Origin: Thioclava dalianensis | GTDB lineage: Bacteria > Pseudomonadota > Alphaproteobacteria > Rhodobacterales > Rhodobacteraceae | Length of the DNA stretch: 64,000 bases | Direction of reading: 5' to 3' | NCBI RefSeq assembly: GCF_000715505.1 | Contig: NZ_JHEH01000006.1 | Coordinates: 124,001 to 188,000, forward strand | Shown here: positions 1-64,000 of the stretch, in pieces | Layout of the letters: the number at the start of each line of letters is the position of its first letter | Position numbering within the stretch: position 1 is the first letter of the stretch | The notes under the pieces: model-generated | Databases searched by the model: none | What the model saw: the letters and a program-made list of their open reading frames with translations, nothing else | What the model was told of the DNA's origin: nothing | Translations under genes and position numbers: made by a program

Positions 1-666
1 TATCCCTTTATCGCGCTGGGGGTCTGGCTGGCGGGCGGGCGCTCGCGCCGTTGGCAGGCCGGAAAGCGTGCCGAAGTCACCAATGTTGATGGAGTCATCG
101 TGGGGGGCGGCGACGATATTTCGCCCGAGCTATATGGTGGCGAGCTGGTGGCGACCGCCGTGCTCGACCCCGATCGCGACGCGCTGGAGCGTTGCCTCGT
201 TGAGGAGGCGATGACGCAAGGTAAGCCGGTGTTGGGGATTTGTCGCGGGGCGCAGATGCTCAACGTCGCGCTGGGCGGCAATCTCTATCAAGACGCTTAT
301 GCGCATTACGGCGCGCGCAAGCATTCCACTATTCTGCCCAAGAAGGATGTCGTGGTCGAACCCGACACGCGGTTGGCCGCGCTGGCCGGGACCGAGCCGA
401 TGCGGGTCAACGCGCTGCACAGCCAAGCGGTGGACCGTCTGGGCGCGGGGCTGCGGGTGGCGGCACGCGACACGTCAGGAATGGTGCAGGCGGTCGAGCG
501 GGTGGAAGAGCCCTTTGCGTTGGGCGTCCAGTGGCACCCGGAATACCTGACCTATGCGCATCGCCAGCGCGCGCTGTTTCGCGCGCTGGTGGCTGCGGCA
601 CGCGCGCAGGCTCAGCACCGCGCGCAATTGCCCGAAGTCAGCGCGACGGCTCAGCAGCTCTCGTAA
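1..666 (+). CDS. Gamma-glutamyl-gamma-aminobutyrate hydrolase family (peptidase C26) protein, 5'-truncated
   Basis: The reading frame is open from base 1, so the N-terminus lies outside the window; 221 codons are present. The protein has the class I glutamine amidotransferase fold. The nucleophile elbow GICRGAQ has its Cys codon at 241-243, and the catalytic His lies in VQWHPEY (His codon 535-537). A glycine-rich VGGGDDISP segment before the elbow is typical of PuuD-like enzymes that hydrolyse gamma-glutamyl bonds, for example gamma-glutamyl-GABA in putrescine breakdown. No polyamine genes are visible here, so the substrate is unproven. The 3' end overlaps the convergent LOG gene by 16 bases. 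Confidence 0.85.
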   Translation, partial: YPFIALGVWLAGGRSRRWQAGKRAEVTNVDGVIVGGGDDISPELYGGELVATAVLDPDRDALERCLVEEAMTQGKPVLGICRGAQMLNVALGGNLYQDAYAHYGARKHSTILPKKDVVVEPDTRLAALAGTEPMRVNALHSQAVDRLGAGLRVAARDTSGMVQAVERVEEPFALGVQWHPEYLTYAHRQRALFRALVAAARAQAQHRAQLPEVSATAQQLS

Positions 667-1472
667 TCCCAGCTGTCGATGATCTTCACGGCCTCATCGG
701 CGGTGTCCACAAAGCTCACCAGATCGAGATCCTCGGGCGAGATCGTGCCTGCCTCCTTTAGGCGCTCCCAGTTGATGATCTCGCTCCAGAACTCCTTGCC
801 AAAGAGGATGAAGGGGATCTTGTCCATCCGCTTGGTCTGGATCAGCGTGAGCGCCTCGAACATCTCATCGAGCGTGCCGAAGCCGCCCGGAAAGACCGTG
901 ACGGCCTTGGCGCGCATCAGGAAATGCATCTTGCGGATGGCGAAATAGTGGAAGTTGAAGCTCAGATCCGGGGTGACGAATTCATTGGGTGCCTGTTCAT
1001 GCGGAAGCACGATGTTGAGCCCGATGGACTGGCCGCCCGCTTCATGCGCGCCGCGATTGCCCGCCTCCATCACGCCGGGTCCGCCGCCGGTGCAGATGAC
1101 ATTCTCACGCCCGTAATTCTGCATCGAGCGTTCGGTCATGATCTGAGCAAATTTGCGCGCCTCTTCATAAAAGCGCGTCAACTCGGCGAGATAGGGCGTG
1201 CGGGCCTGATCCTTGTTCTCGGGCGCAGGGATGCGCGCGCCGCCAAACATCACGATGGTGCTCTCGATGCCGCGCTCGTCCATGATCAGCTCGGGTTTGA
1301 GCAGCTCAAGCTGAAGGCGCACCGGGCGCAGCTCGTCGCGCATCAGGAAATCGGTGTCGGTAAAGGCCAGCCGATAGGCCGGGGCGCGCGTCTGCGGCGT
1401 ATCGGGAATCCGGTCTGCGGCGGCGGCGTCTTCTTGGCTGTCGCGGAAGGCGTGGCGGCGATCGTCTCTCAT
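651..1472 (-). CDS. LOG family protein (TIGR00730-type nucleotide phosphoribohydrolase)
   Basis: A 273-residue cytoplasmic protein of the lysine decarboxylase-like (LOG) family. It shows the two family signatures: GGGPGVMEAGNRGA and PGGFGTLDEMFE, which form the nucleotide-binding and active site. Characterised relatives cleave the N-glycosidic bond of nucleoside monophosphates (cytokinin riboside monophosphate or purine/pyrimidine monophosphates). The old name 'lysine decarboxylase' is misleading. I chose the ATG at 1472 because AGGA lies about 5 bases upstream. Upstream in-frame starts exist at 1487 (ATG) and 1508 (TTG) without a clear Shine-Dalgarno sequence. It is divergent from dapD. Confidence 0.85.
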   Translation of the reverse strand: MRDDRRHAFRDSQEDAAAADRIPDTPQTRAPAYRLAFTDTDFLMRDELRPVRLQLELLKPELIMDERGIESTIVMFGGARIPAPENKDQARTPYLAELTRFYEEARKFAQIMTERSMQNYGRENVICTGGGPGVMEAGNRGAHEAGGQSIGLNIVLPHEQAPNEFVTPDLSFNFHYFAIRKMHFLMRAKAVTVFPGGFGTLDEMFEALTLIQTKRMDKIPFILFGKEFWSEIINWERLKEAGTISPEDLDLVSFVDTADEAVKIIDSWDYESC

Positions 1473-1486
1473 GATGGTCCTGCTCA

Positions 1487-1515
1487 TTGCGCGTTGGGCT
1501 TTGACCAACTATAGC
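1487..1515 (+). promoter_or_regulatory. Candidate sigma70 promoter of dapD
   Basis: TTGCGC (1487-1492) and TATAGC (1510-1515) are separated by exactly 17 bases. The predicted transcript would start near 1522 and carry a leader of about 32 bases to the dapD ATG. Found by eye; no start-site data. Confidence 0.45.
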
Positions 1516-1553
1516 CAGAACGCAATAAAGGCCACCTGAAAGAGGAAATTCCC

Positions 1554-2381
1554 ATGTCCAATGCCGCGTTGGAAACTGCCATTGAAGCCGCGTGGGACGC
1601 GCGCGACACGATCACGCCCGCAACCACCGGGGAAACGCGCGAAGCGATCGAGGATACGCTGAATGCACTCGACAGCGGCGCGCTGCGCGTGGCCGAGCGT
1701 CAGGACAATGGCGACTGGAAGGTCAATCAATGGGCCAAGAAGGCGGTGTTGCTGGGCTTCCGTCTCAAGGACATGGAAATTCAGGATGGCGGTCCGCAGG
1801 GCGGCGGCTGGTGGGACAAGGTGGACAGCAAGTTCGCCGGTTGGGGTGAGAACCAGTGGAAGGCTGCGGGCTTCCGCGCCGTGCCGAACTGTATCGTGCG
1901 CCGCTCGGCTTTCATCGCCAAGGGCGTGGTGCTGATGCCTTCCTTCGTCAATCTCGGCGCCTATGTCGATGAGGGCACGATGGTCGACACTTGGGCGACG
2001 GTCGGCTCTTGCGCCCAGATCGGCAAGGGCGTGCACCTGTCGGGCGGCGTTGGTATCGGCGGCGTGCTTGAGCCGATGCAGGCCGGTCCGACCATCATCG
2101 AGGATGGGTGCTTCATCGGCGCGCGCTCCGAAGTGGTCGAGGGCGTGATCGTGCGCGAAGGCTCGGTGCTGGGCATGGGGGTCTATCTTGGGCAATCGAC
2201 CAAGATCTTTGACCGCGAGACCGGAAACGTCAGCTATGGCGAGATCCCGGCAGGCTCGGTCGTCGTGTCGGGCTCGTTGCCTTCGACGGGCGGTGTGAAC
2301 CTCTATTGCGCGGTCATCGTCAAGAAAGTCGATGCCAAGACGCGCTCCAAGACCTCGATCAACGAGCTGCTGCGCGATTAA
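1554..2381 (+). CDS. dapD: 2,3,4,5-tetrahydropyridine-2,6-dicarboxylate N-succinyltransferase
   Basis: Transfers succinyl from succinyl-CoA to tetrahydrodipicolinate in the succinylase branch of lysine and meso-diaminopimelate synthesis; acts in the cytoplasm as a trimer. The 275-residue length is normal for the family. After an alpha-helical N-terminal domain (about residues 1-100), residues from about 105 to 250 show the repeating hexapeptide pattern of a left-handed beta-helix (for example [18 protein letters not shown] and [20 protein letters not shown]). AGAGG lies just upstream of the ATG. No other dap gene is adjacent. Confidence 0.97.
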
Positions 2382-2390
2382 GGCTTTCCC

Positions 2391-2415
2391 GGAACCAATC
2401 GTCGCCTATCTGGTT
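2391..2415 (+). promoter_or_regulatory. Possible ECF-type (GGAAC-N17-GTT) promoter upstream of the GlsB-type gene
   Basis: GGAAC at 2391-2395 is followed after 17 bases by GTT at 2413-2415, the layout of promoters read by EcfG-type stress sigma factors in many alphaproteobacteria. The same stretch can also be read as an inverted repeat (AACCA ... TGGTT), so an operator or chance match is possible. It lies directly before a predicted stress membrane protein. Confidence 0.3.
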
Positions 2416-2444
2416 GGGAAGAGACTCAATCAGGGAGAGTGACA

Positions 2445-2690
2445 ATGGGTTTGGGACTTATCGCATCGATCATCGTGGGCGGTCTGGCGGGCTGGATCGC
2501 CTCGATGATCATGAAGGCCAATACGGGCCTTTTGCTGAATATCATTCTGGGGATCGTGGGTGCTGTCGTGCTTAACTTCATCCTCGGGATCATGGGGATC
2601 TATGCGGCCAGTGCCGTGATCCCGCAACTGATCGTCGGGATCATCGGCGCGGCGCTTTTGATTGCCGTCGTGCGCGCGATCCGCAAATAG
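2445..2690 (+). CDS. GlsB/YeaQ/YmgE family stress-response membrane protein
   Basis: A very hydrophobic 81-residue protein with about three membrane segments rich in Gly, Ile and Val. It has the family-type GGLAGWIASMIMK motif early and a glycine-patterned second helix (ILGIVGAVVLNFILGIMG). Relatives such as YeaQ and YmgE of enterics are inner-membrane proteins often induced in stationary phase or stress, with no enzymatic role established. The ATG at 2445 is preferred over the GTG at 2439 because GGGAGA lies at good spacing before the ATG. It is 63 bases after dapD and probably has its own promoter. Confidence 0.85.
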   Translation: MGLGLIASIIVGGLAGWIASMIMKANTGLLLNIILGIVGAVVLNFILGIMGIYAASAVIPQLIVGIIGAALLIAVVRAIRK

Positions 2691-2727
2691 GACGGCCGAT
2701 CTCTCGGCCAGGTTCGGAGACACGAAA

Positions 2728-3099
2728 ATGGCCGGGACATCCGATCACGAGAAACCCCCGAAGAAACCCTCGCGCCAGCAGGTCTATACCTTGCTGGTCG
2801 AGGTCGGTCGCTCCCCCGGAGACGGACTGCCCAAGGGCGCCTCCGGTGCGGGGCTACTGTGCTACGCCAGCGGTGTCGATGAGGCAGAGGCTGTGCGCGA
2901 GACCGCGGCGATCCTGAAACAGGCCGAGATGGCACCGCTCGACGTGACGGGTTACGGCACGATTTCCGAGCGCGAGGAGCAGGGCCACGAGGTGTCGCCT
3001 GAAGAACGCGAGCTGATGGAGCGCGCGCTGACGGAAAACTCGGTGATCGTCGCGCAGATGACGCCGTTTTACGGCGAAAAGAAAGCGCCCTTGCAATAA
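2728..3099 (+). CDS. Conserved hypothetical protein, 123 residues
   Basis: I do not recognise a named family. The protein is acidic and hydrophilic, without signal peptide or membrane helix. After a Lys/Pro-rich N-terminus (EKPPKKPSRQQ) comes a segment resembling a small alpha/beta domain, with QQVYTLLVEVGRSPGDGLP and a helix around VDEAEAVRETAAILKQA. The composition and codon use match neighbouring genes, and GGAG sits upstream of the ATG at 2728, so I judge it real. It lies 37 bases after the GlsB-type gene and may be co-transcribed with it. Confidence 0.7.
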   Translation: MAGTSDHEKPPKKPSRQQVYTLLVEVGRSPGDGLPKGASGAGLLCYASGVDEAEAVRETAAILKQAEMAPLDVTGYGTISEREEQGHEVSPEERELMERALTENSVIVAQMTPFYGEKKAPLQ

Positions 3100-3179
3100 A
3101 TCGCTTGGCGCTGCGAGTTCCGTTGAAACGGCACAGGCGCCTGTTAGACTGGCCCAAACAAATAACGTTCGGGCAGGTC

Positions 3180-4448
3180 ATGACACGTCTTTTACATCTT
3201 TTTCCGCTTACTTTCGTCGCGTTTTCCGGGCTTGCGGCTTGCGCAGGTCCGCCAGAGAGCTCGCCGCGTCCGATGGCCAAGGGGGTTATGCCGCTGGCAG
3301 ACCCGGTTCCGGCCACTGATGCGGCGACCGAGGCGAGATTCGAAACCTGGCTGGCGGGGTTCAAATCGCGCGCGTTGGCCAATGGGATCACGGATGCGAC
3401 CTGGCGTCGCGCGATGGCCGATGTGAGCTACAATCCCAAAGTCATCGAGCGCGATCGCTACCAGTCGGAATTCACCAAATCGATCTGGGATTATCTCGAC
3501 AGCGCAGTCTCGCCCGAGCGGGTGGCGACCGGCAAGCAGATGCTGCGCGAATACGGCCCGACGCTGAACGCGATCGAGCGCAAATACGGCGTCGACAAGG
3601 AAGTCGTCGTCGCGATCTGGGGCATGGAGAGCCGCTACGGTGAGTATCGTGGCACGACCGCGATCATCCCGGCGCTGGCGACGCTGGCCTATGATGGGCG
3701 GCGCGGCGAGTTCTTTTCCAAGCAGCTGATTGCCGCGCTCAAGATCATTCAGAACGGCGATGTCGATGAGCAGCACATGACGGGCTCTTGGGCAGGGGCG
3801 ATGGGGCATACCCAGTTCATCCCGACCTCCTACGAGGCCTATGCGGTCGATTTCAACGGTGATGGCAAGCGCGACATCTGGTCAAACGACCCGACCGACG
3901 CGCTGGCCTCCACCGCCGCCTATCTGGCGCGGTCTGGCTGGACCAAGGGGCAGCCTTGGGGCGTCGAGGTGGTCTTGCCGCAGGGCTTCAATTACGGGCT
4001 GACCGGCAAGGGCACGACAAAGTCGCCTGCCGCATGGGCCGCCTTGGGTGTGCGCTCGGCGGAAGGGGGGCGCATTGCCAATTACGGTCCGGCCTCGATC
4101 CTCGTGCCAGCAGGCGCCAAAGGGCCTGCCTTCATGATCTTCGGGAATTTCCGGGCGATCTCGCGCTACAACGCCGCCGATAGCTACGTGATCGGTGTCG
4201 GGCATCTGTCGGACCGGCTCAAGGGCAAGGGGCCCTTCGTTCAGGACTGGCCGCGCACCGGAAAGCCGCTGAGCGCGAGCCAGAAGGTCGAGCTACAGGA
4301 GCGACTGACAGCAGCGGGCTATGACACGGACGGGACGGACGGCAAGATCGGGCCGAACACCTCCAAGGCAATCGTTGCCTATCAGCGGGCCAAGGGGCTT
4401 GCGCCTGATGGCTACGCGACGTTGGAGCTGCTTCAGACGCTGCGCTGA
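3180..4448 (+). CDS. Lytic murein transglycosylase (MltB-type) lipoprotein with C-terminal peptidoglycan-binding domain
   Basis: Cleaves the MurNAc-GlcNAc bond of peptidoglycan, giving 1,6-anhydro ends, and acts in the periplasm. The start at 3180 gives a hydrophobic signal ending in a lipobox-like LAAC, so a lipid-anchored Cys is likely. Domains: MltB-type SLT domain (about residues 55-345) with catalytic Glu in IWGMESRYGEY and the family motif MGHTQFIPTSY, then a PG_binding_1 domain (about 355-420) with AAGYDTDGTDGKIGPNT. The 422-residue length fits. A strong hairpin follows the stop codon. Confidence 0.93.
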   Translation: MTRLLHLFPLTFVAFSGLAACAGPPESSPRPMAKGVMPLADPVPATDAATEARFETWLAGFKSRALANGITDATWRRAMADVSYNPKVIERDRYQSEFTKSIWDYLDSAVSPERVATGKQMLREYGPTLNAIERKYGVDKEVVVAIWGMESRYGEYRGTTAIIPALATLAYDGRRGEFFSKQLIAALKIIQNGDVDEQHMTGSWAGAMGHTQFIPTSYEAYAVDFNGDGKRDIWSNDPTDALASTAAYLARSGWTKGQPWGVEVVLPQGFNYGLTGKGTTKSPAAWAALGVRSAEGGRIANYGPASILVPAGAKGPAFMIFGNFRAISRYNAADSYVIGVGHLSDRLKGKGPFVQDWPRTGKPLSASQKVELQERLTAAGYDTDGTDGKIGPNTSKAIVAYQRAKGLAPDGYATLELLQTLR

Positions 4449-4472
4449 GGCGGAGCGCTTGGAAAACGGGAG

Positions 4473-4508
4473 GGGCCGGGCATCGCAGGGTGCCCGGCCC
4501 GTCTTATT
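4473..4508. terminator. Bidirectional intrinsic terminator between the transglycosylase and the DMT transporter
   Basis: A perfect 10-bp stem (4473-4482 with 4491-4500) has an 8-base loop. It is followed on the plus strand by GTCTTATT and on the minus strand by a short T run (CGTTTTCC). It lies between two convergent genes. Confidence 0.75.
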
Positions 4509-5379
4509 GCACCCGTTTCTGCTTGGAGAGCTGCACGGCGAGAATGCCCAAAGCGATCACAGCGACCCCCAGCGCATCATGCCAGTCCAGCGGCTCGCCC
4601 AGTACCAGCGCCGCAATCGTCACCCCAAAGACCGGCGTCAGGAAGTGGAAGGTCGCCGCGCGCACCGCGCCGATCCGACCGACCAACTGGAACCAGACCC
4701 ATGTCGCGGCCAGCCCCGGCACGATGACGGTATAGATGAACGCATAGGCAAGGCGCGGCGTGACCGTGACCTGCAGCGGCTCGATCAGCACGGAAACCAC
4801 GGCCAAGATGGCTGCGCCCACCAGCATCTGGAGCCCGACAACCATCAGCACGCCGCCGCCGCCCGAGCTTGCGCCGCGCACGGTCAATGTGGCGACCGCA
4901 AGGGCCAACGCGCCGAAGATGCACAGCATCAGGCCGAAGGGATCGACGCCCCCCTGCAGCCGTCCGCCCATGATGATGGCGACGCCCGCAAAGCCCGCGA
5001 TCAGCCCGCCAAGGCCCAGCGGCGAGAGCCGCTCACGAAAGACGATCCAACCCAAGGCCCCCACGATCAGCGGCATTGTAGAGGCGATGATCGCCGCGAC
5101 CGAGGCCTCGACCGTGGTCATCGCAACCCAGTTGAACCCAAGATAGAGCGCGTTCTGGCACAGGCCGAAAATGAAGGTCGCACGCCATTGCGCCCGGCTC
5201 AGCCGCCAGCTTTGGCCCAATGCCAGCGCCAGCGCGATGCCAAGCAGGCCAGAGATCAGGAAGCGCACTGACAATGCGGCCAGCGGCGGGGCCTCGGCCA
5301 CGATGATATGGGTGGAGGTGAAGGCTGAAGACCACATCAGGGCAAAGGCGAGCCCCATTCCAATTGCGCGCAGATCCAA
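4504..5379 (-). CDS. DMT superfamily transporter (EamA family)
   Basis: A 291-residue inner-membrane protein with about ten hydrophobic segments and two EamA repeats (about residues 7-140 and 150-285). Members export amino acids, metabolites or drugs; the substrate cannot be told from sequence. The TTG at 5379 has GGGAG at suitable distance. An internal Met at residue 8 is an alternative start. Both neighbours appear to be separate transcription units. Confidence 0.88.
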   Translation of the reverse strand: MDLRAIGMGLAFALMWSSAFTSTHIIVAEAPPLAALSVRFLISGLLGIALALALGQSWRLSRAQWRATFIFGLCQNALYLGFNWVAMTTVEASVAAIIASTMPLIVGALGWIVFRERLSPLGLGGLIAGFAGVAIIMGGRLQGGVDPFGLMLCIFGALALAVATLTVRGASSGGGGVLMVVGLQMLVGAAILAVVSVLIEPLQVTVTPRLAYAFIYTVIVPGLAATWVWFQLVGRIGAVRAATFHFLTPVFGVTIAALVLGEPLDWHDALGVAVIALGILAVQLSKQKRVQ

Positions 5380-5409
5380 AACAGTGCTCCCGGTGGTAAA
5401 GTCGCATTG

Positions 5410-5443
5410 AAAAGGGCCGCCTGCGTCGTTGCGCTTGCGGCCC
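5410..5443 (-). terminator. Intrinsic terminator downstream of the HU gene
   Basis: On the minus strand GGGCCGC (5437-5443) pairs with GCGGCCC (5414-5420) and is followed by TTTT. It lies about 35 bases after the HU stop codon. Confidence 0.7.
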
Positions 5444-5478
5444 AGCTCAAGTTCAGGTCCCTCGTCGCGAAGAGGGGA

Positions 5479-5766
5479 TCAGGCGTTCACGCTATCCTTG
5501 AGCGCCTTTGCCACGGTAACCTTGACCTGCTTGTCTGCGGGCTTTTGCATCTGCTCGCCGGTCGCGGGGTTGCGAACCATACGCTCGGGGCGCTCGCGGC
5601 AGTAAACTTTACCAATACCCGGGAGGGTGACTGCGCCGCCAGCGGCGACTTCTTTGGTGATCACGTCGGTGATCGCGTCAAGCGCGACCGTCGCGGTTTT
5701 CTTGTCGGCATCCATGGCTTCTGCAAGAGCGGCCACGAGCTGGGTCTTGGTCATCGGTTTCGACAT
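5479..5766 (-). CDS. hup: HU family DNA-binding protein
   Basis: A 95-residue nucleoid protein that binds and bends DNA as a dimer. The N-terminal helical dimerisation region (about residues 5-42) is followed by beta strands with GIGKVYCRERPERMVRNPATG, the DNA-binding arm with its conserved RNPATG tip. The length matches HU. AGAGAGGAAT precedes the ATG. It is flanked by its own terminator. A cysteine just before the arm (VYCRERP) is less common, but nothing suggests a defect. Confidence 0.95.
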   Translation of the reverse strand: MSKPMTKTQLVAALAEAMDADKKTATVALDAITDVITKEVAAGGAVTLPGIGKVYCRERPERMVRNPATGEQMQKPADKQVKVTVAKALKDSVNA

Positions 5767-5897
5767 CTGTATTCCTCTCTTCGCCCCGCTTGGCCGGGGT
5801 CAATTTGATCCGCATTCCACGGTTAGTGGGCATTGTTCGACACGTTTTTCGAGATTATGGCAAGCCCCTTTTGCCTTATTTTATGGATTTCCGCGCG

Positions 5898-7373
5898 TCA
5901 TAGGAACGCTGTTTCTTCAAAACTACGCAATTTGCGGCTGTGGATCCGCTCCAGCGGCATCTCGCGCAGCTTCTCCATGGCACGGATGCCGATCAGCAGG
6001 TGGCTGGCGACTTGGGTGCGGTAGAATTCCGTGGCCATGCCGGGCAGTTTCAGCTCTCCGTGCAGGGGTTTGTCCGACACGCAAAGGAGGGTGCCATAGG
6101 GCACCCGGAAGCGAAAACCGTTGGCCGCGATCGTGGCGCTTTCCATATCCAGAGCCACCGCCCGCGACTGGCTAAGCCGGTGGACCGGGCCGGAATGGTC
6201 GCGCAGCTCCCAGTTGCGGTTGTCGAGCGTAGCGACCGTGCCCGTGCGCATCACGCGCTTGAGCTCGTAGCCCTCAAGCTGGGTGACCTCGGCCACGGCC
6301 TCTTGGAGGGCAACCTGTACCTCGGCCAGCGCCGGGATCGGCACCCAGACCGGCAGGTCGTCATCAAGCACCTTGTCCTCGCGCAGATAGGCATGAGCCA
6401 GCACGAAATCGCCCAAATTCTGCGAGTTACGCAGCCCCGCGCAGTGGCCCACCATCAGCCAGGCATGCGGGCGCAGCACGGCGATGTGGTCGGTTGCGGT
6501 TTTGGCGTTGGAGGGGCCGACGCCGATATTGACCAGCGTGATGCCCTGACCGTCGGGGCGCTTGAGGTGATAGGCGGGCATTTGCGGCATTTTCGCAAGG
6601 CCCGGGATCTCGGCCTGCGGGTCCGAGATCTCTTGGTTTCCGGGCGCCACGAAGCTGGTATAGCCAAGCGCCGGATCGCTCAGCAGGCGACGCGCCACGG
6701 CCTCGAACTCATCGACATAGAACTGGTAGTTGGTGAAGAGCACGTGGTTCTGGAAATGCTCGGGCAGGGTCGCTGTGTAATGCGACAGGCGCGCCAGCGA
6801 GTAATCGACCCTTTGGGCGGTGAACGGCGCGAGATGACCCGAGCCGTCGGGATTTGGGCCTGCCGCGCCGTTCACGATATCATCGTTCATCGTCATCAGA
6901 TCGGGCACGTCGAACACATCGCGCAGGCTGAAATCGAGCACGCCCTCTTGGGGCACCGCGACTTCGGGGTTGGAGGCGACGGCGAAATGCACTGGCATCG
7001 GGGTGGTGGAGGGGCCCACCTGAACCGGGACGCCGTGGTTCTTGATCAGAAGGCCCAGCTGCTGCGTCAGGTAGTTGCGAAACAGATCGGGCCGGGTGAT
7101 CGTCGCGGCATAGGTGCCGGGGATCGGCACATGGCCAAAGCTGATCCGGCTGTCGCCCTTCACATGCGAGGGCACCGTGATGCGCACCTCCGGGTAGAAG
7201 GCCCGGAACCGGGCCGAGGCGCGCTGCGAGCTCAGGGTCTCGTTGAACTTGCCAAGCAGGAAGGCGGTGGCCTCTTCGTAGAGCGCCTCAAGGCGCGCCA
7301 CGGCGGCAGCCGCATCGGTGAATTTCTCGGGATCACACATTTCGGGAGTTTGGGTCGTCAGAGGTTCGTTCAT
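5898..7373 (-). CDS. amn: AMP nucleosidase
   Basis: Hydrolyses AMP to adenine and ribose 5-phosphate. The 491 residues match proteobacterial Amn: an N-terminal substrate-binding domain (about 1-190) and a C-terminal nucleoside-phosphorylase-like catalytic domain (about 200-490). Motifs include a glycine-rich NIGVGPSNAKTATDH, MVGHCAGLRNSQ, and ALDMESATIAANG, the phosphorylase-type base and ribose-contact segment. Its ATG overlaps the stop codon of the upstream adenine deaminase gene (shared ATGA at 7370-7373), so the two are translationally coupled. Together they would take AMP to adenine and then hypoxanthine. Confidence 0.95.
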   Translation of the reverse strand: MNEPLTTQTPEMCDPEKFTDAAAAVARLEALYEEATAFLLGKFNETLSSQRASARFRAFYPEVRITVPSHVKGDSRISFGHVPIPGTYAATITRPDLFRNYLTQQLGLLIKNHGVPVQVGPSTTPMPVHFAVASNPEVAVPQEGVLDFSLRDVFDVPDLMTMNDDIVNGAAGPNPDGSGHLAPFTAQRVDYSLARLSHYTATLPEHFQNHVLFTNYQFYVDEFEAVARRLLSDPALGYTSFVAPGNQEISDPQAEIPGLAKMPQMPAYHLKRPDGQGITLVNIGVGPSNAKTATDHIAVLRPHAWLMVGHCAGLRNSQNLGDFVLAHAYLREDKVLDDDLPVWVPIPALAEVQVALQEAVAEVTQLEGYELKRVMRTGTVATLDNRNWELRDHSGPVHRLSQSRAVALDMESATIAANGFRFRVPYGTLLCVSDKPLHGELKLPGMATEFYRTQVASHLLIGIRAMEKLREMPLERIHSRKLRSFEETAFL

Positions 7374-9172
7374 TCAAAAAGTTCCGTCAGTTCAAAGCGC
7401 GACACATCGACCAGCCCCAGATCCGAGATCCGGATTTCGGGGATGACGACGAGCGCGAGCAGCGAATGCTGCATGTAAGCGTTGTTGAGGGTGCAGCCGC
7501 ATTCGGCCATCGCCTCCACCATCTTGCCGGCACGCGCGGCCACGGTCTGCGCGGGATCGTCCGACATCAGACCGGCTATGGGGAGGGGAACGCAGGCCAG
7601 CTCGGCCCCGTCCTTCCAGACCGAGACACCGCCGCCGATCTCGCCCAGCCGATTGGCGCAGGCGGCCATCATCTCGCGGTCGGTGCCCACGACGATCATG
7701 TGGTGGCTGTCATGGGCCACGGTCGATCCCATCGCCATGCGCCCCTGATAGCCGAAGCCCGAGACGAAGCCGTTGGTGACAGTCCCCGTGCCCTTGTGGC
7801 GCTCCACCAATGCGATCTGGGCGATGTCGCGGGCGGGGTCGGGGTGTACATTGCCCTGCGTAACCGTCATTTCGCAGCTCAGTGCCTTGGTGGGGGCTTG
7901 GTTCTCGATCACGCCGATCACGCGGGCCTGCACTTTGGCGGCCCCTTCGGGTGCGGGAATTGCGAAATCGGTCTCTGTCAGTTCGCGGCCCAGATGGACC
8001 GTGTCGCGGGCCTCTTCAGGCCAGTCGAAATGCGGGCATTCCGTCAGCAACTTACCGTTCTTCGCGACGGTCTTGCCGCGCGCGATGACATGTTCCACCG
8101 GCAGCGTCTTGAGATCCGAGGTCAGGATCAGATCGGCGCGGCGTCCCGGCGTGATTGAGCCAAGCTCGCGCTCCAGCCCGAAATGGCTCGCCGTGTTGAT
8201 CGTGCACATCTGCAGCGCCACCAGCGGATCGCAGCCGCACTCAACCGCATGCCGATAGACCCGGTTCATATGACCATCATTGACCAGCGTGCCGGAATGG
8301 CAATCATCGGTGCACAGGATGAAGTTGCGCGGATCGAGCCCTTTCTCGGTGACCGCGGTGATCTGGGTTTCCACATCGTACCAAGCCGAGCCCAGCCGCA
8401 TCATCGAGCGCATCCCGTTGCGCACCCGTGCAATCGCATCGGCCTCGCAGGTGCCCTCGTGATCATCCGCAGGGCCACCCGCAGCATAGGCCCTGAACGG
8501 TGCGCCCAGATCGGGGGAGGCGTAGTGCCCGCCCACGGTCTTGCCTGCGTTTTGCGTGGCGGCGATCTCGGCCAGCATCTGGGCATCGCCCGCAACCACG
8601 CCCGGAAAGTTCATCATCTCGCCCAGCCCGATGATGCCGGGCCATTGCATCGCCTCGGCCACATCCTCGGGCGTGATCTCGAATCCCGTCGTCTCAAGCC
8701 CCGGCGCGGAGGGGGCGCAGGAGGGCATCTGCGTGAAGATGTTGACTGGCTGCATCAGCGCCTCGTCATGCATCATCTTCACGCCTGCAAGCCCCAGCAC
8801 ATTGGCGATTTCATGCGGGTCGGTGAACATGCTCGTGGTGCCGTGAGGGATCACGGCGGCGGCGAATTCGGCAGGGGTCAGCATGCCGCTTTCGACATGC
8901 ATATGGGCATCGCACAGGCCGGGGACCATGAAGCGCCCCTCAGCCTCGATTACCTCTGTATCGGGTCCGATTGCGCCTGACAGATCCGGGGCGATTGCGG
9001 CAAACCGGCCATTGGCTACGGCAATATCGTAGCCCTCAAGGGTCTCGCGGGTATGAACATTGACCCATATCCCATTGCGGATGACGAGGTCGGCGGTGTC
9101 GCGCCCGGCGGCAACGGCGATCAAGCGCGCTGCGGACTCGGGCCAGGATTTAATCTTGTTCTCTAGTTCCAT
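7370..9172 (-). CDS. ade: Adenine deaminase
   Basis: Deaminates adenine to hypoxanthine and ammonia; a metal-dependent amidohydrolase-fold enzyme. The 600-residue length is typical of bacterial Ade. Visible motifs are the metal ligands in GLCDAHMHVESG (about residues 83-95), the IPHGTTSMFTDPHEIAN segment, ILCTDDCHSG (late Asp ligand), and the C-terminal domain with NGFVSGFGYQGRMAMGSTVAHDSHHM. I prefer the ATG at 9172; an in-frame GTG at 9187 would add five residues. First gene of a two-gene purine salvage operon with amn. Confidence 0.95.
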   Translation of the reverse strand: MELENKIKSWPESAARLIAVAAGRDTADLVIRNGIWVNVHTRETLEGYDIAVANGRFAAIAPDLSGAIGPDTEVIEAEGRFMVPGLCDAHMHVESGMLTPAEFAAAVIPHGTTSMFTDPHEIANVLGLAGVKMMHDEALMQPVNIFTQMPSCAPSAPGLETTGFEITPEDVAEAMQWPGIIGLGEMMNFPGVVAGDAQMLAEIAATQNAGKTVGGHYASPDLGAPFRAYAAGGPADDHEGTCEADAIARVRNGMRSMMRLGSAWYDVETQITAVTEKGLDPRNFILCTDDCHSGTLVNDGHMNRVYRHAVECGCDPLVALQMCTINTASHFGLERELGSITPGRRADLILTSDLKTLPVEHVIARGKTVAKNGKLLTECPHFDWPEEARDTVHLGRELTETDFAIPAPEGAAKVQARVIGVIENQAPTKALSCEMTVTQGNVHPDPARDIAQIALVERHKGTGTVTNGFVSGFGYQGRMAMGSTVAHDSHHMIVVGTDREMMAACANRLGEIGGGVSVWKDGAELACVPLPIAGLMSDDPAQTVAARAGKMVEAMAECGCTLNNAYMQHSLLALVVIPEIRISDLGLVDVSRFELTELFE

Positions 9173-9274
9173 GTCCCAGCCTGTCACTGCGCGCGAGAAG
9201 GTTCAAGAGTCGTTGTGATCACTTGGCGCAGGCTCTACCTATGCGAGGTGACATTTTGGCAAAAGGAGAGGCAG

Positions 9275-10129
9275 ATGCCGGTGCTTCTTTCGATCGGACA
9301 TGGGTTTTCCGCGCAGGCGCTGACGCCCTTGCTGCTGGCGCGCGGCTGGCGTGTCATCGGGACGACGCGCAGCCCCGAGAAAGCCGCGATTTTGCGCGAT
9401 CAGGGGGTCGAGCCGGTAATCTGGGAGGGGGGCGATCTGCCGCTTGAAGGGGTGACGCATCTGATGAGCTCGGTGCCGCCCGGCGCGGACGGGGATCCGG
9501 TCTTGAACGCGGCCTCCGAGCAGATCGCGCAGGCGAGCGCCCAGTTCGACTGGATCGGCTATCACTCGACCGTGGGCGTCTATGGCGATCACGCGGGCGG
9601 CTGGGTCGATGAGGCGACACCCCTCACCCCCTCAACGCGGCGCGGGCAGGCCCGGGTCGAGGCCGAGGCCGCTTGGGGCGCGCTGGCGTCGGCGCATCGC
9701 CTGCCGCTGCATTACTTCCGCCTTGCCGGGATCTACGGCCCGGGGCGTGGCCCCTTCGAGAAGGTGCGGCGCGGGACCGCGCGGCGGGTGATCAAGCCGG
9801 GTCAGGTCTTCTCGCGCATCCACGTGGCCGATATCGCACAGGTGCTGCTCGCCTCGATCGACCGGCCCGATCCGGGGGCGATTTACAATGTCTGCGATGA
9901 TGATCCCGCCCCGCCGCAGGATGTGATCGGCTACGCCGCCGAGTTGCTGGGCGTGCCACAGCCGCCCGAGGTCTATTTCGAAACCGCCGAGATGTCGCCG
10001 ATGGCGCGCAGCTTTTATGCCGAGAGCAAGCGCGTGCGCAACGACAAGATCAAGCAGGATCTGGGCGTCGAGCTGTTGTATCCCGACTACCGCGTTGGGC
10101 TGCGCGCGCTGCTCGATCAGGCGGGTTGA
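9275..10129 (+). CDS. NAD(P)-dependent epimerase/dehydratase-like SDR (YeeZ-type)
   Basis: A 284-residue extended short-chain dehydrogenase-like protein. The N-terminal dinucleotide loop is atypical (SIGHGFSAQALTPLLL rather than GxxGxxG). The segment WIGYHSTVGVYGDHAGGWVDE matches the conserved S-x-V-YG-x-GWVDE region of YeeZ-like proteins; YFRLAGIYGPGRGP and RIHVADIAQVLLAS are also typical of epimerases. The substrate is unknown. AAAGGAGAGG precedes the ATG at 9275. The 3' end overlaps the convergent MFS gene by 13 bases. Confidence 0.82.
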   Translation: MPVLLSIGHGFSAQALTPLLLARGWRVIGTTRSPEKAAILRDQGVEPVIWEGGDLPLEGVTHLMSSVPPGADGDPVLNAASEQIAQASAQFDWIGYHSTVGVYGDHAGGWVDEATPLTPSTRRGQARVEAEAAWGALASAHRLPLHYFRLAGIYGPGRGPFEKVRRGTARRVIKPGQVFSRIHVADIAQVLLASIDRPDPGAIYNVCDDDPAPPQDVIGYAAELLGVPQPPEVYFETAEMSPMARSFYAESKRVRNDKIKQDLGVELLYPDYRVGLRALLDQAG

Positions 10130-11352
10130 AGCTGCTCGCGGCGCTCACGCACGGGCAGGTGGAGCAGGGCCGAGAAGGCCCCGACGCCGACGCCCACCCA
10201 CCAGACGAGCGTGTAATTCCCGTAAAGATCATAGAGCCTGCCGCCCAGCCAGACGCCAAGGAAGGCCCCGAGCTGGTGAGAGAAGAACACGATCCCGTAG
10301 AGCGTTCCCATGTAGCGCAGCCCGTAGATATGCGCGACGAGCCCTGAGGTGAGCGGCACGGTCGCGAGCCAAAGCGCGCCCATCGCGAGCGAGAAAAGCA
10401 GCACGCTGGCCGGGGTCATCGGCAGCAAGATGAAGGCACCCGCAACGACGGTGCGCGCCAGATAGATCCCGGCGAGCAGGTTCTTCTTCGACCAGCGCTT
10501 GCCCGCCCAGCCCGCAGCGATCGTGCCCACGATATTGGCCAGCCCGATCAGCGATATCGCGATGGCGCCGAGCGCCGAGGTGGTCTCGATCCCGAGCCCT
10601 GCCAGCAGCGAATTGGGCGCAATCGCGCCGCACATCTCTGTCACCATCGCGGGGAAATGGGCGGTGATGAAGCCAAGCTGATAGCCGCAGGAGAAAAACC
10701 CCAAAAAGATCAGCGTGAAGCTTGGGTCTCGGAAAGCGCGCATCAGAACGGTGCCCATGCTCTCGATCAACTCGTCGCGGGTGGCGCGCACCGGAGCGCG
10801 CAGCAGCGGCAGGGCGCAGAGGCTGGCAAGGATCACGGCGGCGAAGATCAAAAAGACCGTCTGCCAAGGGAAATAGCCCAGCAACAGCTCGGCCATCGGC
10901 GCGCCAAAGACCTGCCCGGCAGAGCCCGCGGCGGTGGCGATACCAAGTGCGAGCGAGCGGTTCTCGTCACTGCTTGCCCGGCCCACGACGGCGAGGATCA
11001 CGCCGAACCCGGTGCCCGCCACGCCAAAGCCCACGAGGATCTCCAGAACCTGATGCTGTCCCGGTTCCACGGCAAAGGACGAGAGCACGAGGCCAAGCGC
11101 ATAGACCAGAGCGCCAAGGATGATCGCAAGCCGGTCGCCCCATTTCTCGGCGAGCGCGCCAAAGATCGGCTGACCGATGCCCCAGGCGAGGTTCTGGATC
11201 GCGATGGCGAGCGAGAATTCCGCACGGGGCCAGTTGAACTCGCTCGCAATCGGGATCTGGAAGACGCCAAAGCTTGCCCGGATCGCGAAACTCATCATCA
11301 AGATGATCGCGCCGCCGACGAGAACGGGGGTGAAAATTCGGGTCTGGGTCAT
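10117..11352 (-). CDS. MFS transporter
   Basis: A 411-residue inner-membrane carrier with about twelve hydrophobic segments and the major-facilitator motif between helices 2 and 3 (FGALAEKWGDRLAII). It resembles the oxalate/formate antiporter and monocarboxylate-carrier branch only in general layout; the substrate cannot be inferred. The ATG at 11352 has GGAGAG upstream and gives a sensible N-terminus (MTQTRIFTPV), unlike the longer open frame. It shares 13 bases at its 3' end with the convergent SDR gene. Confidence 0.88.
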   Translation of the reverse strand: MTQTRIFTPVLVGGAIILMMSFAIRASFGVFQIPIASEFNWPRAEFSLAIAIQNLAWGIGQPIFGALAEKWGDRLAIILGALVYALGLVLSSFAVEPGQHQVLEILVGFGVAGTGFGVILAVVGRASSDENRSLALGIATAAGSAGQVFGAPMAELLLGYFPWQTVFLIFAAVILASLCALPLLRAPVRATRDELIESMGTVLMRAFRDPSFTLIFLGFFSCGYQLGFITAHFPAMVTEMCGAIAPNSLLAGLGIETTSALGAIAISLIGLANIVGTIAAGWAGKRWSKKNLLAGIYLARTVVAGAFILLPMTPASVLLFSLAMGALWLATVPLTSGLVAHIYGLRYMGTLYGIVFFSHQLGAFLGVWLGGRLYDLYGNYTLVWWVGVGVGAFSALLHLPVRERREQLQPA

Positions 11353-11521
11353 GACGCTCTCCGCAAAAGCGCCGCTTTCGAAGCGCAGAACGGATTTGTG
11401 CAGCTTCCTTTGCGTTGCGTCAAATCTTTGCTTGTTCCGGTCACAATCGCGCGCGCGTCTTGCACCTTCTTCGCCCACATGGCCCAATGGTCAGCACAAT
11501 GGGCACGGCAAGGGAGGCAGT

Positions 11522-12142
11522 ATGTATACGGTGATCGGGACGGTGGGATCGCGCACTTTGCGGGTGCTGTGGATGCTCGAAGAGCTGGGCCTTGAGTATG
11601 AGCATGTACAGGCGGCACCGCGCTCGGAAGATGTCGTGGCGATCAATCCCGCAGGCAAGGTGCCGGTGCTGATCGTGGAGGGCACGCCGATCACCGATTC
11701 GACGGCGATTCTGACCTATCTGGCCGATGCGCATGGCCGGTTCACCCATCGCGCCGGGACGCTGGAGCGCGCGCGGCAAGACAGCCTGACGCAGTTTCTG
11801 CTCGATGAGTTCGATTCCAATCTCTGGACGGCTGCGCGGCACAGTTTCATCCTGCCTGAGGAGCTGCGCCTGTCGGGCATCAAGGAGTCCCTGCGCTGGG
11901 AGTTTGAGCGCTCGCAGCGCACGCTGATCCGGCGCATGGGCGGGGGCGATTTCGTGATGGGCGGCGAGATGACCGTGCCCGATATTTTGCTTGGCCATTG
12001 TCTGGAATGGGCGGTCATGGCGAAGTTTCCGATCATCTCCGAGAGCCTGACTGCCTATCACCAGCGGATGCGCGCGCGGCCTGCCTTCAAGCGCGCGGTG
12101 GCCCGGCGCGAGGCCTCGGGCTCTCAGGATGCCGGGTCTTAA
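11522..12142 (+). CDS. Glutathione S-transferase family protein
   Basis: A 206-residue cytoplasmic protein with an N-terminal thioredoxin-like domain (about 1-78) and a C-terminal helical domain (about 90-200). TVGSRTLRVLWMLEELG carries the likely catalytic Ser at the GST position. NPAGKVPVLIVEG holds the cis-Pro, and ITDSTAILTYLAD is the glutathione gamma-glutamyl contact. The specific electrophile or reductive role is unknown. GGGAGGC lies before the ATG. Its TAA stop shares the palindromic TTAA (12139-12142) with the convergent alkB stop. Confidence 0.9.
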   Translation: MYTVIGTVGSRTLRVLWMLEELGLEYEHVQAAPRSEDVVAINPAGKVPVLIVEGTPITDSTAILTYLADAHGRFTHRAGTLERARQDSLTQFLLDEFDSNLWTAARHSFILPEELRLSGIKESLRWEFERSQRTLIRRMGGGDFVMGGEMTVPDILLGHCLEWAVMAKFPIISESLTAYHQRMRARPAFKRAVARREASGSQDAGS

Positions 12143-12774
12143 CTGACGACGCGCATCGTGATGTTGATGCGCCCGCCCTTGGGCAACAGCGTCGAGGTGG
12201 CGGGCGCGATCCGGTCGATCCCATGATAGAGCAGACGGGCCTCGCCCCCCATCACCATCACATCGCCCGAGCGCAGCCAGAGGCTTTGGGTCTTGCCGCC
12301 CCGCGTGGCGTTGCCGATGCGGAACAGCCCGTCATCGCCAAGGCTGATCGAGACCACGGGCTCGTTGAAATCGGCCTCGTCGCGATCTTGATGCAGGCCC
12401 ATTTTCGCGCCTTCGGAGTAGAAGTTGATCAGGCAGCATTCGGGATCGCGCGCACTGCCTGAGACGGCGCGCCAGACCGACAGGATCGAGGCGGGAATCG
12501 CGGGCCAGGGCGTGCCGGACGGGTGGGTTTCGCTATAGCGATAGCCGCTGCGATCGGAGACCCAGCCATAGCGCCCGGCCGAGGTCATGCGCACCGACAT
12601 CGCCTTGCCCGACGGGGTGACGGGCGAGAATAGCGGGGCGGCGGCCACGACCTCGCGTAGAGCGTCGCGCATCTCGGTTTGCGCCTGCAGGTCCAAAAGC
12701 CCGGCATAGTGCAAAAATCCGCGAATCTTCTGTGGATCGGGAATATTTTCGCTCTGTTCCGACATTTCTGACAT
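12139..12774 (-). CDS. alkB: Alpha-ketoglutarate-dependent dioxygenase AlkB family
   Basis: An Fe(II)/2-oxoglutarate enzyme that oxidatively removes methyl lesions (1-methyladenine, 3-methylcytosine) from nucleic acids. The iron triad is visible as LHQDRDE (H and D) and LLYHGIDRI (H), with the 2-oxoglutarate-binding arginines in RINITMR near the C-terminus. The 211-residue length fits bacterial AlkB. The start is uncertain between ATG 12774 and ATG 12765; the longer open frame upstream looks non-coding. The 5' side faces the dnaK promoter. Confidence 0.92.
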   Translation of the reverse strand: MSEMSEQSENIPDPQKIRGFLHYAGLLDLQAQTEMRDALREVVAAAPLFSPVTPSGKAMSVRMTSAGRYGWVSDRSGYRYSETHPSGTPWPAIPASILSVWRAVSGSARDPECCLINFYSEGAKMGLHQDRDEADFNEPVVSISLGDDGLFRIGNATRGGKTQSLWLRSGDVMVMGGEARLLYHGIDRIAPATSTLLPKGGRINITMRVVS

Positions 12775-12803
12775 TTTCTCGCAATCTTCATGAGGAGACG
12801 GTT

Positions 12804-12834
12804 CTTGCAGCCCCAATTTTGGCTCCTTATATAC
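12804..12834 (+). promoter_or_regulatory. dnaK promoter with overlapping sigma70 and heat-shock sigma matches
   Basis: TTGCAG (12805-12810) and TATATA (12828-12833) are 17 bases apart, a good housekeeping promoter. The same bases read as CTTGCAG ... CCTTATATA fit the RpoH (sigma32) pattern CTTG-N-CCnnAT loosely. Transcription would start near 12840 and give a leader of about 120 bases. Confidence 0.5.
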
Positions 12835-12959
12835 GCTCCGAAGCCCGGCGCTGGCCAGTTCGGCGTCAGGACAAAGAGTAGCAAACCGAAACCCAAGGGA
12901 TAGGGGCCGGGTGCCTGACAGGACCTGCACCCCACCATATCGCCAAGAGAGGGAACAAA

Positions 12960-14873
<1,914 letters not shown>

Positions 14874-14889
14874 GCGCGAATGGAACACG

Positions 14890-14922
14890 AAACGGGCCTG
14901 CCCGATCAGGCGGGCCCGTTTT
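14890..14922 (+). terminator. Intrinsic terminator or attenuating hairpin between dnaK and dnaJ
   Basis: A 10-bp stem with one G-T pair (CGGGCCTGCC with GGCGGGCCCG), a short loop and a TTTT run, placed 16 bases after the dnaK stop and 27 before the dnaJ start. It would let more dnaK than dnaJ mRNA be made. Confidence 0.7.
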
Positions 14923-14948
14923 CATGTTCCCCCAGAGGGGGATAACCG

Positions 14949-16112
14949 ATGGCAAAACGCGATTATTACGACATTCTCGGAGTCGCCAAGGGCGCCTCTG
15001 CTGACGAGATCAAGAAGGGCTACCGGACCAAAGCGAAGGAGCTGCATCCTGACCGCAACAAGGATAACCCGGAAGCCGAAGCGCAGTTCAAAGAGGCCAA
15101 TGAGGCCTATGACGTTCTGAAAGACCCGGAAAAGAAAGCCGCCTATGACCGCTTTGGTCATGCCGCGTTTGAAGGCGGTATGGGGGGCGGTGCACGTCCC
15201 GGTGCCGGATATGGCGGCGGGGCCGGGCAGGGCGATTTCGCCTCGGCCTTCTCGGATGTGTTTGAAGATCTGTTTGGCGACTTCATGGGTGGACGTCCGG
15301 GCGGCGGCGGTGGCCGCTCGCGTGCGCAACGTGGCTCGGACCTGCGCTACAACTTGCGCATTTCGCTCGAAGAGGCGTTCGCGGGGACGCAAAAAACCAT
15401 CACCGTTCCCAGCTCCGCTGCTTGCACCTCGTGCAACGGTACGGGCGCGGAAGGGGGGGCCGAGCCGCAAACCTGCCCGACCTGTTCGGGCATGGGTAAG
15501 GTGCGCGCGCAGAACGGCTTTTTCACCGTGGAGCGGACCTGTCCGACCTGCGGTGGACAAGGTCAGGTGGTCAAGAACCCCTGCCGCGTCTGTCATGGCG
15601 CGGGCCGGGTCGAGGTTGAGCGCCAGTTGCAGGTGAACATTCCGCCGGGCGTTGAGACGGGTACCCGTATTCGCCACGCGAATGAGGGTGAGGCCGGTCT
15701 GCGCGGCGGGCCTTCGGGCGACCTCTATATCTTCATTGAGGTCAGCGCGCATGCCTTGTTCGAGCGCGACAATGTCGATCTGCATTGCCGGGTGCCGGTG
15801 TCGATGGCGACAGCTGCACTGGGCGGTGAGGTCGAGGTGCCGACGATTGATGGCGGGCGCTCGCGGGTGAAGATCCCCTCCGGCAGCCAGTCGGGTCGGC
15901 AGATGCGTCTGCGTGGTAAGGGGATGCCTGCGCTGCGCGGTGGCGGTGTCGGTGACATGTTCATTGAGCTGGCCGTCGAGACGCCGGTGAATCTGACCGG
16001 ACGCCAGAAAGAGATCCTGCGCGAGTTCCAGGAGATCGAAGCGGAGAACAATCCCGAAGGGGCGAGTTTCTTCCGCAAGGTCAAAAGCTTCTGGGACGGC
16101 ATGACCCAATGA
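14949..16112 (+). CDS. dnaJ: Molecular chaperone DnaJ (Hsp40)
   Basis: Delivers substrates to DnaK and stimulates its ATPase. The 387 residues show a J domain (about 4-70) with the HPD motif ([10 protein letters not shown]), a Gly-rich linker (about 75-125), four CxxCxGxG zinc-binding repeats ([41 protein letters not shown]) and C-terminal beta domains. This is a complete type I DnaJ. GAGGGGG lies before the ATG. A terminator closes the unit. Confidence 0.99.
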
Positions 16113-16113
16113 G

Positions 16114-16138
16114 AAAGGCGCCTCCGGGCGCCTTTTTT
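16114..16138 (+). terminator. Intrinsic terminator of dnaJ
   Basis: AGGCGCC (16116-16122) pairs with GGCGCCT (16127-16133) around a TCCG loop, followed by six T, directly after the dnaJ stop codon. Confidence 0.88.
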
Positions 16139-16205
16139 CTATAAATGAGCCCGCTTTGTTCTCATGTTTACGGATTGTTCACCGAGAATCGGAGACAGTC
16201 GGTAC

Positions 16206-16979
16206 ATGAGCCAGCGCCGCAATCCCTTTACTGACCCCGCATTGCCGCTTTTTGCGGCGCAGGATGAGCTGCGCGCGCTGGCACTGGGCGGCAAGGACGG
16301 GATGCGTCCCGCCTATCTGCAACAGCACAGGCGGGGCTTGCGTGATCGCTGTGTCGATGGTGACGGAGGCGCGCTTTCGGATTTCGACCTTCTCGAGCTG
16401 GTGTTGTTTCGGGCGATCCCACGCCGGGATGTCACCAAGCTCGCGCATGAGCTGCTCGCGACCTTTGGCGATTTTGGGCGTGTGATCTCGGCGGCGCCCG
16501 CGCGCCTGCGCGAAGTGGAGGGGGTGGATCTGGCGGTCATTCAGGAGGTGAAGTTCGTTGAGATCGCGGCGCAGCGTCTGGCGCGTTCGAAGGTGATCAA
16601 CCGGCCTGTGCTCAGCTCGTGGCAGGCGCTGCTGGACTATTGTCACACGACGCTCGCCCATCGCGAGACAGAGCAATTTCGAACGCTGTTTCTAGACCGG
16701 AAGAATGTACTGATCGCCGATCAGGAGCAGGGGAAGGGCACGGTCGACCATGTCCCTGTCTATCCGCGCGAAGTCGTCAAGCGGGCGCTGGAGCTGAACG
16801 CCTCCGCGCTTATCTTGGTGCACAATCATCCATCGGGCGATCCGACCCCTTCAGAGGCCGATATCACCATGACACAACAGATCGAGCAGGCCGCCGCGGT
16901 GTTTGGCATCGTGCTGCATGACCATCTGATCATCGGGAAGTCGAAAGAACTGAGTTTGCGATCGGCAGGTTATTTCTGA
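16206..16979 (+). CDS. radC: RadC family protein (JAB/MPN domain)
   Basis: A 257-residue protein with an N-terminal helix-hairpin-helix-like region (about 55-125; REVEGVDLAVIQEVKFVE) and a C-terminal JAB metalloprotease-like domain. The metal-binding motif HNHPSGDPTPSEAD is intact. The link of RadC to DNA repair is historical and weakly supported; its activity is unknown. I chose ATG 16206 (MSQRRNPF); a longer open frame begins at 16164. The 3' end overlaps the next, convergent gene by 10 bases. Confidence 0.9.
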   Translation: MSQRRNPFTDPALPLFAAQDELRALALGGKDGMRPAYLQQHRRGLRDRCVDGDGGALSDFDLLELVLFRAIPRRDVTKLAHELLATFGDFGRVISAAPARLREVEGVDLAVIQEVKFVEIAAQRLARSKVINRPVLSSWQALLDYCHTTLAHRETEQFRTLFLDRKNVLIADQEQGKGTVDHVPVYPREVVKRALELNASALILVHNHPSGDPTPSEADITMTQQIEQAAAVFGIVLHDHLIIGKSKELSLRSAGYF

Positions 16980-17935
16980 GCGATGCGCTGAAGCGCCTCT
17001 GCATGCAGGTCGGGCAGCGGCAGAACAACGGATTGCCCCACGGCCTCGCAAGAGGGCATATCGATCGAGACCGGCTGTGTGGGCCCGGGGACGCCTGCGT
17101 CGAAGCGCTGCAGCGTTCCGGTCGCAGTGGTGCCGCAATTGTCGGGCGTCACCTCCGCTTCGATTTGCAGGCGCGCCTGCGTCACAGAGGACGGGGCGGT
17201 GTAAAGCTCGATCTGGCTACCCTCGGGGCCGGCGTAGCTCATGAGGTAGCCGCCAATCGTGTCATCGGGGTTGCGCGGCATTTCGGCGCTGATGTCGCCG
17301 GAGCCCTCTTCGCCCGGGGCCATCTCGTGAATGTCGAGATGCATGCTCGACGCGCTATCGGCGGTGAGAATGACCCGATCAAGCTTGGTGGCGCTTGGCG
17401 TGTCGATGGTCTGCGTGGCGATCTGCGCCTGCTGGAACTGCACAGAGACTTCTGTGCGCGCCGTGAGGGCGGGGAGCAGTGCCTGCCAGTTGCCATCCTG
17501 ATCTGCCATGGCCGTGAGCGTCAGGATGCCGTCGGAGACCTTGATATTAGCGCCACCTGCGCAGCTTGCGCTCAGGGCTGCCGAGACGGAGCCGGCCGGC
17601 GTCACGTCAAGGTGCAGCGTGGCGTCCGGGCATTGCGAGGTGCTGAGCGCCGTAAAGCTGTGCTGGCTTTCGTCGGGCATCTGCGGGATCATCTCGACTC
17701 CGGTATCCTGCGCGATCACTTTCGACGTCGGATTGCGCAGAACGGTCATCGAGGCGAGCTGTGTGCGCGGCGTTTTGGGCGGGGTCGGTTTGGCCGTCGA
17801 GGCCATCCCGACGTCACGCGCAGGGGACAGGCCCGCCTGCTCGGGAGAGGGGGTAACGCTTTGCATGACGTGACCGGTGGCGGCCGCCAGAAAGAATGTG
17901 GCGCCTATCAATGTCAGTTTGTGCATTCTGCGCAT
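16970..17935 (-). CDS. Exported protein of unknown function (often labelled 'translocase' in this family)
   Basis: A 321-residue protein with an N-terminal hydrophobic segment (LTLIGATFFLAAATG) that could be a signal peptide or single anchor. A Pro/Thr-rich linker (about 45-65) precedes beta-rich segments, with a Cys pattern around STSQCPDATLHL, SASCAGGANI and TPDNCGTTATG. I see no catalytic motif. From memory, related proteins in Rhodobacteraceae sit next to secA and carry the label 'translocase'; the sequence itself gives no support for a transport role. It is downstream of, and on the same strand as, secA, after the secA terminator. Confidence 0.75.
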   Translation of the reverse strand: MRRMHKLTLIGATFFLAAATGHVMQSVTPSPEQAGLSPARDVGMASTAKPTPPKTPRTQLASMTVLRNPTSKVIAQDTGVEMIPQMPDESQHSFTALSTSQCPDATLHLDVTPAGSVSAALSASCAGGANIKVSDGILTLTAMADQDGNWQALLPALTARTEVSVQFQQAQIATQTIDTPSATKLDRVILTADSASSMHLDIHEMAPGEEGSGDISAEMPRNPDDTIGGYLMSYAGPEGSQIELYTAPSSVTQARLQIEAEVTPDNCGTTATGTLQRFDAGVPGPTQPVSIDMPSCEAVGQSVVLPLPDLHAEALQRIAQK

Positions 17936-18158
17936 GAGTCGCTTCCCGGTCTTTCGAACAGGTTCAATCTAAGCGGGGAGTTGGGCGAAGCTTAGGCGTG
18001 AATGGGGAAAAGCGGCTCACAGCCGAACACATTTCGCCCTGAATATGGGGCTATTTCCCGACTGCGCCGCAAGGTCTGGATCGAATTGGGGCGGAGCTGC
18101 CTCAATCATGTCAAAGTTCAATCGAGTCCTGCGCCGCGCAGGTGCCCGCCAAGTCGCA

Positions 18159-18188
18159 TAAAAACAAAGGCAGCCGAAGCTGCCTTTG
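18159..18188 (-). terminator. Intrinsic terminator of secA
   Basis: On the minus strand a perfect 9-bp stem (AAAGGCAGC/GCTGCCTTT, 18166-18187) with a TTCG loop is followed by GTTTTT, a few bases after the secA stop codon. The 225 bases from here to the next gene hold no recognisable gene. Confidence 0.85.
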
Positions 18189-18194
18189 GTCTGA

Positions 18195-20888
18195 TCAGGT
18201 AAGTTGCCCGTGGCAGTGCTTGAATTTCTTGCCCGATCCGCAGGGGCAGGGATCGTTGCGCCCGGGATCGCCCCATGTCGTGGGATCGGTTTCATCAAAG
18301 CCCGGCACGGCCATGTCTGGCATTTCGGCGGTTTCCACGATCTCGAGATTCGGCGCGGCTTCTTGCGGGGCCTGCTGTTGCAGGAGTTGCGCCTGCTCTT
18401 CCTCGGTCAGCGGGCGCACGCGCGATAGCTGCTGCGAGACATCCGAGCGCAACCCGTCGAGCATGATCTCAAAGAGCTGGAAGCTTTCGGTCTTGAACTC
18501 CGACAGCGGATCGCGTTGCGCATAGCCGCGGAAGTTGATCGTGGAGCGCAGGTGCTCGAGCGTCACAAGATGCTCACGCCACTTGCTGTCGATGGTTTGC
18601 AGCAAGACCTGCTTTTGGATCATCTGCATCGTGTCTGCGCCGAAAGCTTCGGTTTTTTCGGCCATCTGGGCGCGGGTCGCCTCTTCGAGGCGCTCGGCCA
18701 CGACGTCCTGATCGACGCCCTCTTCTTCGGCCCATTCGGCAATCGGCAGATCAATCGAGAGCTGCTCGATCAGAGCGGCGTGCATACCCTCGACATCCCA
18801 CTGATCGGCGTAGGATTTCGGCGGCATATAGGTGTTGATCAGATCGTCGATCACCTGATCGCGCATGTCGCCGGTGATCTCGCTGAGCTCTTCGCTTTCC
18901 ATGATCTCACGACGCTGGCTGAAGATCGCCTTACGCTGATCGTTCATCACATCGTCGAATTTCAGCAGCTGCTTGCGGATATCGAAGTTGCGGCCCTCAA
19001 CCTTCGCTTGCGCGCGTTCCAGCGATTTGTTGACCCACGGGTGGATGATCGCCTCGCCTTCCTGCATGCCCAGTTTCGAGAGCACGGCGTCGAGCTTGTC
19101 GGAGCCGAAGATCCGCATCAGATCGTCTTCGAGCGAGAGGAAGAACAGCGAGCGGCCCGGGTCGCCCTGACGGCCCGAACGGCCGCGCAGCTGGTTGTCG
19201 ATGCGGCGGCTTTCGTGACGCTCAGTGGCGAGCACGAACAGACCGCCTGCCTCAAGCACCTTGGCTTTCTCATCGGCATGCTCGGCCTCGATCCGGGCGC
19301 GCACGGCGTCGGGATCGGCCTCCGGGTTGGCGTCCAGCTCTTCGAGCACTTTCATGTCGACATTGCCGCCAAGCTGAATATCGGTCCCGCGACCGGCCAT
19401 GTTGGTCGCAATCGTCACCGCGCCCAACCGGCCCGCATCGGACACGATCTTAGCTTCCTGCTCGTGCTGGCGGGCGTTGAGCACGTTATGGGTGACGCCA
19501 TTCTTGGTGAGCATTTCCGAGAGCATCTCGGATTTCTCGATCGAGGTGGTGCCCACGAGGATCGGCTGACCCTTTTCATGTGCCACGCCAATCGCCTTGA
19601 TCACCGCCTCATATTTCTCGCGCGCGGTGCGGTAGACCCGGTCATGCTCGTCTTTACGCGCAATCGGGCGGTTGGTCGGGATTTCGACCACGCCGAGGCT
19701 GTAGATTTCGGAGAATTCGTCGGCCTCGGTGGCCGCGGTACCAGTCATGCCGCCCAGCTTTTCATAGAGGCGGAAATAGTTCTGGAAGGTGACCGAGGCG
19801 AGGGTGACGTTCTCGGGCTTGATTTCGACGCCTTCCTTGGCCTCGATGGCCTGATGCAGACCGTCGGACAGACGACGGCCCTTCATCATCCGGCCGGTAA
19901 ATTCGTCGACCAGCATGATCTCGCCGTCTTTGACGACGTAGTTCTGATCCTTGAAGAACAGCTTGTGAGCCCGCAGCGCCTGGTTGGCGTGGTGCACGAT
20001 GGTCGTGCTCTCGGGGTCATAGAGCGACTGGCCTTCGGGCAGGATACCGGCGGCGAGCAGGATCTGCTCGAGATGCTCGTTGCCCTCTTCGGTGAAGGTC
20101 GCGTTGCGGTCCTTCTCGTTAACCTCATAGTCCCCCTCTTCGAGCTGGGGGATGTAGACGTTGAGCGTCTTGTAGAGATCGGAGCGGTCATCCGAGGGGC
20201 CCGAGATGATCAGAGGCGTGCGGGCCTCGTCGATCAGGATCGAGTCAACCTCATCGACGATCGCGAAGAAATGCCCGCGCTGCGCCATTTCCTCGACCGA
20301 GGTGCGCATGTTGTCGCGCAGGTAGTCAAAGCCCAGCTCGTTATTCGTGGAATAGGTGACGTCGGCTGCATAGGCCTCGCGCTTCTCGGCATCGGGCTGG
20401 AACGGCACGACGACGCCGCAGGTCATCCCAAGCGCGGCATAGACCTTGCCCATCCAGTCTGCGTCGCGGCGGGCGAGGTAATCGTTGACGGTGACGACAT
20501 GGACGCCCTTGCCTGCCAGCGCATTGAGATAGGCCGGGAAGGTCGCGACAAGGGTTTTGCCCTCGCCCGTCTTCATCTCAGCGATATTGCCTTGGTGCAG
20601 GAAGATCCCGCCGATGAGCTGCACGTCGAAGGCCCGCAAGCCAAGGGCGCGGCGCGCGCCTTCGCGGCAGTTTGCGAAGGCTTCGGGCAGGATGGAATCG
20701 AGGCTCTCGCCCTCGTCTTGCACCCGGCGTTGAAACTCACGGGTTTTCTCGATGATGGCGTCATCGCTCAGGGCTTCGTATTCCGCCTCGAGCGCATTGA
20801 TTTTTGCCACCAGCGGGCGCACCGATTTTACCTGACGGTCATTCGATGTTCCGAAGACTTTCTTCGCGACTGTTCCGATGCCAAGCAT
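18195..20888 (-). CDS. secA: Preprotein translocase ATPase SecA
   Basis: Motor ATPase that pushes unfolded preproteins through SecYEG. The 897-residue length is typical of alphaproteobacteria. Walker A is MKTGEGKT (about residue 105), the DEAD-like site is [19 protein letters not shown], and motif VI is [11 protein letters not shown]. The C-terminus carries the zinc-binding SecB/ribosome-contact motif [15 protein letters not shown] chose ATG 20888 ([13 protein letters not shown]) with GGAG upstream; the longer open frame from 20927 is not supported. Divergent from the parvulin gene. Confidence 0.98.
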
Positions 20889-21003
20889 GTAATCTCCGAG
20901 CGGTAGCTGACCATATCGTGTAACCAAGCGACTTGTCGCGCCGGGTCGGCCTGTTAGAACGGCGAACGAAACAAGGGCGGTACGCCTCGTACAGACCTAA
21001 GGC

Positions 21004-21032
21004 GATGTAAGGGGCGACCGTCACAGTGTCAA
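21004..21032 (-). promoter_or_regulatory. Candidate sigma70 promoter of secA
   Basis: On the minus strand a consensus TTGACA (21027-21032) is separated by 17 bases from TACATC (21004-21009). The transcript would start near 20997, giving a leader of about 110 bases before the secA ATG. I see no convincing SecM-like leader peptide in it. Confidence 0.5.
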
Positions 21033-21069
21033 CGCCGCTTGAGGAAGCGGCCAGGAGGGAGTGGCAAGG

Positions 21070-21996
21070 ATGCCCGGAATGAAAAGTTATCTCGCAAGCG
21101 CAGCAGTGATCGCCCTGATCGGCGGGGCCGCGATGGCCGATGATGCGAAAGCACCGGCAGCGGCGTCAGATACGCCCAAGGCGGATGCGGCACAATCGGA
21201 TGCGGCCGCCAAGCCGCGCACCGATCTCAAGGCGAATACGGTCGTGGCCACGGTCAACGGTCAAGACATCACCTTGGGCCAGATGATCACTGTGCGCGAC
21301 GGTTTGCCCGCACAATATCAATCGATTCCCGCCGACAAGCTGTTCGATGGCGTGCTCAATCAGTTGATCCAGCAGACCGCGCTGGCCGAGATCGGTGAAA
21401 AGCGGATGACCCAGCGCGACAAGATCGCGCTTGAGGTGCAAAAGCGCGCCTATCTCGCAGGCTCGTTGCTGAACTACACCGCCGATAAGGCTGTGACCGA
21501 CGCGGCGCTGAAAAAGGCCTATGAAGCCAAATACGCGGATGCCAAGCCGACCAAGGAATATCACGCAGCCCATATTATCGTGAAGACCAAGGACGAGGCC
21601 GAGAAGATCAAGAAAGAGATCGATGGCGGTGCGGATTTCGCGGCTGAGGCCAAGAAATATTCGACCGATGGCTCTGCCTCCAATGGCGGCGATCTGGGCT
21701 GGTTCAAGCTTGATGCGATGGTCAAACCCTTTGCCGACGCGCTCACCGATATGAAGGACGGCCAGGTCAAGGGTCCGATCCAGACGCAATATGGCTGGCA
21801 TGTCGTCAAGCTGATCGGCACCAAAATGGTCGATGCGCCGAAGCTGGCGGATGTGAAAGACAAGCTGGCCGGCGAGATCCGTCAGGCAGCGGTCGAAAAG
21901 CGCGTTACGGATGTTGTAGACGCCGCAAAAATCGACAAAATGACCAAAGGGATTGATCCGTCGGTACTCAACGATCAATCGATTTTGGATAAGTGA
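21070..21996 (+). CDS. Periplasmic peptidylprolyl isomerase (parvulin/SurA-PrsA type)
   Basis: Catalyses cis-trans isomerisation of proline bonds and helps fold exported proteins. A signal peptide (ASAAVIALIGGAAMADD) and an Ala-rich spacer (about 20-55) precede an N-terminal chaperone-like region (VATVNGQDITLGQM...). The parvulin domain follows (about 160-260), with YHAAHIIVKTKDEAEK, SNGGDLGWFK and TQYGWHVVKLI. The ATG at 21070 is best placed relative to AGGAGGGA, with the GTG at 21061 too close. A GCCGCTT/AAGCGGC hairpin (21034-21051) sits just upstream of the ribosome-binding site. Likely co-transcribed with argJ. Confidence 0.9.
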   Translation: MPGMKSYLASAAVIALIGGAAMADDAKAPAAASDTPKADAAQSDAAAKPRTDLKANTVVATVNGQDITLGQMITVRDGLPAQYQSIPADKLFDGVLNQLIQQTALAEIGEKRMTQRDKIALEVQKRAYLAGSLLNYTADKAVTDAALKKAYEAKYADAKPTKEYHAAHIIVKTKDEAEKIKKEIDGGADFAAEAKKYSTDGSASNGGDLGWFKLDAMVKPFADALTDMKDGQVKGPIQTQYGWHVVKLIGTKMVDAPKLADVKDKLAGEIRQAAVEKRVTDVVDAAKIDKMTKGIDPSVLNDQSILDK

Positions 21997-22014
21997 TCGG
22001 AACAGGCAGGGGCT

Positions 22015-23382
22015 ATGGCGAAGAAGAAAAAGGCTGACAAGGACGACAAGCTGAAGGCCAAGGTTAAGAAGCTGCGCACCAAAGCCAAGGCGTTGAAAGC
22101 CGAACTTGCCGCCGTGGCCCCTGCCAAGATCAAAAGCAAGACGGTCGCGGTGTCACCGCTGGCACCGAAATCCTTCCCCGATCTACCGCAGATCGGGGGG
22201 GTGGAGTTTGCCTCGGCAGCTGCGGGCGTGCGCTATGCGGGCCGCACCGATGTGATGCTGGCCCGTGTCGCTCCGGGTTCTGCGATTGCGGGGGTGTTCA
22301 CCACCTCTTCGACCCGCGCGGCCTGTGTGCTCGATTGTCAGGCCAAGCTTGCGATGCGCGTGCCGCAGGATGCGGGCGCCGCGATCATCGTCAATTCCGG
22401 CAATGCGAATGCCTTTACCGGACAGGCGGGTCAGTCTGCGGTGGATGCCGTGACCGGCGCTGTGGCCGAGGCGCTCGATATGCCTGCAAGCCGGGTGTTT
22501 TCCTCCTCGACCGGGGTGATCGGCGAGCCGCTGCCCTATGAGAAGATCGTCGAGGCGGTGACCGGTCTGAAGGACAGCCTCTCGCCCGCCGGGATCGAGG
22601 ATGCCGCCCGCGCGATCATGACGACCGATACCTATCCCAAGGGCGCAATGGCCGAGATTGAAGGCGATGGCGGCACGATCCGCATTGCCGGGATCGCCAA
22701 AGGCTCTGGGATGATCGCGCCCAATATGGCGACGATGCTGGTCTATCTGTTCACCGATGCCCGGATTTCTGCGGATCGGCTGCAAAAGATGCTCTCGCGC
22801 CAAGTCGATGACACGTTTAACGCGATCACGGTGGACAGCGACACGTCGACCTCCGATGCGCTGATCGTTGCGGCCACGGGCCAATCGAAAGCCGCCGAGA
22901 TCAGCGATTTGCGCTCTGCCGAGGCAAAAGCGTTTGAGGCCGCCTTGCGATCGGTGATGATGGATCTGGCCCATCAGGTCGTGCGCGACGGGGAGGGGGC
23001 CACGAAATTCGTCGAGATCCGCGTCACTCGGGCCGCTTCCAAGGAAGATGCCCATAGGGTCGCAATGTCGATTGCGAACTCGCCATTGGTGAAGACTGCG
23101 ATTGCGGGTGAGGATGCGAATTGGGGCCGCGTCGTGGCGGCTGTCGGCAAGTCCGGGGCTCAGGCGGATCGCGACAAGCTCAAGATCTCCTTTGGCGACA
23201 TGGTGCTGGCCGAGAAGGGCTGGCGCGCGCCGGATTACTCCGAAGAGGCGGCCAGCGCCTATATGAAGGGCGAAGAGCTGGTGATCGCGGTCGATCTCGG
23301 TCTTGGCCGGGCGTCGAAATCGGTTTGGACCTGCGATCTCACCCACGGATATATAGACATCAACGCGGATTACCGTTCGTGA
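22015..23382 (+). CDS. argJ: Bifunctional glutamate N-acetyltransferase/N-acetylglutamate synthase ArgJ
   Basis: Transfers acetyl from N-acetylornithine to glutamate and can make N-acetylglutamate from acetyl-CoA, steps 5 and 1 of arginine synthesis. ArgJ self-cleaves before a Thr; the cleavage motif is visible as APNMATMLVY (about residues 236-245). AAIIVNSGNANAFTG and the C-terminal DLGLGRASKSVWTCDL are family hallmarks. At 455 residues it is about 45 longer than usual: the first 45 or so residues are a Lys/Ala-rich charged extension (MAKKKKADKDDKLKAKVKKL). Its stop overlaps the mutT start. Confidence 0.96.
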   Translation: MAKKKKADKDDKLKAKVKKLRTKAKALKAELAAVAPAKIKSKTVAVSPLAPKSFPDLPQIGGVEFASAAAGVRYAGRTDVMLARVAPGSAIAGVFTTSSTRAACVLDCQAKLAMRVPQDAGAAIIVNSGNANAFTGQAGQSAVDAVTGAVAEALDMPASRVFSSSTGVIGEPLPYEKIVEAVTGLKDSLSPAGIEDAARAIMTTDTYPKGAMAEIEGDGGTIRIAGIAKGSGMIAPNMATMLVYLFTDARISADRLQKMLSRQVDDTFNAITVDSDTSTSDALIVAATGQSKAAEISDLRSAEAKAFEAALRSVMMDLAHQVVRDGEGATKFVEIRVTRAASKEDAHRVAMSIANSPLVKTAIAGEDANWGRVVAAVGKSGAQADRDKLKISFGDMVLAEKGWRAPDYSEEAASAYMKGEELVIAVDLGLGRASKSVWTCDLTHGYIDINADYRS

Positions 23383-23777
23383 AGCTGCTTCTTGTCTCTG
23401 CCGTTGCCCTGATCGATGTCGAGGGGCGGATCCTGCTCGCGCAGCGTCCCGAGGGCAAATCGATGGCCGGACTGTGGGAATTTCCCGGCGGCAAGGTCGA
23501 GCCGGGCGAGACGCCCGAAGCCTGCCTTATCCGCGAGTTGCGCGAGGAGCTCGGGATCGAGACGCAGGAAAGCTGCCTTGCGCCGCTGACCTTCGCCAGC
23601 CACAGCTATGAGGGGTTTCACCTTCTCATGCCGCTCTTTGCCTGTCGCAAATGGACGGGGCAGGTGGCCCCGCAGGAGGGCCAGCAGCTTAGCTGGGTCA
23701 AGGCGAATGCGCTGCGCGACTATCCGATGCCGCCTGCGGATGAGCCGCTCATCCCGATCCTGAGAGATTGGCTATAA
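23379..23777 (+). CDS. mutT: (Deoxy)nucleoside triphosphate pyrophosphohydrolase, MutT-type NUDIX
   Basis: Hydrolyses oxidised dNTPs such as 8-oxo-dGTP, preventing mutations. The 132 residues contain the complete NUDIX box, GGKVEPGETPEACLIRELRE followed by EELGI (about residues 36-58). The GTG at 23379 overlaps the argJ stop codon (GTGA), so translation is coupled. Near the C-terminus, WVKANALRDYPMPPAD is the typical MutT ending that contacts the base. Confidence 0.92.
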   Translation: MKLLLVSAVALIDVEGRILLAQRPEGKSMAGLWEFPGGKVEPGETPEACLIRELREELGIETQESCLAPLTFASHSYEGFHLLMPLFACRKWTGQVAPQEGQQLSWVKANALRDYPMPPADEPLIPILRDWL

Positions 23778-23797
23778 TAGGCATTTGCTAGAAATTT

Positions 23798-23826
23798 TTG
23801 CAAACTGCTAACCTTGTGTCCATATT
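23798..23826 (+). promoter_or_regulatory. Candidate sigma70 promoter of the 43-codon micro-gene
   Basis: TTGCAA (23798-23803) and CATATT (23821-23826) are separated by 17 bases in an AT-rich intergenic region. It would start a transcript near 23833 that ends at the hairpin at 24054-24085. Confidence 0.45.
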
Positions 23827-23848
23827 GCGCGACAATCCGCTCTTTTTG

Positions 23849-23863
23849 TTTGCATTATGTAAA
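23849..23863. promoter_or_regulatory. Near-perfect palindrome TTTGCAT-T-ATGTAAA
   Basis: Fifteen bases with one mismatch between the arms, located just downstream of the predicted start site and 40 bases before the micro-gene ATG. It could bind a dimeric regulator, but I do not recognise the site. Confidence 0.3.
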
Positions 23864-23903
23864 TCCTCTCCTGATATTTGTAACAGGGAGAAGGAGAAAC
23901 ATC

Positions 23904-24035
23904 ATGCTCAGAACGATTTTGATTGGTAGTAGTGTGTCGATTCAGGGCGTGTTCGAACGCCAACTGGACACGGGACGCATCCTCGTGCGCGTTGGCGATA
24001 GCCTGTTTGCAGGCCGACCTGTCCTCGCCCGATAG
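23904..24035 (+). CDS. Predicted 43-residue small protein of unknown function
   Basis: A very strong ribosome-binding region (GGGAGAAGGAG) precedes an ATG that opens a 43-codon frame ending in TAG. The peptide starts MLRTILIGSSVSIQG, continues with a charged middle (VFERQLDTGRILVRVGD) and ends LFAGRPVLAR. It is mildly basic, has no signal peptide and looks like a small beta-rich unit. It has its own candidate promoter upstream and a strong terminator 18 bases downstream, so it appears to be a separate monocistronic gene between mutT and the convergent infB. I cannot assign a family. It could alternatively be a small RNA whose frame is incidental, but the ribosome-binding site argues for translation. 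Confidence 0.6.
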   Translation: MLRTILIGSSVSIQGVFERQLDTGRILVRVGDSLFAGRPVLAR

Positions 24036-24053
24036 ATGCGCGAAATAAAATAG

Positions 24054-24085
24054 AAAAACGGGGGCTCTTGCGAGCCCCCGTTTTT
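24054..24085. terminator. Strong bidirectional terminator between the micro-gene and infB
   Basis: A perfect stem (ACGGGGGCTC/GAGCCCCCGT) with a TTGC loop is flanked by A5 and T5 runs, so it works on both strands. It lies between convergent units. Confidence 0.92.
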
Positions 24086-24107
24086 ATTTCGGATCGTGGT
24101 CTGAGGA

Positions 24108-26645
24108 TCAGAGCGTGCGCTCGATCTCCTCGCGCTCGAAGATCTCGATGACATCGCCTGCGCGAATGTCTTCGTAATTCTCGAAAGCCATACCGCATTC
24201 CTGACCGACCGGCACTTCCTTGACCTCGTCCTTGAAGCGCTTGAGCGTCTTGAGCGTGCCCTCGTGGATCACCACGTTGTCGCGCAGCAGGCGCACACCA
24301 GCAGAGCGGCGCGCTTGGCCCTCGGTCACGAGACAACCTGCAACCTTGCCCACGCCCGTGACCTTGAACACTTCCTTGATCTCGGCATAGCCGATGAAAT
24401 GTTCGCGGATCTCGGCCGACAGAAGGCCCGAGGCTGCGGCTTTGATGTCATCCACCAGATCGTAGATGATCGAGTAATAGCGGATCTCGACACCTTTCTG
24501 GTTGGCCGAGTTGCGGGCCGGCGCGTTGGCACGGACGTTGAAGCCGATGACCGGCGCCTGGCTTGCTTCGGCTAGACCGATATCGGATTCGGTGATCGCA
24601 CCGACGCCCGAATGCAGGATGCGCACGCGCACCTCTTCGTTGCCGACTTTCTCGAGCGCCTGAACAATCGCCTCGGCAGAGCCCTGCACGTCGGCTTTCA
24701 CCAGCACCGGAAGCTCCGTCACGCTCTCGTCCGCCTTGGCTTTCGCCATCAGCTGTTCGAGCGTCGTGGCCGCACCAGCCGCCGCGCGTTTGTCTTTCGC
24801 GGCTTCCTGACGGTATTCGGCGATCTCGCGGGCCTGAGCCTCGGTCTCGACGACGTTGAGTACGTCACCGGCTTCCGGCGTACCGTTCAGACCAAGCACT
24901 TCGACCGGAACCGACGGCGCTGCGTCCTCGACGCGCTCACCCTTGTCGTTGATCAGTGCGCGGACCTTGCCCCATTGCTCGCCCACGACAAAGATATCGC
25001 CGCGGCGCAGGGTGCCGTTTTGCACCAGAACGGTGGCCACGGGACCCCGACCGACGTCAAGCTTGGCTTCGATCACCGCACCTTGGGCCGCCCGATCCGG
25101 GTTGGCCCGCAATTCGAGCAATTCGGACTGAAGCGCGATGGCCTCAAGCAGGTTGTCGAGCCCAGCACCGGTTTTGGCCGACACTTCGACGTCCTGCACA
25201 TCACCCGACATCTCTTCGACAACAACTTCGTGCTGCAGCAACTGGGTGCGGACTTTTTGCGGATCAGCGCCCGGCTTGTCGCATTTGTTGATCGCGACGA
25301 TCATCGGAACATTGGCGGCCTTGGCATGGTTGATCGCCTCGATGGTCTGCGGCATCACCGAATCATCGGCTGCCACAACAAGCACCACGATATCGGTGAC
25401 ATTGGCACCGCGTGCCCGCATCGACGTGAAGGCCGCGTGGCCGGGCGTGTCAAGGAAGGACAGCACCGCACCGCTTTCGGTCGTCACCTGATAGGCGCCG
25501 ATATGCTGTGTGATGCCCCCGGCTTCGCCCGAGACCACATTGGCCTTGCGGATCGCGTCCAGCAGCGAGGTCTTGCCGTGGTCGACGTGGCCCATGATCG
25601 TGACGATCGGGGGGCGCGTCTGCATGTCTTCGGGCTTGTCATCGACCTGGTCGATCACCTGCTCGACATCGGAATCCGAGACCCGAACCGTGCGGTGGCC
25701 GAATTCTTCGATCACCAGCTCTGCAGTGTCTGCGTCGATGGGCTGGTTGGCCGTGACCATCATGCCCATATTCATCAGCGATTTAACGACATCCGCGCTC
25801 CGCTCGGCCATCCGGTTGGCCAGCTCGGAGACGACGATCGTCTCGGGGAGCTGCACGTCACGGACTTGCTTCTCGGCACGGGTGGCGCCGCCCATGGCCT
25901 TCTGGCGTTGGCGTTCCTGCTTGCGCTTCATCGCAGCCATCGAGCGCTGACGACCTTCGCCAGCTCCCAAAGCTTCGTTCAGCGAGAGCTTGCCGGTGCG
26001 GCGGTTGCCGCCGCCGTCGGTCTTGCCCTTGCCCGCGCGGTTGTCGCGCTCGTTGCGCGTGTCGCGCTCGCGGTCGGTCTTGCGCGGACCCGAGGCGACA
26101 ACGCCTTTGGTCTCGGCGCGTGCCGCCGCGGCTTCGACTGCCGCCTGATCGGGCACTTCGTCCTTCTTGGGACCACCCTTGCGGATCTCTTCTTTTTTCT
26201 TGTCGCGCAGTTCGGCCTCGCGCTTCTTGCGCTCGTCCTCTTCTGCCTTGGCCTTGAGCGCATCCTCGCGCTCGCGGTCTTCGCGCTCCTTGGCTTCCAT
26301 CTCGGCCCGGCGGCGCTCGCGCTCTTCTTCGCGGGCCTTCTCATCGGCTTCGCGGGCTTTGGCCTCGTCGACTTCGCGGGCCTTCGCGGCCTGCAATGCC
26401 TTCATGCGACGCTCCATCTCGGCGTCGGAAATCCCGGCTGGGCGTCTGGACGGGTCACCGCCCGCAGGCTTGCCGCCGCCCGGGCCTTTGCCAGCCCCGG
26501 CGCTCGGTTTGTTGACAACCCGCTTCTTGCCCTTGGTTTCGACCACAACGTTTTTAGTCCGCCCGTGCGAGAAGCTCTGCTTCACCTGCCCGGGACGCGA
26601 CGCTGCGCCAAGACCAAGAGTTTTTTTGCCGTCCGTATCGCTCAT
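24108..26645 (-). CDS. infB: Translation initiation factor IF-2
   Basis: GTPase that brings initiator tRNA to the ribosome. The 845 residues have a long, charged, poorly conserved N-terminal region (about 1-330, rich in Lys/Glu/Arg repeats) and an IF2 N-domain helix ([23 protein letters not shown]). The G domain follows with [11 protein letters not shown] (G1), DTPGHAAF (G3) and NKCDKPGA (G4), then beta-barrel and C-terminal domains. The ATG at 26645 overlaps the stop codon of ylxR (ATGA). Last gene of the rimP-nusA-ylxR-infB operon. Confidence 0.98.
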
Positions 26646-27271
26646 GCCGTCTTCGTATCCTTCATGGCGGTCTGGCCGCCGTCCTGCTTGCGCAATCCCG
26701 CAAGCCTCGATGCATCTTCTATAACACGCGGGGTGAGGCCACCGGCTGCAAGCGCGCCGTGTATCGCACGATCGCGACCAAATGCCAAACCCAATTCCTG
26801 AGAGGTCAGGCAGCCGAACCATCGACCGCCCTCAGGGGTCCACAGTTTGCCTTTTCCCCTGTCCGAGCCGTCGCTGGCCTGAAGCAACACCTTCGCGCGT
26901 CCTTCGGCCAGCCAGCCTTTGACTTTCTCGAATCCGATAACTGCTTTACCGGATTTCCGAACCAGAGAGATAAGCTCAACCACGCGGCTGGCAAGGGCAG
27001 TTTCGACCATTTCCACCAGATTTTCTGGTGTTTCGGCCGGTGCCTTGGCGGCGCGGGCGAACAATCCCTTCTTGATCGCGGTCTCGATCGTGCCGCGCTC
27101 GCAGGTCACCCAGATCCCGCGACCGGGGAGTTTTTCCGCGACATCGGGATAGATCAGACCGTCGGGGCCCAGCACGAACCGGACAAGCCCGGCCTTCGGC
27201 TGAACGTCTCCCGTGACGATGCAGCGCCGTTCGGGGTCGTCATTTTCTTTCACACGTCCGCCGCGACTCAT
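26642..27271 (-). CDS. ylxR: YlxR (DUF448) RNA-binding protein fused to an L7Ae-like domain
   Basis: A 209-residue cytoplasmic RNA-binding protein. Residues 14-85 match Ylx[21 protein letters not shown], then [13 protein letters not shown] and the helix with [11 protein letters not shown]. Residues about 90-160 look like an L7Ae/YlxQ fold ([20 protein letters not shown]). In Firmicutes YlxR and YlxQ are separate neighbours at this same place in the nusA operon; here they are one chain, as in other alphaproteobacteria. Firmicute YlxR has been reported to interact with RNase P RNA. Coupled to infB by an ATGA overlap. Confidence 0.87.
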
Positions 27272-27298
27272 CTGGGCTCCTCTCGGGGGGACCGAGGC

Positions 27299-28918
27299 TT
27301 ACGCCTCGGCCTCCTCCTCGTTTTCGTCTTCCGCGCCTTCCTCGGCCTCGCTTTCCAGCTCGGACGGATCGACCCAGCCAAGCTGGATGCGCGCGGTCAT
27401 GATCAGGTTCTGCGCCTCTTCGAGGCTCATTTCGAACTTCTCAAGCAAGCCGTCATCCTTGACGCGCTGGCCGTCGACCGTGGTCCAGCCACCTGCCAGT
27501 TCCCAATCCGCACAGGTCGCGAAATCTTCGAGCGTCTTGATGCCGTCCTGAGCGAGCACTTCGATCATCTGCGGGGTCAGCCCGTCGAAATCGAACAGCG
27601 ATTGCTCGACGCCCAGTTCCTTCGCGGCTTCCAGCGCGCGGCGGTTCTGCGCCTCGATGACATCTTGCGCACGGGCTTGCAACTCGCTCGCGGTGTCGGA
27701 ATCGACGCCCTCGATCGACAGCAGTTCTTCCATGTCGACATAGGCGACCTCTTCGAGCGAGGTGAAGCCTTCGGCGACGAGAAGCTGCGCGAAGAACTCG
27801 TCGAGATCGAGCGAGTCGACGAATAGCTTGGTGCGCAGCGCGAACTCGGCCTGACGACGCTGGCTTTCCTCGGCTTCGGTCAGGATGTCGATATCCAGAC
27901 CGGTGAGCTGGCTTGCGAGGCGCACGTTCTGACCGCGACGACCGATGGCGAGCGACAGCTGCTCGTCGGGCACCACGACCTCGATCTTGCCCGCTTCCTC
28001 GTCGATCACAACTTTCGACACTTCGGCCGGTTGCAGCGCGTTCACGAGGAAGGTCGCCTGATCTTCATTCCACGGAATGATGTCGATCTTCTCGCCCTGC
28101 AATTCGCCGACAACAGCCTGCACGCGCGAGCCGCGCATACCGACGCAGGCACCGACCGGGTCGATCGAGTTGTCATAGGAGATCACGCCGATCTTCGCGC
28201 GCGAGCCGGGATCACGGGCCACGGCCTTGATCTCGATGATGCCGTCATAGATCTCGGGCACTTCCATCTTGAACAGCTCGGCCATGAATTGCGGGTCGGT
28301 GCGCGACAGGAAGACCTGCGGGCCCCGCGCTTCGCGGCGGACGTCTTTGACATAGGCGCGGATGCGGTCGTTCGGGCGATAGCTTTCGCGGCCGATCTTC
28401 TCGTTGCGGCGCAGGATTGCCTCGCCACGACCGATATCGACGATGATATTGCCGTATTCCTCGCGCTTGACGACACCGTTGAGGATGGTGCCTGCGCGGT
28501 CCTTGAATTCCTCGTATTGACGATCACGCTCGGCCTCGCGGACGCGCTGCAAGATCACCTGCTTGGCGCTCTGGGCGGCGATCCGGCCCAGATCGACCGG
28601 CGGCACTTCGTCAACGATCTCGTCGCCCACAGCCGGCGCGTCGAGATATTGCTTGGCCTGCGCGACGGTCAGCTCTGCCTGGTAGTTCTCCAGAAGGTCA
28701 TCTTCGACCACGGTGCGCACCCGGGTAAAGGTCGCGCGGCCCGTCTTGCGGTCGATGGAGACGCGGATGTCCATCTCGGTGCCGTAGCGCGACTTCGCGG
28801 CCCGGGCGAGGCTATCCTCCATCGCTTCGATCACCAGCTCGGGATCAATCATCTTCTCGCGGGCGACCGCCTCGGCGGTCTGCAGAAGTTCCAACTGGTT
28901 GGCAGAGGTGATTGCCAT
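27299..28918 (-). CDS. nusA: Transcription termination/antitermination factor NusA
   Basis: Binds RNA polymerase and nascent RNA, and affects pausing, termination and antitermination. The 539 residues show an N-terminal RNAP-binding domain (about 1-130) and an S1 domain (about 135-200; [26 protein letters not shown]). KH1/KH2 domains follow (about 205-350; [21 protein letters not shown] and [16 protein letters not shown]). Two helix-hairpin-helix acidic repeats come next, and the tail is very acidic. Only three bases separate it from rimP. Confidence 0.98.
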
Positions 28919-28921
28919 GGC

Positions 28922-29503
28922 TCAGGTCTCCTCGTCGGGGGATTCGTCGATTTCGTCAAATTCGTCTTCGTTGATGAGACCCTCGGCCTTCTTCTGCCGC
29001 AGCATCTCGGTAATCAGTTCATCCGTCAGCACCAGCTTCGCATCCGAAAGCCAGTCAAATTGCAGGCCGATCACGACCTGCTCGCCCTGATTCTCGATCT
29101 CGATCAGGATCTCGGACCCTTCGATCCCGCGTAGCATGCCTTTGAAGCGCTTGCGCCCATCGATCATCTCGTCGGTCTCGATCTTCGCCTCGTGGTCCTG
29201 CCACATCTCGAAATCCTTGAGACGGGTCAGCGGACGGTCGATGCCCGGCGAGGACACTTCAAGCGTGTAATTGTCCTCGATCGGATCTTCCACGTCGAGC
29301 GTGGCCGACACCGCGGTCGAGATCTTGGCGCAGTCATCGACGACAATCCCGCCTTCGGGGCGATCTGCCATGATCTGCAGGGTCGCGGTCTTGCCGCCTT
29401 GCAGGCGCAGACGCACAAGCTCGAAGCCAAGCCCTTCGATCACGGGGACGACGATATCGGCGAGCCGCCGGTCAATGGCGGTCTTGGCGATCAGGTCGGT
29501 CAT
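28922..29503 (-). CDS. rimP: Ribosome maturation factor RimP
   Basis: Needed for maturation of the 30S subunit. The 193 residues show the RimP N-terminal domain (about 15-90; [22 protein letters not shown]) with the conserved [12 protein letters not shown] motif, and a C-terminal Sm-like domain (about 105-165), followed by an acidic tail. The ATG at 29503 has GGAG 4 bases upstream. It is the first gene of the rimP-nusA-ylxR-infB operon; a terminator hairpin ends only 15 bases before its start codon. Confidence 0.95.
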
Positions 29504-29518
29504 ATTCTCCGATCCTTC

Positions 29519-29545
29519 AAAAAAAAACGGGCCTAAGCGGCCCGT
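29519..29545 (-). terminator. Intrinsic terminator in the rimP-nusA operon leader
   Basis: On the minus strand ACGGGCC (29539-29545) pairs with GGCCCGT (29527-29533) around a 5-base loop and is followed by nine T (29519-29527). The T run ends 15 bases before the rimP ATG, and a candidate promoter lies upstream of the hairpin. It could end tspO readthrough or serve as an attenuator of the operon. Confidence 0.85.
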
Positions 29546-29599
29546 CACACGTTTCCGGTGGGCGCTGAGTTTGGACCCCAGCGCGCCGCTGTTGAAGGC

Positions 29600-29628
29600 G
29601 ATATAGGCAATTGCGACAGATTCCGCAA
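29600..29628 (-). promoter_or_regulatory. Candidate promoter of the rimP-nusA-ylxR-infB operon
   Basis: On the minus strand TTGCGG (29623-29628) and TATATC (29600-29605) are 17 bases apart. Transcription would begin near 29593, upstream of the terminator hairpin, giving a leader of about 90 bases. An earlier hairpin (GCGCTG ... CAGCGC) also lies in this leader. Confidence 0.5.
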
Positions 29629-29636
29629 GCGGAAGT

Positions 29637-30101
29637 TCAGCCCACCCGCTCCGGGCGCGGATTGTCGCGCCAGATCCGCCAGTTCAGCGCCGCCGCGATG
29701 CACAGCCAGACGAGATAGGGGAAAACCAGCAGGCCCGCGATCATGTCGACCCTGAGGAAGGCCAGTAGCATCGCGGCCACCGCGATCCACAGCAACACCA
29801 GCACAATCATCGCCAGCCTTACCCGATGCGCGCCAAAAAAGACCGGCGTCCAGAGCGTATTGAGCGCGATCTGCACCGCGAAGAGTGCCAGCGCCAGTTG
29901 CGATCCGTCCAGCTGGGCCACGCGGGCCGTCGCATAGGCGACAGAGACGTAGATATAGGTCCAAGCAACGGGGAAGGCCCAGTTCGGCGGTGTGAAATCG
30001 GGGCGGTTGAGGCTCTCGTACCAGTCGCCGGGCTTGAAGATGACGCCGGTCGCGGCCGCCGCTGCGGATGCGCCGAGAAAAAGCAGGAAATAGGTCAGCA
30101 T
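29637..30101 (-). CDS. tspO: TspO/MBR family protein (tryptophan-rich sensory protein)
   Basis: A 154-residue, five-helix membrane protein that binds porphyrins; in Rhodobacter it acts as an oxygen-dependent negative regulator linked to tetrapyrrole metabolism. The family pattern is clear: [17 protein letters not shown] between helices 1 and 2, and [12 protein letters not shown] Trp/Asn-containing region [15 protein letters not shown] and LNWRIWRDN near the end are also typical. GAGGAT precedes the ATG at 30101. It is 25 bases after pip, on the same strand. Confidence 0.93.
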
Positions 30102-30126
30102 CTGGATATCCTCGGATCGGGGCTTC

Positions 30127-31098
30127 TTAGGATCTAAGCGTATCCATCGCATGGACAAGGCCCCGGGTGATTCCCGGCTCGCTAAGCGCGTGACCCGCCG
30201 CTGAGACCAGCTGGAGATCCGCGCGCGGCCAATCCTGTGCCAGCCGATAGGCCGAAACCGGCGGGCAGATCATATCGAGCCGCCCCTGAACGATCGTCGT
30301 CGGGATATGTTCGATCCGCTTGCGGTCACGCAGGATCTGCCCATCGACCTCAAGAAAAGCCTTGTTCTGGAAATAGTGATTCTCCAGTCGGGAAAAGGCA
30401 CGGGCGTAATCGGGTGAGGCCTCTCCCGGCGGGCCATCGAAGCGCACCGAGGCCAGCGCGTTTTCCCACATCGCCCAATGGCGCCCGTAGCGCGCTTCCT
30501 TGACGTAATCGCCACAGAACAGCCGCTTGTGATAGGCCCCGATCAGATCGCCATGCTCGTCTTCGGGGATGGGGCGCAGGAAATTGGCCCAGAGATCGGG
30601 ATAAAACCGGCCCGCGCCGCCACCGTAGAACCAGTCGAGCTCGGCTTGGGTCGCAAGAAACACGCCGCGCAGCACAAGCGCTTCGGCGCGGTCGGGATGG
30701 GTCTGGGCATAGAGCAGAGCAAGCGTGGCCCCCCAGCTTCCGCCGAACACGATCCATGCGGGAATATCAAGCGTTTCGCGGATCCGCTCCATATCCGCGA
30801 TCAGATGCCACGTGGTGTTGGCCTCGACGCTGGCATGGGGGCGCGACAATCCACAGCCACGCTGATCAAACAGAATGATCCGGTAATGCGCGGGGTCGAA
30901 AAACCGCCGCATCGTGGGAGAGCAGCCGCCGCCCGGCCCGCCATGACAGACGACAACCGGTTGGCCCTGCGGGTGCCCCGATTGCTCGACATAGATCACG
31001 TGGCCATCGCCCATATCGAGCCTGCGCTGATCGAATGGCTCGATCGGCGGGTAGAGCCGTGCCTCCGGCGTGCGCTTTTGCCCTGCTGTTCTGTCCAT
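30127..31098 (-). CDS. pip: Proline iminopeptidase (alpha/beta hydrolase)
   Basis: Releases N-terminal proline from peptides. The 323 residues match the family: HGGPGGGC oxyanion motif (about 44-51), [11 protein letters not shown], nucleophile elbow [13 protein letters not shown] (Ser about 113), the late Asp in [11 protein letters not shown] and His in [11 protein letters not shown]. Start chosen at ATG 31098. It is divergent from ubiG and probably co-transcribed with tspO. Confidence 0.93.
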
Positions 31099-31162
31099 AT
31101 CTCGACTATATAGAGCATTCGAGGCGCCTGCCATGGGCGTTTGGCAACGAGATGAGGGAAGA

Positions 31163-31906
31163 ATGGCCGAGGCGGCAAACAGCATCGATCCAGACGAAGT
31201 CGCGAAATTCGAAGCGATGGCGGCGGAATGGTGGGATCCGAACGGAAAGTTCAAACCGCTCCATATGCTTAATCCCTGCAGGCTCGACTACCTGACGGGG
31301 CAGATTGCGACCCAGTTCAACCGGGATCTGACCGGCACGCGCCCCTTTGAGGGCCTGCGGCTGCTCGATATCGGCTGCGGCGGCGGCCTGCTGTCGGAAC
31401 CGATGGCACGCTTGGGCGCAGATGTCGTGGGCGCGGATGCGGCGAGTGGCAATATCCCTGTCGCCCAGTTGCATGCCGAACAATCGGGCCTCGAAATCGA
31501 CTACCGCTGCTGTGCGGCGGAAGATCTTGCAGCGGCAGGCGAGACGTTCGATGTCGTCCTCGCGATGGAAATCATCGAGCATGTCTCCCATCCGCAAGGC
31601 TTTGCCGATACGATCTCGCAGCTCCTCAAGCCGGGCGGCGTGATGATCTGCTCCACCCTGAACCGGAATCCAAAGAGCTACATGATGGCGATTTTCGGGG
31701 CCGAACGTGTGATGCGCTGGCTGCCGGTCGGCACGCATGAGTGGTCGAAATTCATCACCCCCGACGAGCTTTATGAGCTGTCGCGCAAGGCGGGGCTTTT
31801 GCCGGTGGATCGGCGCGGCATGGTGTTCAATCCGCTGAGCTGGCGCTGGTCGCTCTCCGAGCGCGACCTGTCTGTGAATTATGCGATCGCCGCGGTGAAA
31901 CCCTGA
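31163..31906 (+). CDS. ubiG: Ubiquinone biosynthesis O-methyltransferase UbiG
   Basis: SAM-dependent O-methylation of polyprenyl-hydroxyphenol and demethylubiquinol. The 247 residues carry the N-terminal [27 protein letters not shown] segment characteristic of UbiG (split here only by my reading), motif [15 protein letters not shown], and the acidic AMEIIEHV motif. GAGGGAAGA precedes the ATG at 31163. Monocistronic. Confidence 0.96.
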
Positions 31907-31930
31907 CCGAAGAGGGGCTCTGCCCCCAGA

Positions 31931-32467
31931 CTATTTTGCCTTGGGTCGAAACGCCGCGATCCGGGCGGGATCTGTTTCCAGATAGGCCGCACCGATCAGA
32001 TCGAGGCAATAGGGGACAGCGGCAAAGACCGCGTCGAGGCAGGTCGCGATCGCGCTGGGTTTGCCGGGGACCATGATGATCAGCGATTGCCCGGCAATCC
32101 CGGCGGATTGGCGCGACAGGATCGCGGTTGGCACTTCGCGCAGTGACGCGCGGCGCATTTCCTCGCCAAAGCCCGCGAGCTCTTTCTCGATCACGTCGAA
32201 ACAGCCTTCAGGCGTTTCGTCGCGCGGGGCCGGGCCGGTGCCGCCCGTCACAAGGATCAGATCGGCCTGCGCTGCGACCAGTTCGCGAAGCGTGTCGGCC
32301 ACGCTTTCGCGGCCATCAGGGATGATGTGGCGGGTGATCTCGAGCGGCGAGGTGACAACACCGCGCAGATAGTCTTCGCAGCCCGGACCGCCCCTGTCCT
32401 CGTATTCGCCGCGACTGGCGCGATCGGAAACGGTGACGATGGCGGCCCGAGGCTGCGATTGGCTCAT
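31931..32467 (-). CDS. mog: Molybdopterin adenylyltransferase (Mog/MoaB family)
   Basis: Adenylylates molybdopterin before molybdenum insertion. The 178 residues contain [17 protein letters not shown], the family MPT-binding signature, and [14 protein letters not shown] near the C-terminus. Its ATG overlaps the argG stop codon (shared ATGA at 32464-32467), so it is translated with argG although the pathways are unrelated. The length and the Mog-type C-terminus favour Mog over MoaB. Confidence 0.9.
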
Positions 32468-33693
32468 TTTTTCACGCGGGCGTTGCGCGTCGCGATCAGT
32501 TTCAGGCGCAGCGCGTTGAGGTTGATGAAACCGGCCGCGTCTTTTTGATCATAGGCGCCGGCGTCTTCTTCAAAGGTCACATGCGCTTCGGAATAAAGCG
32601 AATGGTCCGACCAGCGCGCAACCGTGCGGGCCGAGCCTTTGAAAAGCATCAGCTTGACGGTGCCGGTGACATATTCCTGCGTCTTGTCGATCAGCGCCTG
32701 CAGGGCTTCGCGCTCGGGGCTGAACCAGAAGCCGTTATAGATCAGCTCGGCATAGCGCGGCATGATCGAATCCTTCAGGTGGCCCGCGCCGGAATCGAGG
32801 GTGATCTGTTCGATCCCGCGATGCGCCTCAAGCAAGATCGCGCCGCCGGGGGTCTCATAGACGCCGCGCGACTTCATGCCAACGAAACGGTTCTCGACGA
32901 AATCGAGCCGCCCGATGCCATGTGTTTTGCCAAGCGCGTTGAGCTGGGTCAGGATGGTGGCCGGGCTCAGCGTCTGGCCGTTAATCGAAACCGCATCGCC
33001 GCGCTCAAAGCCGATCTCAACGTATTCGGGCTCGTCGGGTGCCTCGCTCAGCGGGTCATTGGTGCGCTGATAGACGTAATCGGGCGCCATATCGGCGGGG
33101 TTCTCAAGCACTTTGCCCTCGGAGGAGGTGTGCAGAAGGTTCGCATCGACCGAGAACGGGGCCTCGCCGCGCTTGTCCTTGGCGATCGGGATCTGGTTGG
33201 CCTCGGCGAATTCCAGAAGCTTGGTGCGCGAGCTCAGATCCCATTCGCGCCAAGGGGCGATGACCTTGATCGCGGGGTCGAGCGCATAGGCGGCCAGCTC
33301 GAAGCGGACCTGATCGTTGCCCTTGCCGGTTGCGCCATGGGCCACGGCATCGGCACCGGTTTCGCGCGCGATCTCGACCAAACGTTTGGAAATCAGCGGA
33401 CGTGCGATCGAGGTGCCCAGCAGATACAGGCCCTCATAGACCGCATTGGCGCGGAACATCGGGAAGACGAAATCGCGCACGAATTCCTCGCGCACATCCT
33501 CGATGAAGATATTTTCCGGCTTGATGCCAAGCAGCTCGGCCTTTTTGCGCGCCGGGTCCAATTCTTCGCCCTGACCCAGATCTGCGGTGAAGGTCACGAC
33601 TTCACAGCCATATTCCGTTTGCAGCCATTTCAGGATGATCGAGGTATCGAGGCCGCCGGAATAGGCAAGCACGACTTTCTTGGGCGCGGACAT
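32464..33693 (-). CDS. argG: Argininosuccinate synthase
   Basis: Joins citrulline and aspartate with ATP, the penultimate step of arginine synthesis. The 409 residues begin with the ATP-pyrophosphatase P-loop [10 protein letters not shown]. Later motifs are [15 protein letters not shown] and the substrate-contact region YEIGFERGD-like ([16 protein letters not shown]). CAGGAG precedes the ATG at 33693. The gene is translationally coupled to mog. Confidence 0.97.
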
Positions 33694-33824
33694 GAGAACA
33701 ACTCCTGATGCGGATTTTGAGCCGCGATTACCGATTTTTCGCGCCAAGGGCAAGGTGAGGCGATTGACAGCGGCACATAGCGCCCGTTGATTGCGTCAAA
33801 ATCAATTTTGAAGCGAGAGATATT

Positions 33825-34595
33825 ATGACAGCCTGGGCCATTTTCCGACACGCGTTTCGTCAGGTGACACATAATCTGCCGGCTGTAGCGCGGGTCTCGC
33901 TGGTGCCATGGGCGCTCGGGGTGCTCTTGCTTTTTGCGGGAATTCTGGGTGCCGGCATGATGAGCGCGAGTGGTACAGGTTTCCGAATGGGCGCAGGCGG
34001 TGTGTTTCTGGTCATCGTGGGATACATTTTTTTCGCCGCGCTGTTCACGTCCATTGCCGTGAACTGGCACCGTTTCGTCTTGCTCAATGAGCCGGTTACG
34101 TGGTGGCCACGCTTTCACGGCGGACGGATCTTGCGGTATTTCGGGCGCAGCCTGTTGATCGGGATCGGCCTGGGTCTCGTTTTCGGGATCGCTCTTGGGA
34201 TTGCCATCGCTCTTAGCCACGACGGCACCTCTGGCGGTCTTGTGACAGCAACCGTGATGATGATTGTCGCATCTGTCGTTTTGGGGCCGGTGGCCTGGCG
34301 GTGTTTTGCGTCTCTGCCCGGGGCGGCAGTGGATGGCTACTCGCTTTGGAAGGTGTTGGATATGACACGCGGCACGTGGGGCACGATGTTCCTGCTGACA
34401 TTAATCTATATCGGCTTTTCCATTCTAATTTGGTTGATAGGCATGATTTTGGCCGCTTTGGGGGCGAAGGTCTTTTTGTTTCTAATTGTCAAAATCCTTT
34501 GGGATCTCGCTGTCGGCTGGTTCACCATGATGCTGGTCCTGTCGATCCTGACAACGATTTACGGGCATTACGTCGAGGGGCGCGAACTCGTCTGA
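33825..34595 (+). CDS. Integral membrane protein of unknown function, 256 residues
   Basis: I do not recognise the family. About six hydrophobic segments are visible (near residues 27-47, 57-80, 108-130, 140-160, 190-215 and 220-245). They separate short polar stretches such as NWHRFVLLNEPVTWWPRFHGGRI, a pattern seen in proteins of the YciC/glycerophosphoryl-type membrane domain group. No enzymatic motif. Lies alone between divergent argG and downstream ilvA (38-base gap). Confidence 0.75.
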   Translation: MTAWAIFRHAFRQVTHNLPAVARVSLVPWALGVLLLFAGILGAGMMSASGTGFRMGAGGVFLVIVGYIFFAALFTSIAVNWHRFVLLNEPVTWWPRFHGGRILRYFGRSLLIGIGLGLVFGIALGIAIALSHDGTSGGLVTATVMMIVASVVLGPVAWRCFASLPGAAVDGYSLWKVLDMTRGTWGTMFLLTLIYIGFSILIWLIGMILAALGAKVFLFLIVKILWDLAVGWFTMMLVLSILTTIYGHYVEGRELV

Positions 34596-34633
34596 GCTTG
34601 CCAAACCGGGCGGGGCGGGCCACATCATGACGC

Positions 34634-35884
34634 ATGAGTGAATTCGCCCTGTCCGCCCAATCTGCAACCCGTGCCCTGCGCGCGTTGTTCGAGCCCACGC
34701 CGTTGCAGCGCAACGCGCATCTGTCCAAGCGTTTCGGGGCCGATATCTGGCTCAAACGCGAGGATTTGACGCCGGTGCGCAGCTACAAGCTGCGCGGCGC
34801 GTTTACCGCGATGCGCAAGCTGCGTGAGAGCAATCCGGGCGCGGATCACTTCGTCTGCGCAAGCGCGGGCAATCATGCGCAGGGGGTTGCTTTTGCCTGC
34901 CGCCATTTCGGCGTGCGTGGCACGATCTTCATGCCGGTGACGACGCCGCAGCAGAAGATCGACAAGACCAAGACTTTTGGCGGGGACTCGATCGAGGTCG
35001 TGCTGACCGGCGATTACTTCGATGACACGCTGGCCGCCGCGCAGGCGTTCTGTCGCGAGTCGAAGGCTGATTTCCTCGCGCCGTTCGATGATGCCTCGGT
35101 GATTGAGGGGCAGGCCTCGGTTGCGGTCGAACTGCTGGAGCAGATGGGCGATACGCCGCCGGATCTTGTGATCTTGCCGGTGGGCGGGGGCGGATTGGCG
35201 GCGGGCGTCACGCGCTATCTGCGCGACATGGCGCCGGAGACCGCGTTTCGGTTCGTCGAGCCTGCGGGCGGCGCGAGCCTCACGGCGGCCGTGGCGCAAG
35301 GCGCGCCGGTCGCGCTGCCGCAGGTGAACAGCTTTGTCGATGGCGCAGCTGTCGCGAAGATCGGCGAGATCCCGTTTCAAAACCTGGGTTGGGTGAGCCC
35401 GGAGCAGGTGATGCGCGCGCCAGAGGACCGGATCTGTCTGACGATGCTCGAGATGCTGAATGTCGAAGGTATCGTGCTGGAGCCTGCGGGTGCGCTGTCT
35501 CTCGATGTCTTGCCGGAGTTGCGCGATCAGATCGCGGGGAAGCGCGTTGTGTGCATCACCTCTGGCGGCAATTTCGATTTTGAGCGCCTGCCCGATGTGA
35601 AGGAGCGCGCGCAACGTTACTCAGGGCTCAAGAAGTATTTCATCCTGCGCCTGCCGCAGCGGCCCGGTGCCTTGCGTGATTTTCTTGAGATGCTTGGTCC
35701 GCAGGATGACATCGCCCGCTTCGAGTATCTCAAGAAATCCGCGCGAAATTTCGGGTCTGTGCTGATCGGGATCGAGACCAAACAGGCCACGAACTTTCCG
35801 ACTTTGTTTGGCAAGCTTGATGCGGCAGGGTTCGTTTATCGCGATATCACCGAGGATGCGACGCTGTCCGAGTTCTTGATCTGA
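34634..35884 (+). CDS. ilvA: Threonine ammonia-lyase (threonine dehydratase, biosynthetic)
   Basis: PLP enzyme making 2-oxobutyrate from threonine for isoleucine synthesis. The 416 residues have the PLP lysine in VRSYKLRGAF (about residue 57), SAGNHAQGVAF, the phosphate loop VGGGGLAAG, and one C-terminal ACT-like regulatory domain (about 330-415; YFILRLPQRPGALRDFLEML). The single regulatory domain fits the shorter IlvA class. Its last 49 bases overlap the convergent Hpt gene. Confidence 0.95.
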   Translation: MSEFALSAQSATRALRALFEPTPLQRNAHLSKRFGADIWLKREDLTPVRSYKLRGAFTAMRKLRESNPGADHFVCASAGNHAQGVAFACRHFGVRGTIFMPVTTPQQKIDKTKTFGGDSIEVVLTGDYFDDTLAAAQAFCRESKADFLAPFDDASVIEGQASVAVELLEQMGDTPPDLVILPVGGGGLAAGVTRYLRDMAPETAFRFVEPAGGASLTAAVAQGAPVALPQVNSFVDGAAVAKIGEIPFQNLGWVSPEQVMRAPEDRICLTMLEMLNVEGIVLEPAGALSLDVLPELRDQIAGKRVVCITSGGNFDFERLPDVKERAQRYSGLKKYFILRLPQRPGALRDFLEMLGPQDDIARFEYLKKSARNFGSVLIGIETKQATNFPTLFGKLDAAGFVYRDITEDATLSEFLI

Positions 35885-36216
35885 GATCCGTCGATTGTGG
35901 TGAATTCCGCAAGCCGAGTCATGAATTCGGCCTTGGAGTCGTGATAGCCTGAGATGATAGCCGCGACATCGACCTGCGCGTCTTGGCCATTGGCGCAGAG
36001 ACGCTCCCCCTGCTGGCAAAGCCGCCCGAATGTACCAAAGCCGAGATTGAGCGCGGACCCTTTGAGAAAATGCAGCTCGTCTTCAAGCTTGCCGGGCCTT
36101 TGCCCGAGCGCCAAGGCCACGGCTTCAACCTCGTCCAGGAACAGGTCCACCACTTCGGCGAACCCCTCGGCGCCAATTTCCGAACGCAACTCTGTCACGC
36201 GGTCCCAATCGATCAT
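35836..36216 (-). CDS. Histidine phosphotransfer (Hpt) domain protein
   Basis: A 126-residue four-helix protein of a phosphorelay. The phospho-accepting His is in LHFLKGSALNLGF (about residue 49), in the classical HxxKGSA context. Stand-alone Hpt proteins carry phosphate between a hybrid kinase and a receiver. It is divergent from a receiver-PP2C phosphatase gene, its likely partner. The last 16 codons overlap the ilvA 3' end on the opposite strand. Confidence 0.88.
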   Translation of the reverse strand: MIDWDRVTELRSEIGAEGFAEVVDLFLDEVEAVALALGQRPGKLEDELHFLKGSALNLGFGTFGRLCQQGERLCANGQDAQVDVAAIISGYHDSKAEFMTRLAEFTTIDGSQIKNSDSVASSVISR

Positions 36217-36368
36217 CGCATCCTCCTGGCTTCGCGCCGAACTCTGTCTGATCGACCCTAGGGCGCAGAGATTGAGGAAAGTTTAATCCCCGCTCTGCAA
36301 CAGGCTTCACGCTTTGTTAGGCGAAATGCGCGAAAACGGGGAAATTGACGGCTTGTGAAAGACGATAA

Positions 36369-37628
36369 ATGGTTCCTGTTGCGCGCGCTCTTGGCTCTGA
36401 GGTGACGCCGTGTGCGTCAGCGCGGCGACGTATCCTTGTCGTGGATGACAGCCGCATGCAGCTTCGCATCATCAGTGCGCAGCTTGCGCGCTCGGACTTT
36501 GAGGTGATCACGGCAATCAGTGCCGAAGAGGCGCTTGGGATCTGTGCGCATAGCCCGCCCGATATCGTGATTTCGGACTGGATGATGACGGGAATGAACG
36601 GGCCGGATTTCTGTCGTGCCTTTCGGCGGATGGAGCGCGCGAGCTATGGTTACTTCATTCTGCTCACCTCGAAAAGCGACACGATGGATGTGTCGCACGG
36701 GCTTGAGAGCGGGGCAGATGATTTTCTGTCGAAACCGGTCAATGGCTCGGAGTTGCGCGCAAGGCTGATCGCGGGGCAGCGCATCCTTGCGATGCATGAG
36801 GAGCTAAGCGCGAAGAACGCGTTGCTGCGGTCCTCGCAAGAGGCGATTGAGCGCGATCTGCGGGAGGCGCGCAAGCTGCAACAAAGTCTTGTGCGCGAGG
36901 ATTATCGCAGCTTTGGCACTGCGGAAGTGTCGCTGCTGCTGCGCCCTGTGGGCCATGTGGGCGGCGATCTGGTGGGGTTCTTTCCGATCAATGCGCGGCG
37001 CGTCGGGCTCTATGGGATCGACGTGTCAGGGCACGGGATTACCTCGGCGGTCATGGTGGCGCGGCTGGCGGGCTATCTGTCGGGGGCGAGTGCCGAGCAG
37101 AATCTGGCAATGGTCGAGTCGGAATTCGGGATCTACGAAGGGCGTCCGCCTGCGGAACTGGCCGCGATGCTCAATGAGCTGGTGCTCGAGGAAATGCAAA
37201 CCGAGAGTTATTTCACGCTTGTCTATGCAGATGTGGATCTGGTCACGGGGGAGGTCGTGCTGGTGCAGGCGGGCCATCCCTATCCGGTGGTGCAGCGCCG
37301 CTCTGGCGAGGTGGAGTTCATCGGCAATGGCGGGCTGCCGGTCGGGCTGATTGCGGGGGCGCGCTATGACAGCGTGCAGACCCGGCTTCATCCCGGGGAT
37401 CGGTTGATCTTGCTGTCCGACGGGATGACAGAGGCCATGACCCCGGAGGGCAAGATGATCGATCACGATGGGCTCGCGGCGATCTTTCAAAAATTCGCGC
37501 AGCTGCGCGGGCGGGCTTTTCTGGAGGCGGTGAGCTGGGAGCTTGACGCTTGGGCACAAGAGGCCCCGGCGGATGATGTCTCCGCCGTGGTTTTCAGCTT
37601 TGATGGGGCCAAGATCAATCTCGATTAA
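36369..37628 (+). CDS. Response regulator fused to PP2C-type (SpoIIE) serine phosphatase
   Basis: A 419-residue protein. The receiver (about 20-140) has RILVVDDS, phospho-acceptor Asp in DIVISDWMM, and FLSKPVNGSEL. A coiled-coil linker (about 142-170) leads to an RsbU/SpoIIE-type phosphatase domain (about 180-415), with metal ligands in GHVGGDLVGFF, GIDVSGHGITSA, LLSDGMTEA and PADDVSAVV. Such enzymes usually dephosphorylate an anti-sigma-factor antagonist or similar switch protein; no STAS or anti-sigma gene is in the window. Activity is probably set by phosphate from the divergent Hpt protein. The stop shares TTAA with the convergent NUDIX gene. Confidence 0.92.
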   Translation: MVPVARALGSEVTPCASARRRILVVDDSRMQLRIISAQLARSDFEVITAISAEEALGICAHSPPDIVISDWMMTGMNGPDFCRAFRRMERASYGYFILLTSKSDTMDVSHGLESGADDFLSKPVNGSELRARLIAGQRILAMHEELSAKNALLRSSQEAIERDLREARKLQQSLVREDYRSFGTAEVSLLLRPVGHVGGDLVGFFPINARRVGLYGIDVSGHGITSAVMVARLAGYLSGASAEQNLAMVESEFGIYEGRPPAELAAMLNELVLEEMQTESYFTLVYADVDLVTGEVVLVQAGHPYPVVQRRSGEVEFIGNGGLPVGLIAGARYDSVQTRLHPGDRLILLSDGMTEAMTPEGKMIDHDGLAAIFQKFAQLRGRAFLEAVSWELDAWAQEAPADDVSAVVFSFDGAKINLD

Positions 37629-38083
37629 GCCGCGCGCCGCGACAGGCTGCGCAAGGCGCTCTGCAGGAAGTGATGATCGCCTGCGTTTTCCAGCGCCTCA
37701 AGCGCGGCTTCGGGGGCCAACCAGACGGCGCGATGTGCGGGCTCGCTGGGCGGGCCGCGGCGCAATACGGGGCGCGCAAGATAGATCGTGCAGAGCTTTT
37801 CGGCCCAGATCTCGTAATCGGGCATGTAGGTAAAGCGCCGGAACGCGCCAAGCCGACGCAGCCCGGTGATCGCCCAGCCGGTTTCTTCGAAAACTTCGCG
37901 ATGCAGGGCCGTGACCGCGCTCTCGCCCGGATCGATGCCGCCGCCGGGAAGCTGAAATTCCGGCAGGGGCGCGCTTTGATGGGTCAAAAGAACCTGCCCG
38001 TTTCGGATCAGAACGCCATAGGCGCCGTGTCGCAGCGTGTAGCGTTTTTCCGGTTTCACGCGCTCGCCGAATCGACGGATCAT
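37625..38083 (-). CDS. NUDIX hydrolase
   Basis: A 152-residue nucleotide-diphosphate hydrolase. The NUDIX box reads GGGIDPGESAVTALHREV followed by FEETGW (about residues 46-70). The substrate cannot be inferred. The pattern YGVLIRNGQVLLTHQSAPLPEFQLPGGG (cut here to the point) resembles general housecleaning NUDIX enzymes. Divergent from hslO and convergent with the PP2C gene (stop codons share TTAA at 37625-37628). Confidence 0.88.
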   Translation of the reverse strand: MIRRFGERVKPEKRYTLRHGAYGVLIRNGQVLLTHQSAPLPEFQLPGGGIDPGESAVTALHREVFEETGWAITGLRRLGAFRRFTYMPDYEIWAEKLCTIYLARPVLRRGPPSEPAHRAVWLAPEAALEALENAGDHHFLQSALRSLSRRAA

Positions 38084-38181
38084 GACTGGCCCCCTTGGGT
38101 CTGTGGTTGTCCTGCCTATATAGGCGCTGTATGGCAGGCCCCGCGCCGCTCGAAAACCCCAATGAGACCGCCAGGAGTACC

Positions 38182-39201
38182 ATGTCCAAGCTTTCCCAAA
38201 TCGCCTGGGACGACACTGTTTTGCCGTTCCAACTTGATCGGTCCGATATCCGGGGCCGTGTCGCGCGTCTTGATGGCGTGCTCGAAGAGGTGCTCTCGCA
38301 GCATGATTACCCGCGCATCGTAGAGATGCTCGTGGCCGAGGTCGCGCTGCTGACCGCGATGATCGGTCAGACGATCAAGCTGCGCTGGAAGCTCTCGATC
38401 CAGGTGCGCGGCGATGGCCCGATCCGGATCATCGCCACCGATTATTACGCCCCCACCGCCGACGGGGCGCCCGCGCGCATTCGCGGCTGGGCCAGCTACG
38501 ATGCGGAAGCGCTCGATGAGACGGCCGATCCGTTTTCGCAGATCGGGCAGGGCTATTTTGCCATTCTGATCGATCAGGGTCAGGGCACGACGCCCTATCA
38601 GGGGATCACGCCGCTGGCCGGTGGGTCGCTGTCGGCCTGTGCCGAGGCGTATTTCGCGCAATCCGAGCAGCTTGCCACGCGGTTCGAGCTGTCCTTTGGG
38701 CGCTCGATCCTGCCCGGGCAGGGCGAGAGCTGGCGCGCAGGCGGTGTGATGTTGCAGCATATGCCTCCCGCATCGCCGCTGCATATCGCGCCGGAAGGCT
38801 CGGGCGAGGAAGGCTTGCTGAACCCCGAAGATTTGCTCGATGGCGAAGAGGGCGAGAACTGGGTGCGCGCGAATGTGCTGCTCGACACGGTTGAGGATAT
38901 GGAGCTGATCGGTCCGACGGTGCAGCCCACCGATCTGTTGGTGCGGCTGTTCCACGAAGAAAAGCCGCGCGTCTTCGATCCGCAGCGCGTGGAGTTCGGC
39001 TGCACCTGTTCGGCAGATCGCGTGCGCCAGTCGCTCTCGATCTATTCGGCGCGCGATATCGGCCATATGACGACCGATGACGGCAAGGTCACGGCCGATT
39101 GCCAATTCTGCGGCGCGCATTACGAGTTCGACCCCGAGACGCTGGGGTTCGAGGCCGTGAAGAATGCGGATGGCACACCGCGCGAGGAAAGCGATGACTG
39201 A
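38182..39201 (+). CDS. hslO: Redox-regulated chaperone Hsp33
   Basis: Holdase activated by oxidation and unfolding. The 339-residue protein has the Hsp33 N-terminal domain (FQLDRSDIRGRVARLDGVL) and the C-terminal zinc redox switch with CTCS (about 278-281) and CQFC (about 312-315), giving the four needed cysteines. Slightly longer than the E. coli protein, with an acidic loop (GEEGLLNPEDLLDGEEGEN). CAGGAG precedes ATG 38182. First gene of the hslO-nudL-cca unit. Confidence 0.95.
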   Translation: MSKLSQIAWDDTVLPFQLDRSDIRGRVARLDGVLEEVLSQHDYPRIVEMLVAEVALLTAMIGQTIKLRWKLSIQVRGDGPIRIIATDYYAPTADGAPARIRGWASYDAEALDETADPFSQIGQGYFAILIDQGQGTTPYQGITPLAGGSLSACAEAYFAQSEQLATRFELSFGRSILPGQGESWRAGGVMLQHMPPASPLHIAPEGSGEEGLLNPEDLLDGEEGENWVRANVLLDTVEDMELIGPTVQPTDLLVRLFHEEKPRVFDPQRVEFGCTCSADRVRQSLSIYSARDIGHMTTDDGKVTADCQFCGAHYEFDPETLGFEAVKNADGTPREESDD

Positions 39202-39790
39202 TCCGCTCGCCCCTGTACTGGCAGCACTTGGTCGGTCGGGGCGGCCCTCATCGGATTTTGACCTGAACCCGGAGACGATCCTGCCCGAGGGCCGCAAGCT
39301 GCGTCAGGCGGGGGTGCTGGTTGCGTTTGACAGTTCGGGGCCCGAGCCGGTGCTGTATCTGACGCAGCGCAGCTCAAACCTGCGCAACCATCCCGGTCAG
39401 ATCGCGTTTCCGGGCGGCAAGGTCGATCCCGGCGATGGCGATCCGATCCATGCCGCACTGCGCGAGGCCCATGAAGAGATCGGTCTGGATCGCGCGAATG
39501 TCGAGGTTCTGGGCACGTTCGAGCCGCATGAGACCGTGACCGCTTTTCAGGTAACGCCGGTGCTGGCGCGGATCAAATCGCCCTTCACCCCGGTGCCAGA
39601 GCCCGGCGAGGTGGCCGAGGTCTTTACCGTTCCGCTCTCGCATATCTCAGATCCGGCCAATTTCCGTGTGGAATCGCGGCAGTGGCGCGGGACGCGCCGC
39701 CGCTATTTCGTGGTCCCCTATGGCCCCTATTACATCTGGGGTGCGACGGCGCGTATACTGCGATCCTTGGCGGATCGGATGGCACCATGA
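39194..39790 (+). CDS. CoA pyrophosphatase-like NUDIX hydrolase (NudL/YeaB)
   Basis: A 198-residue protein whose NUDIX box is GGKVDPGDGDPIHAALREAH followed by EEIGL. LTQRSSNLRNHPGQIAFPGG precedes it; this 'NHPGQIAFPGG' segment is typical of CoA-diphosphatases (UPF0035/NudL), which cleave CoA to phosphopantetheine and 3',5'-ADP. Its ATG lies within the hslO 3' end (8-base overlap) and its stop overlaps the cca start (ATGA). Confidence 0.9.
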   Translation: MTDPLAPVLAALGRSGRPSSDFDLNPETILPEGRKLRQAGVLVAFDSSGPEPVLYLTQRSSNLRNHPGQIAFPGGKVDPGDGDPIHAALREAHEEIGLDRANVEVLGTFEPHETVTAFQVTPVLARIKSPFTPVPEPGEVAEVFTVPLSHISDPANFRVESRQWRGTRRRYFVVPYGPYYIWGATARILRSLADRMAP

Positions 39791-40920
39791 AACTGGATGG
39801 GGACTGGTTGCGCGCAGCGCCGTTGCAAGCTGTCCTTGGACTGCTGACCGAGGCAGGGCATCAGGCGCTGCTGGTGGGCGGATGTGTCCGCAACGCCGCG
39901 CTGGGCGAGGATCTGAGCGATATCGATATCGCCACCGATGCGCGGCCCGAGCGGGTGATGGATCTGGCGGCGCAGGCCGGGCTCAAGGCCATTCCCACAG
40001 GTATTGATCATGGGACGGTCACCGTTGTTGCGGGTGGCCGCGCGCATGAGGTCACCACGTTTCGCCGAGATGTCGAGACGCATGGGCGTCATGCCACGGT
40101 GGCCTTCTCGGACGACATTCATGAGGATGCGGCGCGGCGCGATTTCACGATGAACGCGCTTTACGCGCAGGCCGATGGCACCGTGCTCGATCCGTTGGGG
40201 CAGGGCCTTGCGGATCTGTCGGCCCGCCATCTGCGCTTTGTCGGAGATCCTGATGCCCGCATCCAAGAGGATTATCTGCGGATTTTGCGGTTTTTCCGCT
40301 TCACCGCGTGGTACGGGCGCGATCTTGATCCCGACGGCTATGCGGCTTGCGCGGCCAATCTCTACGGGCTTGCGGGGCTTTCGCGGGAGCGGGTGGGGGC
40401 TGAGATGCTCAAGCTGCTCGGTGCGCCCGATCCCGCGCCTGCGGTGGCGGCGATGGCGCAGGCGGGTATCTTGCAGGCCGTGCTGCCGGGCGCCGATGCC
40501 CGCGGGTTGGCACCGCTGATCCATCTTGAGGCACGGCCCGCCGATGCGCTGCGGCGTCTGGCCGTGCTGGGCGGGACCGATGTGGCCGAGCGGCTGCGCT
40601 TGTCCAAGGCGCAAAGCAAACGGTTGGAGCGTCTGCGCGAAGCGGCATTGAGCCCGGAGCGGCCAGAGGTGCTTGGCTATCGGCTGGGCGCGGAGGACGG
40701 CGCGGATGCCTGTCTTTTGCACCATGCCTTGATGGGCCAAGAGATGCCTGAGGGCTGGCAGGATCGTATTGGCTTTGGCGCAAGGCAGGTCTTTCCGGTT
40801 CAGGCGGCCGATCTGATGCCGGAGTTTACAGGCGCGGCGCTGGGCGAAAAGCTGCGGGCGTTGGAGGCGCGCTGGGTGGCCTCGGGCTTCACCCTGAGCC
40901 GTTCAGAGCTGCTGGGCTGA
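39787..40920 (+). CDS. cca: CCA tRNA nucleotidyltransferase/poly(A) polymerase family protein
   Basis: Adds or repairs the 3' CCA of tRNA, or polyadenylates RNA. The 377 residues show the nucleotidyltransferase motif LLVGGCVRNAALGEDLSDIDIA (shown from LVGGCVRNA onward) with catalytic DID, the RRDFTMNALY motif, and DYLRILRFFRF of the class II head/neck. Class II CCA and poly(A) polymerases cannot be separated by eye; the CCA-adding role is favoured by context in alphaproteobacteria. ATG overlaps the nudL stop. Confidence 0.92.
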   Translation: MKLDGDWLRAAPLQAVLGLLTEAGHQALLVGGCVRNAALGEDLSDIDIATDARPERVMDLAAQAGLKAIPTGIDHGTVTVVAGGRAHEVTTFRRDVETHGRHATVAFSDDIHEDAARRDFTMNALYAQADGTVLDPLGQGLADLSARHLRFVGDPDARIQEDYLRILRFFRFTAWYGRDLDPDGYAACAANLYGLAGLSRERVGAEMLKLLGAPDPAPAVAAMAQAGILQAVLPGADARGLAPLIHLEARPADALRRLAVLGGTDVAERLRLSKAQSKRLERLREAALSPERPEVLGYRLGAEDGADACLLHHALMGQEMPEGWQDRIGFGARQVFPVQAADLMPEFTGAALGEKLRALEARWVASGFTLSRSELLG

Positions 40921-40991
40921 ACGCGCGCCCTTCGCGGAGCTTTCCGCGCGCAGACCATGGGCTATATGGTCGCCTGTGAAAGCGAGAGACC

Positions 40992-42818
40992 ATGATTGAT
41001 GCATTTGAGAAAGCCGATGGACCGCCCCCGCAGCGTCTCGGCGCGTTTTTTCGTTGGTGCCTGAAAGGCGCGGGCGGCGTGGTCACCGTATCGGGGCTGG
41101 CCTCGATCCTTGCGGGCGCGATGGAGGTCGTCTCGGCTTGGCTTTTGGGGCAGGTGATTGATGCGGCACTGGGCAGCGCACCGGGCGAGGTGCTGAGCCG
41201 CAATATCGGCCTGCTTGTGCTGTTTGTCTGCTTCTACCTGCTGATCCGCCCGGCGGCTTTTGCCCTCAGCTCGGCCACGACGAACCTTTTGATTGCGCCC
41301 AATATCTTGCCGCTTGTGCTCTCTCGGTTGCATCGCTGGACGATGGGCCAGTCGGTGACGTTCTTCGACAATGATTTCGCCGGACGGATCGCGCAAAAGC
41401 AGATGCAGACCGCGCGCGCCGTGACCGATACTGTCTCTGAGATCGTCAATACCGCGCTGTTTGCGCTGGCCTCGATTCTGGGTTCAGTGCTGTTGCTGTT
41501 GGGCGTCGATCTGTGGGGGGCGCTGGCGCTCGTACTCTGGACCGTTGGGCTTGGCTTTATCATTCGCGCGTTCCTGCCGCATATCCGGGGCCGCTCGCGC
41601 AAGCGCGCAGCGGCACGCGCGATGGTGACGGGGCAGGTTGTCGACACGGTGACCAATATCAAGACGGTTAAACTCTTTGCTCATGCCGAGTATGAGGATC
41701 GCGCGGCGCTGGCGGCAATGGCGCGGTTTCGGGGCACAACGATCCGGTTCGGGCAGGTTCAAAGCCTCTACCGCACGGTGCAGATGGCCTATTCAGGGCT
41801 GCTTCCTGTGGTGCTGGTGGGCGGTGCAATCGTGCTTTGGACCCAAGGCGAGACCACGGCTGGCGATATCGCCACCTCGGGCGCAATCGCGATCCGGCTG
41901 GCGCAGATGTCGGGCTGGGTGTCAAACGCGCTGATGAGCCTTTGGACCAATATCGGCGAGGTTGAGGACGGGATGCACACGCTGGCGCGGATGCATGATC
42001 TTGAAGATGCGCCCGATGCGCGTGATCTCGGTGCGGTGGCGGGCGCGATCCGCTTTGATCATGTGGGCTTTGCCTATGGCCGCAAGACCGGCGGCGTCGA
42101 GCGGCTTGATCTCAACATTGCCGATGGTGAGCGGATCGGGATCGTGGGCGCGTCGGGGGCCGGGAAATCCACCCTCGTGGCGCTGCTGTTGCGGCTTTAT
42201 GACCCGGAGACCGGTAAAATCGAGATCGACGGTACCGATATCCGCGATGTCACGCAGGAAAGCCTGCGCCGCCAGATCGCGATGGTCACGCAGGAAACCG
42301 CGATGTTCAACCGCTCGGCGCGCGAAAATATCCTCTACGGCCGCCCTGATGCTTCGGAGGCCGAGGTGGTCTTGGCAGCCAAGCAGGCAGAGGCGCATGA
42401 GTTCATCCTTGCGATGCAGGATCACGAGGGCAATCGCGGCTATGACGCGAAGCTCGGCGAGCGCGGCGTGAAGCTTTCGGGCGGACAGCGCCAGCGTATC
42501 GCTCTGGCCCGTGCCTTCCTCAAGGACGCGCCGATCCTTGTGCTCGACGAGGCGACCTCTGCGCTCGATTCCGAGGTCGAGGCGTCGATCCAGGATGCGT
42601 TGCATCGGGTGATGGCGGGCAAGACGGTGCTTGCGATTGCGCACCGTCTGAGCACGATTGCCGAGATGGACCGGATCATCGTGCTGGATCAGGGGCGGAT
42701 CGTGGAGCAGGGCAATCACGAGGCGCTTTTGGCCGCAGACGGGCTTTATGCGCGCTACTGGGCGCGGCAGTCGGGCGGCTTTCTAAGCTGCGACGAAGAG
42801 ACCGAAGCTGCGCAATAG
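40992..42818 (+). CDS. ABC exporter, fused permease and ATPase (MdlB/MsbA type)
   Basis: A 608-residue half-transporter that works as a dimer. The membrane domain (about 35-335) has six helices. The ATPase domain (about 355-595) has Walker A GASGAGKST, signature KLSGGQRQRIALAR and Walker B ILVLDEATSALD. The substrate is unknown; lipids, peptides or drugs are possible. It follows cca by 71 bases. Confidence 0.93.
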   Translation: MIDAFEKADGPPPQRLGAFFRWCLKGAGGVVTVSGLASILAGAMEVVSAWLLGQVIDAALGSAPGEVLSRNIGLLVLFVCFYLLIRPAAFALSSATTNLLIAPNILPLVLSRLHRWTMGQSVTFFDNDFAGRIAQKQMQTARAVTDTVSEIVNTALFALASILGSVLLLLGVDLWGALALVLWTVGLGFIIRAFLPHIRGRSRKRAAARAMVTGQVVDTVTNIKTVKLFAHAEYEDRAALAAMARFRGTTIRFGQVQSLYRTVQMAYSGLLPVVLVGGAIVLWTQGETTAGDIATSGAIAIRLAQMSGWVSNALMSLWTNIGEVEDGMHTLARMHDLEDAPDARDLGAVAGAIRFDHVGFAYGRKTGGVERLDLNIADGERIGIVGASGAGKSTLVALLLRLYDPETGKIEIDGTDIRDVTQESLRRQIAMVTQETAMFNRSARENILYGRPDASEAEVVLAAKQAEAHEFILAMQDHEGNRGYDAKLGERGVKLSGGQRQRIALARAFLKDAPILVLDEATSALDSEVEASIQDALHRVMAGKTVLAIAHRLSTIAEMDRIIVLDQGRIVEQGNHEALLAADGLYARYWARQSGGFLSCDEETEAAQ

Positions 42819-42867
42819 GCCCAATCAGGGTCTTTTCAGCGCCCCGCGCGGGCGCTAAGGCAGAGCG

Positions 42868-44088
42868 ATGACCTACCAGATCGAACGCTTGTCCCTGCAC
42901 GCCGATGGCGTGGCGCATGGCCCCGAGGGGACCGTGCATGTCGCGATGGCTCTGCCGGGCGAAACGGTTGACGGATCGGTGGTTGACGGGAAGATCGCCG
43001 CGCCGAAGATCGTGACGCCGAGCGCCGAGCGCGTGGCCGCCCCCTGTCCGCATTATCGCGCCTGCGGGGGCTGTGCGATCCAGCACGCCTCCGAGGAGTT
43101 CACCGCCCGCTGGAAGGGCGATGTCGTGCGCCAGGCGCTGGCCGCGCGGGGCATCGAGGCGCCCGAGGTCCCGGTGGATACCTCACCTCTGCGCTCGCGC
43201 AGGCGGGCGACGCTGGCGGGGCGGCGCACCAAGAAAGGCGCGATGATCGGGTTTCATGCCCGCGCATCGGACACGCTGGTCGAGGTGCCCAATTGCCTGA
43301 TCCTGCGCCCCGAACTGATGGCCGTGATCCCGGCTCTGAATGAGGCCACGCTGATCGGCGGGTCGCGCAAGGGCGAGATTGCCTTTGCGCTGAGCCATTC
43401 CGAGGCGGGGGTCGATGTCTCTGCCACCGGCGGCAAAGAGACGGATCGCAAGCAGTTCGAAGCGCTGGCCGATCTCGCGCGCCGCTCTGATCTGGCGCGG
43501 CTGAGCTGGAATGGTGAGGTGATCGCGGAACGCCATGCGCCGCTGCAGCGCTTCGGCGCCGCGCAGGTCGCACCGCCGCCCGGTGCCTTCCTGCAAGCGA
43601 CCGCGCATGGCGAGGCAGCGCTTGTGGCCTTCGTGCGCGATGCGGTGGGCGATGTGGCGCAGGTGGCTGATCTTTTCGCGGGTTGCGGGACGTTTTCCCT
43701 TCCGCTCGCCGCGCAGGCCGAGGTGCATGCGGTCGAGGCATGGGCTGCGATGACAGAGGCGCTCGATCAGGGCTGGCGGCAATCCAAGGGGCTGCACCGG
43801 CTGAGCACCGAGGCGCGCGATCTGTTTCGCCGCCCGCTTCTGCCCGACGAGATCAACCGCTACGATGCGGTGGTGATCGATCCGCCGCGCGCGGGGGCAG
43901 AATCGCAGGTGCGCGAGATTTGTAGCTCGCGGCTGCGCCGTCTGGTGCATGTGTCGTGCAATCCGGTGACCTTCGCGCGCGAGGCGGCGACCCTGATCGG
44001 GGCGGGCTTTCGTCTGGAGCGCCTGCTTGTGGTCGATCAGTTCCGTTTTTCCGCCCATGTCGAAGTCGCGGCGCTGTTCACCCGCTAG
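42868..44088 (+). CDS. Class I SAM-dependent RNA methyltransferase (TrmA/RlmD family, COG2265)
   Basis: Methylates C5 of a uridine in RNA. The 406 residues show an iron-sulfur-type Cys cluster CPHYRACGGCAIQHA (about residues 51-65), SAM motif VADLFAGCGTFSLPLA, the catalytic region IDPPRAGAESQVREI and nucleophile VSCNPVTFARE (Cys about 371). The usual N-terminal TRAM domain is short. The rRNA or tRNA target cannot be told by eye. Confidence 0.92.
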   Translation: MTYQIERLSLHADGVAHGPEGTVHVAMALPGETVDGSVVDGKIAAPKIVTPSAERVAAPCPHYRACGGCAIQHASEEFTARWKGDVVRQALAARGIEAPEVPVDTSPLRSRRRATLAGRRTKKGAMIGFHARASDTLVEVPNCLILRPELMAVIPALNEATLIGGSRKGEIAFALSHSEAGVDVSATGGKETDRKQFEALADLARRSDLARLSWNGEVIAERHAPLQRFGAAQVAPPPGAFLQATAHGEAALVAFVRDAVGDVAQVADLFAGCGTFSLPLAAQAEVHAVEAWAAMTEALDQGWRQSKGLHRLSTEARDLFRRPLLPDEINRYDAVVIDPPRAGAESQVREICSSRLRRLVHVSCNPVTFAREAATLIGAGFRLERLLVVDQFRFSAHVEVAALFTR

Positions 44089-44149
44089 ATGTGGCCCTGC
44101 AAATCGGGTATCACTGGACAAAACGAACATAACTTCGAGCAGGCCAATC

Positions 44150-44650
44150 ATGAACCGTAGAAACTTTCTGCTGGGCGCATCCGCACTCGCCGTGCTGGCC
44201 GCCTGCGGCGATTCCAGCAAATTCATTGCGTATAACGGCCCGCCCGTGACGCAGATCCAGATCTTCAAATCCAAGCGGATGATGTATCTTCTGTCCGGCG
44301 ACGAGGTGCTCAAGAGCTATGACATCGCGCTTGGCGGGGATCCGGTTGGGCCGAAGCAGTTCGAAGGCGACGGCAAGACGCCCGAGGGGCTCTATTACAT
44401 CAACCGCCGCAATCCGAATTCGGCCTATTACCTCTCGATCGGGATCAGCTATCCGACCCCCCAGCAGGTCGCCTATGCGGACTCGCTGGGCAAGAAGGCG
44501 GGCGGGGATATTTTCATCCATGGCCGCGATGGCAAGAACAAGGGCAAAGGGCGCGACTGGACGGCGGGCTGCATCGCTGTGAAGGACAAGGAGATCCGCG
44601 AGATCTATGCGATGGTGCGCGATGGCACGCCGATCTTCATCTTCCCCTGA
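44150..44650 (+). CDS. L,D-transpeptidase (YkuD domain) lipoprotein
   Basis: Forms 3-3 cross-links in peptidoglycan or ties proteins to it; acts in the periplasm. The 166 residues start with a lipoprotein/Tat-like signal (NRRNFLLGASALAVLAAC, with a lipobox-like LAAC). The catalytic motif is complete: GGDIFIHGRDG and WTAGCIAVKDKEI, with the active Cys in AGCIAV. First of two L,D-transpeptidases 0.8 kb apart, with a CAP-domain gene between them. Terminator after the stop. Confidence 0.93.
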   Translation: MNRRNFLLGASALAVLAACGDSSKFIAYNGPPVTQIQIFKSKRMMYLLSGDEVLKSYDIALGGDPVGPKQFEGDGKTPEGLYYINRRNPNSAYYLSIGISYPTPQQVAYADSLGKKAGGDIFIHGRDGKNKGKGRDWTAGCIAVKDKEIREIYAMVRDGTPIFIFP

Positions 44651-44673
44651 GACCGATCAAGCGCCGGATATGC

Positions 44674-44698
44674 AAAGGGCCCCGACGGGGGCCCTTTT
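44674..44698 (+). terminator. Intrinsic terminator of the first L,D-transpeptidase gene
   Basis: AAAGGGCCC pairs with GGGCCCTTT around a short CGACGG loop, followed by T-rich sequence, 24 bases after the stop. It also faces the end of the convergent CAP gene. Confidence 0.8.
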
Positions 44699-44716
44699 CG
44701 TTTAAGATCAATGGCC

Positions 44717-45232
44717 TCAGTTGCCGATGACCATGGTCCACCAGATCTTGCCCGTGGGTTCTTGGTACCACGAGAAGCCCATCTGCGTGGCCGCCGGATT
44801 GAGGATCACGTCGCGCGTATCGGGCACGTTCATCCAAGCCGAGAGGGTTTCCATCTCGGTCTCGTAGGTCTCCGAGATGTTCTCGCCCAGCACATTGCCG
44901 GTATAGCCTGCGCGTTGGGCGCGCGAGAGCGGCGAGGAGCCATCCGAGCCCCAGTGCCACGGACGATTCTGCGCGGCCATGTCCTTCGAATGCGCAAGGG
45001 CGGCGGTCGTGAGATCCGCGTTGAGCGCCAGCGGGGGCGCGCCACGCGCCGAACGCAGGGAGTTCACCGATTCGAGCACGCGCTCCGGGATCACCTGCGC
45101 ATCGCGGCTGGTAATGGTATAGACTTTTTGCAGCGGCAGCCCGTCGGGGCCGAGCTTGGGCTGCTGGTTGGCGGGATCGCAGGCCGCGAGGGCCAGCATG
45201 GCGGAAATCGCAAAAATTGTGGCGCGCATCAT
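44717..45232 (-). CDS. CAP (SCP) domain lipoprotein
   Basis: A 171-residue exported protein with a lipobox-like LAAC (ISAMLALAACDP). The CAP domain shows ESVNSLRSARGAPPL, AALAHSKDMA, the active-site-like HWGSDGSSPLSRAQRAGY, NVLGENIS, and the closing GFSWYQEPTGKIWWTMVIG. Bacterial CAP proteins of this YkwD type have unclear activity. GGGAGT precedes the tandem ATGATG. Its location between two L,D-transpeptidases suggests an envelope role. Confidence 0.88.
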   Translation of the reverse strand: MMRATIFAISAMLALAACDPANQQPKLGPDGLPLQKVYTITSRDAQVIPERVLESVNSLRSARGAPPLALNADLTTAALAHSKDMAAQNRPWHWGSDGSSPLSRAQRAGYTGNVLGENISETYETEMETLSAWMNVPDTRDVILNPAATQMGFSWYQEPTGKIWWTMVIGN

Positions 45233-45337
45233 CGTTTTAGGACTCCCTCGATAAGCCTGTCATGTCCCATACACTTTCGCCTTTCCTCGCGCAAACCCTC
45301 CTGACGTGCATTGGATAGGTCGTCCGGGCAGTTTGAT

Positions 45338-45366
45338 TTGCGCGCAGTTCGCGCTCACATTATGTT
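45338..45366 (+). promoter_or_regulatory. Candidate promoter of the second L,D-transpeptidase
   Basis: TTGCGC (45338-45343) and TATGTT (45361-45366) are 17 bases apart. Transcription would begin near 45373 with a leader of about 39 bases. Confidence 0.4.
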
Positions 45367-45411
45367 TACCTAACGTTGAGCAGTCACGCTCGATCCTATT
45401 CGGAGGGCCCC

Positions 45412-46023
45412 ATGACCCAAACGCGCAATATCGTTGGCCGTCGTGCCTTTCTGACCGGCGCCGCTGCGGCTGGCGGGGCGGGGCTTGCCACGCCGTCCTT
45501 GGCGCAGGCCGTCTATGACTACACGGCCAGCACGGTTGAAGAGAACGCCTATACCAATAAGCGCCGCAATATCTCCAGTTTCACGGCGCGCGACTGGCGG
45601 CCCTATTTCACCTCGTTGCGGGGCGGGGCGATCCTTGTCGATACGGTCTCGCGGGGGCTGCATTACTGGTCGGCGGATCAAAGCATCTACAAGCTTTATC
45701 CAACCTCGGTGCCGATCTCGGCAGAATTGACCCGGCTGGGGCGAACGCGTGTGACCCGCAAGGTCGAAGGGCCGAGCTGGGCGCCGACGCCCTCAATGAA
45801 GCGGCGCAACCCCGAATGGCCCGATTTCGTGCCGCCCGGCCCAGACAATCCGTTGGGCACGCATGCGCTTTACCTGTCGTGGAAATACTACCGCATCCAC
45901 GGCACGCATGACACGCGCAAGATCGGGCGCAAAAGTTCCAACGGCTGTATCGGGCTTTATAACGAGCATATTCAGGAGCTGTTCGCGCTCTCGAACGTCG
46001 GCACGCAGGTGCTGTTGATCTAA
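45412..46023 (+). CDS. L,D-transpeptidase (YkuD domain) with Tat-type signal
   Basis: A 203-residue periplasmic cross-linking enzyme. The N-terminus (GRRAFLTGAAAAGGAGLATP) has the twin-arginine pattern. The catalytic motif is RIHGTHDTRKIG followed by SSNGCIGLYNEHIQEL, with nucleophile Cys in NGCIGL. WAPTPSMKRRNP and NPLGTHALYL are typical of the ErfK/YbiS/YcfS branch. GGAGGG precedes the ATG. Confidence 0.93.
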   Translation: MTQTRNIVGRRAFLTGAAAAGGAGLATPSLAQAVYDYTASTVEENAYTNKRRNISSFTARDWRPYFTSLRGGAILVDTVSRGLHYWSADQSIYKLYPTSVPISAELTRLGRTRVTRKVEGPSWAPTPSMKRRNPEWPDFVPPGPDNPLGTHALYLSWKYYRIHGTHDTRKIGRKSSNGCIGLYNEHIQELFALSNVGTQVLLI

Positions 46024-46032
46024 GCCGCGCGG

Positions 46033-46479
46033 TTACTGCGTGTAGCCCATGGCCTTGGCCGTGACCCATGCGAGCGCCGCGTATCGCCCGGTCTTGGCCA
46101 CGAGGACCAGCGGTGTGAACAGCCAAAGGTTCATGCGCAACACCCCGGCCACGAGGCAGATCAGATCGCCGCCAGGCGCCCAGCTCAGGAGCAAGAGCGG
46201 CGCGCCCCAGCGGTCCAGCCAGCGATGCCCGCGGTCGAGTTGCTTTTGTGACGCGGGAAACCATTTGCGATCCCGCCAGTGATTGATTCCCACCCCAAGC
46301 GCATAGGTGATGAGCGCGCCCAGCGTGTTGCCGATACCCGCGACGATGATCATCGCCCAGATCGACTGTTCGCCCGCCGTTTGCAGGGCCACGAAGATGA
46401 TTTCGGACTGCAACGGCAGCGGTGAGGCCGCCAGCATGGCCGAGAAGAACAGGCCGATCAGGGCGGCGTTGAAGATCAT
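46033..46479 (-). CDS. YqaA family (DedA/SNARE-associated) inner-membrane protein
   Basis: A 148-residue membrane protein with about four hydrophobic segments. It shows the YqaA-like run FFSAMLAASPLPLQSEIIFVAL, the IVAGIGNTLGALITYALG segment, then WFPASQKQLDRGHRWLDRWGAPLLLLSWAP. Function is unknown; DedA relatives move lipids or affect proton motive force. I chose ATG 46479. It lies just 27 bases downstream of a terminator hairpin belonging to the NYN gene. Confidence 0.85.
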   Translation of the reverse strand: MIFNAALIGLFFSAMLAASPLPLQSEIIFVALQTAGEQSIWAMIIVAGIGNTLGALITYALGVGINHWRDRKWFPASQKQLDRGHRWLDRWGAPLLLLSWAPGGDLICLVAGVLRMNLWLFTPLVLVAKTGRYAALAWVTAKAMGYTQ

Positions 46480-46506
46480 GGCGCGCGTCCTTCCACGGCA
46501 GATATG

Positions 46507-46533
46507 AAAAAGCGCGCAGGAAGCTCCGCGCGC
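46507..46533 (-). terminator. Intrinsic terminator of the NYN gene
   Basis: On the minus strand GCGCGCGG pairs with (CC)TGCGCGC around a 6-base loop (one G-T pair), followed by TTTTT. It ends about 28 bases upstream of the yqaA-type start codon. Confidence 0.7.
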
Positions 46534-46564
46534 CATTCAAGATGTAACGTATTCCGGGTGGGGG

Positions 46565-47128
46565 TCAGTTCCCCGCTTCAAGCTCGTCTTCGCGCGGTTC
46601 GCGCGGCGGGCGACCAATCACGTCGCGCAGGGCTTCCAGCTCGATGAAATTATCGGCCTGACGACGCAACTCATCCGCGATCATCGGCGGTTGCGAGCGG
46701 ATCGTCGAGACCACCGAGACGCGGCAGCCCTGACGCTGAAGGCTTTCGACCAGCGGGCGGAAATCGCCATCTCCTGAGAACAGCACGATATGATCCAGCC
46801 GGGGCGCGAGTTCCATCGCATCGACCGCCAGTTCAATATCCATATTGCCTTTGACTTTCCGGCGTCCCATGGAATCGGTGTATTCCTTGGCCGGTTTGGT
46901 CACCATCGCGTAGCCGTTATAGTTCAGCCAGTCGACGAGGGGACGGATCGGGGAATATTCTTCGTTTTCCAGAAGGGCCGTGTAGTAGAACGCCCGCAGA
47001 AGTTTCCCGCGCCGTTCGAATTCATGCCGAAGGAGTTTGTAGTCGATGTCGAAGCCAAGCGCCTTTGCGGCTGCATATAAATTCGACCCATCAATGAACA
47101 GTGCAAGCCGTTCGTCTTTGTAGAACAT
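46565..47128 (-). CDS. NYN domain protein (LabA/DUF88, PIN-like)
   Basis: A 187-residue PIN-like protein with predicted nuclease-fold acidic residues: LFIDGSNLYAAAKALG (Asp near residue 13), DIELAVDAMELA and LFSGDGDFRPLVE. LabA proteins of cyanobacteria affect circadian output; the role of the bacterial relatives, presumably RNA processing, is not established. It is divergent from folK. Ends in a charged EPREDELEAGN tail. Confidence 0.88.
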   Translation of the reverse strand: MFYKDERLALFIDGSNLYAAAKALGFDIDYKLLRHEFERRGKLLRAFYYTALLENEEYSPIRPLVDWLNYNGYAMVTKPAKEYTDSMGRRKVKGNMDIELAVDAMELAPRLDHIVLFSGDGDFRPLVESLQRQGCRVSVVSTIRSQPPMIADELRRQADNFIELEALRDVIGRPPREPREDELEAGN

Positions 47129-47267
47129 GTGAACCTCTTAATATAAGTCCGCAGTTCCGTTACAGGACGCGGCGGATGATTTACCAAACAGCTTGCAAAA
47201 AAGCGCAGGCGCTCGAGATGTGTCCATCGACATATCGCAGAATGCAAGGGCTAAGGAATCTGTCTAA

Positions 47268-47828
47268 ATGGACAACTCACTTTTATGTGCGATGGGGGCC
47301 AATCTAAGTCGGGGTCCGGACGGTCCCGAGGCCGCTGTTTCTGAAGCTTTGATCCTTTTAAAATTGCGGCATTTCAAGCTGAAGGCGATCAGCCGGTTCT
47401 GGCGCACGCCGGCATTCCCGGAGGGCTCAGGACCCGATTTTGTCAATGCGTGTTGCATTTTGCAAACAAATCTGACGCCGAATGCGACGCTTGAGGCGTT
47501 TCACGAGGTCGAGGCCGAGCTGGGTCGCGCGCGCACTCATCGCTGGGGGGCACGGGTCGTCGATATCGATCTTTTGGCCTATGAAGACCGTGTTTTGCCT
47601 AGTCGGCAGGAATTTGCTCATTGGCGCGACTTGTCGCTTCCCGATCAAATGTTGCACACGCCAGAGCGGCTTATCCTGCCGCATCCGCGCTTGCAGGACC
47701 GTGGTTTCGTCCTGATTCCCCTCGTCGAGATTGCGCCGCTTTGGCGCCATCCGGTCAGCGGGCGGAGCGTGCGCGAGATGTGTGAGGCGCTTCCCGAGGC
47801 GGATAAAGCGCAAATTCACCCGATTTGA
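47268..47828 (+). CDS. folK: 2-amino-4-hydroxy-6-hydroxymethyldihydropteridine pyrophosphokinase
   Basis: Transfers pyrophosphate from ATP to the pterin in folate synthesis. The 186 residues show the N-terminal GANLSRGPDGPEAA, SRFWRTPAFPEGSGPDFVNACC, ELGRARTHRWGARVVDIDLL with the magnesium-binding DID, and LPHPRLQDRGFVLIPL. AAGGA precedes the ATG at 47268. Followed by rpoZ and rsh on the same strand. Confidence 0.94.
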   Translation: MDNSLLCAMGANLSRGPDGPEAAVSEALILLKLRHFKLKAISRFWRTPAFPEGSGPDFVNACCILQTNLTPNATLEAFHEVEAELGRARTHRWGARVVDIDLLAYEDRVLPSRQEFAHWRDLSLPDQMLHTPERLILPHPRLQDRGFVLIPLVEIAPLWRHPVSGRSVREMCEALPEADKAQIHPI

Positions 47829-47852
47829 CAGGGGATCGCACCCAAAGGACGC

Positions 47853-47881
47853 TTGTCATTTCCGGGGCGGGGGGCTAGGTA
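47853..47881 (+). promoter_or_regulatory. Candidate promoter of rpoZ-rsh
   Basis: TTGTCA (47853-47858) and TAGGTA (47876-47881) are 17 bases apart, 35 bases upstream of the rpoZ ATG. Confidence 0.5.
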
Positions 47882-47915
47882 AGGCCTTCGATCCAAAGTG
47901 CTACTGGAGTTGCTC

Positions 47916-48272
47916 ATGGCCCGCGTGACGGTTGAAGATTGCGTCGACAAGGTTCCGAACCGGTTCGAACTGGTAATGCTTGCGTCCCACCGGGCACGCG
48001 AAGTTGCTGCCGGCTCGCCGATTACGGTTGAACGCGACAACGACAAGAACCCGGTCGTGGCTCTGCGTGAAATCGCGGATGAAACCCAATCGGCTGATGA
48101 TCTGCGTGAGCGTCTGATCGAGAGCAACCAGACCCAGATCGAGGTCGACGAGCCCGAAGAGGACTCGATGGCGCTTCTGATGGGCGGCGAATCCCCGGAC
48201 CGTGCGGTCGAGGACGATATGTCCGAAGAGCGCATGCTGCGCGCATTGATGGACGCGCAGGGCCGCGAATAA
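47916..48272 (+). CDS. rpoZ: RNA polymerase omega subunit
   Basis: Helps assemble RNA polymerase and forms part of the ppGpp-binding site in proteobacteria. The 118 residues start [20 protein letters not shown], followed by [15 protein letters not shown] and [10 protein letters not shown], the conserved core; the acidic tail (about 70-118) is typical of alphaproteobacteria. The adjacent gene makes (p)ppGpp, the ligand its complex senses. Confidence 0.96.
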
Positions 48273-48296
48273 GCGATAGGGGCGGAACGGGCGCGC

Positions 48297-50429
48297 ATGA
48301 TCGACGTCGAAGACCTGATCGCGCTTGTTCGCAACTACAATCCCCGGACCAATGCGGATCTGATCCGTCGCGCTTATGCCTACGGGCATGAGATGCATGA
48401 GGGGCAGTTTCGCCACTCCGGTGAACCGTATTTTACCCATCCCGTGGCCGTGGCGGCAATCCTGACCGAGCAACGTCTCGATGACGCCACGATCATCACG
48501 GCGCTTTTGCACGATACGATCGAAGATACCCGCTCCACCTATAGCGAGGTGACCGAGCTCTTTGGCGAGGAGATCGCCGAGCTGGTCGACGGGGTCACCA
48601 AACTTACCAATCTTCAGCTGTCCAACGCCGCCTCCAAGCAGGCGGAGAACTTCCGCAAGCTGTTCATGGCGATGTCCAAGGACTTGCGGGTGATCCTCGT
48701 GAAGCTGGCGGACCGGTTGCATAATATGCGCACGATCCGCTCGATGCGTCCCGAAAAGCAGGCCCAGAAAGCCCGCGAGACCATGGAGATCTATGCGCCG
48801 CTGGCCGGTCGCATGGGGATGCAATGGATGCGCGAAGAGCTTGAGGATCTGGCCTTCAAGGTGCTCAACCCCGAGGCGCGCACCTCGATCATCCGCCGCT
48901 TTGTCGGGATGCAGAAGGATTCGGGCGACGTGATCCCCAAGATCACCGCAGATATCCGGGCGTTGCTGGAGGATGAGGGCATCGATGCGGATGTGTTTGG
49001 CCGCGCCAAGCGCCCCTATTCGATCTGGCGCAAGATGGAGGAAAAGCAGCTCACCTTCTCGCGGCTGTCCGACATTTACGGCTTTCGCGTCATCACCCGC
49101 TCCGAAATGGACTGCTACCGCGTTCTGGGGCTGATCCATCACCGTTGGCGTGTCGTGCCGACGCGGTTCAAGGATTACATCAGCCAACCCAAGACCAACG
49201 GCTATCGCTCGATCCACACCACGGTGTCGGGGCGCGATGGCAAGCGGGTCGAGGTGCAGATCCGCACCCGCCAGATGCACGAAGTCGCCGAGGCCGGCGT
49301 GGCCGCGCATTGGTCTTACCGCGATGGTGAGCGGGCGCAGAACCCTTTCGCCGTCGATCCGGCGAAATGGCTGGCCTCGCTCAACGAGCGGTTCTCGGAT
49401 GGCGATGGCGATGCGGATCACGACGAGTTTCTCGAAAACGTCAAACTCGAGATGTATTCCGATCAGGTGTTTTGCTTCACGCCCAAGGGCGATGTGATGA
49501 AGCTGCCCAAGGGGGCCACGCCGATCGATTTCGCCTATGCGATCCACACCCGGATCGGCAATAGCTGCGTCGGCGCCAAGGTCGACGGCATTCGCGTGCC
49601 GCTCTGGACCCGGCTCAAGAACGGGCAGTCGGTCGAGGTGATCACCGCTTCGGGGCAGCGTCCGCAGCCGACATGGCTCGATATCGTGGCGACGGGGCGC
49701 GCGAAGGGGGCGATCCGCAAGAGCCTGCGCGAGGAAGATCGGGGGCGTTTCATCAAACTGGGGGCGGAGCTGGCGCGCGTGGCCTTCGAACATGTCGGGC
49801 GCAAAGTCACCGACAAGGCTCTGCGCACGGCAGCCAAGACGCTCGGTCTGCCCGACGAGCGTGAGGTTCTCGCGCGTCTGGGCTCGGCGGAGCTGGCCTC
49901 AAGTGATGTGCTTGAAGCGCTCTACCCCGAACTGGCCGCCCGTCACAGCGACAGCGAGATCGAGCCCAGCCGCTCGGTTCTTGGTCTGAGCGCCGATCAG
50001 AGCTTCACTCGCGCCAATTGCTGCCAGCCCTTGCCGGGCGAGCGCATCGTCGGGATCACCTATCGCGGGCAGGGCGTGGTCATCCATGCCATCGACTGCC
50101 CCGCGCTTGAGGAATTCGAAGAGCAACCGGATCGCTGGGTCGATCTGCATTGGAAGTCGGGGCAGCATCCGCCCGCCTATACCGCGACGATGAAAGTCAC
50201 GATTTCCAACGATGCCGGGGTGCTGGGTCATATTTGCACATTGATCGGACAGCAAAAGGCCAATATCTCGGACTTGAACTTCATTGACCGAAAACCTGAT
50301 TTCTATTCGGTGCTCGTTGAGGTGGAGCTATGCGATGCTGAGCATTTGCACCGATTGTTGACCGCGCTGGAGGCGGAAAGCGACGTCGCGCAGATAAAGA
50401 GGATTCGCGATTTGTCACGCAAGCCGTAG
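48297..50429 (+). CDS. rsh: Bifunctional (p)ppGpp synthetase/hydrolase (RelA/SpoT homologue)
   Basis: Makes and breaks the stringent-response alarmone. The 710 residues have the HD hydrolase domain (about 25-190; HPVAVAAILTEQRLDDAT and ALLHDTIEDT), the synthetase domain (about 240-350; DIYGFRVITRS and QPKTNGYRSIHTTV), TGS (about 390-450; FTPKGDVMKLPKGATPIDFA) and a C-terminal ACT domain (about 635-705). Both catalytic motifs look intact. Follows rpoZ by 24 bases. Confidence 0.96.
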   Translation: MIDVEDLIALVRNYNPRTNADLIRRAYAYGHEMHEGQFRHSGEPYFTHPVAVAAILTEQRLDDATIITALLHDTIEDTRSTYSEVTELFGEEIAELVDGVTKLTNLQLSNAASKQAENFRKLFMAMSKDLRVILVKLADRLHNMRTIRSMRPEKQAQKARETMEIYAPLAGRMGMQWMREELEDLAFKVLNPEARTSIIRRFVGMQKDSGDVIPKITADIRALLEDEGIDADVFGRAKRPYSIWRKMEEKQLTFSRLSDIYGFRVITRSEMDCYRVLGLIHHRWRVVPTRFKDYISQPKTNGYRSIHTTVSGRDGKRVEVQIRTRQMHEVAEAGVAAHWSYRDGERAQNPFAVDPAKWLASLNERFSDGDGDADHDEFLENVKLEMYSDQVFCFTPKGDVMKLPKGATPIDFAYAIHTRIGNSCVGAKVDGIRVPLWTRLKNGQSVEVITASGQRPQPTWLDIVATGRAKGAIRKSLREEDRGRFIKLGAELARVAFEHVGRKVTDKALRTAAKTLGLPDEREVLARLGSAELASSDVLEALYPELAARHSDSEIEPSRSVLGLSADQSFTRANCCQPLPGERIVGITYRGQGVVIHAIDCPALEEFEEQPDRWVDLHWKSGQHPPAYTATMKVTISNDAGVLGHICTLIGQQKANISDLNFIDRKPDFYSVLVEVELCDAEHLHRLLTALEAESDVAQIKRIRDLSRKP

Positions 50430-50459
50430 CCGCCAGGATCGGCGCATAGAGGGAGGGGC

Positions 50460-51119
50460 GTGGTGTTCAGAAGGCGTCATAAGCGAAGCGTCATGGAGAA
50501 CCTGCGCGAGGCGGTCTGGCCGCGCTCGGGCTGGGCGCGCGCTTTCCAATACGTCAAACACCGCGTGAACCGCCTTCCCGACCGCCCGCATCGTATCGCG
50601 CGTGGGGTTTGGGCCGGCGTTCTGGTCTCTTTCACGCCGTTGTTCGGCTTCCATTTCCTGAGTGCCGCGGCCGTTGCGTTGATCATTCGGGGCAATATCC
50701 TTGCCGCGATCCTCGCCACATTCTTCGGCAACCCGGTGACCTTCCCGATCATCGCGGTGTTCTCGGTCAAGCTGGGACACAAGATCCTTGGGGACCGTTT
50801 TGACAACGGTCCGCCCGAGGGGCTGCTGAGCACGTTTCAGGCCGCGAGCCATGATCTCTTGCACAATTTCTGGGCTATGTTCACGCCCGATCGGGCCGAG
50901 TGGAGCGGGCTGGAGCGGTTCTTCACCGATGTCTGGCTGCCCTATCTTGTGGGGGGGCTGGTGCCAGGGATAATCGCCGCGACGATCTGCTATTACGTCT
51001 CTCTGCCGATCATCACCGCCTATCAGAACCGCCGCCGCACACGTCTTAAGGCGCGGCTTGAGAAGATCCGGGCGCGGATGAAGCGCGATGAGAAACCCAT
51101 CAAACCGCCACGCCTGTGA
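50460..51119 (+). CDS. DUF2062 domain membrane protein
   Basis: A 219-residue protein with three or four hydrophobic segments. After a basic N-terminus comes the DUF2062 motif region (IARGVWAGVLVSFTPLFGFH, then FFGNPVTFPIIAVFSVKLG). The C-terminus is a long Arg/Lys-rich cytoplasmic tail (YQNRRRTRLKARLEKIRARM). Function unknown. The GTG at 50460 is very near the GGGAGG motif; GTG 50463 is an equally good start. Co-directional with rsh. Confidence 0.82.
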   Translation: MVFRRRHKRSVMENLREAVWPRSGWARAFQYVKHRVNRLPDRPHRIARGVWAGVLVSFTPLFGFHFLSAAAVALIIRGNILAAILATFFGNPVTFPIIAVFSVKLGHKILGDRFDNGPPEGLLSTFQAASHDLLHNFWAMFTPDRAEWSGLERFFTDVWLPYLVGGLVPGIIAATICYYVSLPIITAYQNRRRTRLKARLEKIRARMKRDEKPIKPPRL

Positions 51120-51135
51120 CGGAGGGGTGCGGGGC

Positions 51136-51378
51136 TCAGGCGGCGTGGGCCGCGCCCGCCTCGATCAGCAGATAGCCGCGTTTCTGCGCCCGCCGCCGTG
51201 CGCTCTCGGCGGCGGTGACGGCATCGCGCAGATTGGAAAACCAGCGCAGGCACTGACTGCCCGCGCAGCCATGCAGGCCCCATTCGCGCAGCACCGTGTA
51301 TTCTCCAAACAGGTTGTCGGAGATCTCGACGCGATAAAATCGGCCTGCATTCGGGGTATGCAATATGAGGTTGAGCAT
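51136..51378 (-). CDS. Stand-alone WGR domain protein, 80 residues
   Basis: The whole protein is one WGR domain: it starts with FYRVEISDNLFGEYTVLREW, continues GLHGC (in place of WGRIG) and ends with the helix NLRDAVTAAESARRRAQKRGY. WGR domains are nucleic-acid-binding modules best known from PARPs and bacterial MolR. No fused domain here, so its role is unknown. Convergent with DUF2062 gene, 16 bases apart. Confidence 0.82.
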   Translation of the reverse strand: MLNLILHTPNAGRFYRVEISDNLFGEYTVLREWGLHGCAGSQCLRWFSNLRDAVTAAESARRRAQKRGYLLIEAGAAHAA

Positions 51379-51454
51379 GGCAGTGCCCTTACATCTCAGT
51401 TTCGTGAACTGAATCAGAGTTGTCGTGGCATTGCCAGAAAAAAGCGCAAACGAG

Positions 51455-51479
51455 ACGGGGCCGCGCAGGGCGGCCCCGT
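51455..51479 (-). terminator. Hairpin downstream of the e(P4)-type phosphatase
   Basis: ACGGGGCCG pairs with CGGCCCCGT (9 bp) around CGCAGGG; the T run follows only after 10 bases (CTCGTTTGCGCTTTTTT), so termination may be weak. Confidence 0.5.
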
Positions 51480-51504
51480 TCGATCGGCTTGAGAACCGCT
51501 GCGC

Positions 51505-52362
51505 TTACTTGGTGGGAGTCCAGGGTTTCAGCGCATCGATTTTGTCCTGACGGCGCTGCTCTTCGGATTTCGACCAGTCCCCGCCGAAAGCTGCGGATTC
51601 CCACGAGCCATATTCGGGGTTGGGGAACATGATCCATGTCTTGCCCCAGTTATCCTTGGTCTTGTCGAGGAAGGCGTGACGCTCTTCAACCGTGCCTTTC
51701 GCGACATCCGAGAAATCACCGAGGTTGTCGCCCATCAGCAGCGCGACGCGGTAATCCTTGGCAACATAGGCGATCCGGTTTTCTTTGGCCGAGCCCCAGC
51801 CGTCCTGCTCATTCTTGGTCAGCAGGGTGTCGACATTGCCGCCCATCGGGAAACCCAGCTTCTCGAGATTGGCGCGCGTGCCTTTCTCTTCGTCCTTCGT
51901 CCGGTTCGTGACGTAGAAAATCTTGACGCCCTTGCTGTCGGCATATTTCAGGAAGTCGACGGCACCCGCGGTGGCCTTGGTGTCTTCGGCATTGACCCAA
52001 TCCGTCCATTCCTTGGAGCTGAACGAGGTGCCGCGCGTGACCAGCGAGGCCTGATAGCCGTTATTGTCGAGCAGGGTCTCGTCGAGATCGGCGATGATCG
52101 CGATCGGCTTGTCCTCATATCCCGCACTCTCCTTGTCGGGCACAGCCGTCCATTTCTTATCGGCAAGCGCCTCATCGAGGCGGATCTTGGCAAGCTGGAA
52201 CAGCCCCATCGTCACGGCTTTGTACTCGACCGAGTTCTGCATCCACAGCGTTGCGTTCAAAAGATCGTTGGGGGCGGGGGCTTTGGCGTCTTGCGCAAAG
52301 CTCTGGGGGGCTGCGAGGGTCAGCACTGCAGCGCTCGCCGCGAGAAGGGCCTTATAGTTCAT
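51505..52362 (-). CDS. HAD-family acid phosphatase/5'-nucleotidase, lipoprotein e(P4) type
   Basis: Removes phosphate from nucleotides or other esters in the periplasm. The 285-residue protein starts with a signal peptide (LLAASAAVLTLAAPQSFAQD, cut at AQ). HAD motif I is ADLDETLLDNN, motif II is VTNRTKDEEKG, and motif IV is LLMGDNLGDFSDV. A lipobox Cys is not obvious. Haemophilus e(P4) relatives act on NMN and haem-linked substrates; here the substrate is unknown. Start ATG 52362 with GAGAGAG upstream. Confidence 0.87.
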   Translation of the reverse strand: MNYKALLAASAAVLTLAAPQSFAQDAKAPAPNDLLNATLWMQNSVEYKAVTMGLFQLAKIRLDEALADKKWTAVPDKESAGYEDKPIAIIADLDETLLDNNGYQASLVTRGTSFSSKEWTDWVNAEDTKATAGAVDFLKYADSKGVKIFYVTNRTKDEEKGTRANLEKLGFPMGGNVDTLLTKNEQDGWGSAKENRIAYVAKDYRVALLMGDNLGDFSDVAKGTVEERHAFLDKTKDNWGKTWIMFPNPEYGSWESAAFGGDWSKSEEQRRQDKIDALKPWTPTK

Positions 52363-52469
52363 CGTCTCTCTCCATGTTGGTCCGAGGTTCATGCGCCCGG
52401 TATCGATTGTGAAATCTGGCGGCGTGGACGGGAAAACATCAAGAGCAAACTGCTCACCATGACGTGAGA

Positions 52470-53180
52470 TCACCCCCAGCGCACATCGCCCAGAAAGATG
52501 TAGCCAGCGCCGTAGATCGTCTTGATGAGCCGCGGGTTCTTGGGGTCTTCCCCAAGCTTCGTGCGCAGCCGTGAAATTCGTACATCCATTGCCCGATCAA
52601 AGCTTTCCCCGGCCGCGCCGCCAAGGGCCTCTTGCATCTGCGCGCGGCTGATCAGCCGATTGGGGCTTTCCAGAAAGAGCCGCAGCACCTCGCCCTCCGC
52701 ATGGCTGAAGGCCGTTTCATGGCCCTGATCATCGCAAAGTATGTAGCGATCAAAATGCGCGCTCCAGCCTGCAAATTGGGCACGGCTTGCGCGTTGCGCG
52801 CCATCGCCGCGCCCCTTGCGCAGGCGGGCGCGGATGCGCGCGACAACTTCGGCGGGGTCAAAGGGTTTGATGATGTAGTCATCGGCGCCCAGCTCCAGCC
52901 CGGTGACGCGGTCCTGAACCTGAGCGCGCCCCGAGATGATGATGATCGCCGCGCCCGATTCCAGTGCCAGCCGGTGCACGAGCGCCAGCCCGTCGCGATC
53001 GGGCAGGCCCAGATCGACGAGGCAGACATCGGGGGGCTGGCGCTTCAATCCGGCCTCGAACTCGGTGGCGCGGCCAAAGCATGTGGTGCGGAACCCGGCC
53101 TCTTGGAGCGCCTGCGACAAAAGCTGGCGGATCTCGGGCTCGTCATCAAGGATCGCCACGAGGGGTTGGTCTGCGGTCAT
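52470..53180 (-). CDS. Response regulator, OmpR family
   Basis: A 236-residue two-component output protein. The receiver (about 1-120) has LVAILDDEPEIRQ, phospho-acceptor Asp in CLVDLGLPDRDG and Lys in IIKPFDPAE. The C-terminal winged helix (about 130-230) includes SHAEGEVLRLFLESP and MDVRISRLRTKLGEDP. Its ATG overlaps the stop of the kinase gene (ATGA, 53177-53180). Tandem direct repeats upstream of the divergent operon are its likely DNA site. Confidence 0.93.
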   Translation of the reverse strand: MTADQPLVAILDDEPEIRQLLSQALQEAGFRTTCFGRATEFEAGLKRQPPDVCLVDLGLPDRDGLALVHRLALESGAAIIIISGRAQVQDRVTGLELGADDYIIKPFDPAEVVARIRARLRKGRGDGAQRASRAQFAGWSAHFDRYILCDDQGHETAFSHAEGEVLRLFLESPNRLISRAQMQEALGGAAGESFDRAMDVRISRLRTKLGEDPKNPRLIKTIYGAGYIFLGDVRWG

Positions 53181-55084
53181 GGCGTGACTCCCGAGAGCAG
53201 CGCGGCCAGTTCGGCTGCGACAAAGGGTTTCGTGAGCACCGGGCAGGGGGCGGCGGCGCGTAGCGGATCGCCCGGCGGCAAAGAGGTGATCAGCGCCATC
53301 CGGCAGCGGGTGCCGACGGTTCGTGCCAGATCGATCCCGGTGCGCTCCCCGGCAAGCTGGATATCCGAGAGCACGAGGTCGATATCGGGCAGCGTCAGAA
53401 GCGCCTCGGCCTCTGCGGCAGAGCCCGCCTCGACGACCGTATGCTCCATGCCGCGCAGCATCTCGCGGATCGTGGCCCGGATCTCGGGGTCGTCCTCGAC
53501 CAGAAGGATCATCATCGGCGCTATTTTGGGCGGGGCAGGGCGCAGCGGCAGGCGCAGCGTCACCTGCGCCCCCTGCGCGGTGTTGTGCAGGCGGACCGTG
53601 CCCCCGGCGAGCTTGGTCTGATCATAGACCATCGACAGGCCCAGCCCGGACCCTTTCGCGCCCTTCGTCGTGAAGAAGGGATCAAGCGCATGGCGCAAGG
53701 CGGCCTCGGAAAACCCCGGGCCGTCGTCGCATACCGAGATTTCCACCCATGTGTCGCGCACCGGATGGGCGGTGATGCGGATCGTCCCGCCAGAAGCGCT
53801 CATCGCGTCCTTGGCATTGAGCACGAGGTTGAGAAGGCTGTCCTGTAAGGGGCCGGGATCAAGCAGGATCGGGGCGTCGAGATCGCGCGGCGCGACGCTG
53901 AGCGCCACCGCGGTGCCGAGCGTGGGGCGCGCCATCGCCACCAGATCCTCGAGCAGATCGGGCAGCCGCACTGCCTGCGGGCGCAGCGCGCGCGGCGCTG
54001 ACATGCTGGCGAGACGGTCGAGCAGGATGCCGCCGCGCCGGGCGGCTGCGAGCGTGGCGCGCACGGCTTCCTCAGCCTCGCCCGGCAGGCCGTCCATCCG
54101 CTCAAGCCGCCCCTGCAGGCCGAGTATGATCGTCAGAAGGTTCGCGAAGTCATGGGCCAGACCCGAGCTGAGCTTGGCGGCCAGTTCGCGCTTGGCGGTC
54201 TGCGCAAGGGCCGCGCGGGTCTGGGCCTCGTGGGTCACATCGGTGGAGAGGATGAAGACCCCGCCGACCTCGGTATCGCTTGTCTGGTCGGGCGTCAGCG
54301 CGATGCGGATGCGCCGCCCCGAGGGCTCATGGGTGATCTCCGTCACGCCGGGCTCGCCTGCCAGCGCGCGCTCAAATCCCGGACGAATCCGGGCGAAGGT
54401 CTCGGCGCCAAGCGCCGCCTGCACGGGCAACCCCACCACATCGGGCTGCGAGCCGGGCATAACCGAAGACAGTTTGCGATTGGAAAACGTATAGATGAAG
54501 TCGCGATCCACATGCGCGATATGGGCGGGCATCATTTCGGTGACCTGCCGGGTGCGTGCTTCGGTCAGGGTCAGTTCGCGTTTGGCTTCTTCGAGCGCCG
54601 CATTGGTTGCCGCCAAGGCCCGGTTGGCCGCGCTTAAAGCCTCAGCATGATCCAGCACCTGCTCGGAGAGTTCCTCGGAGCGGGCGCGCAGCAGAGCCTC
54701 TTGCCGTTTGATCTCGGTGATGTCGGTATAAACGGTGATCCAGCCCCCCTGCGGAAGCGGTGCCCCTTCGACCGAGATCGTGCGGCCATTGGCGCGGGTG
54801 CGCTCCATGTAATGCGGCGCGAAGGCGCGGGCGGTGTCGACACGGTCGCGCACGGCGGCCTCGATATCCTCAACCGGGCCGTATTCCCCCTTCCCGACGA
54901 GATAGCGGATCGTGTCCTCGAAGGAGGCGCCGCTGCGCGTCAGGGTCTCGGGAAGGTCGAACATGTGCTGGTATTGCGCGTTGGAGACGGCCAGCCGCAG
55001 CTCGCTGTCAAAGATCGACAGGGCCTGCCCGATCAGGTTCAGCCCCGCCCGCGTCAATCGCTCATCCGTGCGTTCCGCTACCAT
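53177..55084 (-). CDS. Hybrid sensor histidine kinase with two PAS domains
   Basis: A 635-residue protein without membrane helices, so it senses a cytoplasmic signal. PAS_7-like domain (about 10-125), coiled coil (about 125-175), second PAS (about 175-295). The phospho-acceptor region LAHDFANLLT has His311, where family members usually have HDFNNLLT. The ATPase domain follows with NAKDAM, CDDGPGFSEA and GSGLGLSMVYDQ, and a C-terminal receiver has phospho-Asp574 in VLSDIQLAGERTG. This is a hybrid kinase paired with an OmpR regulator, divergent from the CoA-ligase/ABC operon, which it probably controls. Confidence 0.92.
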   Translation of the reverse strand: MVAERTDERLTRAGLNLIGQALSIFDSELRLAVSNAQYQHMFDLPETLTRSGASFEDTIRYLVGKGEYGPVEDIEAAVRDRVDTARAFAPHYMERTRANGRTISVEGAPLPQGGWITVYTDITEIKRQEALLRARSEELSEQVLDHAEALSAANRALAATNAALEEAKRELTLTEARTRQVTEMMPAHIAHVDRDFIYTFSNRKLSSVMPGSQPDVVGLPVQAALGAETFARIRPGFERALAGEPGVTEITHEPSGRRIRIALTPDQTSDTEVGGVFILSTDVTHEAQTRAALAQTAKRELAAKLSSGLAHDFANLLTIILGLQGRLERMDGLPGEAEEAVRATLAAARRGGILLDRLASMSAPRALRPQAVRLPDLLEDLVAMARPTLGTAVALSVAPRDLDAPILLDPGPLQDSLLNLVLNAKDAMSASGGTIRITAHPVRDTWVEISVCDDGPGFSEAALRHALDPFFTTKGAKGSGLGLSMVYDQTKLAGGTVRLHNTAQGAQVTLRLPLRPAPPKIAPMMILLVEDDPEIRATIREMLRGMEHTVVEAGSAAEAEALLTLPDIDLVLSDIQLAGERTGIDLARTVGTRCRMALITSLPPGDPLRAAAPCPVLTKPFVAAELAALLSGVTP

Positions 55085-55181
55085 TCCGCCCTCTCCCCCG
55101 CGTGACTATCGCTAGCACCGCGAGCTGCCCCGCGTAAACACGGCTTTCGGGGACGGCGCGTGGTGAAAGGATTCGTTACAC

Positions 55182-55209
55182 TCACGAAACCTTCACGAAA
55201 ACTTTGACA
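55182..55209 (+). promoter_or_regulatory. Tandem direct repeat operator candidate with adjacent TTGACA
   Basis: TCACGAAA occurs at 55182-55189 and 55193-55200, an 11-bp period, the arrangement used by OmpR/PhoB-type regulators bound side by side on one DNA face. TTGACA at 55204-55209 begins 4 bases later and could be the -35 element of an activated promoter, though no good -10 is visible at usual spacing. Confidence 0.55.
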
Positions 55210-55298
55210 GCGAGCGTAAGGACATGCCGCAATGGGCGCGGAGGAATCGCCTGTTTGTGAGAGGGAGATGCCGGGCAACCGGTGCGAGGGAGGACAAT

Positions 55299-57278
55299 TT
55301 GGCTGACGCGGTCGCGACGGGGCAGGACACTGCCCGTTCGATTCCTGCGCTTCTGGCCCGGAATGCCGCGCGCTATAGCGCGCTTCCGGCCTATCGCGAG
55401 AAGGAATTCGGCATCTGGCAAAGCTGGACTTGGGCGCAAAGCGCGCAGGAGATCCGGGCGCTCGCTCTGGGGATGCTGAACCTTGGCGTCGAGCGTGGCG
55501 ATCATGTCGCGATCATCGGGCGCAATCGTCCGGCCCATTACTGGGCGATCGTCGCCAGCCAGATGTGCGGCGCGGTGCCGGTGGCGCTGTATCAGGACGC
55601 GGCTGCCGAAGAGATGGCCTATGTTATGGAGCATTGCGGCGCGCGGTTCGTCGTCGCGGGCGATCAGGAGCAGGTCGACAAGGTCCTTGAGATCGAGGAC
55701 CAGATCCAGCCCCTCACCCATGTTATGTATTCCGACAAGCGGGGCATGCGGAAATACGACCATGCCCGGATGAATGCGCTGGCGGATGTGCAGGCCGAGG
55801 GCCGTGCGGCGCAGCAGCGCCTCGGGGCAGAGCTGGACCGCCGGATTGCCGAGCTGGATTACGACAGCACCTGCGTGATGCTGTATACCTCGGGGACAAC
55901 CGGCAAGCCCAAGGGCGTCGTGCTGTCGAACCGCAATATCATCGAGACCGCGAAGGCCAGCTCGGAGTTCGACCGGCTGAACCGCAATGACGAGGTGCTG
56001 GCCTATCTGCCGCTCGCATGGGTGGGGGATTTTATCTTCTCGGTCGGGCAGGCCTATTGGACGGGGTTCACGGTGAACTGCCCCGAAAGCCCGGACACGA
56101 TGATGACCGATCTGCGCGAGATCGGTCCGACCTATTTCTTCGCGCCGCCCCGGGTGTTCGAGCAGCAATTGACCACGGTGATGATCCGCATGGAGGATGC
56201 GGGGCGGGTCAAGAAATGGCTCTTCGATCATTTCATGTCGGTCGCCCGAGCGGTCGGGCCCGACATTCTGGATGGCAAGCCGGTCGGGCTGGGCAAGCGC
56301 CTGTCCTACTGGCTGGGCGATTTGCTGGTCTATGGCCCGCTCAAGAACACGCTGGGCTATTCGCGCATTCGCGTGGGCTACACGGCGGGCGAGGCGATCG
56401 GGCCAGAGATTTTCAGTTTTTATCGCGCACTCGGGATCAATCTCAAGCAGCTCTACGGGCAGACCGAAGCGTCGGTCTTCATCACCCAGCAGCCCGATGG
56501 TGAAGTGCGCGCCGATACGGTGGGGGTGCCCTCGCCGGGGGTGGAGCTGCGCATCGCCGAGAGTGGCGAAGTGTTCTACCGCAGCCCGGGGACGTTCGTG
56601 GAATACTACAAAAACGCCGAGAGCACCGCCTCGACGAAGGATCCCGAGGGCTGGGTGGCCACGGGCGATGCCGGGTTTTTCGAGACGGAGACCGGTCATC
56701 TGCGCATCATTGATCGCGCGAAGGATGTTGGAAAGCTCGCCAATGGCGGGATGTTCGCGCCGAAATATGTCGAGAACAAACTCAAGTTCTATCCGGCGAT
56801 CCTAGAGGCCGTCGTGTTCGGCGCGGGGCGGGATCGCTGCACCGCTTTCATCAATATTGATCTCTCGGCGGTCGGGAACTGGGCCGAGCGCAACAACCTG
56901 TCCTATGCCTCCTATCAAGAGCTGGCCGGGCATCCGCGCGTCTATGAGATGATCCGTGGCCATATCGAGGCGGTCAACGAGAGTATCGCGCAAGATCCGA
57001 TGCTGTCGGGCTGCCAGATCCACCGCTTCTTGATCCTGCATAAGGAGCTAGACGCGGATGATGGCGAGCTGACGCGCACCCGCAAGGTGCGGCGCAGTAT
57101 CATCGGTGAGAAGTTCCACGATCTGATCGCGGCGCTCTACGATGGCAGCCCCGAGATCTACACCGAGACCGAGGTCACCTATGAGGACGGGCGCAAGGGC
57201 AAGATCCGCGCGACCTTGCGGATCGAGGACGCGGCGGTCGTGCCCGGGCCCGCGCCGGTAGCGGAGGCTGCGGAATGA
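55299..57278 (+). CDS. AMP-dependent acyl-CoA synthetase (FadD-like)
   Basis: Makes an acyl-CoA from an organic acid, ATP and CoA through an acyl-adenylate. The P-loop-like motif MLYTSGTTGKPKG and motif YGQTEA are clear, as is VATGDAGFFE near the C-terminal domain hinge. The frame opens from 55224, but GAGGGAGGA is perfectly spaced before the TTG at 55299, giving 659 residues (first residues MADAVATGQD). The size and N-terminal SIPALLARNA match long-chain or aromatic acyl-CoA ligases; the substrate is unknown. First gene of the operon, and its stop overlaps the livG-like start. Confidence 0.93.
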   Translation: MADAVATGQDTARSIPALLARNAARYSALPAYREKEFGIWQSWTWAQSAQEIRALALGMLNLGVERGDHVAIIGRNRPAHYWAIVASQMCGAVPVALYQDAAAEEMAYVMEHCGARFVVAGDQEQVDKVLEIEDQIQPLTHVMYSDKRGMRKYDHARMNALADVQAEGRAAQQRLGAELDRRIAELDYDSTCVMLYTSGTTGKPKGVVLSNRNIIETAKASSEFDRLNRNDEVLAYLPLAWVGDFIFSVGQAYWTGFTVNCPESPDTMMTDLREIGPTYFFAPPRVFEQQLTTVMIRMEDAGRVKKWLFDHFMSVARAVGPDILDGKPVGLGKRLSYWLGDLLVYGPLKNTLGYSRIRVGYTAGEAIGPEIFSFYRALGINLKQLYGQTEASVFITQQPDGEVRADTVGVPSPGVELRIAESGEVFYRSPGTFVEYYKNAESTASTKDPEGWVATGDAGFFETETGHLRIIDRAKDVGKLANGGMFAPKYVENKLKFYPAILEAVVFGAGRDRCTAFINIDLSAVGNWAERNNLSYASYQELAGHPRVYEMIRGHIEAVNESIAQDPMLSGCQIHRFLILHKELDADDGELTRTRKVRRSIIGEKFHDLIAALYDGSPEIYTETEVTYEDGRKGKIRATLRIEDAAVVPGPAPVAEAAE

Positions 57279-58096
57279 AGGATATGAACGAGGGCTATCT
57301 CACAGCGGATGGGCGCCAGATCGGCGGCGTGGTGATGGAGCTGAAGGATATCACGCTTCGGTTCGGCGGTCTGACCGCGATCGAGAAAATCTCTTTCGAC
57401 ATTCGCGACGGCGAGATTCGCGCGATCATCGGGCCGAACGGTGCCGGGAAATCCTCGATGCTCAACGTGATCTCGGGCTTTTACGTCCCCAGCGACGGTG
57501 AGGTCTGGTTCAAGGGCGTCCGGCGCGGGCCGATGAAACCCTATGAGATCGCGCGGCTCGGCATTGCGCGCACCTTTCAGAACATTGCGCTGTTTGATGG
57601 CATGTCGGTGCTCGACAACATCATGACGGGGCGGCTGACCCATATGAAAAAGGGGCTGATCGCGCAGGCGGGCTGGTGGTTCACCGGAGCGGCGCGCGAG
57701 GAGTATGAAAACCGCGAGAAGGTTGAGCGGATCATCGACTTTCTTGAGATTCAGAATATTCGGAAAACGCCTGTCGGACGTTTGCCCTACGGGCTCAAGA
57801 AGCGGGTCGAGCTGGCCCGCGCCTTGGCCGCCGAACCCAAGATCCTGCTGCTCGACGAGCCGATGGCGGGGATGAATGTCGAAGAGAAGGAAGACATGTG
57901 CCGCTTCGTGCTCGATCTCAATGACGAGTTCGGCACGACCATCGTGCTGATCGAGCATGACATGGGGGTGGTGATGGATCTCTCGGACCGCGTCGTCGTG
58001 ATGGATTACGGCAAGAAGATCGGCGACGGCGCCCCCGATGAGGTGCGCAACAATCAGGCCGTGGTCGATGCCTATCTGGGGGTGGCTCATGACTGA
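57275..58096 (+). CDS. ABC transporter ATPase, LivG-like
   Basis: A 273-residue ATPase of the hydrophobic/branched-chain amino-acid uptake family. Walker A is GPNGAGKSS, the signature is the LivG-like LPYGLKKRVELARAL (no classical LSGGQ), Walker B is ILLLDEPMAGM and the switch His is in LIEHDM. Its ATG overlaps the acyl-CoA synthetase stop (ATGA), so the ligase and transporter are translationally coupled. Family substrates include amino acids, amides, urea and aromatic acids. Confidence 0.93.
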   Translation: MKDMNEGYLTADGRQIGGVVMELKDITLRFGGLTAIEKISFDIRDGEIRAIIGPNGAGKSSMLNVISGFYVPSDGEVWFKGVRRGPMKPYEIARLGIARTFQNIALFDGMSVLDNIMTGRLTHMKKGLIAQAGWWFTGAAREEYENREKVERIIDFLEIQNIRKTPVGRLPYGLKKRVELARALAAEPKILLLDEPMAGMNVEEKEDMCRFVLDLNDEFGTTIVLIEHDMGVVMDLSDRVVVMDYGKKIGDGAPDEVRNNQAVVDAYLGVAHD

Positions 58097-58134
58097 TCCG
58101 CGCAGCTCATCGCCTGCATCAAGGGAGGCGCATT

Positions 58135-59121
58135 ATGCCTGATCAACTGCTCTATGCGATGGAAGTCACGCTGAACGGGCTGATGGCCGGCGTGCTTTAC
58201 GCGCTGGTGGCGCTGGGCTTCGTTCTGATCTTCAAGGCCAGCGGCATTTTCAATTATGCGCAAGGGGTGCTTGCGCTTTTTGCCGCGCTGACGCTGGTGG
58301 GCATTCAGGAGGGTCAGGTGCCTTTCGCCCATCTGATCAACGCGATCACCGGCGGTCATCTGACCCATTTCGGCTGGCAGGTGCCCGCGGTCATCGCAAT
58401 CGTGCTGACCGCAGGCGTGATGGTGCTGCTGGCCATTGTGATCGAGAAACTCGTGCTCAAGCATCTGGTCAGCCAAGCGCCGATCATCCTGTTCATGGCG
58501 ACCATCGGCTTGGCCTATTTCCTTGAGGGCTTCGGCGATGTGATGTGGGGCTCGGACATCAAGACGCTTGATGTCGGGCTGCCGCAGGGGATCAACGATA
58601 CGATCGAGACCACGACTGCGAATTGGTTCGGTTACGGGTTTTTCATCGACAATCTCGATATCGTGGCCACCGTCGTCGCCGTCCTGCTGGTGACCGCGCT
58701 CACCCTGTTCAGCCAGTTCTCAAAGCAGGGGCGGGCCTTGCGCGCGGTGGCGGATGACCATCAGGCGGCGCTGTCGGTTGGCATCTCGCTGCGCTTCATC
58801 TGGGTTCTGGTCTGGTCCATCGCAGGCTTCGTGGCGCTGGTCGCCGGAATCATGTGGGGCTCGAAATCGGGGGTTCAGTTCTCGCTGTCGCTGATCGCGC
58901 TCAAGGCGCTGCCGGTGCTGATGCTGGGCGGGTTCACCTCGATCCCCGGCGCCATCGTCGGTGGCTTGATTATCGGCGTGGGCGAGAAGCTCTTTGAGTT
59001 TTCCATCGGTCCGATGATCGGCGGCGCGACCGAAAACTGGTTCGCCTATGTGCTCGCGCTCGTCTTCCTCGTCTTTCGCCCGCAGGGGCTGTTTGGCGAG
59101 CGCATCATTGAAAGGGTCTGA
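58135..59121 (+). CDS. ABC transporter permease, LivH-like
   Basis: A 328-residue inner-membrane protein with about eight helices. MAGVLYALVALGFVLIFKAS followed by GIFNYAQG is the conserved LivH start, and LRAVADDHQAALSVGI is the permease-ATPase coupling loop. The sequence between helices 3 and 4 (ETTTANWFGYGFFIDNLD) is longer than in some LivH proteins. Pairs with the LivM-like protein downstream. Confidence 0.93.
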   Translation: MPDQLLYAMEVTLNGLMAGVLYALVALGFVLIFKASGIFNYAQGVLALFAALTLVGIQEGQVPFAHLINAITGGHLTHFGWQVPAVIAIVLTAGVMVLLAIVIEKLVLKHLVSQAPIILFMATIGLAYFLEGFGDVMWGSDIKTLDVGLPQGINDTIETTTANWFGYGFFIDNLDIVATVVAVLLVTALTLFSQFSKQGRALRAVADDHQAALSVGISLRFIWVLVWSIAGFVALVAGIMWGSKSGVQFSLSLIALKALPVLMLGGFTSIPGAIVGGLIIGVGEKLFEFSIGPMIGGATENWFAYVLALVFLVFRPQGLFGERIIERV

Positions 59122-59255
59122 CGCCATGTCATCACGACGCCATAAATTCCTTGATCGGTGCGGTCGTGTGGGACATCCTCAAAGATGTCGCTGCGTAAAC
59201 GGGTTGGGAGGCCCGGGCCGCGACGGACAGGCGCGCTTTGGGAGGAGCCACGATC

Positions 59256-59435
59256 ATGAAAACCTGTGCGACGTTGTTCACCATCGGCTGGGGCGCTGCT
59301 TTGTCCTTCGGATGGATCGCTTTGGCCGCCCCGGCGGACGAGGCCTCGCAGCTTCAGTCTCTCAACATCGTTCTGGCGGCGCTCGGCGCGGCGGTCGGCC
59401 TTTGGGCCTGGTTGAGGCTGCGCCGCGCAGACTGA
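59256..59435 (+). CDS. Small two-helix membrane protein within the transporter operon
   Basis: A 59-residue frame preceded by GGGAGGA. Two hydrophobic stretches, LFTIGWGAALSFGWIALAAP and LNIVLAALGAAVGLWAWL, are separated by a short polar loop (ADEASQLQS), with an Arg-rich C-terminus (RLRRAD). The gene lies between the livH-like and livM-like permeases, where no extra gene is usual. It may be a transporter accessory subunit. I do not recognise the family. The 134 bases before it contain no other good frame. Confidence 0.65.
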   Translation: MKTCATLFTIGWGAALSFGWIALAAPADEASQLQSLNIVLAALGAAVGLWAWLRLRRAD

Positions 59436-59475
59436 GCAAGACCGCCCTCTCCAGCTGCAATCCGGGGAGGGGCTG

Positions 59476-60552
59476 ATGTTTTATCGCGAAGCAGGCGACT
59501 TCAAATCATCCTATCAGGAGGACAGCCAGACCTTCCCGATCAAATTCGACCGGCTGCGCTATTATGGCGTGCTGATCGTGGCTTTCGGCATCGTGCCGCT
59601 CTTCATCAATGACTACTGGGCCAGCGCGGTCGCGGTGCCGTTTCTGATCTACGCGATTGCAGCGATTGGGCTGAATATACTCGTCGGCTATGCGGGGCTG
59701 GTCTCGTTGGGGACCGGCGGGTTTATGGCGGTGGGCGCCTATTCCGTCTACAAGCTGATGACCGCCTTTCCCGATATCTCGATCTTTGTGCATGTGATCC
59801 TTGCGGGGGTCGTGACGGCGGCGGTCGGCGTGTTGTTCGGCCTGCCAAGCCTGCGCATCAAGGGATTCTATCTGGCGGTGGCGACCCTGGCTGCGCAGTT
59901 CTTCCTTGTCTGGCTCTTCAACAAGGTGCCGTGGTTCTACAACTACTCCGCTTCGGGCCAGATTACCGCCCCCGAGCGCACCGTTTTCAGTGTCTTCGTG
60001 ACGGGCGCGCAGACCAGCGCGACGGCCAAATACATGTTCTGTCTTGTGATCCTGACGCTGGTCGCGCTCGTGGCACGCAACCTGACGCGCGGCACGGTGG
60101 GACGCAAATGGATGGCGATCCGCGATATGGATATCGCCGCCGAGATCATCGGGGTGAACCCGCTCACAACCAAGCTTTCGGCCTTCGCGGTCAGTTCGTT
60201 CTTCATCGGGATTGCCGGTGCGCTGTTCTTCTCAGTCTATCTGGGCGCGGCGGAGGTTGGCGAGGCCTTCGGCATCCAGAAAAGCTTTCTGATCCTGTTC
60301 ATGGTGATCATCGGCGGTCTCGGCTCGATCTTTGGATCCTTCGCGGGGGCGGCGTTTCTCGTGCTGCTGCCGGTGTTTCTCAAGAACGTTCTGGTGGGGG
60401 CGCTGGGATGGCCGACCGATCTGGCCGCGCATATCGAGCTGATGATCGTGGGCGGGTTGATCGTGGTGTTCCTGATCGCCGAGCCGCACGGGCTGGCGCA
60501 GCTTTGGCGCGTGGCCAAGGAAAAACTCCGGCTTTGGCCCTTCCCCTATTGA
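59476..60552 (+). CDS. ABC transporter permease, LivM-like
   Basis: A 358-residue inner-membrane protein with nine or ten helices. GLNILVGYAGLVSLGTGGFM and IGLNIL are the LivM start; the cytoplasmic loop WMAIRDMDIAAEIIGVNPL couples to the ATPase. The extra-cytoplasmic insertion around NYSASGQITAPERTV is longer than in leucine transporters. GGGGAGGGG precedes the ATG at 59476. Confidence 0.93.
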   Translation: MFYREAGDFKSSYQEDSQTFPIKFDRLRYYGVLIVAFGIVPLFINDYWASAVAVPFLIYAIAAIGLNILVGYAGLVSLGTGGFMAVGAYSVYKLMTAFPDISIFVHVILAGVVTAAVGVLFGLPSLRIKGFYLAVATLAAQFFLVWLFNKVPWFYNYSASGQITAPERTVFSVFVTGAQTSATAKYMFCLVILTLVALVARNLTRGTVGRKWMAIRDMDIAAEIIGVNPLTTKLSAFAVSSFFIGIAGALFFSVYLGAAEVGEAFGIQKSFLILFMVIIGGLGSIFGSFAGAAFLVLLPVFLKNVLVGALGWPTDLAAHIELMIVGGLIVVFLIAEPHGLAQLWRVAKEKLRLWPFPY

Positions 60553-60629
60553 GGGGCGGGCCTGCCGATAGATGAGAACCGGGATCGCACCCGGCGCAAC
60601 CGACACATGATGCTCTGGGAGGAGATGAC

Positions 60630-61916
60630 ATGAAGAAGACCCTGACCGCTTGGGTCGCGGCGGCGATCACGCTGACCTCGGCCCCGGCATTCGCCGATCT
60701 GGTGGTGCCAAATCTGAGCTATCGCACGGGGGCCTATGCCGCGAATGGCATTCCCTATGCCGATGGCTTCAACGACTATTTCACCCTGCTCAACGAGCGC
60801 GACGGCGGCATTGGCGGCGAAAAGGTGCAAAGCCCGGAATGCGAGACCGCCTATAACACCGAAAAAGGTGTCGAGTGCTACGAGAGCACGAAGGGCACCG
60901 GGGCGTTGGTCTATAACCCGCTCTCGACCGGGATCACCTACCAGCTGATCCCGAAGATGTCAGCGGACGGTATCACGCTTTACACGCCGGGCTATGGGCG
61001 CACGTCGGCGGCCAATGGCAAAGTTTTCAAATGGGTGTTCAACTTCCCTGCCAACTATTGGGACGGTGCCTCGGTTGCGATCAAATACATCCTTGATCAG
61101 GAAGGTGGCGACATCAAAGGCAAGACCGTCGCTCTGGTCTATCACAACTCCGCCTATGGCAAGGAGCCGATCCGCACGCTTGAGGAGCTTGCCAAGAAAC
61201 ACGGGTTCACCCTCAAAGCGATCCCGGTCGATCACCCCGGTCAGGAGCAGAAGTCGCAATGGCTTCAGATCCGCCGCGAGAAGCCCGATTACGTGCTGAT
61301 GTGGGGTTGGGGCGTGATGAACCAGGTCGCGATCCAAGAGGCGGTGAACATCCGCTATCCGATGGATCATTTCATCGGTGTCTGGTGGTCGGGCTCGGAG
61401 AACGACGTGGCACCTGCGGGCGACAAGGCGTCGGGCTACAAGTCGCTCTCGTTCCACGGGACGGGGGGCGCCTATCCGGTCTATGACGATCTCAAGAAAT
61501 ATGTCGTCGATACCGGCAAGGCGAGCGGCGCAGGCGATCAGATCGGAACGATGCTATATTCGCGCGGCATGTACGCGGCGATGATCATCTCCGAGGCGAT
61601 CCGCAAGGCGCAGGAAATGACCGGGAAGTCCGATGTCAACGCGGCCGAAGTGCGCGATGGTTTCGAGAATCTCGACCTGACCGAGGCGCGGCTTGAAGAG
61701 CTGGGCCTGCCGAATTTCGCGCAACCGATCAAGGCAAGCTGCGAGAACCATGGCGGGCCGGGCTCGGCCAAGGTGTTCCAGTGGGATGCGGCTGCCAAGA
61801 AGTGGAACGAGGCATCGGACTGGATCAGCTCGGATCGCGAAGTCCTCGATCCGCTGATTGCCGAGGATTCGGCGGCCTATGCCAAGGAAGCTGGCATCGA
61901 GGAAAGCTGCAAGTGA
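60630..61916 (+). CDS. Periplasmic substrate-binding protein (LivK/Peripla_BP_6 type)
   Basis: A 428-residue exported protein with signal peptide (LTAWVAAAITLTSAPAFA). The two-lobed fold is seen from SYRTGAYAANGIPYADGFND and LNERDGGIGGEKV through ALVYHNSAYGKEPI. Five or six cysteines (PECETAYNTEKGVECYES, KASCENHGG, EESCK) are unusual for the family and could form disulfides. GGGAGGAG precedes the ATG. The substrate is unknown; two CoA ligases in the operon suggest a carboxylic acid. Confidence 0.92.
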   Translation: MKKTLTAWVAAAITLTSAPAFADLVVPNLSYRTGAYAANGIPYADGFNDYFTLLNERDGGIGGEKVQSPECETAYNTEKGVECYESTKGTGALVYNPLSTGITYQLIPKMSADGITLYTPGYGRTSAANGKVFKWVFNFPANYWDGASVAIKYILDQEGGDIKGKTVALVYHNSAYGKEPIRTLEELAKKHGFTLKAIPVDHPGQEQKSQWLQIRREKPDYVLMWGWGVMNQVAIQEAVNIRYPMDHFIGVWWSGSENDVAPAGDKASGYKSLSFHGTGGAYPVYDDLKKYVVDTGKASGAGDQIGTMLYSRGMYAAMIISEAIRKAQEMTGKSDVNAAEVRDGFENLDLTEARLEELGLPNFAQPIKASCENHGGPGSAKVFQWDAAAKKWNEASDWISSDREVLDPLIAEDSAAYAKEAGIEESCK

Positions 61917-61922
61917 CGACCC

Positions 61923-61956
61923 GGCCCCCGGCCTTGCTGTCGGGGGCCCAATTTTT
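61923..61956 (+). terminator. Intra-operon hairpin with T run between the binding protein and livF-like gene
   Basis: GGCCCCCG (61923-61930) pairs with CGGGGGCC (61941-61948), followed by CAATTTTT. It lies 7 bases after the binding-protein stop and 16 before the next start, where a partial terminator or 3' stabiliser would raise binding-protein over transporter mRNA. Confidence 0.65.
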
Positions 61957-61971
61957 CCGTGGAGTTTTGCG

Positions 61972-62796
61972 ATGCGCGATGAGACCGGCGGCGATACGGC
62001 CCTGCTTGAGGTCAACAATATCGAGGTGATCTACAATCACGTCATCCTCGTGCTCAAAGGCGTCAGCCTGAGCGTGCCCAAGGGCGGGATCACCGCGCTT
62101 CTGGGCGGCAATGGCGCGGGCAAGACCACCACGCTCAAGGCAATCTCCAGCCTGCTTGGATCCGAGCGGGGCGAGGTCACCAAGGGCAGCATCCTGTATC
62201 GCGGCGAGCGCGTGGAGGGCGGCGCCCCGGCAGAGTTGGTGCGCAAAGGCGTCATTCAGGTGATGGAGGGGCGCCATTGTTTCGAGCATCTGACTGTTGA
62301 AGAGAACCTTCTGACCGGCGCCTATACGCGGCGCGACGGGCGGGCGGCGATCCAGTCGGATCTAGAGATGGTCTACACCTATTTCCCGCGGCTGCGCGAG
62401 CGGCGCAAAAGTCAGGCGGGCTATACTTCGGGCGGCGAGCAGCAGATGGTCGCGATGGGTCGCGCGCTGATGAGCCGCCCCGAGATGATCTTGCTCGATG
62501 AGCCCTCGATGGGGCTTGCGCCGCAGCTGGTCGAGCAGATCTTCCAGATCGTGAAGGCGGTCAATGAGAGCGAGGGCGTGACTTTTCTGCTGGCCGAGCA
62601 GAACACCAATGTCGCGCTGCGCTATGCCCATTACGGCTATATCCTCGAAAGCGGGCGCATCGTGATGGATGGGCCCGCCGCTGATCTGCGCGAAAACCCA
62701 GATGTGAAAGAGTTCTATCTCGGGATGGGTGATGACGGACGCAAGAGCTTTCGAGACGTGCGTAGCTACCGCCGACGCAAGCGCTGGCTCGCGTGA
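61972..62796 (+). CDS. ABC transporter ATPase, LivF-like
   Basis: The second 274-residue ATPase of the transporter. Walker A LGGNGAGKTTTLK, signature TSGGEQQMVAMGRAL and Walker B ILLDEPSMGLAPQLVEQIF are complete. The C-terminus is extended and basic (KSFRDVRSYRRRKRWLA) compared with E. coli LivF. GGAG precedes ATG 61972. Confidence 0.93.
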   Translation: MRDETGGDTALLEVNNIEVIYNHVILVLKGVSLSVPKGGITALLGGNGAGKTTTLKAISSLLGSERGEVTKGSILYRGERVEGGAPAELVRKGVIQVMEGRHCFEHLTVEENLLTGAYTRRDGRAAIQSDLEMVYTYFPRLRERRKSQAGYTSGGEQQMVAMGRALMSRPEMILLDEPSMGLAPQLVEQIFQIVKAVNESEGVTFLLAEQNTNVALRYAHYGYILESGRIVMDGPAADLRENPDVKEFYLGMGDDGRKSFRDVRSYRRRKRWLA

Positions 62797-62887
62797 TGCA
62801 ATATCTTGAAATTAAACAATTGCTGCGCAGCAATTTTGTGCAGCAAAAGGGCGATCCGCCCACGAGCCGAGGAAGGAAACGCAGCTG

Positions 62888-64000
62888 ATGGGCGAGCATT
62901 ACGACGCGCGGGAAACCCGCAGCTCTGAGCAGCGCGAACACGATCTTGCCGCGGCCTTGCCCGAGGTGATCGCCAAGGCGCGTCTGGCACCGGGAATGGC
63001 TGTGCATCTGCAGGATGTGGACGCAGCCCGCGTTGCCTCGCGTGCGGATCTGGCGCGGCTGCCGATCCTGCGCAAATCCGATCTTGTTGCCGCACAAAAG
63101 GCGCAGCCTCCCTTTGGCGGGCTGACGCCGCATCCGGCGCATGGCTTTGCCCATATCTTCCAGTCTCCGGGACCGATCTACGAGCCGGGCGGCGGGGCGC
63201 ATGACTGGTGGCGCATCGGGCGCTTCGTGCATGCCGCAGGGGTTGGCCCGGGCGATATCGTGCAGAACTGCTTTGGCTATCACCTGACGCCTGCCGGAAC
63301 GATGTTCGAAAATGCCGCGCGGGCCGTGGGCGCCAGCGTGCTGCCGGCGGGCACCGGCCAGACCGAGCTGCAGGTGCGTGCCGCCGTCGATATCGGCACG
63401 ACGGTCTATGCCGGAACGCCGGATTATCTGCGTGTCATTCTTGAGAAGGCCCAGGAGATGGGTGAGCGGTTGGCGATCCGCAAGGCGACCGTGTCGGGCG
63501 GTGCACTTTTCCCGAGTCTGCGTCAGGACTACGCGGATCGCGGCATTGCCTGTCTGCAATGCTACGCCACAGCGGATCTGGGCAATATCGCCTATGAGAG
63601 CGCCGCGCAGGAGGGGTTGATCGTGGACGAGGGCGTGATCGTCGAGATCGTCCGCCCCGGCACCGGCGATCCGGTCCGCGACGGCGAGGTGGGGGAGGTC
63701 GTCGTGACCACGCTCAATCCCGACTATCCGCTGATCCGGTTTGCGACCGGGGATCTGTCGGCGGTGCTGCCGGGGGTCTCGCCCTGCGGGCGCACGAATG
63801 TGCGTATCAAGGGCTGGATGGGGCGCGCCGATCAGACCACCAAGATCAAGGGAATGTTCGTGCGCCCCGAGCAGGTCGCGGCCTTTGTCGCGGCTCATTC
63901 CGAGGTGCAAAAGGCCCGCGTCATCGCCACGCGACGCGGCGAGATGGATGTGCTCAGCGTCCAGATCGAGACCGAGGCCGCGGACCCTGCGCGCTTTGAG
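62888..64000 (+). CDS. PaaK-like (phenylacetate-CoA ligase family) adenylate-forming enzyme, 3'-truncated
   Basis: An open frame of 371 codons from the ATG at 62888 (AGGAAGGA upstream) runs off the window. The layout resembles phenylacetate-CoA ligase: LPILRKSDLV and the nucleotide-pocket-like CLQCYATADLG (in place of YG-T/S-E). The adenylation motif PDYPLIRFATGDLS, CGRTNVRIKGWMGRAD and KIKGMFVRPEQV follow. The Ser/Thr/Gly-rich loop (usually SSGTTGxP) is replaced at residues about 92-100 by QSPGPIYEP. It may therefore use substrate differently or be inactive as a ligase. Confidence 0.88.
   Translation, partial: MGEHYDARETRSSEQREHDLAAALPEVIAKARLAPGMAVHLQDVDAARVASRADLARLPILRKSDLVAAQKAQPPFGGLTPHPAHGFAHIFQSPGPIYEPGGGAHDWWRIGRFVHAAGVGPGDIVQNCFGYHLTPAGTMFENAARAVGASVLPAGTGQTELQVRAAVDIGTTVYAGTPDYLRVILEKAQEMGERLAIRKATVSGGALFPSLRQDYADRGIACLQCYATADLGNIAYESAAQEGLIVDEGVIVEIVRPGTGDPVRDGEVGEVVVTTLNPDYPLIRFATGDLSAVLPGVSPCGRTNVRIKGWMGRADQTTKIKGMFVRPEQVAAFVAAHSEVQKARVIATRRGEMDVLSVQIETEAADPARFE

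Follow-up and report, generated by a model that had tools for sequence, protein, structure and literature searches.

Organization of the rimP locus

The window is the whole stretch of Thioclava dalianensis DNA analyzed here, 64,000 nucleotides in length. It holds an operon with the gene order rimP, nusA, ylxR and infB. The gene names were borne out by Pfam, including that of the upstream gene tspO (TspO_MBR). The six closest named relatives of the RimP protein are from Thioclava, with 83-90% protein identity. The features of the locus are listed below in the direction of transcription.

29639-29637, minus strand: stop codon of tspO, which lies directly upstream of rimP on the same strand
29600..29628, minus strand: promoter, with -35 TTGCGG at 29628-29623, a 17-nt spacer and -10 TATATC at 29605-29600
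29586..29594, minus strand: predicted 5' end of the leader RNA, CAACAGCGG, with a conserved AACAG, 6-7 nt past the -10 box
29585..29590, minus strand: 5' strand of a candidate antiterminator, AGCGGC, complementary to 29541-29536
29562..29584, minus strand: hairpin P1, GCGCTGGG - loop GTCCAAA - CTCAGCGC, with covariation at 8 pairs
29554..29561, minus strand: conserved linker CCACCGGA, a possible protein-binding site
29527..29545, minus strand: intrinsic terminator hairpin, ACGGGCC-GCTTA-GGCCCGT, a perfect 7-bp stem, assigned from its letters and its conservation
29536..29541, minus strand: 3' strand of the candidate antiterminator, GCCGCT, overlapping the 5' arm and the loop of the terminator
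29519..29527, minus strand: T run of the terminator, nine T, read from the sequence letters
28922..29503, minus strand: rimP, the first gene of the operon (Pfam RimP_N and RimP C-terminal SH3 domain)
27299..28918, minus strand: nusA (Pfam NusA_N and KH_5)
26642..27271, minus strand: ylxR (Pfam YlxR)
24108..26651, minus strand: infB, encoding IF-2, with a provisional gene start (Pfam IF-2 and IF2_N)

The -35 box begins 8 nt past the end of tspO (29637). A gap of 15 nt (GAAGGATCGGAGAAT) separates the T run from the rimP ATG at 29503. An earlier note on this DNA had described a promoter-like pair with 17-bp spacing just after tspO, and a perfect terminator with nine T ending 15 bases from the rimP ATG. 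The coordinates of the pair were right to the base, and the terminator agreed letter by letter.

The rimP frame is also open from an in-frame GTG across the terminator and the T run (29548-29504, minus strand). A rimP start at this GTG is unlikely because, by eye, locus L033 has a stop in the corresponding upstream frame.

Conservation of the terminator and the promoter

A set of 190 rimP loci and the window was compared, which left 177 once identical 120-nt upstream regions were removed. Many of the loci are from close relatives, the gene starts were chosen by similarity to the RimP of the window, and one partial match (G117) was left out. A pattern scan of 10 kb gave 11 terminator-like sites, compared with 8.7 (sd 2.7) in shuffled sequences, and the rimP leader hairpin has the strongest T run among the 11. 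By itself, the pattern is not above chance; conservation is what lifts the predicted terminator beyond chance. A hairpin followed by a T run, at most 180 nt from rimP, was found in 137 of 138 non-redundant Rhodobacteraceae loci and, near rimP, in 25 of 39 loci from other families of the class. In the controls, the same combination was found in 3/552 random windows farther upstream and 1/138 antisense sequences for Rhodobacteraceae, and in 2/148 and 0/39, respectively, for the other families. A hairpin of the form GGGC...G[CT]CC or GGGCC was present in 19 of the 39 loci of other families. Five of the 138 family loci (L111, L052, L059, L090, and L097) fall outside the CGGGCC pattern. The distance from the hairpin end to the rimP start has a median of 23 and a range of 17-87 (133 loci). 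Across 110 aligned leaders, GGGCC is invariant and the terminator arms are nearly invariable.

The promoter in the window gave no match in a standard sigma-70 scan. Among the 133 family leaders that carry the CGGGCC hairpin, the best pair resembling TTGCAG/TATATG scored at least 8.5 of 12.5 in 130. The best-scoring pair begins with TTG in 132 of these loci (the remaining one has Ns), and the -35 box begins with TTGC in 123. A 17-nt spacer was found in 132 of the 133, under a scoring that favored this length by a half-point bonus. A search free of this bonus, for an exact TTGC-N19-TATAT within 70 nt before the hairpin, found the motif in 100 of 133 loci compared with 0 of 2660 random windows. 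Similarly, in 117 further loci, picked by a leader covariance model that does not contain the promoter, the best-scoring -35 box begins with TTG in all 117 and the -10 box is TATAT in 104. The earlier note had proposed a search for the promoter and terminator pair in related genomes, and both elements were recovered by it. Transcription would be expected to start near CAACAGCGG.

The leader RNA and its distribution

Alignment A1 was made from 110 of the 133 leaders. The 23 left out are mostly near-duplicates; L028, L038, and L079 (divergent) and L003 (Ns) were also omitted, and this omission favors conservation. The leaders in A1 share a common order, with CAACAGCGG followed by P1 (loop mostly GTCCAAA), CCACCGGA, about 8 variable bases, CGGGCC...GGCCCG and the T run. 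Conservation is at least 90% at positions A7, A8, C9, A10, and G11 of the window row. In the linker, A, C, C, and G are invariant or at least 90% conserved, and the motif [AG]CCG[AG] (or ACC-GG) is found in 101 of the 110 leaders.

Changes on both sides of the helix were found at 8/8 pairs of P1, and 88.2% of the P1 cells are paired. For the two-helix structure overall, 118 double-changed cells were counted compared with 44.7 in shuffles. On the RimP tree, co-changes were found at all 8 pairs of P1, with p from 0.019 to 1.6e-9. Shifted control columns gave p from 0.018 to 0.99, so lone weak p-values mean little. This covariation indicates that P1 is a real RNA helix.

The leader covariance model, R1, matches 276/295 family genomes, and 251/260 when completeness is at least 90% and contamination at most 5%. 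Class-wide, 7 of 385 genomes are matched, five of them in Rhodobacteraceae and two, weakly, in another family. The terminator is shared widely, and the front part of the leader, as judged from these model matches, is characteristic of the family. The genome of the window has a single strong R1 match, which is the rimP site, and its next best match has an E-value of 0.6. For this genome, the single strong match rules out both a repeat spread over the genome and a regulon with a common leader.

Some genomes and loci depart from this distribution. Multiple R1 matches were found in G614 (3 matches) and G642 (2 matches). Two family genomes that are 99% complete, G480 and G671, have no R1 match, possibly through loss or strong divergence. 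L199 and L200 (family f35) match the leader model weakly and carry a hairpin, GGTGGGCC...GGCCCAC; in L200, a RimP-like reading frame seems, by eye, to come after the hairpin. Three ideas taken from the letters only were set aside: a leader peptide, a resemblance of P1 to the T arm of a tRNA, and pairing between UCC in the P1 loop and GGA of the Shine-Dalgarno sequence.

A candidate antiterminator

The AGCGGC and GCCGCT segments could form a helix that shares a strand with the terminator helix, and by calculation the two are mutually exclusive. When the window leader was folded stepwise, the antiterminator had the lowest energy at lengths of 57-63 nt. By 66 nt the terminator had taken its place, and it remained the calculated fold up to 96 nt. 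When the leaders were cut after the loop, 97 of 110 paired both segments with a probability >0.5, compared with 40-56 of 110 when the 5' letters were shuffled. In the fixed register, 84.2% of the cells are paired, compared with 20.6-46.0% when the register was slid by -3 to +2; sliding by +3 gave 68.4%, with only 196 cells remaining. Double-changed cells numbered 8, compared with 2.2 in shuffles. The duplex energy for 55 distinct segment pairs was -6.08 compared with -5.07 for permuted pairs (0/2000 as low), and for the 23 non-consensus pairs it was -4.48 compared with -3.66 (26/2000).

A tree test was applied to the 5' segment and the first two loop bases. Same-branch changes numbered 7 compared with 0.88 expected (p 1.8e-6), in a test that weighs all branches alike, and five control block pairs gave p of 0.066-0.92. 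The clearest co-change is AGAGG with CCUCU, which was arrived at twice (L163/L172 and L137). In a hold-out set, formed by the 117 further loci and with 15 new segment types, extra complementarity was absent (3392 of 5000 permutations were as good). The hold-out loci are the best model matches and are of low divergence, and the signal is absent because nearly all the new types are consensus. Almost no antiterminator pairing is kept in five aligned leaders, L128, L146, L158, L164, and L149, of which the first four are probably one clade. Some changes are not compensatory, such as AGCTG with CCTGTT, and AACAGCTG with CCTGTT gave no improvement over the consensus 5' end. Taken together, the covariation is suggestive of a maintained antiterminator helix. 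As a separate observation, the four leaders of the probable clade carry AACACAGG/AACAAAGG with the loop CCCGAC/CCCGTC; P1 is kept in them and the predicted antiterminator pairing is nearly gone.

Attenuation model and alternative explanations

At rimP, conservation extends to the promoter, leader, P1, and terminator together, as one unit. The leader before rimP-nusA-ylxR-infB is very probably a real attenuator, as judged by comparative sequence analysis, and we infer that termination takes place there. RNA polymerase would start at the leader promoter near CAACAGCGG. P1 would fold, CCACCGGA would stay unpaired, and the polymerase would next meet the intrinsic terminator just before rimP. Most polymerases would probably stop at this terminator, giving an RNA of about 70-76 nt, and a regulated share would continue into rimP-nusA-ylxR-infB. 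Near the T run, pairing of the AGCGGC 5' end with the GCCGCU arm would compete against the terminator, and by calculation the terminator would win if unaided. A factor that slows the polymerase, or that binds P1 or CCACCGGA, could then change the share entering rimP. The likeliest signal would be NusA, with high NusA giving more termination and lower operon expression. We regard this explanation as a whole, a premature-termination leader with its own promoter, P1, exclusive folds, and NusA as the likeliest signal, as likely. As a candidate, NusA comes first: it is a product of the operon, it promotes termination within the nusA leader of B. subtilis, and it regulates the operon of E. coli. The choice of NusA over another ligand or factor is about an even call. 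The uninterrupted U run and the strong hairpin in the window mean that termination might need no NusA.

In the window, the hairpin could also be taken for the 3' terminator of the upstream gene, with rimP expressed by readthrough or from another promoter, since tspO is the adjacent upstream gene on the same strand and a relative of tspO is found at 27/191 loci (duplicates kept). The hairpin, however, is present in 176 of the same 191 loci, and the hairpin and leader are kept beside other upstream genes and divergent neighbors. Divergent genes with Pfam support lie close upstream in L142 (AAA/OLD-like), L173 (aldo/keto reductase), and L183 (alcohol dehydrogenase). L141 and L165 likewise have genes with Pfam support on the other strand; these are given less weight, their conserved domains lying far from the leader. 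In addition, a conserved promoter separates the upstream gene from the hairpin, and L152 and L156 carry, besides the leader hairpin, a separate hairpin with a T run about 147 nt before rimP, which is probably the terminator of the upstream gene itself. This persistence with other and divergent upstream genes rules out the leader hairpin as the terminator of tspO, and an upstream-gene terminator is highly improbable as a general explanation. These results support the proposal of the earlier note that an attenuator with its own upstream promoter lies in the rimP-nusA-ylxR-infB leader, with the pair conserved family-wide and independent of tspO. That reading was incomplete, as it passed over the candidate antiterminator and the rest of the conserved leader.

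The same attenuator may be controlled by something other than NusA, such as RimP, IF-2, a ribosomal protein, a nucleotide, or another ligand, acting through P1 or CCACCGGA. The unpaired linker and the P1 loop are conserved besides the terminator, P1 covaries, and a candidate antiterminator is present; a generic action of NusA on the terminator would not need the linker, P1, or the antiterminator. However, NusA regulates its own operon in two distant bacteria, according to excerpts of PMC12288461 and PMC6511841. Control by a factor other than NusA is possible but less likely than not. It is unlikely that the terminated leader acts mainly in trans as a small RNA, in the way proposed for UpsM in part of PMC5089854. 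The predicted RNA of 70-76 nt with a terminator end, and single-stranded parts conserved in sequence, would suit such an RNA, whereas the position tied to rimP, the one strong copy, and the fold competing with the terminator suit cis control. Returning to attenuation in cis, we tentatively put forward, at somewhat under even confidence, a riboregulator common to Rhodobacteraceae, in which a factor (NusA, RimP, IF-2, or a ribosomal protein) would read P1 and CCACCGGA and decide whether the 5' end captures the terminator arm.

Comparison with known systems

In excerpts of PMC12288461, termination in the nusA leader of B. subtilis is stimulated by NusA. An intrinsic terminator is found in both leaders, and the NusA stimulation shown in B. 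subtilis is only proposed here. The E. coli metY-nusA-infB leader, as described in part of PMC6511841, has the terminators t1 and t2 before rimP in a NusA-controlled operon. Terminators between the promoters and rimP are thus common to that leader and this one. The E. coli leader, as far as that part describes it, differs in its tRNA gene and several promoters, none of which were seen in the short leader here. Within Rhodobacteraceae, the excerpted text of PMC5089854 demonstrates that the small RNA UpsM arises from the mraZ leader of Rhodobacter sphaeroides. UpsM is similar in its leader terminator and differs in its gene (mraZ) and its 268-nt leader. In Paracoccus denitrificans, Table 1 of PMC5107571 lists very abundant intergenic RNAs of 78-80 nt (Intergenic 28 and 60); their size, as given in that table, is close to that of the predicted RNA of the rimP leader.

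A description of the rimP leader of Rhodobacteraceae was not found among the titles and abstract openings that searches of open-licence papers listed, and the portions of PMC2704228, PMC2864571, PMC5107571, PMC2245857, PMC2573895, and PMC7717549 covered by term look-ups do not mention nusA or infB. The Rfam search gave no gathering-score match over the window and none that was meaningful in 401 bases. The Rfam rimP family, RF01770, is alike in name and gene context (compared by name); it differs in giving no match at the rimP locus up to E 10 and a best score elsewhere of 17.9 bits against a threshold of 47 bits.

The closest known system is the rimP-leader, which Naville and Gautheret (2010, PMC2965389) ranked as the most ubiquitous attenuator of transcription and for which they suggested NusA as the regulator. 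It lies in the 5' UTR of rimP-nusA-infB, at a distance of 4-130 nt from the gene, and consists of a GGGc...gCCC stem with a U run. Its terminator arms hardly vary, and the general form has no larger conserved element; a tandem form with an antiterminator is found in some Gammaproteobacteria (PMC2965389). The leader described here also lies in the 5' UTR of rimP-nusA-infB, has GGGCC...GGCCC with nine T, and has its T run 15 nt from the ATG, inside the 4-130 nt range. The earlier note had viewed the control as convergent with that of B. subtilis; this part of the note did not hold, because the terminator fits the rimP-leader, for which a link to NusA had already been proposed in 2010. Unlike the general rimP-leader, a covarying hairpin, a conserved linker, a fixed promoter, and a candidate antiterminator precede the terminator here. 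The Rhodobacteraceae leader would thus be a lineage-specific structured variant of the rimP-leader, the absence of a larger element being a description of other groups and no defining rule. Its folded front part and likely partner helix seem undescribed so far.

The rimP-nusA-infB operon ties together the termination of transcription, the assembly of ribosomes, and the initiation of translation. When the general rimP-leader was predicted in 2010, no switch was visible in it. Nearly all complete family genomes have a compact leader in which the start is clear, a hairpin covaries, and a partner helix is plausible. Since this compact leader is conserved in culturable bacteria, the reader of the rimP-leader is open to testing by point mutations. 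If the riboregulator outlined above is true, the most widespread attenuator would have a form that carries an antiterminator and senses translation or transcription capacity directly.

Follow-up and report, generated by a model that had tools for sequence, protein, structure and literature searches.

A conserved 46-bp block upstream of an acyl-CoA synthetase operon in Rhodobacteraceae, the predicted operator of the adjacent OmpR/PhoB-family response regulator

Introduction

In the stretch of Thioclava dalianensis DNA analyzed herein (64 kb, referred to as the window), two identical octamers precede a TTGACA hexamer in the region that separates a two-component system from a divergent acyl-CoA synthetase (ACS) gene. 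Tandem half-sites spaced by 11 bp beside a -35 element are the standard arrangement of OmpR/PhoB-type sites, and the question that this locus raises is whether the repeat is such a site and, if so, which protein binds it, which promoter it serves and in which direction it acts. We propose that the octamers belong to a 46-bp block that is, very probably, the operator for the neighboring response regulator (52470-53180), as predicted by comparison of orthologous loci. The operating principle is an ordinary one, as this type of tandem site is known, and what lacks a description, in a literature search of partial coverage, is this particular kinase/regulator system and its site.

Results and Discussion

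Gene Setting of the Repeat

The genes on either side of the repeat are as follows.

52470-53180, minus strand: OmpR/PhoB-family response regulator, with receiver (D56) and winged helix carrying SFDRAMDVRISRLRTKL; proposed ligand of the block
53177-55084, minus strand: hybrid histidine kinase, with PAS_7, PAS_4, H-box (H311), HATPase and C-terminal receiver (D574)
55299-57278, plus strand: AMP-forming (AMP-binding) acyl-CoA synthetase (ACS), proposed first gene of the controlled operon
57275-58096, plus strand: LivG-like ABC ATPase, overlapping the ACS stop
58135-59121, plus strand: LivH-like permease
59476-60552, plus strand: LivM-like permease
60630-61916, plus strand: periplasmic binding protein (Peripla_BP_6)
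61858-62796, plus strand: LivF-like ABC ATPase, true start probably later

The regulator has the receiver and the C-terminal winged helix (Trans_reg_C) of the OmpR/PhoB family (PF00072, E = 1e-24; PF00486, E = 4e-18; the gathering score is exceeded in each case) and the ACS gene is divergent from it, so that the octamers do lie, as originally predicted, in the divergent intergenic region of an OmpR-type system. The regulator gene overlaps that of the kinase by four bases, and the kinase is cytoplasmic-looking, with no transmembrane-like stretch found in its sequence. To the right of the block the plus strand encodes ACS together with a complete branched-chain-type ABC transporter (LivG-H-M, binding protein, LivF). 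For ACS itself a TTG start at 55299 is favored over the ATG at 55224; the GGGAGGA ahead of this TTG is conserved and a related locus (L057) has ATG at the same position. Directly downstream of the regulator is a gene for a lipoprotein e(P4)-family 5'-nucleotidase (51505-52473, minus strand; TIGR01533, 242 bits), which is found beside the regulator in only three of 60 related loci.

The Octamers Are Part of a Conserved 46-bp Block

The sequence TCACGAAA is present at 55182-55189 and again at 55193-55200, a start-to-start distance of 11 bp, and the second copy is followed by ACT (3 bp) and then by TTGACA at 55204-55209, just as had been read from the window initially. The exact 19-bp octamer-pair pattern has a single occurrence in the window and a single occurrence in the 4.18-Mb genome. 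Judged from the window alone the pair is borderline and no more than suggestive: chance would place about 1.4 exact 8-mer repeats at lag 11 in 64 kb of sequence, and the window has three. Gapless alignment of 61 intergenic regions between the kinase/regulator pair and ACS yields, in 57 of them, a gapless and sharply bounded block (consensus TGTTACAATTCGTAAGRATTGSGAAAANNTCASGAAAAANTTGACC), with an information content that is high throughout and at background level on both flanks. The block and its half-sites are listed below.

55164-55209, plus strand: conserved putative operator/promoter block, 46 bp, TGAAAGGATTCGTTACACTCACGAAACCTTCACGAAAACTTTGACA, as aligned without gaps across 57 orthologous intergenic regions
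55171-55179, plus strand: half-site 1, ATTCGTTAC (family consensus ATTCGTAAG), shared with an imperfect dyad TGTWAS-N5-GTWAS
55182-55190, plus strand: half-site 2, TCACGAAA followed by C (family consensus TTGGGAAAA; T and G invariant)
55193-55201, plus strand: half-site 3, TCACGAAA followed by A (family consensus TCAGGAAAA; T and G invariant)

Within the block the T, G and A positions recur every 11 bp, giving a general half-site TNNNGAAA, and within-sequence identity is highest at lag 11 (0.49; column-permutation P = 0.0002, or P = 0.0015 for any lag from 4 to 16). With lag 11 the best and TTGAC next to the repeats in most loci, the block has the form of a tandem operator, that is, of 10-11 bp direct repeats beside a -35 element. 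The original prediction envisaged a site for two regulator monomers upstream of an activated promoter and was staked on the repeats not being absent from orthologous loci. The block is kept in essentially every such locus, and the 11-bp spacing and the abutment on the -35 hold throughout the aligned intergenic regions, but there are three half-sites in 46 bp rather than two, the additional one lying upstream of the first octamer at a distance of about 10-11 bp. The strict identity of the octamers is likewise a property of this genus, where 10 of the 12 members with the locus have the exact TCACGAAA pair; outside it half-sites 2 and 3 read TTGGGAAAA and TCAGGAAAA, which differ from each other and retain T, G and A at the positions given by the general half-site. 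Half-site 1 matches half-site 2 more weakly (40%) than half-site 2 matches half-site 3 (58%), and the upstream third of the block, TGTTACAATTCGTAAG, forms a partial dyad (center at column 8, 63% complementary), which is why a second protein could bind in this upstream part.

The Block Co-occurs With the Kinase/Regulator Pair

Two sets of genomes were examined, 16 of the genus and 198 of the family, in which kinase orthologues are present in 12 and 85 genomes, respectively, and the response-regulator orthologues in the family genomes are distributed nearly as the kinase is. The arrangement of kinase and regulator facing ACS and LivG is kept in most of 60 loci inspected, and in the genus the kinase, ACS and block occur together in 12 genomes while all three are absent in the other four. 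A sequence model of the block was run on the 198 family genomes and its matches were compared with the distributions of kinase, ACS and regulator. Among the ACS-bearing genomes the block is found in 83 of 84 that have the kinase and in one of 55 that do not (Fisher P = 2e-36), where the 46-row model was partly built from the tested genomes, a circumstance that leaves the absence in kinase-less genomes unaffected. The sole kinase-bearing genome without a model match (G047) still shows a degenerate block at the expected position, and its regulator is the most diverged of the set (only 54-55% identical). Two apparent blocks on different contigs of another genome (G102), one of them a match that ends three bases from the contig end, were counted as one assembly-split site. 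In a partly independent set of 80 named genomes, retrieved by way of the kinase and including some that had also entered the model, the block lies just upstream of the kinase in 69.

A tree of ACS (114 rows) was built to allow for shared ancestry, and on it the block accompanies ACS in 62 of 62 cases with the kinase and in none of 52 without, with at least 14 state changes and with nine independent pairs that are all concordant (sign test P = 0.004). The association also extends over considerable divergence, as a member of a different family has a kinase and a regulator of only 41 and 50% identity and yet carries the block at the orthologous position, and one genome (G145) contains two distant paralogous kinase/regulator pairs that also have the block, in one case before another CoA-ligase/Liv operon and in the other before an EtfB-like gene. 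In the main clade of regulators, at least 95% of the members retain the recognition-helix segment SFDRAMDVRISRLRTKL. Distant paralogous pairs at three loci (L250, L251 and L252, in G145 and G122) face other CoA-ligase/Liv operons or an EtfB-like gene, which suggests a wider class of such modules. A regulator relative of 75% identity in another genome (G204:C7:138866-139504) is without the kinase, the ACS orthologue and the block; it may be an orphan that outlived the rest of the system, and this pattern fits a block that lives with its target.

Probable Direction of Control and Apparent Regulator Exchange at the ACS Promoter

The core of the ACS promoter consists of two elements.

55204-55209, plus strand: -35 hexamer TTGACA, of which TTGAC is conserved in most loci
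55228-55233, plus strand: weak -10 candidate CGCAAT with an 18-bp spacer, the best match (3 of 6) at spacers of 15-19

The best -10 elements of the kinase-bearing promoters have a mean score of 2.5 of 6, compared with 2.2 for the shuffled background, and a sigma-70 promoter scan of 55000-55350 gave nothing at threshold on either strand, consistent with a weak -10. We infer that the block activates the ACS promoter, because a good -35 and a poor -10 with an adjacent upstream site resemble an activated promoter.

The kinase-less relatives provide a counterpart to this arrangement. A perfect TGAACN4GTTCA palindrome lies upstream of ACS in 21 of 53 kinase-less genomes (for example at L141, L147, L156, L170 and L180), where 0.025 would be expected by chance, and in 15 of these 21 it is 8-10 bp before TTGAC, an element that the ACS promoter retains in these 15 kinase-less genomes although another sequence has taken the place of the block; the palindrome is found in none of the 61 kinase-bearing intergenic regions. 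These palindrome-type promoters have a mean -10 score of 3.8 of 6, in contrast to the kinase-bearing ones (P = 2e-5). In four palindrome genomes the same sequence also precedes genes that, named by eye, resemble those of isovaleryl-CoA dehydrogenase, acyl-CoA dehydrogenase, an SDR enzyme and TetR-type regulators, and further palindrome loci include L370, L373, L375, L380 and L382. No conserved TetR gene was found next to ACS in the kinase-less genomes. The genes that follow the additional palindromes suggest that a TetR-type regulator of fatty or branched-chain acid metabolism controls the ACS operon in the palindrome genomes, and they hint that the substrate of the operon is a fatty or branched-chain acid. 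Replacement of the block by the palindrome at the same promoter would be an apparent exchange of regulators. The same operon in kinase-less relatives would come under a different regulator, as in the TetR-type regulons for such acids, whose site is a palindrome and probably of the repressor type, unlike the direct-repeat block of the kinase-bearing genomes.

As the palindrome occupies a similar position, near TetR-type genes of a family that usually represses, one might ask if the response regulator also binds its block to repress ACS. This we regard as unlikely, since the block lies upstream of the -35/-10 core and does not cover it, and a promoter with almost no -10 is suited to activation. 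In the activated arrangement that we prefer, the cytoplasmic PAS kinase would sense an intracellular cue, the response regulator would then be phosphorylated, two or three of its winged-helix domains would bind the block head-to-tail on one face of the DNA, and the bound regulator would recruit RNA polymerase to an activator-dependent ACS promoter, enabling the cell to take up what we infer to be a carboxylic or fatty acid and to load it onto CoA.

Probable Identity of the Protein That Binds the Block

The neighboring regulator is our choice of ligand because of the nine concordant contrasts on the ACS tree, the blocks of the distant paralogous pairs and the 11-bp direct-repeat register, which is typical of OmpR/PhoB-family regulators. 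These same three observations argue against binding by some other transcription factor that is encoded elsewhere and co-inherited with the kinase/regulator pair. Such a factor could be dimeric, which the partial dyad in the upstream third would suit, and co-occurrence cannot separate the regulator from a factor that is lost and gained with it, but overall we consider this quite improbable.

Within the OmpR/PhoB family, the response regulator is not VirG, OmpR or PhoB, as its scores against the NCBIfam equivalogs are below the respective cut-offs. VirG is the best match, at 155.5 bits far below the cut-off of 344, and the values for OmpR proper, the osmolarity regulator, and PhoB are 150.7 bits (cut-off 331) and 127.4 bits (cut-off 296.2). 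Operators of the Pho box type, with two or more 11-bp direct repeats near the -35, are similar to the block in having direct repeats of this register that abut the -35 with an OmpR-type regulator gene adjacent, but the block keeps the -35 instead of replacing it and has three half-sites, and its half-site TNNNGAAA is unlike the CTGTCA of the Pho box. The vir box is TNCAATTGAAAY, and the TACAATTCGTAAG part of the upstream block resembles its core, which we offer as a lead. Unlike the single dodecamer of the vir box, the block has repeated half-sites, and there are no virulence genes at the locus.

The Block Probably Serves the ACS Operon

The original prediction tied the site to the regulator, and that link is supported; the control, however, would be on the ACS side. 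The block ends at the ACS -35, about 110 bp before the coding region, and in at least eight genomes in which the kinase genes are displaced (G017, by 7 kb; G025; G067; G107, by 254 kb; G114; G128; G143; and G188, by 1.39 Mb), it remains about 110 bp before ACS. From these positions the block is assigned to the ACS operon rather than to the regulator genes, because it stays with ACS when the kinase genes lie elsewhere. A mainly autoregulatory role at the kinase/regulator operon might have been expected from the location of the block in the shared divergent region of most genomes, less than 300 bp from the kinase in 72 cases, but it is highly improbable given the displaced cases, in which the block is retained at ACS and two kinase upstream regions (L089 and L095) score at background, and given that the block ends at the ACS -35 while some 25-55 bp separate its other end from the candidate kinase promoter.

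55109-55138, minus strand: candidate kinase promoter, TTTACG, 18 bp, TAGCGA, read from intergenic sequences

Near the kinase start, many relatives conserve the GGTGCTAGC of this segment, which resembles an extended -10 of the kinase promoter, and GGCTAGCACC is conserved on the plus strand in many loci.

As for chance, that two octamers merely fell 11 bp apart can be given virtually no weight, as the doubt raised by the expected number of such repeats is removed by gapless conservation of the block across the family and by its tree-based co-occurrence.

The block model has a single strong match in the window's genome (E = 1e-7; the next is at E = 0.8), and weak matches in other genomes occur only at the number expected by chance. 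This single match makes the system look like one dedicated to a single target in the window's genome.

Wider Implications

With the block, a kinase/regulator pair that occurs commonly in the Rhodobacteraceae, including Rhodobacter, Paracoccus and Roseovarius, acquires a concrete candidate operator and target that can be tested. The comparison also points to regulators having been exchanged repeatedly at one conserved promoter, a natural test case for the rewiring of bacterial promoters. A bolder reading, which we put forward tentatively and consider rather doubtful, is that the block is a composite enhancer in which the upstream dyad and two tandem half-sites form an unusual three-subunit arrangement, and that it represents a widespread class of two-component systems, so far undescribed, each dedicated to one carboxylate-CoA-ligase/Liv operon and repeatedly replaced by a TetR-type regulator that acts at the same promoter.

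The Leader of the ACS Transcript

An Rfam search of 55050-55400 gave no structured RNA match up to E = 1, and a conserved RNA structure in the ACS 5' UTR was rejected, as there are individual hairpins with no consensus structure in the alignment and a mean z of only -0.9. Many relatives have a stem-loop, GCCGG..CCGGC, just before the ACS Shine-Dalgarno sequence, and within the 5' leader (55234-55298) a AGAATCGC stretch is frequently conserved.
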